In this document: in pieces, positions 1 to 34,850 of the stretch
How the letters are laid out: each line of letters begins with the position of its first letter
Numbering within the stretch: position 1 is the stretch's first letter
Source: Sediminibacterium sp.
Lineage (GTDB): Bacteria > Bacteroidota > Bacteroidia > Chitinophagales > Chitinophagaceae
Assembly (NCBI GenBank): GCA_027487895.1
Contig: JAIYCS010000042.1
Span: 1 to 34,850, forward strand
DNA length: 34,850 nt
Reading direction: 5' to 3'
Translations under genes and position numbers: made by a program
Notes under the pieces: model-generated
What the model was told of the DNA's origin: nothing
The model's database searches: none
The model's input: only the letters and a program-made list of their open reading frames with translations

Positions 1-2
1 AC

Positions 3-395
3 AATCGACCATATTTACTTGAAAAGTTTGACTGTATATATGGTGATAAAAATATATATAGTACCGTTCGTGACCTTTTATTGTGGGATAAAGCCTTGTA
101 CCAGGGTGCTTTTGTTAGTCAAACCACTTTGCAAATGGCATTTGAGCCCGGAAGTAATGAACGACCCTCTATACATAACTATGGTTTAGGGTGGCGCATG
201 TTAAATCAGCCAGATCAAAAAATTATATATCATAATGGTTGGTGGCATGGAAACAATGCTGTATTTAGTAGATTCATCAAGGACACGGCGACCATAATCG
301 TATTAGGAAATAGATTTAACCGTAATATCTACAAAGCCAAGAACATAGCAGGTTCATTTTTATCAGGCTTTGATTCCACATCCTTGGCCGAATAA
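3..395 (+). CDS. Serine hydrolase / beta-lactamase-family protein, C-terminal fragment (5' end outside window)
   Basis: Open frame from base 3 through the stop at 395. Translation STVRDLLLWDKALYQG...YGLGWRM...HNGWWHGNNAVFSRF..TIIVLGN resembles the C-terminus of class C beta-lactamase-like serine hydrolases. The ORF-track start at 81 is a TTG inside the frame. Confidence 0.8.
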   Translation, partial: NRPYLLEKFDCIYGDKNIYSTVRDLLLWDKALYQGAFVSQTTLQMAFEPGSNERPSIHNYGLGWRMLNQPDQKIIYHNGWWHGNNAVFSRFIKDTATIIVLGNRFNRNIYKAKNIAGSFLSGFDSTSLAE

Positions 396-462
396 TGAAT
401 CATATACCTAAAAACTTTAAACAAACTGGGGGGCAAATTGGGTGATTTTAAGCCAATTACCC

Positions 463-470
463 TATTTTTG
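463..470 (+). promoter_or_regulatory. Candidate Bacteroidota -7 element (TATTTTTG, consensus TAnnTTTG) upstream of hppA
   Basis: TATTTTTG about 42 bp before the hppA ATG, with TTG at 438-440 as a possible -33 element. Confidence 0.45.
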
Positions 471-511
471 CAGACTTTTAAAATCTAATTTTTTACTAGA
501 TCCAATCGATT

Positions 512-2926
512 ATGAACAACATGTTGTTTTATGCCGTACCGGCAATGGGACTTATCGGTCTACTTTACACATTAATCAAATTTGTATGGGTTTCTAAGCA
601 AGATGCTGGTAATCCTAGAATGAAAGAAATCAGTGATTTCATTGCTGAGGGTGCTATGGCATTCTTAAAAGCAGAGTGGAAAATCCTTGCTTATTTCGTT
701 GTAATTGTTGCCTTATTACTTGGTTTTATGGCAAATACCAATGAGTCAAGCCATTGGAGTATTGCAATTTCATTCATTATTGGTGCTGTTTTCAGTGCTA
801 CAGCTGGTTACATTGGAATGAAAGTTGCTACAAAAGCAAACGTTCGTACTGCTGAAGCTGCTAAAACGAGTTTATCACGTGCCCTTAAAGTATCATTTAC
901 AGGTGGTTCTGTAATGGGACTTGGCGTATCTGGTTTAGCTGTTTTAGGTTTAGGTGGTTTATTTTTAATTATCAAACATTTCTTCTCTCCAGATGGTGAT
1001 GCAGAAGGTATGTTACGTACCATAGAAATTTTAACTGGATTCTCTTTAGGTGCTGAGTCTATCGCTTTATTTGCGCGTGTAGGTGGTGGTATTTATACCA
1101 AAGCTGCAGACGTTGGAGCAGATTTAGTAGGTAAAGTTGAAGCTGGTATTCCTGAAGATGATCCTCGTAACCCTGCAACTATTGCAGATAACGTAGGTGA
1201 CAACGTTGGTGACGTTGCAGGTATGGGTGCCGATTTATTTGGTTCTTATGTTGCAACTGTATTAGCAACAATGGTTTTAGGTCAAGAAGTAACAGGTGCT
1301 GATAAAGCGCCACTGGTAGATGCTTTTGGTGGTCTATCTCCTATTTTATTACCAATGCTAATTGCTGGTATCGGTATTATTTTATCAATCATTGGTACCT
1401 TATTTGTAAGAATTAGTGATAAAGCAGGTTTAAATACTGCAACTGTGCAAAATGCACTGAACATGGGTAACTATGGTTCTATGATTTTAACTGCAGTGGT
1501 ATGTTATTTCTTAGTAGGAAACGTATTACCTGAAACCATGTATTTACGTGGCTTAGAATTCACAAGAAACGGTGTAATTGGTGCGATTGGTGTAGGTCTT
1601 GTAGTAGGTGTGTTAATGAGTATTATTACTGAATATTACACTGCAATGGGTAAGCGTCCAGTATTAAGTATCATTAAACAATCAAGCACAGGTCATGCAA
1701 CAAATATTATTGGTGGTTTAGCAATTGGTATGGAGTCTACTTTCTTACCAATTTTAGTATTAGCTGCTGGTATCTTTGGTTCTTTCTATTGTGCAGGTTT
1801 ATACGGTGTGGCTATTGCTGCTGCAGGTATGATGGCAACAACGGGTATGCAACTTGCGATTGATGCTTTTGGTCCTATCGCAGATAATGCTGGTGGTATC
1901 GCTGAAATGAGTGAGTTACCAGCCGAAGTGCGTGAAAAAACAGATATTTTAGATGCCGTTGGTAATACAACAGCTGCAAGTGGTAAAGGTTTTGCCATTG
2001 CTTCTGCTGCATTAACTTCACTTGCATTATTTGCTGCGTTTGTGGGTGTTGCAATGCCTGATAACCAGCACATCGATATTTACAAAGCCGACGTATTAGC
2101 TGCCTTATTTGTAGGTGGTATGATTCCTTTCATCTTCTCTTCTTTAGCGATTAGAGCGGTTGGTGAAGCAGCTATGAGTATGGTGGAAGAAGTTCGTCGT
2201 CAGTTCCGTACCATTCCTGGAATTATGGAAGGTACAGGTAAGCCAGAATACGATAAGTGTGTGGCGATCTCTACTGAGGCATCTCTTAAAAAAATGATGT
2301 TACCTGGTGCTATCACTATTGTGTCTCCTTTATTAGTTGGATTCTTATTAGGCCCAGAAGCGCTTGGTGGTTTCTTAGCAGGTGCTACTGTAAGTGGTGT
2401 GTTAATGGGAATTTTCCAAAACAACGCAGGTGGTGCTTGGGATAATGCTAAAAAATCTTTTGAGAAAGGTGTTGAAATTAACGGTGAGATGTTCTACAAA
2501 AAATCTGAACCACACAAAGCATCTGTAACAGGTGATACGGTGGGTGATCCATTTAAGGATACATCAGGTCCATCAATGAATATCTTGATTAAGTTAATGT
2601 CAATTGTTTCTTTAGTAATTGCGCCAACGCTTGCTAAAATGCACCCAACATCTGGTGCAACTGTAACAAAAACACAAACAGTAGAAATGTCAATTATTAG
2701 CACCGATACTTCTGCTAATGCTATTGATACTGCAAATACAGTTACCATTTCTGCAGATTCTAAAACACTAGTGCAAGCTTTACAAGAAGATGGTTTAGCA
2801 CCAAAAGACAATGTAAAGATTGAAGTGAAAGATGGTAACATTTCTGTAAATGGTAAAGCACTTACTCCAGAACAAAATGAAAAATACAAAAGTTATTTGC
2901 ACATTAAAATGGCAGTTAAACAATAA
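512..2926 (+). CDS. hppA: Membrane-bound ion-translocating inorganic pyrophosphatase with C-terminal extension
   Basis: 804 aa. Contains [57 protein letters not shown] and [16 protein letters not shown], typical of K+-dependent membrane PPases. Confidence 0.97.
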
Positions 2927-2947
2927 CTTTTAAAGTATACGAATTTA

Positions 2948-2977
2948 AATCCCTCCTCTTTTGGAGGGATTTTTTTT
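2948..2977 (+). terminator. Rho-independent terminator after hppA
   Basis: Stem AAATCCCTCC / GGAGGGATTT with loop TCTTTT, followed by a T-tract. Confidence 0.85.
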
Positions 2978-3002
2978 GTACTATTGTAATACAAATTTTG
3001 GT

Positions 3003-3326
3003 ATGGGAAAATATATAAAGCCTACAGAAAAAGAGTTTGAGATATTATCTGTTCTATGGCAGGAAGGTTCGGCGTCTGTAAAAAAAGTACATGAAATATT
3101 GGCTTCAAAAACAGGTTACACCACTACTTTAAAGCTCATGCAAATTATGTTTGAAAAAGGTATTGTAAAAAGAGATACAACGACCAAACAGCATATTTAT
3201 AAAGCAAATTATACCAAAGACCAGGCAAAGGAATTTAAGGTAAAGCAAATTCTTTCTAACTTTTTTGACGATGATAAGGCTTTACTGATTGCTTATTTAT
3301 CGGAACCAGTTACCACAAATTCTTAG
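3003..3326 (+). CDS. BlaI/MecI/CopY-family winged-helix repressor, short C-terminus
   Basis: PTEKEFEILSVLWQEGSASVKKVHEIL...YTTTLKLMQIMFEKGIVKRD..KQHIYKA is the BlaI DNA-binding signature. Start taken as ATG 3003 because the ORF-track start at 2961 lies in the hppA terminator. Confidence 0.85.
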   Translation: MGKYIKPTEKEFEILSVLWQEGSASVKKVHEILASKTGYTTTLKLMQIMFEKGIVKRDTTTKQHIYKANYTKDQAKEFKVKQILSNFFDDDKALLIAYLSEPVTTNS

Positions 3327-4332
3327 GACACCAATCACCATATTTATTACCCAACTGAAATCCTATCAGAATTTCATGTGTTCCTCTACTCACTGTATTT
3401 AGAGAAGATGTAACAAAGTCGTAAGAGTAGCCAATATTGATATTGTTGTTTACATTAAAACCAACCATACCTGCATAACCCTCTTTAAAACGGTACGATC
3501 CTCCAAACCAAATTAAATCTTGGTACATGAGTTTTGCATTGATGTCCATACCGATAGGTAAAGGACTAATGTATCTGATAAGTGCAGATGGCAACAAACT
3601 TAAGTCTTCAGAAACTTGTAAACGATATCCTGCGCTTAAAAAAATATGCGGCACTAGCTTTCCTTGCGTGAGGTAAACTTTATTATCTGAAAATGCTACG
3701 TTTTGTGGTACAATTTGTTGAGCCGATAAACCAACAAAATAATCATTAGAATACAACCATAAGCCCGCACTAATATCTGGTTTAATGGTATTGATAAGTC
3801 CACTCGCTCCTACTGCAGGATCAATAACGGTGTTACCAAAATTTAATTTACTGGTATTTAACGTTAAATTGGTCATACCTGCTGATACGCCAAATGATAA
3901 AGTAGTTTGTGCTGCAATACCTCTGTGATATGCGTAGGTACCATAGGCAGCAAATCTATTAAGTGGTCCTGTTTGATCGTTTAAAACGGTAAAGCCAACT
4001 CCATGGTGTGGTTCTGGTGCTTGATAATTTTGCCAGTAAGCTCTTCCCCTTGGATTTTCGCCTGGCGCAGACATACTGGTAGGATTTGAAGAAGCGTATC
4101 CTTGTTTTTTAAGCGGTCCATGAAAAGTTAAATAAGTAGTAACTGGAGCATCCTGTACACCCTGCCACTGAATACGGTGCGATGTTTTTACATCCCAATA
4201 ATTTTCTATGCCAGCAAGTGCTGGATTAATTAAAAAGTTGTTTAAAATATACTGTGTATAGTATGGACGTTGTTGCGCCACACTTAACAGAGGCAGTATA
4301 AAAACAAAGCATATAACAATCAACTTTTTCAT
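3310..4332 (-). CDS. PorP/SprF-family type IX secretion system membrane protein
   Basis: Signal peptide, then QQRPYYTQYILNNFLINPALAGIENYWDVKTSHRIQWQGVQDAPVTTYLTFHGPL, a PorP/SprF hallmark. The ORF-track start at 4338 is GTG; ATG at 4332 is more likely. Confidence 0.93.
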   Translation of the reverse strand: MKKLIVICFVFILPLLSVAQQRPYYTQYILNNFLINPALAGIENYWDVKTSHRIQWQGVQDAPVTTYLTFHGPLKKQGYASSNPTSMSAPGENPRGRAYWQNYQAPEPHHGVGFTVLNDQTGPLNRFAAYGTYAYHRGIAAQTTLSFGVSAGMTNLTLNTSKLNFGNTVIDPAVGASGLINTIKPDISAGLWLYSNDYFVGLSAQQIVPQNVAFSDNKVYLTQGKLVPHIFLSAGYRLQVSEDLSLLPSALIRYISPLPIGMDINAKLMYQDLIWFGGSYRFKEGYAGMVGFNVNNNINIGYSYDFVTSSLNTVSRGTHEILIGFQLGNKYGDWCPKNLW

Positions 4333-4337
4333 GTTCA

Positions 4338-7300
4338 CTATTTTATAATGGTCACTGACCCTGTTATTATTTTTCGTCCATTTTTAGGATTGATAATATA
4401 GTAGTACGTACCAATGGGTAAAGGGTTTCCGTTGTACTGTCCATTCCAAGGTTTATCATACCCCACCGATTTAAACACGGGCTGTCCGTATCTATTGTAT
4501 ACATCAATGGTTGCGCCAGGGTAGCTTTCTAAATATTTTATTACCCAGTTGTCATTAATGCCATCCCCATTTGGAGAAAATGCGTTGGGCACTTCTGGTG
4601 CGAGTAATAGTTTAATAAATATATCATCCGTTACCATGCAACCACCTAGTCCGGTGAGTTCTAGTGTGTACGTTACATCACCAAGTGGCGTGGTGCGTGG
4701 TACGGCAGCGGTATCATTATTTAAATATAGGGCTGGCTTCCATTTGTAGGTAAGGTTATTGCCAAACACAAATGCAGGTTTAATAAGCGCTGTACCACCT
4801 TCTAGTATTTTAAAATCGGGCCCTAGATTCAGGTGCGGATACGGGAATGAAGTAACCGTTTTAGAAACGGTATCACTCACGCAGTTTTGTCCATTAAAGC
4901 CATATAGTTTGATGGTAAAAATGCCAGAGTCTCTAAAACGTTTGTTTGGATTTTGAACACTAGATGCATCGGATTGTCCTAAATCCCATACCCATTTATT
5001 GATAGGACTTGATTTACCATCCGACTGATCTGTAAAGTTTATTACATCACCCATACAAATACTATCTGGGCTAATGGTAAAGGCTGCCTTAGGTTGCGGA
5101 TAAATGGTAGTAAGCACCTGCGTTAAAGAGTCTATACAGTTGTTATTGGTGGTAACAACAAGTTTTACGTTTACGGGGCCTACGGCGCTGTATTTGTGGG
5201 TTGGATCCTTGCTTGTAGAACCTGCACTATTGTTAGGATCACCAAAGCTCCATGCGTATTTAAAACTAGCTTCCGAACCATCTACGATGCTAGAGCTATT
5301 GGTAAAGGTTCCATTACCATCCGGTAAACAAATGCTTGGTAAGCTAAAGGCAGGCTTAGGTAATGGATTTACTTTTACAAGTTGTGTATTAAGTACCGAT
5401 ACACACCCACTATCGGTGGTTACCTTTAGTGATACGGTATAGGTTTTAGTGGTATCAAATATTTTATTAAACACAGCCCCCGATGTTTTAGAAGATGTAG
5501 TTCCATCTCCAAAATCCCAGGCCCATGAAACTATGTTACTAAAATTAGCTACGGAACTATCTGTAAATACAAGGTTGTTTTTTTCGCAACTAGGAAGCCC
5601 AGCACCCCACTTAGCAGTAGGTGAAGGCCATACTGTAATATTTTGTGTAGCAGAGTCTTTACAGCCTATTACACTAGATGTGTACATGTATTGAATGGTA
5701 TAAGTGCCCACGCCCGCAGTAACAGGATTAAACACACCTGTACCGCTCACACCTGTTCCGGAATAAGCAAAACTGCCTGGTACATTGTTATCAAAACTAG
5801 CTTGTGTAATTTGACGAGCAGCTGCTTCGTTACAAATACCCGGCATGGTGGTAAAACTTACTTTAGGACTTTGGTTAACTGTAGCAGTTTTAGCAATAGA
5901 CTTACTACAACTAGCGGCGTTACCAGAAAAAGCTTTTAGGGTAATGGTATAATTTTTGGTAGCCGGGGTTTGAAAATTAGGATAACGAAAAGCGTATACC
6001 TTACCATTAAAAGGCGCTTCATCAATTGTTTTTTTAGTAAGATCGTTAGCATCCCAAAAAATCTCGAGCCTAGTAACATCACCAAAATCTACCACCGATA
6101 AATTTTTAATCCGAACCGAATCATTGCTACAAAGTTTTGTAGGCGTTAGTATCTCAAAATCAGGTGTTGGATTAGCACCATTAACGGTAAAGCTACTCGT
6201 TAACGAATCTACACAACCAAAAGAAGTGACCTTAAGAGACACACTATACACCGCCGACTTATTGTATTTTAAGGATGGATTTTTAGCTGTTAACTGCGCT
6301 GGTGTAAAAGTAGGGCCAGGTGTAATAGCAGGGCTTCCTGCATTAAAATTCCACTGATACGAAAAGTTTGTAGCACCATCTGCAGATGAAGTTGAATCTG
6401 TAAAAACAGCATTTGCATCATTTAAACAAACTTCGGGTAGCGTAAATCCAACTTTTGGAATGGAATGAATAAGTAGGGGACTCGCCAATTTAAATGTATC
6501 GCTTTTACAGCCAGAACTTGCTTCTGCAATAAGCCATGGATTTCTATTTCCCCAACTAGGGTAGGTTGTTGTTTGAGGTGTAAAACTATTTGAATTGACA
6601 ATGCCTTTTCCGTCATCTAAATTCCAGTAACTTTTTTGTAATGTTCCATTTGATATGGAAGAGGTTTCCGTAAAGTTTATATTAATATTTACGCAAGTAT
6701 TTGTTGTAGCGGTAAATGCGGCAGTTGGCTTAGGCGTTATTTCAATATTTCTTGAAAAAATATCCGATGCACAACCATTTTTAGAAGTTACTCTTAAATC
6801 AACTGCGTACGTCCCAACGGTATTATATTTAATAGGTTTAATAACAGCGCTATTGGTATCAAGGGTGTTTCCGTTTTTAAAATTCCAGTTCCATCTAGCA
6901 CCAGTAATTGCTGGGGTATTAAAATAAACAGAGTCCTGAATACAACCAGTTTGTGTAGATGTAAAATTGGCAAATACACGCTCCGAATTTAACTCAATGG
7001 TTTTTGTAGAAACTCCGCAGGCGGTTGATGCGGAGGTAATAGTGTAAATGCCATCGTTGAGGTTGGTGAAATTATTGATAACCAAATTAGCGCCAGTGCT
7101 AGAAAAGTTATTAGGCCCTGTCCATGTAAAAGTATTAGCGTCTCCCGTTACTGCATTAATAGAAGCTGTGGTATTATAGCAAATGGGTTGATTGTTGGTG
7201 AAAATTTCAGTATTTTTTGTAGCATCAATTAACTGAATAACATTGCTACTAAAATCAGAAAAATAACCATATCGAGCCGTTGAACTCGCTCCACCTTGAA

Positions 7301-8585
7301 TAACGCCTACATGAAATTTACCTTTACTATTTTCAATAAGTGCATTTGCACCACCTGTGATGACAGTAGATGGGATATTTAATCTTGCATACATCCATTC
7401 GTCATTGCTGCCCGTAACTGGGCTAAATAAGCTAGCGTCAATACCTGTGTTACTACCATTGAGTTTAAAATCATTGATGCTATTTTTTGGAGCTAATACA
7501 TTTAAAAAAAAGCTACCTGTGCTTGAAGCCCTAGTAACACTGATACTTTTAGATCCTGTGCATTTGATGGATGGGATGATGGCGCCTCCAAGTTCACAAC
7601 CAAAACCTGTTATATGAAAAATATGAACGGGTTTATCTGAATTAACAAAACAGGAGTTTTCGCTCAAAGATCCTTTGTAATAATCGCCAGCCTGAAGTGT
7701 GGCAACAGTTGCTCCATTTACTTTTATAGCGGTATTGTTTTCGATGGCAAAAACATAATAAAAATCGGGACTGTTAAAGTATCCTTTAATGACAATAAAT
7801 TCTTGTCCTGCAATATTGTCTGGTATAAGTTGGTCGCCAGCTGTATCTGAACAACCTTGTCCCGTATAAAAAAGCGAATCGTCTTTTGTAGAAATACAAA
7901 TGGGTTTATTGGATGTTACTAAAGTGCCACCTGGTCTTTCTGTTGCAGTATTATTGGCAGCAGAACAGGTATAGGTTTCTCCTTTTTGTAAAGTGATCGT
8001 AAACGGAACGCCAGCTGCACGACCAATTAAGTTGCTTTTGGGTGTAATGGTGACCTGTGTATTATTTTCTGTGGCAAGAATAATAAAATCGGTGGTATAT
8101 AATGGAAGCGGTCTTCCTATAAAGCCCATTTGAAAGGGGAGTGTAAATTTTGTGCCGAGTGCATTATTACCTTTTAATGCATAAATATCTCCATTAGAAC
8201 CATTGGCAATATCGTAGTAGCAAGATATGGGGCTATTGGATCTTATGAGTAACCCTTTATTACTAACTGTATTTGGCGTAGCATTTTCTATTTGCGTAAT
8301 TACAGTGGTGAGATTTACGGAGTTAGAGCTATTGGCCGCAATATTTATACTAATCGGGGTAAAGCCCGGATTGGCAGGTTGAGAAATGGTAATCGCAGCG
8401 GCTGAATTGGAAGTTGAAAATCTTAAAAAAATAGGCCTGTCACCATGCGCTTCTTGCAGGTCTGGAGCAGCAAACCAAAAAGTCGTATCGGTTTGGGCAC
8501 TTGTTATTTTACAAAATAAAACAAATGCCAACAAAAAGTAGAGTTGGGGGCTTCTACAGCTCATTATTGCTATTTTCTTGGTCAA
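4338..8585 (-). CDS. Large secreted multidomain adhesin-like protein: IgGFc-binding-like N-terminal region, PKD repeats, type B T9SS C-terminal sorting domain
   Basis: 1415 aa with a signal peptide. Several PKD-like units (WAWDFGDGTTSS..., YAWSFGDPNNSAG...). C-terminal VPNAFSPNGDGINDNWVIKYLESYPGATIDVYNRYGQPVFKSVGYDKPWNGQYNGNPLPIGTYYYII (gliding motility-associated C-terminal domain). Confidence 0.92.
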   Translation of the reverse strand: MTKKIAIMSCRSPQLYFLLAFVLFCKITSAQTDTTFWFAAPDLQEAHGDRPIFLRFSTSNSAAAITISQPANPGFTPISINIAANSSNSVNLTTVITQIENATPNTVSNKGLLIRSNSPISCYYDIANGSNGDIYALKGNNALGTKFTLPFQMGFIGRPLPLYTTDFIILATENNTQVTITPKSNLIGRAAGVPFTITLQKGETYTCSAANNTATERPGGTLVTSNKPICISTKDDSLFYTGQGCSDTAGDQLIPDNIAGQEFIVIKGYFNSPDFYYVFAIENNTAIKVNGATVATLQAGDYYKGSLSENSCFVNSDKPVHIFHITGFGCELGGAIIPSIKCTGSKSISVTRASSTGSFFLNVLAPKNSINDFKLNGSNTGIDASLFSPVTGSNDEWMYARLNIPSTVITGGANALIENSKGKFHVGVIQGGASSTARYGYFSDFSSNVIQLIDATKNTEIFTNNQPICYNTTASINAVTGDANTFTWTGPNNFSSTGANLVINNFTNLNDGIYTITSASTACGVSTKTIELNSERVFANFTSTQTGCIQDSVYFNTPAITGARWNWNFKNGNTLDTNSAVIKPIKYNTVGTYAVDLRVTSKNGCASDIFSRNIEITPKPTAAFTATTNTCVNININFTETSSISNGTLQKSYWNLDDGKGIVNSNSFTPQTTTYPSWGNRNPWLIAEASSGCKSDTFKLASPLLIHSIPKVGFTLPEVCLNDANAVFTDSTSSADGATNFSYQWNFNAGSPAITPGPTFTPAQLTAKNPSLKYNKSAVYSVSLKVTSFGCVDSLTSSFTVNGANPTPDFEILTPTKLCSNDSVRIKNLSVVDFGDVTRLEIFWDANDLTKKTIDEAPFNGKVYAFRYPNFQTPATKNYTITLKAFSGNAASCSKSIAKTATVNQSPKVSFTTMPGICNEAAARQITQASFDNNVPGSFAYSGTGVSGTGVFNPVTAGVGTYTIQYMYTSSVIGCKDSATQNITVWPSPTAKWGAGLPSCEKNNLVFTDSSVANFSNIVSWAWDFGDGTTSSKTSGAVFNKIFDTTKTYTVSLKVTTDSGCVSVLNTQLVKVNPLPKPAFSLPSICLPDGNGTFTNSSSIVDGSEASFKYAWSFGDPNNSAGSTSKDPTHKYSAVGPVNVKLVVTTNNNCIDSLTQVLTTIYPQPKAAFTISPDSICMGDVINFTDQSDGKSSPINKWVWDLGQSDASSVQNPNKRFRDSGIFTIKLYGFNGQNCVSDTVSKTVTSFPYPHLNLGPDFKILEGGTALIKPAFVFGNNLTYKWKPALYLNNDTAAVPRTTPLGDVTYTLELTGLGGCMVTDDIFIKLLLAPEVPNAFSPNGDGINDNWVIKYLESYPGATIDVYNRYGQPVFKSVGYDKPWNGQYNGNPLPIGTYYYIINPKNGRKIITGSVTIIK

Positions 8586-8680
8586 TTTTCAAATCTTGCT
8601 CATTCTGTCCTGCAAACTACTTAAAACGGCCTTAAAATTGTCATAATTTATTTATCTTGAACACCTTAAAACTATTTATA

Positions 8681-10036
8681 ATGAAAAGACGCAACTTTCT
8701 AAAAAATAGCAGCCTTGCTGCGGCTTCAGTGGCATTTATGCCTAGCGCAAATGTTTTTGCAAATTCATTGGCAAGTAATGTCAAAATTGGCATTATTGGG
8801 GTAGGATTAAGAGGTCAAGGCCATCTAGACTTACTTCTAAGACGCAAAGATGTTGACGTTGTTGCTATTTGTGATATTAGCGACTATATGCTAAATAGTG
8901 CAAAAGAAGACATTACTAAGTCTGGTAAAAAAATGCCAGCCATCTATACTGGCGATAATTATGCCTGGAAGCGTATGTTGGAAAAAGAAAAACTAGATGG
9001 TGTTGTCATTGCTACACCATGGGAGTGGCATAAACCTATGATTATTGGCTCATTAGAAGCGGGTGTAAAATATGTTGGTTCCGAAGTATGTATTGGACTT
9101 AGTTTACAAGATCACTGGGATGTTGTAAAAGCAGCAGAGCGATACAATGCTCAAGTTATGATGCTTGAAAATGTTTGTTACCGCAGAGATGTAATGGCAG
9201 TTTTAAATATGGTGCGTCAGGGATTATTTGGTGAACTCATTCATTTGCAAGGAGGCTATCAACACGATTTAAGAGACGTGAAATTTAACAATGGAAATAA
9301 TCCAGCCAACTCTCCGGTAGAATTTGGTGAAAAAGCTTTTTCGGAAGCGTCTTGGAGAACAGAACATTCGGTACAGCGTAACGGAGACTTATATCCAACA
9401 CATGGCGTTGGCCCAATTGCTAATTACATTAATATTAATAGAGGTAACCGTTTTGTGAACCTATGTTCATTCTCTTCTAAAGCAAGAGGCCTTCATAACC
9501 ACGTAGTTAAAAAAGGTGGCGAAAATCACCCCAATGCAAAAGTTAATTTTAGACTAGGTGATGTCGTTACCACCAATATTCAGTGCGCTAATGGTGAAAC
9601 TATTTTGTTGCAACACGACACCAATTTACCACGTCCATATTCATTAGGATTTAGGGTTCAAGGTACCGAAGGGCTTTGGATGGACGTGAATAAGAGTATT
9701 TACATTCAGGACAAATCGCCTAAATCGCATCAGTGGGAGCCTGCTAAAGAATGGTTGGATAAATATGATCATCCATTATGGGCGCGTTGGAGTAAAGAAA
9801 CCGAAGGTGCTGGTCATGGCGGTATGGACTTTTTTGTCATTCATGCTTTTATTGAATCTATCAAAAATAGTAAGCCAACTCCACTTGATGTATACGATGC
9901 TGCCTCTTGGAGTGCCATTACACCACTTTCTGAACAGTCTATTGCGCTTGGTAATGAAACCATTGCATTTCCTGATTTTACGGGCGGCGAGTGGATGTAT
10001 AGAAAGCCAGTGTTTGCTTTAAATGACAGCTATTAA
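8681..10036 (+). CDS. Gfo/Idh/MocA-fold glycoside hydrolase, GH109-like (alpha-N-acetylgalactosaminidase type), Tat-exported
   Basis: MKRRNFLKNSSLAAASV twin-arginine signal. VKIGIIGVGLRGQGH Rossmann motif. MLENVCYRRDVMAVLNMVRQGLFGELIHLQGGYQHDLRDVKFNNG, FGEKAFSEASWRTEH..RNGDLYPTHGVGP and AGHGGMDFF closely resemble GH109 NAD-dependent glycosidases. ATG 8681 preferred over 8657. Confidence 0.85.
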   Translation: MKRRNFLKNSSLAAASVAFMPSANVFANSLASNVKIGIIGVGLRGQGHLDLLLRRKDVDVVAICDISDYMLNSAKEDITKSGKKMPAIYTGDNYAWKRMLEKEKLDGVVIATPWEWHKPMIIGSLEAGVKYVGSEVCIGLSLQDHWDVVKAAERYNAQVMMLENVCYRRDVMAVLNMVRQGLFGELIHLQGGYQHDLRDVKFNNGNNPANSPVEFGEKAFSEASWRTEHSVQRNGDLYPTHGVGPIANYININRGNRFVNLCSFSSKARGLHNHVVKKGGENHPNAKVNFRLGDVVTTNIQCANGETILLQHDTNLPRPYSLGFRVQGTEGLWMDVNKSIYIQDKSPKSHQWEPAKEWLDKYDHPLWARWSKETEGAGHGGMDFFVIHAFIESIKNSKPTPLDVYDAASWSAITPLSEQSIALGNETIAFPDFTGGEWMYRKPVFALNDSY

Positions 10037-10045
10037 TATTGTAGC

Positions 10046-11098
10046 ATGAGCGTTTCTGCAAATGTTTTAAAGATATTTGGTTTTGATGCTTCATTGGTGG
10101 AAGTAAAGCCGCTTGGTGAGGGTCTTATCAATCATACCTACATGGTTCAGTCTGGAAACGACGCTTACGTTTTACAAAAAATCAATACGGCTGTTTTTAA
10201 AAATCCAGTTGCTATTGCGCATAATATTCAATTGATATCTGGATACTTAGCGGCTCATAGTCCAGATTATTATTTTGTAGCTCCTGCCAGTTCGGTGCAT
10301 GGGAGTCAGATGGAATATATAAACGATGGGTATTACAGGGTGTTTCCTTATGTTAAAGGGTCTCATGCTAAATCAGTGGTTCAAAATGAGGAACAGGCTT
10401 ATGAAGCGGGTTATCAATTTGGACTTTTTACAAATGTATTAAATGGCCTTGATGCCACTGATTTACAAATCACCATCCCCGATTTTCATAATTTAACACT
10501 TAGGTATGAGCAGTTTTGTAACGCACTTCTGTACGGAAATAAAGACCGAATTATACAGTCGGAAAATCAAATAAAATTTTTACAAGATCATAAGTGGATT
10601 GCTGATTTCTTTGAAACCATAAAAACCAATTCAAATTTTAAATTACGCGCTACGCATCACGATACTAAAATTAGCAATTTGCTATTTGATGAAAATGATA
10701 AAGGGATCTGTGTGATAGATTTGGATACCCTCATGCCAGGATATTTTATCAGCGACCTAGGTGATATGTTTAGAACTTATTTGTGTGCTGTTTCTGAAGA
10801 AGAAACAGATTTTTCTAAAATATCTGTAAGGCCTAATATTTACAAAGCAATTGTAAAGGGGTATTTGAAGGGTGCTGGAAATATGTTATCTAAAGATGAA
10901 GCGGATCAGATTTATTATGCAGGGCTTTTTATGATTTATATGCAAGCCCTTCGGTTTTTAACTGACTTTATAAATGATGATGTGTATTACGGAGCCAAAT
11001 ATCCGCTTCACAATTACAATAGGGCTTTAAATCAAATTAAATTGTTAGAAGACTATATCAATAAAAAAGAATTATTACAAATTGAAATAAATAATTAA
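10046..11098 (+). CDS. Aminoglycoside phosphotransferase-fold kinase, N-acetylhexosamine kinase (NahK)-like
   Basis: GEGLINHTYMVQ..YVLQKIN, ATHHDTKISNLLFDE (catalytic loop HxDxxxxNxL), GICVIDLDTLMPG. Confidence 0.8.
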   Translation: MSVSANVLKIFGFDASLVEVKPLGEGLINHTYMVQSGNDAYVLQKINTAVFKNPVAIAHNIQLISGYLAAHSPDYYFVAPASSVHGSQMEYINDGYYRVFPYVKGSHAKSVVQNEEQAYEAGYQFGLFTNVLNGLDATDLQITIPDFHNLTLRYEQFCNALLYGNKDRIIQSENQIKFLQDHKWIADFFETIKTNSNFKLRATHHDTKISNLLFDENDKGICVIDLDTLMPGYFISDLGDMFRTYLCAVSEEETDFSKISVRPNIYKAIVKGYLKGAGNMLSKDEADQIYYAGLFMIYMQALRFLTDFINDDVYYGAKYPLHNYNRALNQIKLLEDYINKKELLQIEINN

Positions 11099-11119
11099 TT
11101 GTTTTAAATAAGAAGTGAA

Positions 11120-12589
11120 ATGAAAAAGTTAGTAGTTGTTATTGCCGTTTTATTTGTTGCAAATTCACTTACCGCTCAAAGGTATAGTAAGCCAGAATGG
11201 TATGAAACATTTGCAAGTATCAATGCCGAAGTGCAGCAAAATTCTAAAGCCTACGCAACGCTTAAGTATGCCACCGAAACGATTGGACACCGTTTAACAG
11301 GTTCTGTTAATGGTAGCAAAGCAGAAGCATATGCCTATAACTTATTAAAATCTTATGGGTTTAAAAATGTAAGATACCAACCCTTTGAAGTTGAGAGTTG
11401 GAGTAGGGGTAGTTTGACCGTTAAAATTGGAAATAGCCTAAGCAATTTACAGCCCGTAAAGTCAGTGTCGCTAGCACATTCACCAGTTGCTGCCGATGTT
11501 GCGCTTGAAGTGGTGGATATGGGTAATGGACTAGATGAAGACTACGCAAAAGATCCTTCTAAAGTTGCCGGTAAAATTGCGCTTGTTTATTTAGGTGTTT
11601 TACCAGGATCAAAACCTGGTACGCCAAGCCTTCACCGCTCCGAAAAAACAGCTATCGCTACAAAATATGGCGCTAAAGGGATAATCGTAATTAATACGGC
11701 TGCTGGTGGTATTTTACTTACCGGTACCGCTTCTGTTACTGGAAAATTAATTCCTATTCCTGCGGTATGTATTAGTAAAGAAGATGGGCTTGCATTTAAA
11801 GAAGCACTTTTAAAGGAGCAGCAGTTTGCTAGTATCAACATGACTAATTTTTCAGGATTGATAAAAGCCCGCAATGTTGTAGTAACAATTAAAGGAAGTG
11901 ATTTGCCTAAAGAAAAAATTGTAGTAGGCGGTCATTTGGATAGTTGGGATTTAGCTACTGGTGCCATTGATAATGGTATTGGATCGTTTTCGGTACTTGA
12001 TATGGCCCGCACATTTGCTGCGCTTAACCTTCGACCTACCAGAACTGTAGAGTTTGTTTTATTTATGGGTGAGGAAGAAGGCTTGTTAGGATCAAAGGCC
12101 TATATCGAAGCTGCAAAAAAAGATAAATCAATTGACCAAATAAGATACATGTTTAATTATGACATGACCAATGACCCAACAGGTTATTCAAGTTCTACAG
12201 AAGTGTCTGAAACCTTATTTAAATCGATTGGTTCTATTGTGCAAAGCATTGATACAAGTTTCAAAAACACATTTAGTGCAGGAGCAGGGCTTCATAGCGA
12301 TCACCAGCCATTTATGTTACAAGGTATTCCAACGGGTGGTGCAGCTGGCGGTAAACTCCCTAACAATGCGGGACCTTGCTACCACGCAGACTGCGATAGC
12401 TTTAAATTAGTGGATGAAAAAGGCATGAAAAACACAGTTCGTTTTAATGCCATTTTAGTATATGGTGTTGCAGATGCGCCATTAATTGAAGCAAAGCATT
12501 TAAATGATGAAGAAACGAGATTGTTTCTAATAAAAAACAATCTAAAACTGCCACTACAAATAGCAGGTGATTGGCGCTGGAAAGACTAA
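11120..12589 (+). CDS. M28-family zinc metallopeptidase (secreted, PA-domain insert)
   Basis: Signal peptide. VVGGHLDSWDLATGAIDNGIGSFSVLDMAR, FVLFMGEEEGLLGSKAYI and HSDHQPFMLQGIPTGG are M28 metal-ligand motifs. Confidence 0.92.
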   Translation: MKKLVVVIAVLFVANSLTAQRYSKPEWYETFASINAEVQQNSKAYATLKYATETIGHRLTGSVNGSKAEAYAYNLLKSYGFKNVRYQPFEVESWSRGSLTVKIGNSLSNLQPVKSVSLAHSPVAADVALEVVDMGNGLDEDYAKDPSKVAGKIALVYLGVLPGSKPGTPSLHRSEKTAIATKYGAKGIIVINTAAGGILLTGTASVTGKLIPIPAVCISKEDGLAFKEALLKEQQFASINMTNFSGLIKARNVVVTIKGSDLPKEKIVVGGHLDSWDLATGAIDNGIGSFSVLDMARTFAALNLRPTRTVEFVLFMGEEEGLLGSKAYIEAAKKDKSIDQIRYMFNYDMTNDPTGYSSSTEVSETLFKSIGSIVQSIDTSFKNTFSAGAGLHSDHQPFMLQGIPTGGAAGGKLPNNAGPCYHADCDSFKLVDEKGMKNTVRFNAILVYGVADAPLIEAKHLNDEETRLFLIKNNLKLPLQIAGDWRWKD

Positions 12590-12593
12590 CTAT

Positions 12594-13865
12594 TTATTTA
12601 AGTGTATTTTTTAATACACTTAAATTTCCGTCAATTGTTTTTTGATCATATTGTAATCCTAAAATTTTAGCAATTAGAGGGTATACATGTACGTTTTCAA
12701 ATCCGTTAATTTTTTTACCAGATTTGAATGCAGGCCCCCATGCCAAAAAGCTAGCCCTCATTTCGGGGAGCCTAGGATCGTAACCATGTTTACCCGGACT
12801 GCTAGGTCTGCCACTTAAACTAAATGTATAAGGTAGTTTAGCTACTAAAATAATGTCACCAATTCGGTTGAATCGGTCGTCTAGATTGCTGTAATGAAAA
12901 TCTTTTGGCGCATTATTTTTTAAATAAACATCGTATCCATTGGCCTCTTTTAAAAGTGCTTGGTAGGTAGGTATAATGGCTGCAGTATCTTTTGCATAGA
13001 GTTGTAAAAGCGCGCTACCAGAAGGTACATAAAACTTTGTTGGATCAACAGATTTTGGAAGTCGAATGGGGTTTTGGCTATCTACAAGTGCCATGCCGTG
13101 GTCTGATACTAAAATATAATTGACAGGTAAACCTAAGCTACCAACTGCTTCATTCATTTGTTTAATCACTCCATCTATATATTGTACAGCAGCCTCTGCT
13201 TGTTTACTATCTGGACCATAATTGTGGGCAGCATCGTCTACCTCAGGCATATAAAAAGTAATAAGGTGTGGCCTGGTTTTTTCTGGTAAGCTTAGCCAGT
13301 TTTTAATTTGAGCAATTCTCTTTTCTATTTTTATTTTGTCGTTGTAATTGTAAAAGTAAGTAGGCTTTGTATTTGCAATGGGCGCTTCAGACGCTACCCA
13401 ATAAAAGCTAGCTGTTACCATCTGTTGTTTTTCGGCAAGCGCCCAAAGCGGCGTTCCGCCATACCAATATGGATCGGCTACCATTTTTTTATTTGACATG
13501 GTATAGGTAGCGTTTGCTTTTTCGTCAAAAAAAGTATTGTCCACAAGGCCATGATGTGCAGGGTAAAGGCCAGTTACAATAGTATAATGGTTGGGAAAAG
13601 TTAAAGATGGAAAAGCAGATGTCATGTAGTTTGCAACGACACCCGATTTTCCATACGCTTGCAAAGATTTTGCATTGTACTTTTCTACAAAATCTGATCT
13701 AAGGCCATCAATAGAAATAAGTATGACATACGGTTTTTTTTGAGCGGCAGCACTATTATACCTGCCGGCAGTAATTTGCTCAGTGGTGTCTTGGGCAGCT
13801 ACTAGTTGAAAAATAAAGCTAAAAGCAAATAGAAGGGTTAGGTGTATATATTGTAGTTTTTTCAT
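12594..13865 (-). CDS. Alkaline phosphatase superfamily / nucleotide pyrophosphatase-phosphodiesterase (ENPP-like)
   Basis: YVILISIDGLRSDF, AFPSLTFPNHYTIVTGLYPAHHGLVDN, VSDHGMA, SPGKHGYDP. Confidence 0.92.
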   Translation of the reverse strand: MKKLQYIHLTLLFAFSFIFQLVAAQDTTEQITAGRYNSAAAQKKPYVILISIDGLRSDFVEKYNAKSLQAYGKSGVVANYMTSAFPSLTFPNHYTIVTGLYPAHHGLVDNTFFDEKANATYTMSNKKMVADPYWYGGTPLWALAEKQQMVTASFYWVASEAPIANTKPTYFYNYNDKIKIEKRIAQIKNWLSLPEKTRPHLITFYMPEVDDAAHNYGPDSKQAEAAVQYIDGVIKQMNEAVGSLGLPVNYILVSDHGMALVDSQNPIRLPKSVDPTKFYVPSGSALLQLYAKDTAAIIPTYQALLKEANGYDVYLKNNAPKDFHYSNLDDRFNRIGDIILVAKLPYTFSLSGRPSSPGKHGYDPRLPEMRASFLAWGPAFKSGKKINGFENVHVYPLIAKILGLQYDQKTIDGNLSVLKNTLK

Positions 13866-14482
13866 TCGGCTTTATTAAAATAGTTCAAGTGAATTATCCA
13901 TGCTATTAAAGTGCTAAAGTATGCTGTAAATATTCCAGCGCCTACATCTAATGGGAAGTGCTGTGCTACATAAATTCGAGCATAACCGCCTAATAATGCA
14001 TACATAAAACCTAGCGGCACAATCCATTTTTTTGTGCTAATAAAACAACAAAATAAGAAAAGTGAAAATGCGGTTGCGGTATGTCCTGAAGGAAAGCTAT
14101 TAGTGGTATGAATTACAATACCCGATACTTTGTGTATTAATGCGTTGTCAGAAATAACAGCAGTAGGTCTATTTTCTGATTTAAAAAATACTTGTTTTGA
14201 GCTTTGTGTGATGATTGTTGAAAATACGATCGTAGCAAGTAAAAACGGAACAAATTTTTTCTTGTACATGAGCGTTAATGCAAAAGCCGGGATCCAAATA
14301 AATCCATCTCCAGCATTGGCCCAGATATAAAAAAAGAAATCTGCAGCAGGACCCAAATCTAGGTTCATGAGAAGGAAGGCGTTTTCCTTACCCAGGATCA
14401 TAGATAGAAGGATTAAGCAGGTTCCTGTAATTAAGGATACGCCTATTCCTAAGGTTACATTTTTATTCAGTTGCAATTGCAT
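13862..14482 (-). CDS. PAP2-family phosphatase, membrane
   Basis: KSENRPTA, NSFPSGHTATAFSL and YARIYVAQHFPLDVGAG match the three PAP2 phosphatase motifs. 4-bp overlap (ATGA) with the downstream phosphodiesterase. Confidence 0.9.
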   Translation of the reverse strand: MQLQLNKNVTLGIGVSLITGTCLILLSMILGKENAFLLMNLDLGPAADFFFYIWANAGDGFIWIPAFALTLMYKKKFVPFLLATIVFSTIITQSSKQVFFKSENRPTAVISDNALIHKVSGIVIHTTNSFPSGHTATAFSLFLFCCFISTKKWIVPLGFMYALLGGYARIYVAQHFPLDVGAGIFTAYFSTLIAWIIHLNYFNKAE

Positions 14483-14525
14483 CTTATTAATTTATACGCA
14501 AAGCTACTATAGTTGCACCTATTTA

Positions 14526-15782
14526 TTAAAGAACACCGGCTAATTCGAGGCTTTTTTTCTTAAGGTGTACGATGTCTAGGTTGTCAATAATAGGGTCGGG
14601 GGTTAAAATAAGGGAGTTGTTATTTTCCTTCCACCAGTTATTTTGAATAAGCTCCTTTACATGAAGTACGCCAATTAAGTATTTACGGTCTTCTTGTGCA
14701 TGCCATTCCTCTATCCATTCAAATTTGTCTTTAGGAACATTTTTGATGTCATCAAAGCTTACATATACTTTTAAGAAATAGTCGGAAGTTAATTCGTGCG
14801 GAGCTTGTTGGTATAGTTTTTTATACTCGTAACAGTAATTGTACCTGAGTGCCGATATATCACTTAATACCGCAGAAGCTGTAGGGAAACTTCCAGCTCC
14901 CTTGCCGTAAAAAAATTGTTTGTCTGCAAATCCACTTTCAATAACGACGCCATTGTATTCATTTTTAACAAATGAAAGCGGCTCTGATTGACTAATTAGT
15001 TGTGGTAATACAAATGCTGCCACTTTTCCATTGGCTAGTTTTTTTGCTTGCGCAATAAGCTTGATATCTAGTTTTTTTTCTTGTGCAACGGCTGCGTCAC
15101 TTAATTGAATATTTTGAATACCGCTAAATAAAATATTTCCAGGTTTTTCTACAATACCATACGCATGGGCGAGTAAAACAGTCCATTTGTTAAGTGCATC
15201 GTAACCTTCGACGTCTAATTTTGGATTGCTTTCTGCAAAACCTAGTTGTTGCGCTAGTATGAGTGCTGCTTGAAAACTTAATTTGTCTTCAAACATTTTA
15301 GTTAAAATAAAATTGGTAGACCCGTTTACAATGGCTTTAATGGAATGCAGTAGGTCATTGTCATAATATTCTTCTAAGTTTCTGATGACAGGAATAGAGG
15401 CGCAAACGGCTGCTTCATATAAAAAGGGAAGCCCTGTTTGTTTTTGTAGCGCTAACATGTCGGACAGGTTGTCGGCAATCATTTTTTTGCTGGCACTTAC
15501 GACAGCTTTGCCTTGCAAAAGTGCCGTAGAAACAATGTCAAATGCTGCCACTGAATCGTCAATTACTTCTACAATAACATTGATATTTGGATCTAGTAAT
15601 AGATCGTTTTTGTCTGTGGTAAATAAACTAGCCGGCGCATTTCTTTTTTTATCAACGTTTTTGATACATACTTTTTCAATGCTTGCCTTTAATGATGGGG
15701 TTTGTTGTAATACTTTGTATAAGCCTTCACCCACTACGCCAAAACCAAATAAACCAATTTTTAAAACTTTTTGATGCTCCAT
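14526..15782 (-). CDS. hom: Homoserine dehydrogenase
   Basis: KIGLFGFGVVGEGLYKVL, YEAAVCASIPVIRNLEEYYDNDLLHSIKAIVNGSTNFILTKM, GFAESNPKLDVEGYDALNK. Confidence 0.95.
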   Translation of the reverse strand: MEHQKVLKIGLFGFGVVGEGLYKVLQQTPSLKASIEKVCIKNVDKKRNAPASLFTTDKNDLLLDPNINVIVEVIDDSVAAFDIVSTALLQGKAVVSASKKMIADNLSDMLALQKQTGLPFLYEAAVCASIPVIRNLEEYYDNDLLHSIKAIVNGSTNFILTKMFEDKLSFQAALILAQQLGFAESNPKLDVEGYDALNKWTVLLAHAYGIVEKPGNILFSGIQNIQLSDAAVAQEKKLDIKLIAQAKKLANGKVAAFVLPQLISQSEPLSFVKNEYNGVVIESGFADKQFFYGKGAGSFPTASAVLSDISALRYNYCYEYKKLYQQAPHELTSDYFLKVYVSFDDIKNVPKDKFEWIEEWHAQEDRKYLIGVLHVKELIQNNWWKENNNSLILTPDPIIDNLDIVHLKKKSLELAGVL

Positions 15783-15807
15783 TTTATTATTTATTTTCTA
15801 GGGTACT

Positions 15808-15847
15808 AAAAATAAAAAAGCTCACCAGATGTAGTCAGGTGAGCTTG
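15808..15847 (-). terminator. Intrinsic terminator between riboswitch aptamer and homoserine dehydrogenase
   Basis: Minus strand AAGCTCACC-TGACTACATCT-GGTGAGCTT, a perfect 9-bp stem, followed by TTTTTATTTTT. Confidence 0.85.
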
Positions 15848-15887
15848 GAATATTAGAAGCCTTAGGCAAAATATCAAACGTCGCTGA

Positions 15888-16003
15888 CTTATCTTTCCAT
15901 GCACATGTAATGTGATGGACGGATTTGGCACCTTCATACCACTGCGAATGATATGGGTTGCCAAGGCATCAATGGGCCATTCCCTCTGCCTTTCTGGATA
16001 AGA
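15888..16003 (-). promoter_or_regulatory. SAM-I (S-box) riboswitch aptamer
   Basis: Minus strand reads CTTATCCAGAAAGGCAGAGGGAATGGCCCATTGATGCCTTGGCAACCC...GGTGCCAAATCCGTCC...GGAAAGATAAG. It has P1 CTTATC/GATAAG, the AGAGGGA and GGCCC..GATGCC..GGCAACC core, and GGTGCCAA.TCC. Confidence 0.95.
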
Positions 16004-16133
16004 TTTTTTAAGAACTATTGTAAAATTAAGATAGAAACTTGCACCGCCCAAAAAAACTTTGTCTATAATCTACTAACATTTGTATGTTTTCAACCATTCA
16101 AGCCCTTCGTTGTTATTATATTTACATTCTACT

Positions 16134-19001
16134 ATGGCAAAGAAATCCGCTAACGAAATAAGTTCTAGTATTCATACCGAAAGTATTGAGGTTTTTGGTG
16201 CAAGAGAACACAATCTTAAAAACATAGACATCCGTGTTCCTAAAAATAAATTGGTGGTATTTACGGGTGTAAGTGGTAGCGGAAAATCGTCCCTGGCTTT
16301 TGATACCATTTACAATGAAGGTCAGCGCAGGTATATGGAAAGTTTTGGCGCCTATGCTAGACAATTTATGGGTGATATGGAAAGGCCCGATGTAGATAAA
16401 ATTACTGGGTTATCGCCCGTGATTTCTATAGAACAAAAAACAACCAATAAAAATCCCCGATCAACGGTTGGGACTGTAACCGAAGTGTACGATTTTTTGA
16501 GGTTACTCTATGCCCGTATTGGAGAAGCGTATAGTTACAACACGGGTAAAAAAATGGTGAAGTTTACCGAAGAAGAAATTGTTGCTTCTATCACCGAAAA
16601 GTATGCCAATAAAAAAATTGTTTTACTGGCGCCATTAGTAAGAGGTAGAAAAGGACATTATAGAGAATTATTTGAAGAGGTAAGAAAAAAAGGTTTTTTA
16701 AAAGTTAGAATAGATGGCGACATTGTAGACCTTACACCAAAACTACAAGTAGACCGTTACAAAATTCATGATATTGAACTTGTAGTTGATCGTTTGCAAG
16801 TAACACCTGATGATAAAGTAAGGCTTTCACAAAGTGTACAGCAAACCTTAAAACTTGGAAAGGATCTTTTGTTTATGATGGTTCATGAGTCAAATAAAGT
16901 GGTGCAGTATGCCAAGCAGCTCATGTGTGAAGAAACGGGGCTTAGTTATGAAACACCATCTCCTAATGCATTCTCATTTAACTCCCCTTATGGAGCTTGC
17001 CCTACTTGTAAGGGACTCGGCAATGTGTTTTCTATTTCATTAGAACAAATTATTCCGGATAGATCCTTAAGTATCAAAGAGGGCGGTATTGCGCCACTTG
17101 GTGTACAGCGAGAGGCTTATTTGTTTAAACAGGTTGAAGTGCTTGCTAAAAAGCATAAAATTAGCCTGGATAAACCCATCAGTAGCTTATCGGAGCAGTC
17201 TATTAATTTACTATTATATGGCACACCTGATGGTCCATCAGAGTCTACGTTTGATATGGATGAAACGGCTATGTCTAGCCCGTATGAGGGTGTGTTTGAA
17301 GGCGTTGTTCCCATGCTTAAGCGCTGGTTTACAGGAACTGGTATTACAGAGGCGCTGCGTGAATGGGTAGAACAGTTTATGGAATTAAAACACTGCCCAA
17401 GTTGCGAAGGTGCTAGGTTAAAAAAAGAAAGTTTGTGGTTTAAGGTAGCGGATAAAAATATTGCAGAAATCAGTCATTTAAATTTAGATAAGCTGCTAAA
17501 GTGGTTTGAGGGTATTGAGAAAAAGCTTACTAAAAAAGACAATGCCATTGCAAAAGATATTTTAAAAGAGATTAGAGAGCGGGTAGGTTTTTTATTAGAT
17601 GTAGGGTTAACCTATTTGTCTTTAGATAGACCTTCTAAAACACTGAGTGGGGGCGAGTCGCAGCGTATTAGGCTGGCTACACAAATTGGATCTCAACTTC
17701 AGGGCATCACGTATATTTTGGATGAACCTTCTATTGGACTTCATCAACGCGATAATATGCAGCTCATAAAAGCGCTGCAAAATTTACGCGATATAGGTAA
17801 TAGTATTTTAGTGGTTGAGCACGATAAGGATATCATGTTAGCTGCCGATTATTTAGTTGATATTGGCCCTAAGGCTGGTAAGCATGGTGGTCAAATAGTG
17901 GCAGCAGGAACACCGCAGGAAGTACTGCTTTCTAATTCCGATACGGCGCAGTATTTAAATGGTCAAAAAAAGATTGCTGTTCCTGCTCAACGGCGAACTG
18001 GCAATGGACATACCATTGTTTTAAAAGAAGCCACTGGTAATAATTTAAAAAAGGTTTCGGTGAGTTTTCCGCTCGGTCAATTAATTGTGGTAAGTGGGGT
18101 GAGTGGAAGTGGAAAATCAACTCTAATAAACGAAACGCTATATCCGCTTTTATCTAAACATTGTTATGATAGTAAGCAACAGCCCATGCCTTTTAAATCG
18201 ATAAAAGGATTGGAGCATATCGATAAAGTGATAGAAATAGATCAATCGCCTATAGGTAGGACGCCAAGGAGTAATCCGGCCACTTATTGTGGATTTTTTA
18301 CCGAGATCAGAACCTTGTTTGCAGCCGTAGCCGAATCAAAAATAAGAGGGTACACGGCTGGGCGTTTTTCATTTAATGTAAAAGGCGGACGTTGTGAAAT
18401 TTGCGAGGGAGGTGGTATGCGCGTGATTGAAATGAATTTCTTGCCAGATGTGTATGTGCACTGTGAAAAATGTAATGGCAAACGTTACAACAGAGAAACA
18501 CTTGAAATCAGGTACAAAGGAAAATCTATTAGTGATGTTTTAGACATGACGGTAGATGAGGCTTGTGAATTTTTCCAACCTGTGCCTTTTATTTACCGAA
18601 AAATAAAAGTGTTACAAGATGTGGGTCTTGGTTATATCACATTAGGACAATCGGCGGTAACGCTTAGTGGGGGTGAAGCGCAGCGCGTTAAACTATCTAC
18701 TGAGCTGGGTAAAAAAGATACAGGTAAAACATTTTATATTTTAGATGAGCCAACTACGGGGCTTCACTTTCAGGATATTCAACATTTGATTGATGTACTT
18801 AATAAGCTAGTAGATAGAGGCAATACCGTACTCGTAATTGAACACAATTTAGATGTTATAAAAGTAGCCGATCATATTATTGACCTAGGTCCAGAGGGAG
18901 GCGATGGTGGCGGTACTATTTTGTTTGAAGGGACACCCGAGCAAATGGTGAAATGTAAAGAAAGCCATACGGCCCGTTTTGTAAAAGAAGAACTACGGTA
19001 A
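16134..19001 (+). CDS. uvrA: Excinuclease ABC subunit A
   Basis: GAREHNLKNIDIRVPKNKLVVFTGVSGSGKSSLAFDTIYNEGQRRYMES, CPTCKGLG and CEICEGGGMR zinc motifs, TLSGGESQRIRLA, TLSGGEAQRVKL. Start set to MAKKSANE at 16134. Confidence 0.98.
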   Translation: MAKKSANEISSSIHTESIEVFGAREHNLKNIDIRVPKNKLVVFTGVSGSGKSSLAFDTIYNEGQRRYMESFGAYARQFMGDMERPDVDKITGLSPVISIEQKTTNKNPRSTVGTVTEVYDFLRLLYARIGEAYSYNTGKKMVKFTEEEIVASITEKYANKKIVLLAPLVRGRKGHYRELFEEVRKKGFLKVRIDGDIVDLTPKLQVDRYKIHDIELVVDRLQVTPDDKVRLSQSVQQTLKLGKDLLFMMVHESNKVVQYAKQLMCEETGLSYETPSPNAFSFNSPYGACPTCKGLGNVFSISLEQIIPDRSLSIKEGGIAPLGVQREAYLFKQVEVLAKKHKISLDKPISSLSEQSINLLLYGTPDGPSESTFDMDETAMSSPYEGVFEGVVPMLKRWFTGTGITEALREWVEQFMELKHCPSCEGARLKKESLWFKVADKNIAEISHLNLDKLLKWFEGIEKKLTKKDNAIAKDILKEIRERVGFLLDVGLTYLSLDRPSKTLSGGESQRIRLATQIGSQLQGITYILDEPSIGLHQRDNMQLIKALQNLRDIGNSILVVEHDKDIMLAADYLVDIGPKAGKHGGQIVAAGTPQEVLLSNSDTAQYLNGQKKIAVPAQRRTGNGHTIVLKEATGNNLKKVSVSFPLGQLIVVSGVSGSGKSTLINETLYPLLSKHCYDSKQQPMPFKSIKGLEHIDKVIEIDQSPIGRTPRSNPATYCGFFTEIRTLFAAVAESKIRGYTAGRFSFNVKGGRCEICEGGGMRVIEMNFLPDVYVHCEKCNGKRYNRETLEIRYKGKSISDVLDMTVDEACEFFQPVPFIYRKIKVLQDVGLGYITLGQSAVTLSGGEAQRVKLSTELGKKDTGKTFYILDEPTTGLHFQDIQHLIDVLNKLVDRGNTVLVIEHNLDVIKVADHIIDLGPEGGDGGGTILFEGTPEQMVKCKESHTARFVKEELR

Positions 19002-19442
19002 AATCATTTCAATGTGTTCTATATCATCCTCTAGGTACATGTCTGAATCTTTGATAAATCCAAAACTGCTATAAAATTTTTGTAGGTATAATTGTGCTCC
19101 AATTCGGATGGGTTGCTTTCCAAATTTTTCATAACAATGCGCAATGGCATTTTGCATGAGTCCAATGCCGGCACCTTGCCTTCGGTAGGCTGGTGAACTT
19201 AATACGCGCCCAATAGATACCTCATTAAATGATACGCCTGCTGGTAAAAGTCTGGCATAGGCAACTAGATTGTCACCGTCCCATCCACACAAATGAAAAC
19301 TTTTTAGGTCTTTACCATCAATGTCTTGATAATTGCAGGCCTGCTCAACAATAAACACTTCGCAACGAAGTTTTAATATAGCATACAACTGCTTGTTGGT
19401 AAGGTCATCAAAGGTTTGAAGGGTCCAAGTAAACGAGTTCAT
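18993..19442 (-). CDS. GNAT-family N-acetyltransferase, ElaA-like
   Basis: LYAILKLRCEVFIVEQACNYQDIDGKDLKSFHLCGWDGDNLVAYARLLPAGVSFNEVSIGRVLSSPAYRRQGAGIGLM. Confidence 0.92.
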   Translation of the reverse strand: MNSFTWTLQTFDDLTNKQLYAILKLRCEVFIVEQACNYQDIDGKDLKSFHLCGWDGDNLVAYARLLPAGVSFNEVSIGRVLSSPAYRRQGAGIGLMQNAIAHCYEKFGKQPIRIGAQLYLQKFYSSFGFIKDSDMYLEDDIEHIEMILP

Positions 19443-19550
19443 GTAGCGGATATTTTTAGGAAAGATAGGTATAAAATGAAGCCCAAAAATAATGGTAGAT
19501 CCACATTAATGTAGCACCTTTGCCATCATACACCGATAACCCCTATATCT

Positions 19551-21011
19551 ATGTCAAAAAGAGTCGCAATTATTGGAGCTGGTCCTGCTGGTTTAACCGC
19601 CGCATACTTACTCGCAAAAGGCAATCAAGAAGTGGTTGTATTTGAAAAAGATCCACAATATGTGGGAGGTATTTCAAGAACCGAATCTTATAACGGCTAT
19701 CATTTTGATATTGGTGGACACCGATTTTTTTCAAAATCAAAAGAGGTCGAAGACTTTTGGACCGAAATATTAGGCGATGAAATGTTAGAGCGTCCAAGAA
19801 GCTCTCGTATTTATTACAATAACCACTTTTTCTCATATCCACTTGTGGCTTTTGAAGCTTTAAGAAAACTAGGTATTTTTGAAAGTGCTTTATGCGTTTT
19901 AAGTTATTTAAAAGCAAAAGTATTTCCAGTTAAAAATCCAACCAATTTTGAAGAGTGGGTTACCAATCAATTTGGGAAAAGATTATTTAATATTTTCTTT
20001 AAAACCTATACCGAAAAAGTATGGGGCATTCCTTGTAATGAAATCAGTGCCGACTGGGCAGCGCAGCGTATTAAAGGACTTTCTTTAAGCAGTGCCATTT
20101 TTAATGCGCTATTTAAGCCTAATAAAAAGGCTACTGATAAAGACAAGGTGATAAAAACACTCATCGATTCATTCAGGTATCCAAAACAGGGGCCGGGTAT
20201 GATGTGGGAGGCTTGTGCCGAAAAAAGCAAAGCCATGGGTGTTACACTGCATATGAATTGCGGTGTTCAAAAAATAGAATACACAGGTAACAATTGGACC
20301 GTTCAAACCACAAGTCAAGGGAATGTAACGGGCTTTGATTATGTACTTTCTACAGCTCCTATGCGTGAGCTTGTGGCAAATGTATTGCCTGCCTTTCCGG
20401 CAACAGTAGCTGCAAACGCTGCTGCACTTGGTTATCGCGATTTTTTAACGGTGGTTCTTATTTGTAAAGATGAAGATGCTTTTTCTGATAACTGGATTTA
20501 CATTCATGATCCTAAAGTAAAAGTAGGTAGGGTGCAAAACTTTAAATCATGGAGTCCTTACATGGTGCCTGATCCAAGCATGGCTTGTTATGGTCTTGAG
20601 TATTTTTGTTTTGAAGGTGATGGACTTTGGACTAGTTCCAATGCCGATTTAATTGCACTAGGTAAAAAAGAAATAGAAAAAATTGGTCTTACAAAAGCAT
20701 CGGCTGTAGTTGATGGTTACGTTGTAAGACAACCTAAAGCATATCCGGTGTATGATCAGTTTTATAAGGCAAGAGTGGATAGTGTTAGGGATGCACTTAC
20801 AAATTATCCGGGACTTTATTTGATAGGACGTAATGGCATGCACAAATACAATAACCAAGACCATTCTATGATGACGGCTATGCTTGCTGCAAAAAATATT
20901 ATTGCAGGTAAAGAGTTGTATAATTTATGGGATGTTAATGAAGACGCCGAATACCATGAAGGTGGTGATAGAGGAGCGTCGGGTCGTATGGTGCCTCAAA
21001 AAAATAATTAA
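19551..21011 (+). CDS. NAD(P)/FAD-dependent amine-oxidase-fold oxidoreductase (UDP-galactopyranose mutase / protoporphyrinogen-oxidase-like)
   Basis: VAIIGAGPAGLTAAYLLAKGNQEVVVFEKDPQYVGGISRTESYNGYHFDIGGHRFFSKS; C-terminal YPGLYLIGRNGMHKYNNQDHSMMTAMLAA. Confidence 0.85.
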   Translation: MSKRVAIIGAGPAGLTAAYLLAKGNQEVVVFEKDPQYVGGISRTESYNGYHFDIGGHRFFSKSKEVEDFWTEILGDEMLERPRSSRIYYNNHFFSYPLVAFEALRKLGIFESALCVLSYLKAKVFPVKNPTNFEEWVTNQFGKRLFNIFFKTYTEKVWGIPCNEISADWAAQRIKGLSLSSAIFNALFKPNKKATDKDKVIKTLIDSFRYPKQGPGMMWEACAEKSKAMGVTLHMNCGVQKIEYTGNNWTVQTTSQGNVTGFDYVLSTAPMRELVANVLPAFPATVAANAAALGYRDFLTVVLICKDEDAFSDNWIYIHDPKVKVGRVQNFKSWSPYMVPDPSMACYGLEYFCFEGDGLWTSSNADLIALGKKEIEKIGLTKASAVVDGYVVRQPKAYPVYDQFYKARVDSVRDALTNYPGLYLIGRNGMHKYNNQDHSMMTAMLAAKNIIAGKELYNLWDVNEDAEYHEGGDRGASGRMVPQKNN

Positions 21012-22282
21012 TACCCGTATTTCTTTTTCCAGCGCTGTACTAAAAAGCTTCTGATTTCATTTTCTCTTGCATTGTTGCCTGGAGTGTAAAGGGTAGTGCC
21101 TTTAATGGCTTCAGGAAAAAATTCAAGGTCCACAAAATTATTTTCGCCAAGGTGGGCATACTTATAATCTTTGCCATAATCCATTTGTTGCATGAGTTTG
21201 GTTGGTGCATTGCGTAAATGGAGTGGCACCGGAAGGTCGCCAGTTTTTGCAACAAGCGCTAATGCGTCATTAATCGCAACATACGCGGCGTTGCTTTTTG
21301 GCGATGAAGCTAAATAGGTAGCACACTGCGATAAAATAATGCGTGACTCTGGATATCCAATTTTACTTACTGCGTCAAATGTGTTGTTGGCAAGAAGTAG
21401 TGCGTTGGGTTTAGCGTTTCCAATGTCTTCGCTTGCAAATATGAGCATGCGCCTTGCAATAAATTTTACATCTTCTCCACCTTCTATCATGCGCGCTAGC
21501 CAGTACACGGCTGCGTTTGGATCGCTACCGCGCATACTTTTAATAAAGGCAGAAATGATATCGTAATGCTGCTCACCTCCCTTATCATAAATGGCTAATT
21601 TTTGCTGCGCTACACTCATCACAATTTTATCTGTAATGACGATACTGTCATTTCCAGCATGCGTTTGAATAACGAGTTCTAAAAGGTTGAGTAATTTTCT
21701 TGCATCACCTCCGGCAATTTTAAATAGGGCAGCCGTTTCTTGTAATTGAATAGGAAGGGTAGACAAGTAGCTGTCTTTTTTTTTTTTTTTATTTATTAGT
21801 GCACCTAGATCCTGTTCTTGTAATTGTTTTAAAACAAACACTTGACATCTACTTAATAAGGCGTTATTTACTTCAAAAGAAGGGTTTTCTGTGGTGGCAC
21901 CAATGAGGGTGATAATACCTTTTTCAACGGCGGCTAAAAGGGCGTCTTGTTGGCCTTTATTAAAGCGGTGTATCTCATCAATAAATAGTACAGCACCTGG
22001 TTGGTCTTTGGCTTTTTCAATAACCTCCCTAACTTCTTTGACACCACTGCTAATGGCACTTAATTGAAAATAGGGAGCGTTTAATTGGTGGGCTATAATA
22101 TTAGCAATGGTGGTTTTGCCAACACCCGGTGGCCCCCATAAAATCATGGAAGGAATATGCCCGTTTGCAATACTTGTGTTTAAAATACTTCCCTTACCTG
22201 TTAAGTGTTCTTGGCCAACTAGATCTTCTAGTTTATTTGGCCGCATTCTTTCGGCAAGTGGGGTATGGTTATTCACTGTCAA
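21008..22282 (-). CDS. rarA: Replication-associated recombination protein A (RarA/MgsA AAA+ ATPase)
   Basis: [75 protein letters not shown]. Confidence 0.97.
21776..21790. repeat. 15-nt homopolymer (T15 on +, A15 in the rarA coding strand)
   Basis: Read directly: gctgtcTTTTTTTTTTTTTTTattt. Encodes five consecutive AAA Lys codons ([10 protein letters not shown]). Confidence 0.95.
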
Positions 22283-22775
22283 ATACGTAGCTATACGCTT
22301 TTAAAAATACAAATTGAATTCTGGTATGTACCAGTATAATAATGCTTGTGATAAGCATAAAAATAGCGGTGTACTTGAGCATTTGACCCACAAAGGCAGG
22401 TGTGATGCTTGGAGGTAAACTGGCCTGCGTTTCCATGGCTTTGGTTACAAAATCATTAAACTCGATAGGGCGTAGCATAAGAATGCCAATGCTATTTAAT
22501 AAAAACATAAATGCGGTCCCCACGCTAATGTAACCATTTATTTTAATCCAGTCTTTTAAACTGGGATTGCAGTTTTTAGCTTTATTGATAGCCGTTGTTA
22601 CAAAACGAAGGCTAGAAAAAGTATAAATAGCAATACAAGAAAATATAAATACAACAAGTAATAGAGCTGGATTAACGAGAGCAGTAGGTAGCACAAGTAT
22701 TGCCATAAAACCAAATAATAATGCGATTGGTATTAGTAAGTATGTGAGTACTTTAAAAATTTGCACCTGCTTCAT
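22269..22775 (-). CDS. Hypothetical integral membrane protein (about 4 TM segments)
   Basis: 168 aa with several hydrophobic stretches. Overlaps the rarA start by 14 bp. Confidence 0.75.
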   Translation of the reverse strand: MKQVQIFKVLTYLLIPIALLFGFMAILVLPTALVNPALLLVVFIFSCIAIYTFSSLRFVTTAINKAKNCNPSLKDWIKINGYISVGTAFMFLLNSIGILMLRPIEFNDFVTKAMETQASLPPSITPAFVGQMLKYTAIFMLITSIIILVHTRIQFVFLKAYSYVFDSE

Positions 22776-22784
22776 AAATACAAT

Positions 22785-24620
22785 TTACGCTTTGTCTGTA
22801 AGGTTTAATTTGATTTGCAACTCAACAAATTGTTTGTCATCGATGGTGCTTGGTGCATCTAGCATAACGTCTCTTCCTGCATTATTTTTAGGGAATGCAA
22901 TAAAGTCTCTAATGCTTTCTGATCCGCCCAGAATTGAACACAATCTGTCAAAACCAAATGCTAGTCCACCATGAGGAGGAGCGCCATATTCAAAAGCGCC
23001 TAGTAAAAAGCCAAATTTGTGAAGTGCTTCTTCGGTAGTCATACCAAGTGCATCAAACATTTTTTCTTGAAGTGCACGTTGGTATATTCTAATAGAGCCA
23101 CCACCAATTTCATTACCATTTAAAACCATATCGTAGGCATTGGCTTTAATGGTTGCATAAGGGTGCTCTAAATATTTATCAGCGTTTTCAATAACAGGGC
23201 TGTTGTTTATCATAACACTGATATGATCAGGCTTAGGTGATGTAAACGGATGGTGTCTAGCTACCCATCTGTTTTCTTCTTCGGCGTATTCAAAAAGTGG
23301 GAAATCTAGTACCCATAATAATTTAAATTCATCGTCTTTTCTAAAGCCTAATTTTTTACCCATTTCAAGCCTTAATTCTGATGTTGCTTTACGAGTTCTT
23401 TCTTCTTTACCTGCAAGTATTAAAACAAGGTCGCCAGCTTTTGCGCCCGCTGCATCTGCGATGGCTTTTAATTTGTCTTCGGTGTAAAATTTATCGACAC
23501 TGCTTTTGTAGGTGCCATCGGCGTTGCATTTGATGTATACAAGGCCTTGCATGCCAATTTGCGGGCGTTTAACCCACTCGGTAAGCTCGTCAGTTTGTTT
23601 GCGGGTATATTCGCTACAACCTGGTGCTGCAATGGCTAAAACAGTTTCTGCATTGTCAAACACGCCAAAGCCGGCGCCATTGATTAAATCGCCAGTAGCT
23701 TCTATTTTACCACCTTTTAAAAACGCAGATTTTAAATTGGCAATTTTCATTCCAAATCTAATATCTGGTTTGTCATTACCAAACTGCCACATGGCGTCTT
23801 CCCAGGTCATTCTTTCGATGCCTTCTGTGTAATCAATATTTTTTACGTCTTTAAAAACACGTCTAATTAAATTTTCAAACATTTGTAAAATATCTTCTTG
23901 CTCTACAAATGCCATTTCACAGTCTATCTGTGTAAATTCTGGTTGTCTATCGGCTCTTAAATCTTCGTCTCTAAAACATTTTACAATTTGGTAGTAACGG
24001 TCGTAACCGCTCACCATTAATAATTGTTTAAAGGTTTGAGGCGATTGCGGTAGTGCATAAAATTGACCCGGGTTCATGCGTGATGGAACCACAAAGTCAC
24101 GCGCACCCTCTGGCGTAGATTTAATTAAAAAAGGCGTTTCAATATCCATAAAACCCTGTTCGTGTAAGTAGTTTCTTACAGAGCGGTTTACGTTGTATCT
24201 TAATTCTAAATTTTTCTTGACAGCATTTCGGCGTAAATCAAGGTAACGGTATTTCATGCGTAGATCATCGCCCCCATCTGTGTCATCCTGAATGGTAAAA
24301 GGAGGTACCGCCGATTTATTGAGCACTACGCAACTACTTACAATAATTTCAATGTCACCCGTTTCAATGTTTGGATTTTTATTGCTTCTGCTAGCAACGG
24401 TTCCTTTGGCTTGAATCACAAATTCTCTACCGAGTGGATTTTCTTCCAAAAAAGAAGCCATCGATTCGCCGAGTAATAATTGTGTAATGCCATAACGGTC
24501 CCTGAGATCCACAAAAGTAATGGCGCCAAATTTTCTAACTGTTTGAACCCAACCTGCAAGGGTTACTTCACTGCCAACATGGCTTTCTCTTAATTCTCCA
24601 CAGTTATGTGAACGGTACAT
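22785..24620 (-). CDS. aspS: Aspartyl-tRNA synthetase
   Basis: [114 protein letters not shown]. Confidence 0.98.
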
Positions 24621-24711
24621 AGTGCTAATTTATTAATCCAATAATTTGAAGGGCAAATATACTTCAAATGCAACTAGAACGTACCCAAAATGGAGGTATT
24701 GCACCCCTTAA

Positions 24712-25122
24712 TTACATGGTTTCTGCTTCATTTTTGTGCCTCGGCTTCCAGATTAAGTAGTAGAAAGCCAAAATAACCACGCCGATGCTAAAAGGGAACA
24801 TGGCGAGGTGCTTGTAGGTAATGCCCAAAAATGCAATTTGTGTATCGATATGAAAAAATTCCGTGACCATCCAAAATGAGTTTGCACTTATCCAAAATGT
24901 GATGGCCAAATTATGGCAAAGCTCAGACATGAACTGTCTGGTACGCCAAGAAATAACAATAGAAATGATGAGTGTTGGAACAATCATAATAATTCCTAGT
25001 AATGGAATACCTAAACACCAAGCAATATCTTTAAATAGCCAAAATACAATGTGTAGGTTTTCCATTTTTCGGTACTGAATGGGAATTACGTATTCTATGC
25101 TTTCTTTTGAATTTGACATCAT
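24712..25122 (-). CDS. Hypothetical membrane protein, 136 aa
   Basis: Three hydrophobic segments, in the same orientation as and 4 bp from the upstream FAD oxidoreductase. Confidence 0.7.
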   Translation of the reverse strand: MMSNSKESIEYVIPIQYRKMENLHIVFWLFKDIAWCLGIPLLGIIMIVPTLIISIVISWRTRQFMSELCHNLAITFWISANSFWMVTEFFHIDTQIAFLGITYKHLAMFPFSIGVVILAFYYLIWKPRHKNEAETM

Positions 25123-25126
25123 GGTT

Positions 25127-26191
25127 TTATTTAGTTGCTAAAATATTAAATCTATCAATGGAAGCTTCAATGTCTATGGCTGTTTGTTGCAAAATATGGG
25201 AAGTAAATTGTTCCGCAAAGAAGGGTGCTAGTGAACATCCTTTGGTTCCCATGCCATTAAAGATACCTATGTTTTTATAAAAAGGGTGCATGCCTACAAA
25301 TGGCCTACGCTCAGTGTTGGCGGGCCTTATGGCAGCAATATGGTCTACCACTTTGTATGGAACCTTAAGCCACTCGTTTAGCGCTGCCATTGTTTTTTCT
25401 TTAAAACTAGGTGAAGGGTCATCATTGTAATTATCCCATTCGTAATTAGAGCCCACCCAAAAAATAGAGTCTTTCCAAGGTACAATGCTCACTGCTTTTT
25501 TATAGATGTAGCGGTTGTCTAAATCATTGATTTTTACGAGTAAAGCCTCTCCTTTATTGGGTGCAAAAGGAAGTTGTTTAAAGTATGGATTTTCTTGACC
25601 TTTGGCACCTTCGCAAAAAATAATTTGTTGAGCGGTATAGTTGTCGTAAACAATTTGATCCGTTGTAATATTTAGTTTTTTAAAATCAAAAACATCTTCT
25701 AATAGCGCGTTTTTTTCAATTAAATATTGCCGCCATGCGGTTAGTACGTTTTCTAAATGAACAAGCCAACAGGGGTCAATAACGGTGTATCCAAAAGAGG
25801 CCTCAAATGCTGCTGCAATAGTATCTTGTAAAGGGGATGTAGAGAGGTAAGTAGGGTCTTCAGCAATCCTATCTTCAAAAGCTTTTTGCATTTGTTCGCT
25901 GGCGTGAAAATTTACAATATTACACTGCTGTATAATTTTGGTATAGAGCTTGTTTTCAAGTGCCTTATAGATGCGAACTGCAGCTGGCATCACATCGTCT
26001 ATTTGCCAGGTTTTTACAATCCTTCTTCCCGTAACCGGATTGATTACACCACTAGCTATTTTACTAGCTGCCTTTTTATTGCCATCATCAATTACGAGCA
26101 CTTTTTGATGCTGCTCCATAAGTGTGCTACTTAAAACAGTGCCGCTAATGCCCTGGCCAACTATAATAATATCGTAGTGGTTTTGATGCAT
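25127..26191 (-). CDS. FAD-dependent oxidoreductase (DAO / glycine-oxidase-like)
   Basis: YDIIIVGQGISGTVLSSTLMEQHQKVLVIDDG, ASGVINPVTGRRIVKTW, IAAIRPANTERRPFVGMHP, NGMGTKGCSLAP. Confidence 0.88.
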   Translation of the reverse strand: MHQNHYDIIIVGQGISGTVLSSTLMEQHQKVLVIDDGNKKAASKIASGVINPVTGRRIVKTWQIDDVMPAAVRIYKALENKLYTKIIQQCNIVNFHASEQMQKAFEDRIAEDPTYLSTSPLQDTIAAAFEASFGYTVIDPCWLVHLENVLTAWRQYLIEKNALLEDVFDFKKLNITTDQIVYDNYTAQQIIFCEGAKGQENPYFKQLPFAPNKGEALLVKINDLDNRYIYKKAVSIVPWKDSIFWVGSNYEWDNYNDDPSPSFKEKTMAALNEWLKVPYKVVDHIAAIRPANTERRPFVGMHPFYKNIGIFNGMGTKGCSLAPFFAEQFTSHILQQTAIDIEASIDRFNILATK

Positions 26192-27342
26192 TATTCTTCG
26201 ACTCTTATTTCGTTAGCAGGGATAAAAAGCTTGATAGGACTCTGTTTTGAGGTATTTGTGATGATACGTACAAAACTGTTGCCCGTGCTAAAAACACCAG
26301 CACTGGTAAGAATATATTGGTATTGTATTTGTTGTTTTGCTAACTTATTAAATGTAATCTCTTGTGTAAAAGAGGAGGCGTATTTTTTTGCTTTACTGTT
26401 TTGCGGAAGCAGTAGGGTACTGCCACCCATGATATTTTCCTCGATAGATATTTTTTCAAAAGCGGTTGGAGTAGAAATGCCAACAGTAATATTAATGGTA
26501 TCACCTACATGCAGTGTTGCGTTTTCTGGAAGTACAACCCAGCGTCCATTTATTTTTTGTTGGATTGTTTTTTGAAGTCCAAATAACCGATTAGACTTTA
26601 TTGGTTTTTCAACCTTGTTATACTGCGAACAAACAATTTTAGTTTCCTGTTTATTAACTACTCCAGAACTACTTGTTTGAAGCGAATAATTCCCCATATC
26701 ATTACTAATAAAATCACCAAGTAATGAGGTGTCAAACTGAGTACGTCCTGTTATAGTAAATTGTTTGTTGCCCATTTGTAATTTCCAATAATCAAGTGGG
26801 GTAGAAGCATTAAATGAAACGCGCAAATTATGATGGGTACTGCTTTCTGGGGCATTTAAGAGCGCAGTAAAAACCCCTTTTATAATGGTGTCTTTACTGG
26901 TTTTTAAAACCACCGAATCTGAAACAAGTAATCTGTTGGTGTATACAAAAAAGCTATCGGAGAAGTTACTAGTGGCTATCATCTCTTTTTTATTTTCTAA
27001 TACGGTTGCTTCTAGTTGGTAGCGTAGTAATTGCATATAACCAAAGGCAGCTTGAATGGGAAATTGAATGCGCGTTTCAGCGCCTGCATCAATACTATAA
27101 AACTGTGATGGAAAAACATTTTGAAACCAACCATCTACGGGGCTGTTATTTGTGGGGTTAATGAGTGACAAGTGAACCTGACCAGTAACTGGTTTATTGG
27201 ATTTATTGAGAATCGTTGCAGAGATAAATGACTTGTCACCTTCTCTTAAAAAATTTGCATGACGCCCACTAATCAACACTTGACCATTAGCAATATGAAT
27301 GCTACCAAGGGCAATCATCATTAAAAAAAGAAGGGGCTTCAT
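26191..27342 (-). CDS. Secreted protein resembling a truncated bacterial alpha-2-macroglobulin (MG-like segments only)
   Basis: Signal peptide MKPLLFLMMIALGSIHIANGQ. VDGWFQNVFPSQFYSIDAGAETRIQFPIQAAFGYMQLLRYQLEA...FSDSFFVYTNRLLVSD and INGRWVVLPENATLHVGDTINITVGI resemble separate segments of Bacteroidota A2M-family proteins. The ORF-track start at 27387 lies in the sucD terminator. Confidence 0.6.
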   Translation of the reverse strand: MKPLLFLMMIALGSIHIANGQVLISGRHANFLREGDKSFISATILNKSNKPVTGQVHLSLINPTNNSPVDGWFQNVFPSQFYSIDAGAETRIQFPIQAAFGYMQLLRYQLEATVLENKKEMIATSNFSDSFFVYTNRLLVSDSVVLKTSKDTIIKGVFTALLNAPESSTHHNLRVSFNASTPLDYWKLQMGNKQFTITGRTQFDTSLLGDFISNDMGNYSLQTSSSGVVNKQETKIVCSQYNKVEKPIKSNRLFGLQKTIQQKINGRWVVLPENATLHVGDTINITVGISTPTAFEKISIEENIMGGSTLLLPQNSKAKKYASSFTQEITFNKLAKQQIQYQYILTSAGVFSTGNSFVRIITNTSKQSPIKLFIPANEIRVEE

Positions 27343-27368
27343 ATTTGTAAATCTAATCATTGATAGGC

Positions 27369-27402
27369 AAAAAAAAGCCTGCAACAAATGTTACAGGCTT
27401 TC
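27369..27402 (-). terminator. Rho-independent terminator after sucD
   Basis: Minus strand AAGCCTGTAACA-TT-TGTTGCAGGCTT followed by TTTTTT; one G-U pair in the stem. Confidence 0.85.
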
Positions 27403-27416
27403 ATTAAAAAGTCTAC

Positions 27417-28289
27417 TTATTTATTAATAACTTCTGCCATTGTTTTTCCAATATCAGCAGGGCTAGCTACTACATGAATTCCACAAGCTGCCATAATTTT
27501 CATTTTAGCTGCTGCTGTGTCATCTGCACCGCCAACAATCGCACCCGCGTGACCCATTCTTCTGCCCGGAGGCGCTGTTTGACCAGCAATAAATCCTACA
27601 ACAGGTTTTGTTTTATTGGCTTTAATCCACTCCGCTGCTTCTGCCTCCATGCTACCACCAATTTCACCAATCATAATAATACCATCGGTTTCTGGATCGT
27701 TCATTAAAAGTGCTACAGCGTCTTTAGTTGGCGTACCAATAATTGGATCACCACCAATACCAATTGCTGTAGAAATACCCATACCTGCTTTTACCACTTG
27801 GTCTGCAGCTTCGTAGGTTAGTGTACCGCTCTTTGAAACAATACCAATACGTCCTGGCTTGAAAATAAAACCTGGCATGATGCCTACTTTTGCCTCTCCG
27901 GCAGTAATAACGCCAGGGCAGTTAGGTCCAATAAGTCGGGTTGTTTTTCCGAGTAAATAGTTTTTAACTTTTACCATGTCTTGTACAGGAATACCTTCTG
28001 TGATACAAACAACTAGTTCTATACCAGCATCGGTCGCTTCCATAATCGCATCAGCTGCAAATGCAGGCGGTACAAAAATGATACTCACATTAGCACCTGT
28101 AGAAGCTACAGCGTTTGCTACCGTATTAAATACTGGCTTGTCTAAATGCGTGCTGCCTCCTTTTCCTGGAGTTACACCACCCACCACATTGGTGCCATAT
28201 TCAATCATTTGTGTAGCGTGGAACGTACCTTCTGTTCCGGTAAATCCCTGAACAATTACTTTAGAATTCTTATTAACTAATACTGACAT
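27417..28289 (-). CDS. sucD: Succinate-CoA ligase (ADP-forming) subunit alpha
   Basis: [71 protein letters not shown]. Confidence 0.98.
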
Positions 28290-28315
28290 AGTGATCTCGG
28301 TATTTTTATTTGCCG

Positions 28316-28323
28316 CAAAAATA
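28316..28323 (-). promoter_or_regulatory. Candidate -7 element for sucD (TATTTTTG on minus strand)
   Basis: CAAAAATA on +, 27 bp upstream of the sucD ATG. Exact TAnnTTTG match. Confidence 0.45.
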
Positions 28324-28386
28324 GGTGAAAAACAATACCTTACCTTCTTTCCTATTAAACTTTAGCAAAATATCCCGTTCAATCCC

Positions 28387-28394
28387 TACTTTTG
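28387..28394 (+). promoter_or_regulatory. Candidate -7 element for efp (TACTTTTG)
   Basis: Exact TAnnTTTG match 40 bp upstream of the efp ATG. Confidence 0.5.
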
Positions 28395-28434
28395 CGCTCG
28401 ACTTCGCAAAAGTCTTCATTTTAAAATTAAACAC

Positions 28435-29001
28435 ATGGCAACTACTTCAGACATCTCACGTGGGGTGATCCTTAAACTAGACGGAAGCTTATATTCAGTT
28501 GTTGAATTTGGCGAGAACAAGACAGCTCGTGCAGCAGCAAAGGTTTGGGCTAAATTAAAAGGCGTAGACAACAAAAGATCTATCGAAAAAACATGGAATA
28601 GTGGTGAAACCATTTACCCTGTTCGTGTTGAGAAGAGAGCTTTCCAGTTTTTATACAAAGACGAAAGTGGCTTCAACCTTATGAACAATGAGACTTTCGA
28701 GCAAATTGCACTAGGTGAAGAAATGATCGATGCACCGCAGTTTTTAAAAGACGGTTCTGAAGTTTTTGTATTTATTAATACAGAAACCGACCAAGCGATT
28801 GGTGCAGAATTGCCAGAAAAAATTGTTGTGAAAATCACGTATTGTGAGCCAGGTTTAAGAGGCGATACTGCTACCCGTGCTTTAAAAGCAGCTACGGTAG
28901 AAACAGGTGCAACAGTAATGGTTCCTTTATTTGTGGAAGAAGGGGAACTAATCCGCGTAAACACCAAGTCTGGTGACTATGTAGAAAGAGTAAAAGAATA
29001 A
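28435..29001 (+). CDS. efp: Translation elongation factor P
   Basis: SDISRGVILKLDGSLYSVVEFGENKTARAAAKVWAKLKGV; C-terminal PLFVEEGELIRVNTKSGDYVERVKE. Confidence 0.96.
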   Translation: MATTSDISRGVILKLDGSLYSVVEFGENKTARAAAKVWAKLKGVDNKRSIEKTWNSGETIYPVRVEKRAFQFLYKDESGFNLMNNETFEQIALGEEMIDAPQFLKDGSEVFVFINTETDQAIGAELPEKIVVKITYCEPGLRGDTATRALKAATVETGATVMVPLFVEEGELIRVNTKSGDYVERVKE

Positions 29002-29017
29002 GATAAAACGTTAATAA

Positions 29018-29053
29018 ATAAAAAAGGGGAAAATTCAATTTTCCCCTTTTTTT
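29018..29053 (+). terminator. Rho-independent terminator after efp
   Basis: AAAAGGGGAAAA-TTCAA-TTTTCCCCTTTT followed by T residues. Confidence 0.85.
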
Positions 29054-29122
29054 GGCAAAAAATGCCTATTTTGCCCCCGAAATTGATCAAAATAACCCCA
29101 ATTTACCCCAAAAATCGTAAAA

Positions 29123-29605
29123 ATGGACTTAAAGCAAATTCACGAATTAATCAAAATTGTCAATAAAAGTAACATTGGCGAAATCAGTATAGAAGACAAA
29201 GATGGTAAAGTAACCATCAAGCAAAAGGAAGAAGCGGCTGTAACCTACACCTCGGCACCTAGCCAGGCGGTATATGCACCAGCTCCTGCTGCTCCGTCTG
29301 CCCCAGCCGCTGCACCTGCAGTTAGCGCTCCAGCACCTGCTGCTGCTCCAAAAGCAGATAATCTAATTACTATTAAGAGCCCAATGATTGGTACATTTTA
29401 CAGAAGACCTTCTCCAGACAAGCCATTACTTGTAGATGTAGGAACCGATGTTGCTGCTGGCAAAGTGGTATGTATCATTGAAGCCATGAAATTATTCAAT
29501 GAAATTGAAAGTGAAATTTCAGGAACAATTGTAAAAGTGCTCGTTGAAGATGCAAGTCCTGTAGAATTTGACCAGCCATTATTTTTGGTTGAGCCTAATA
29601 AATAA
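29123..29605 (+). CDS. accB: Acetyl-CoA carboxylase biotin carboxyl carrier protein
   Basis: Ala/Pro-rich linker, then [34 protein letters not shown] (biotinylation EAMK motif). Confidence 0.97.
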
Positions 29606-29637
29606 GCAGGCTTTTTCTTAAACTTTAAATTGAAACA

Positions 29638-30975
29638 ATGTTCAATAAAATATTGATTGCCAATAGAGGAGAGATTGCGCTACGTATTATTCGTACCTGT
29701 AGAGAGATGGGGATTAAAACGGTAGCCGTTTATTCTACCGCCGATAAAGATAGCTTGCACGTAAAGTTTGCAGACGAAGCTGTTTGTATTGGTAAGCCTA
29801 AAGGCGTAGACTCTTATTTAAACATCCCTCATATTATGGCCGCTGCTGAAATTACCAATGCAGATGCCATTCATCCTGGATATGGATTTTTAGCTGAGAA
29901 TGCCAAGTTTGCGCAAATTTGTGCCGACCATGGTATTAAGTTTATTGGTCCAACCCCCGAAATGATTAACAAAATGGGGGATAAGATTACTGCCAAGGAT
30001 ACCATGATTAAAGCAGGTGTTCCGGTGGTACCAGGTGGTAAAGGTTTGTTAGAAAGTGTAGAAGAGGCTAAATCTTTGGCCAAAGAAATTGGATACCCGG
30101 TTATTTTAAAAGCAACTGCTGGTGGTGGTGGTAAAGGTATGCGTGTGGTTTGGAATGAAGAAGAAATTGAAAAAGCATATTCATCTGCTAGACAAGAAGC
30201 CGCTGCTGCATTTAAAAATGACGGCGTGTACATGGAAAAATTTGTAGAAGAGCCAAGACACATCGAAATTCAGGTAGCTGGAGATCAATACGGAACGGTA
30301 TGTCATATGAGTGAGCGTGACTGTTCGATACAGCGTCGTCACCAAAAATTAGTGGAGGAATCTCCTTCGCCATTTATGACACCTGAGCTTCGTAAAAAAA
30401 TGGGAGAGGCCGCTATTAAAGCAGCTGCAGCCATTAACTATGAAAGTGTTGGTACCATAGAGTTTTTAGTGGACAAGCACCGCAACTTCTATTTCATGGA
30501 AATGAATACCCGTATTCAGGTAGAGCATTGTGTAACAGAAGAGGTTATCAATTTTGATTTGATTAAAGAGCAAATTAAAATTGCAATGGGTGAAAAAATT
30601 TCAGGCCGTAACTACGAGCCACAAATGCACGCCATTGAGTGTCGTATCAACGCCGAAGATCCCTACAACGACTTTAGACCTTCACCTGGAAAAATTACCG
30701 TACTGCACACCCCTGGTGGTCATGGAGTTCGCGTAGATAGTCATGTATATGCAGGTTATGTAATTCCACCCTATTACGATTCTATGATTGGTAAATTAAT
30801 TACCGTTGCGCAAACACGCGAAGAAGCTATTGATACCATGTATCGTGCCTTGTCAGAATATGTAATTGAAGGTGTTAAAACAACCATACCTTTTCATTTG
30901 CAACTCATGCAAAATGAAGATTTTAGAAAAGGTAATTTTACCACTAAGTTTTTAGAAACCTTTACAATGAAATAA
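29638..30975 (+). CDS. accC: Acetyl-CoA carboxylase biotin carboxylase subunit
   Basis: [85 protein letters not shown]. Confidence 0.98.
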
Positions 30976-31010
30976 AAAAAATCCCTTACAATTTGTAAGG
31001 GATTTTTTTT
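30974..31010. terminator. Bidirectional intrinsic terminator between accC and the convergent small gene
   Basis: AAAAAAAATCCCTTACA-ATT-TGTAAGGGATTTTTTTT, perfect stem with A/T tracts on both sides. Confidence 0.88.
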
Positions 31011-31015
31011 GAATG

Positions 31016-31423
31016 CTATTGGGGCTGTTGTCCACCACCACGCTGGGGTCTATTTCTTCTCATTTCTTCGTAGAAATCATCTACTGCTTTAATTTGATCG
31101 TCTGTTAAAGGGATTGCCTTTAATTTCTTTTTGCGTTCGTCGGCAGTTTCTTTTTGTTTTGCTGCTCTTTCTTCTTCCGATAAATCACGAAGGCCACGAC
31201 CTTGTGATTGTGCCCACAACTGTACTTCTAATACTTTATCTGCTTCTGAATCAGATAATTTAGTTTTTTCCATTAATTGTGGCTTGATACGTTGCTTCAT
31301 CATTTCAAGCATTTGAGCAGGGTCCATTTGTTGGCCACCGCCAAATCCGCCACCACCTTGTGCCATTACACTTGTTGCTGCGATACAACCTACAATTGTT
31401 AAGAGTGCGATTATTTTTTTCAT
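31016..31423 (-). CDS. Secreted Gly-rich, charged helical protein of unknown function
   Basis: Signal peptide MKKIIALLTIVGCIAATSVMAQ, GGGGFGGGQQ, Lys/Glu-rich helix with LTDDQ, C-terminal RGGGQQPQ. Confidence 0.8.
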   Translation of the reverse strand: MKKIIALLTIVGCIAATSVMAQGGGGFGGGQQMDPAQMLEMMKQRIKPQLMEKTKLSDSEADKVLEVQLWAQSQGRGLRDLSEEERAAKQKETADERKKKLKAIPLTDDQIKAVDDFYEEMRRNRPQRGGGQQPQ

Positions 31424-31510
31424 AATTTAATTTTAAGTGTTGTTAAGGTACTAATTTTTTATCTTCTGCTATTTTAATTTTCGGTTAACCCAATAAATTA
31501 TTCGGTGCGA

Positions 31511-33697
31511 TTATCTTAAAAATAACATTTCTCTATACTTTGGTAGTGTCCATTTATCGTCATCTACTAAGTGCTCTAATTTGTCTACATGGTAGCGGAT
31601 TTCATCAAAAAACGCAGATTTTACATCAGCTTCATAAGCGATGGCTTTTTTTCTAGTGTCTTCGATGTTGTTGGCTACTTTTCTAGCTTCTACCATGGCA
31701 TTTACCTGTGTATAAATCACTTGGATGTGTTTACTTACTTGTTGTAATAAATCGGTTTGGCTAGCGTAGGTATCTGCACCAAGTCCGGCAGCTTTTAATC
31801 CATTAATATTACTAGATAATTTATTTTGGTAAGTAATCGCAGCAGGTAAAATATGGTTGATGGCTAGATCACCCATGATACGTGCTTCGATTTGTACTTT
31901 CTTAATATATTTTTCTAGTTCAATTTCATGTCTTGCTTCCAGTTCTGTGTGCGTATACACATGGTTGCGCTCAAATAAATCTTTTGCTTTTTTAGTTACC
32001 ATCGCATCAAGTGCAACCGGAGTCGTTTTTAAATTTGGTAAACCTCTGCGTTCAGCTTCCTGGTGCCACTGCTCACTGTAGCCATCGCCTTCAAATAATA
32101 CGGCCTTACTTTCTACAATGTATTTTTGAATTACTTGCATGATAGCAATTTCTTTTTTGTCACCCTTTTCTATGAGACCATCAACATCCGATTTGAATTT
32201 TTTAAGGGTATCTGCAACAATCGTATTTAGTACGGTCATTGAAATAGCGCAGTTGGCAGAAGAACCTACCGCCCTAAATTCAAATTTATTTCCTGTAAAT
32301 GCAAATGGAGACGTACGGTTACGATCCGTGTTATCCAATAATAATTCAGGAATACTTCTATGTAAATCAAGTTTTAAAATGGCTTCGTCCTGCTCGTCAA
32401 ACTTACTGCCCACGCGGGTTTCAATGTCTTCAAGTACTTTAGCTAAATACTGTCCCACAAAAACAGAAATGATCGCAGGTGGTGCTTCGTTGGCGCCAAG
32501 TCTATGATCGTTAGGTGCAGATGCGATGGCAGCGCGTAAGATATCGGCGTAATCATGAACGGCTTTAATGGTATTTACAAAGAAGGTCAAAAACATTAAG
32601 TTTGTTTTTGGCGTTTTACCTGGGGCTAATAAGTTAACACCTGTATCTGTTGCTAAACTCCAGTTATTGTGTTTACCACTTCCGTTGATGCCTGCAAAAG
32701 GTTTTTCGTGGAACAGTACAACGAGTTTGTGACGCTTTGCAACACGGTTCATGATGTCCATTAAAAGCGTGTTGTGGTCTACGGCAATATTTACTTCTTC
32801 AAAAATTGGCGCGCACTCAAATTGAGCAGGTGCAACTTCGTTGTGACGTGTACGAAGTGGAATACCTAATTTATATGACTCTTGTTCAAAGTCTCTCATA
32901 AACGCATAAACGCGCTCTGGAATAGATCCAAAATAATGGTCTTCTAATTGTTGTCCTTTAGCAGGAGAGGCGCCATATACGGTTCTACCGCACTGCACCA
33001 AATCAGGTCTTGCATTGGCAATGGCTTCGTCAATTACAAAATACTCCTGTTCCCAACCAAGTGTTGGTGTTACTTTGGTAACATTTTTATCGAAGTAATG
33101 ACAAACGTCGATGGCTGCCTTATTGATGGCTTCAACTGCTTTTAATAATGGTGCTTTATAGTCAAGTGATTCGCCGGTGTATGCCACAAATAATGTAGGA
33201 ATACAAAGTGTTTTACCTTGTCCAATTTCAATAATAAATGCTGGAGAAGAAGGGTCCCAAGCGGTATAACCTCTTGCTTCAAATGTTGCGCGTAATCCAC
33301 CACTTGGAAAAGAAGACGCGTCTGGTTCTTGTTGAATCAGTGCAGCACCATCAAATTCTTCGATAGCTGTTCCGTCACCTTTTAAAGTAAAAAATGAATC
33401 GTGTTTTTCTGCGGTGGTTCCAGTGAGTGGTTGGAACCAGTGTGTGTAGTGTGTTACGCCTTTGCTTTCGGCCCATGCTTTAATACCTATCGCAATTTGA
33501 TTGGCCATAGAACGGTCAATTTTTTTACCACCTCTGATACTCGTCACTAAACTTTTGTAAGACTCATCGGTGAGGTATTCTCTAGCTGTTTTTAAAGTAA
33601 AAACGCTGGAATTAAAAATGCCTGTAATTTTTGCACTCGCGGCAACCGTGGTATTGTTGTTTTTCAAATCACGGATTGCATCAAAACGTAATGACAT
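31511..33697 (-). CDS. glnN: Glutamine synthetase type III (GSIII)
   Basis: 728 aa. GLRATFEARGYTAWDPSSPAFI, TLGWEQEYFVID, RTRHNEVAPAQFECAPIFEEVNIAVDHN, HEKPFAGINGSGKHNNWS, DRNRTSPFAFTGNKFEFRAVGSSAN. Confidence 0.97.
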   Translation of the reverse strand: MSLRFDAIRDLKNNNTTVAASAKITGIFNSSVFTLKTAREYLTDESYKSLVTSIRGGKKIDRSMANQIAIGIKAWAESKGVTHYTHWFQPLTGTTAEKHDSFFTLKGDGTAIEEFDGAALIQQEPDASSFPSGGLRATFEARGYTAWDPSSPAFIIEIGQGKTLCIPTLFVAYTGESLDYKAPLLKAVEAINKAAIDVCHYFDKNVTKVTPTLGWEQEYFVIDEAIANARPDLVQCGRTVYGASPAKGQQLEDHYFGSIPERVYAFMRDFEQESYKLGIPLRTRHNEVAPAQFECAPIFEEVNIAVDHNTLLMDIMNRVAKRHKLVVLFHEKPFAGINGSGKHNNWSLATDTGVNLLAPGKTPKTNLMFLTFFVNTIKAVHDYADILRAAIASAPNDHRLGANEAPPAIISVFVGQYLAKVLEDIETRVGSKFDEQDEAILKLDLHRSIPELLLDNTDRNRTSPFAFTGNKFEFRAVGSSANCAISMTVLNTIVADTLKKFKSDVDGLIEKGDKKEIAIMQVIQKYIVESKAVLFEGDGYSEQWHQEAERRGLPNLKTTPVALDAMVTKKAKDLFERNHVYTHTELEARHEIELEKYIKKVQIEARIMGDLAINHILPAAITYQNKLSSNINGLKAAGLGADTYASQTDLLQQVSKHIQVIYTQVNAMVEARKVANNIEDTRKKAIAYEADVKSAFFDEIRYHVDKLEHLVDDDKWTLPKYREMLFLR

Positions 33698-33871
33698 ATA
33701 AATAGTTTTAATATGATTAAAATGTAAAGATACAGCCTAAATTTTTAACTTTTTAGATAGTAATCAACAAAAAATCCCCCATTTATGTATAAAAATGATG
33801 TGATTGTCATTGGAAATGCTAATTTTTTTTGCGACTATTCATTTATTGGTAATAATACAATGGTGATTTAT

Positions 33872-33892
33872 ATTACTTGTATTACAAATAAT
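33872..33892. repeat. 21-bp near-perfect dyad (ATTAcTTGTAtTACAAaTAAT) in the glnN-purL divergent intergenic region
   Basis: Arms ATTACTTGTA / TACAAATAAT are complementary at 9 of 10 positions around a central T. Confidence 0.6.
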
Positions 33893-34012
33893 CTTATATG
33901 AACTTAAGCCAAATGATTTTGTGCATTTTGTATTGAATTACACATTTTTAAGGCTTTAATGTTGGTAATTCGGCTAAACAATTAGAAGCCGCTATCTTAC
34001 CTTCGCAGCATC

Positions 34013-34850
34013 ATGGAAATTACAGTAGAAACCGCCCAAAAACTTCGCCTTACAGCAGAGGAATTTGAACTGATTAAGCAAAAATTAGGTAGAACCCCAA
34101 ACTTCACTGAGCTCTGTTCATTTAGTGCCATGTGGAGTGAGCATTGTAGTTATAAAAACTCAATCAAGTGGTTAAAAACTTTGCCACGTGATGGTGGTCG
34201 AATGCTGGTTGCAGCTGGTGAAGAAAATGCGGGCTTAATGGACATGGGCGGCGGCTTTGGTGTGGTATTTAAAATTGAAAGTCATAACCACCCAAGTGCA
34301 CTAGAACCTTTTCAGGGTGCAGCTACCGGCGTAGGTGGTATTCAGCGTGATATTTTTACCATGGGTGCGCGTCCTATTGCGTCACTTAATAGTTTACGAT
34401 TTGGAAATTTAAATGATACAAAAACACAGCGCTTGTTAAAAGGGGTGGTGCATGGCATTGGACATTACGGCAATTGTTTTGGTGTACCTACTGTGGGTGG
34501 TGAAATTTATTTTGAAGATTGTTACCATACCAATCCACTCGTGAATGCCATGAGTGTGGGTATTATGAAAGCAGGCGATATGATTTCTGCAACGGCTGCG
34601 GGTATTGGTAATCCTGTATTTTTTGTAGGAAGTGCAACAGGTAAAGATGGTATTGGTGGTGCAAGTTTTGCATCTGCAGATATTACGGCAGACAGCGTAG
34701 AAGAATTACCGGCAGTTCAAGTGGGTGATCCTTTCCAAGAGAAAAAATTATTAGAAGCTTGTCTCGAACTTATTCATACAGGATCGATTGTTGGTATGCA
34801 AGACATGGGTGCTGCAGGTATTATTTGTTCTACTGCAGAGATGAGTGCAA
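34013..34850 (+). CDS. purL: Phosphoribosylformylglycinamidine synthase subunit PurL, N-terminal part (runs off window)
   Basis: Open frame with no stop. [50 protein letters not shown]...[38 protein letters not shown]. Absent from the ORF track because it has no stop in the window. Confidence 0.97.

Follow-up and report, generated by a model that had tools for sequence, protein, structure and literature searches.

A short alpha-2-macroglobulin-family gene without the TED in the sucD slot of Sediminibacterium

Introduction

Is an exported protein of 383 amino acids that recalls two separate parts of a bacterial alpha-2-macroglobulin (A2M) a remnant in decay, or has it been retained for a role of its own? 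A2M and the complement proteins are known as large, thioester-dependent protease traps or tags. The question is raised by a gene found in a 34,850-nucleotide stretch of Sediminibacterium sp. DNA (contig JAIYCS010000042.1), which is referred to as the window hereafter. From the sequence alone, the initial annotation described a secreted protein in which a segment just before the TED and a C-terminal MG segment are joined by a "Ser/Thr-rich linker", and proposed that it is a retained small protein that could act as a regulator, decoy or scaffold together with a full-length A2M. We examined the gene (mini-A2M hereafter), its locus and its relatives.

Results

The mini-A2M gene and its orthologues

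The features at and around the gene are compiled in Table 1. The ORF comprises 383 codons and a stop codon that overlaps the start codon of the downstream gene (TAATG); the size, signal peptide, clean frame and overlap given in the initial annotation were all found. Not one of 5000 base-shuffled versions remained open, and the frame is thus not a chance one. The same gene was found in seven further assemblies, from Sediminibacterium and other Bacteroidota. Six sequences were aligned: they are of the same size, show 65–80% identity, and, like every mini-A2M orthologue, carry the hydrophobic leader. Most of the genomes compared are MAGs. In eight genomes from independent projects, the mini gene has identical ends and neighbours, and it lies inside contigs except in contig-edge cases.

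Table 1 Features of the window at and around the mini-A2M gene
Feature	Position	Strand	Basis or remark
Small membrane protein, 136 aa	24712..25122	minus	Conserved neighbour
FAD-dependent oxidoreductase (DAO family)	25127..26191	minus	Overlaps the mini-A2M stop codon; downstream neighbour kept in all slot states
Mini-A2M gene, 383 aa (signal peptide, MG9, CUB without TED, CTMG/MG10)	26191..27342	minus	ORF list, orthologue alignments, hhalign
CTMG/bMG10 domain, residues 253–383	26194..26586	minus	Alignments, Pfam, model of the domain alone
CUB C-terminal half, residues 187–224	26671..26784	minus	Alignment with full-length A2M
Junction, residues 181–186	26785..26802	minus	Alignments; site of the missing ~350-residue TED between the CUB halves
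CUB N-terminal half, residues 138–180	26803..26931	minus	Alignment with full-length A2M
MG9 domain, residues 22–137	26932..27279	minus	Homologous to full-length A2M residues ~1326–1440; most constrained (dN/dS 0.125)
DGWFQNVFPSQF segment in MG9, residues 70–81	27100..27135	minus	Sequence alignments of A2M-slot forms
Signal peptide, residues 1–20, MKPLLFLMMIALGSIHIANG-Q	27283..27342	minus	Sequence; cleavage predicted before Gln21
Terminator-like hairpin 3′ of sucD	27373..27402	minus	Sets sucD apart from the mini-A2M transcription unit
sucD gene	27417..28289	minus	Synteny; conserved upstream neighbour

Domain architecture

The nomenclature of bacterial A2Ms distinguishes MG9, a CUB with the TED as an insert, and CTMG, and TED, CUB, CTMG and MG9 together form a single arm that closes on the protease (PMC4498604). 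Residues 28–180 of mini-A2M match the segment that immediately precedes the TED in full-length A2M with 32–40% identity (hhalign 99.5%, E 8e-23). Residues ~181–383 match the last ~200 residues of full-length A2M up to the final one (blastp E 1e-7); the hhalign score was 47, and eight column-shuffled controls reached no more than 20.8. Both segments had therefore been assigned correctly in the initial annotation, as had the absence of the TED and thioester together with about 1000–1600 further residues. The supposed linker, on the other hand, appears from the alignments to be two CUB halves that would meet, and close, over the point of TED excision. MG9, CUB and CTMG, which are Type I A2M domains, stand in mini-A2M in the same order; none of MG1–MG8, the bait region, the TED or CxEQ was found in the alignment to full-length A2M, and the signal peptide runs straight into MG9. 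Since the four domains are grouped as one arm (PMC4498604), mini-A2M corresponds to the "TED arm" minus the TED. The MG9 label is supported by ECAM, because its residues after the bait region align to the same profile segment as the mini MG9.

Two segments of the full-length CTMG, DRDMxYxHxKDxRxA..EP and CMYAPEF, were absent from all the minis in the alignment; they may correspond to the RDDR and EXMY motifs, which contact the TED in A2M structures (PMC4498604). In Pfam, bMG10 was the only A2M model that scored: it was detected in all seven mini members, with 21.2 bits for the window protein, under the cut-off of 26.2. A phmmer search of mini-A2M against PDB sequences gave nothing useful. The AlphaFold check suggested in the initial annotation succeeded only in part. 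The model of the whole protein, from a 7-row alignment, was poor (pLDDT 53, and 22–36 over about residues 131–250, the CUB region), and its Foldseek matches were uninformative transglutaminases, while the CTMG modelled alone was confident (pLDDT 83). The top PDB match of the latter was complement C3c, and the lower ones included C4, C5, cobra venom factor and the alpha-1-macroglobulin receptor-binding domain among other beta-sandwiches; these matches are no more specific than expected for a generic beta-sandwich.

The sucD slot and its neighbours

The gene upstream of mini-A2M is taken by us to encode a succinyl-CoA ligase alpha subunit of the SucD type. The terminator-like hairpin that follows it makes the slot gene the first of its unit. 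The order sucD, slot gene, DAO oxidoreductase and small membrane protein is common to the full-length, mini and micro genes (the micro form is described below), and in every slot state the slot gene and DAO abut to within a few bases at most loci. In one full-length clade, three to four additional genes lie between A2M and DAO: L041 (G035), L138 (G127) and L219 (G137). A plasmid search gave no match. Elsewhere in the window (3310–8585), a 342-aa outer-membrane-like protein adjoins a 1415-aa repeat protein; they presumably resemble a PorP/SprF-type protein paired with a gliding/T9SS substrate.

Slot states across relatives

The slot was surveyed in 147 genomes of the genus by a micro-profile search, the host setting of the series being freshwater Sediminibacterium-type bacteria. 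About 120 of them carry one A2M-family gene between sucD and the oxidoreductase: full-length genes (or fragments) were counted in 64, mini genes in 8 and micro genes in 51, nearly always one per genome. The micro form consists of MG9 only (131–153 aa; one longer ORF lies in a gapped contig). It matches the MG9 of full-length A2M by profile (E 1.6e-16), and no significant Pfam A2M match was obtained for the micro forms. In at least eight further genomes of the genus the slot is empty: sucD directly abuts DAO with no gene between, and the slot gene is thus dispensable there. Median genome sizes are 3.4 Mb for the full-length carriers vs about 2.1–2.3 Mb for the micro and mini carriers, a descriptive comparison that ignores kinship.

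A search of mini and micro genomes with a full-length query found no second A2M-family gene, and no A2M-family locus besides mini-A2M was found in the window genome. As for the relatives, the same short architecture was thus confirmed in eight genomes, while the separate full-length A2M expected alongside it was not seen in this search.

Other genera of the family carry in this slot genes of 675–774 aa, referred to as the TED-arm genes hereafter, which consist of a signal peptide, MG9, CUB, TED and CTMG and have neither the bait region nor MG1–MG8. These forms begin at full-length residue ~1326: the one in G313 shows 55% identity to full-length A2M from residue 1326 on, directly after the signal peptide. 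CSEQ is present at locus L232 (G313:C3), and CxEQ is lacking at L234 (G393) and L235 (G309); G313 thus keeps the thioester motif despite the absence of the bait region. MG9-only genes of 130–138 aa also occupy the slot in G420, G379 and G307. Both the TED-arm and the micro genes of other genera show the same gene order as far as the fetched flanks extend.

Among the full-length A2Ms of the genus, CxEQ was lost in 26 of the 40 sampled and kept in 14, vs all seven of those from other families. The losses occurred by substitution, with about five changes on the UvrA tree. At three loci, L214 (G098), L222 (G114) and L218 (G079), the full-length gene is broken into two or three ORFs, reflecting either early decay or assembly errors. 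PBP1c (TIGR02073) exceeded the cut-off in none of 36 genus genomes vs all six genomes of other families, with a partial match in G036; because it is lacking throughout the genus irrespective of slot content, it does not tell the slot states apart. G036 is the sole genus genome with a PBP1c-like match, and this match shares a contig (G036:C158, about 2552–5621) with a second A2M, which is not the gene of the sucD slot; the arrangement resembles the classical A2M-PBP1c pair.

Selective constraint and the MG9 segment

The dN/dS analysis across orthologues that had been proposed was carried out by NG86 and gave 0.25 for the mini gene; hence the gene is retained and not decaying, as the initial annotation had held. 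By region, the values are 0.125 for MG9, 0.23 for CUB, 0.32 for CTMG and 0.47 for the signal-peptide region. This gradient agrees with which domain survives longest. Over all mini pairs dN/dS is 0.2–0.3, and the median for micro pairs is 0.235. Among the sequences examined, the mini, micro and TED-arm forms and the full-length forms of the genus share the segment DGWFxNxFPxQ(Y/F), and it did not appear in A2Ms from other families. The core of the segment (DGWF, N, FP, QYFTT) is invariant or nearly so in 16 micro proteins. Most of 59 reduced genes have no internal stops, and in the few flagged cases the match spans the ORF end.

Origin of the reduced forms

Single and multiple origins of the mini and micro forms were compared with UvrA, AspS, HppA, their concatenation and the flanking genes. 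The mini forms group with the full-length carriers in the UvrA tree (95/93 support) and with the micro carriers in the HppA tree, and the flanking genes group the micro forms of other genera with the TED-arm forms. AU tests rejected neither a single origin nor several (p 0.27–0.85). The HppA (512–2926) and UvrA (16134–18998) of the window itself place the window clade in conflicting positions, by either transfer or attraction. Complete loss of the slot gene has occurred several times within the micro clade.

Discussion

Both homology and synteny with full-length A2M were found, which assigns mini-A2M to the A2M superfamily by descent; this descent, with the architecture described above, is as good as certain. 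Its closest counterpart is the full-length A2M of the genus (~2000 aa), which occupies the same sucD-DAO slot, is 32–40% identical in the MG9 region and shares DGWFxNxFPxQ, but is five times longer and has the other MG domains and the TED, with CxEQ in 14 of the 40 sampled. The micro and TED-arm forms share with mini-A2M the locus, the segment and the absence of MG1–MG8; they differ in that the micro forms have also lost CUB and CTMG, whereas the TED-arm forms keep the TED, with CSEQ in G313. In comparison with Type I A2Ms (E. coli YfhM/ECAM and Salmonella SaA2M), mini-A2M descends from a CxEQ-bearing architecture and has the same MG9, CUB, CTMG order and, by prediction, export. It differs in lacking MG1–MG8, the bait region, the TED and CxEQ (domain set according to PMC4498604), and its genome has no PBP1c gene over the cut-off. 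The Type II A2M of Pseudomonas, MagD, has a full chain with a bait region, still traps protease non-covalently and is encoded in a six-gene operon (PMC5764988). Mini-A2M, like many full-length A2Ms of the genus, resembles it in the absence of the CxEQ thioester; however, it is not a full chain, has neither bait nor TED, and, judged from the locus, has sucD, the DAO oxidoreductase and the small membrane protein as neighbours instead of the mag operon. Mini-A2M thus lacks defining features of both types and is a derived member by descent. The literature searched, which was of limited coverage, made no mention of bacterial A2Ms that are TED-excised or consist of MG9 only.

We consider that mini-A2M is probably an A2M reduced in place that no longer acts as a trap and is maintained by a residual role, perhaps binding through MG9. 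A bacterial A2M of ~2000 aa would have been reduced at its own locus to a signal peptide and MG9, followed by a CUB that closes where the TED was cut out and by CTMG. Because the bait region, the thioester and the TED-facing CTMG segments are gone, mini-A2M could hardly trap a protease covalently, and the loss of protease trapping is very likely. The exported product may act as a beta-sandwich binding module with the conserved segment DGWFxNxFPxQ(Y/F) of MG9 as its main contact; a binding function centred on MG9 is a tentative proposal. This segment would already have served a partner in the full-length A2M and would be the last part to disappear in shrinking genomes. Points against the account are the relaxed constraint on CTMG and its sub-threshold Pfam score, the generic level of its Foldseek matches, the poor whole-protein model over the putative TED-less CUB, and the genomes with an empty slot, which do without the gene.

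A slow decay, in which the mini and micro forms are non-functional stages of A2M loss whose deletion is unfinished in shrinking genomes, is an unlikely alternative. The reduced forms do occur in small genomes (2.1 Mb for micro and 2.2 Mb for mini, vs 3.4 Mb for full length), complete loss has recurred in the micro clade, and dN/dS is relatively high for CTMG. However, the low dN/dS of the mini and micro pairs and above all of MG9, the invariant core of the segment in the micro proteins and the scarcity of internal stops speak against it, as does a similar size maintained over a wide clade. The near-zero spacing to DAO and the hairpin that places the slot gene at the head of its unit might instead indicate a leader cistron, an ORF retained mainly for translational coupling to the overlapping oxidoreductase while its protein hardly matters. 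This is improbable: the constraint acts on amino acids and differs by domain, a signal peptide would be needless, and DAO persists in the genomes with an empty slot.

The pairing with a co-resident full-length A2M, put forward in the initial annotation on domains that the two do share, was not borne out and is now very improbable, in view of the absence of any other A2M-family gene from the mini and micro genomes searched and the replacement of the full-length gene by the short one at the same locus. Equally hard to maintain is an unrelated Ig-like exported protein resembling A2M by chance or convergence. Pfam scores under the cut-off and Foldseek matches to many other beta-sandwiches would suit it; the profile-profile match (E 8e-23), the 32–40% identity to the syntenic gene over 130–200 residues and the colinearity of the second half with full-length A2M contradict it. 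As for an assembly artefact or a piece of a longer gene, a concern where most genomes are MAGs, its probability is negligible: the misassembly considered in the initial annotation was not found, the ends and neighbours being the same in the eight independently obtained genomes apart from contig-edge cases.

Returning to the reduced A2M kept for a residual role, it is possible that the MG9 of this lineage has a second, non-trapping role, namely binding a conserved exported partner via DGWFxNxFPxQ. Selection for this role alone might have shaped repeated and partly convergent reductions: from full length to the TED arm, the TED arm without TED, MG9 alone, and loss. Because the micro forms obtain no significant Pfam A2M match, dozens of A2M descendants probably go under the label of hypothetical proteins. 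A single locus in one bacterial family thus presents a graded natural series in which a trap is dismantled and one domain stays under purifying selection. The series suggests that MG9 has a role so far unrecognised, and it offers natural minimal constructs for testing that role.
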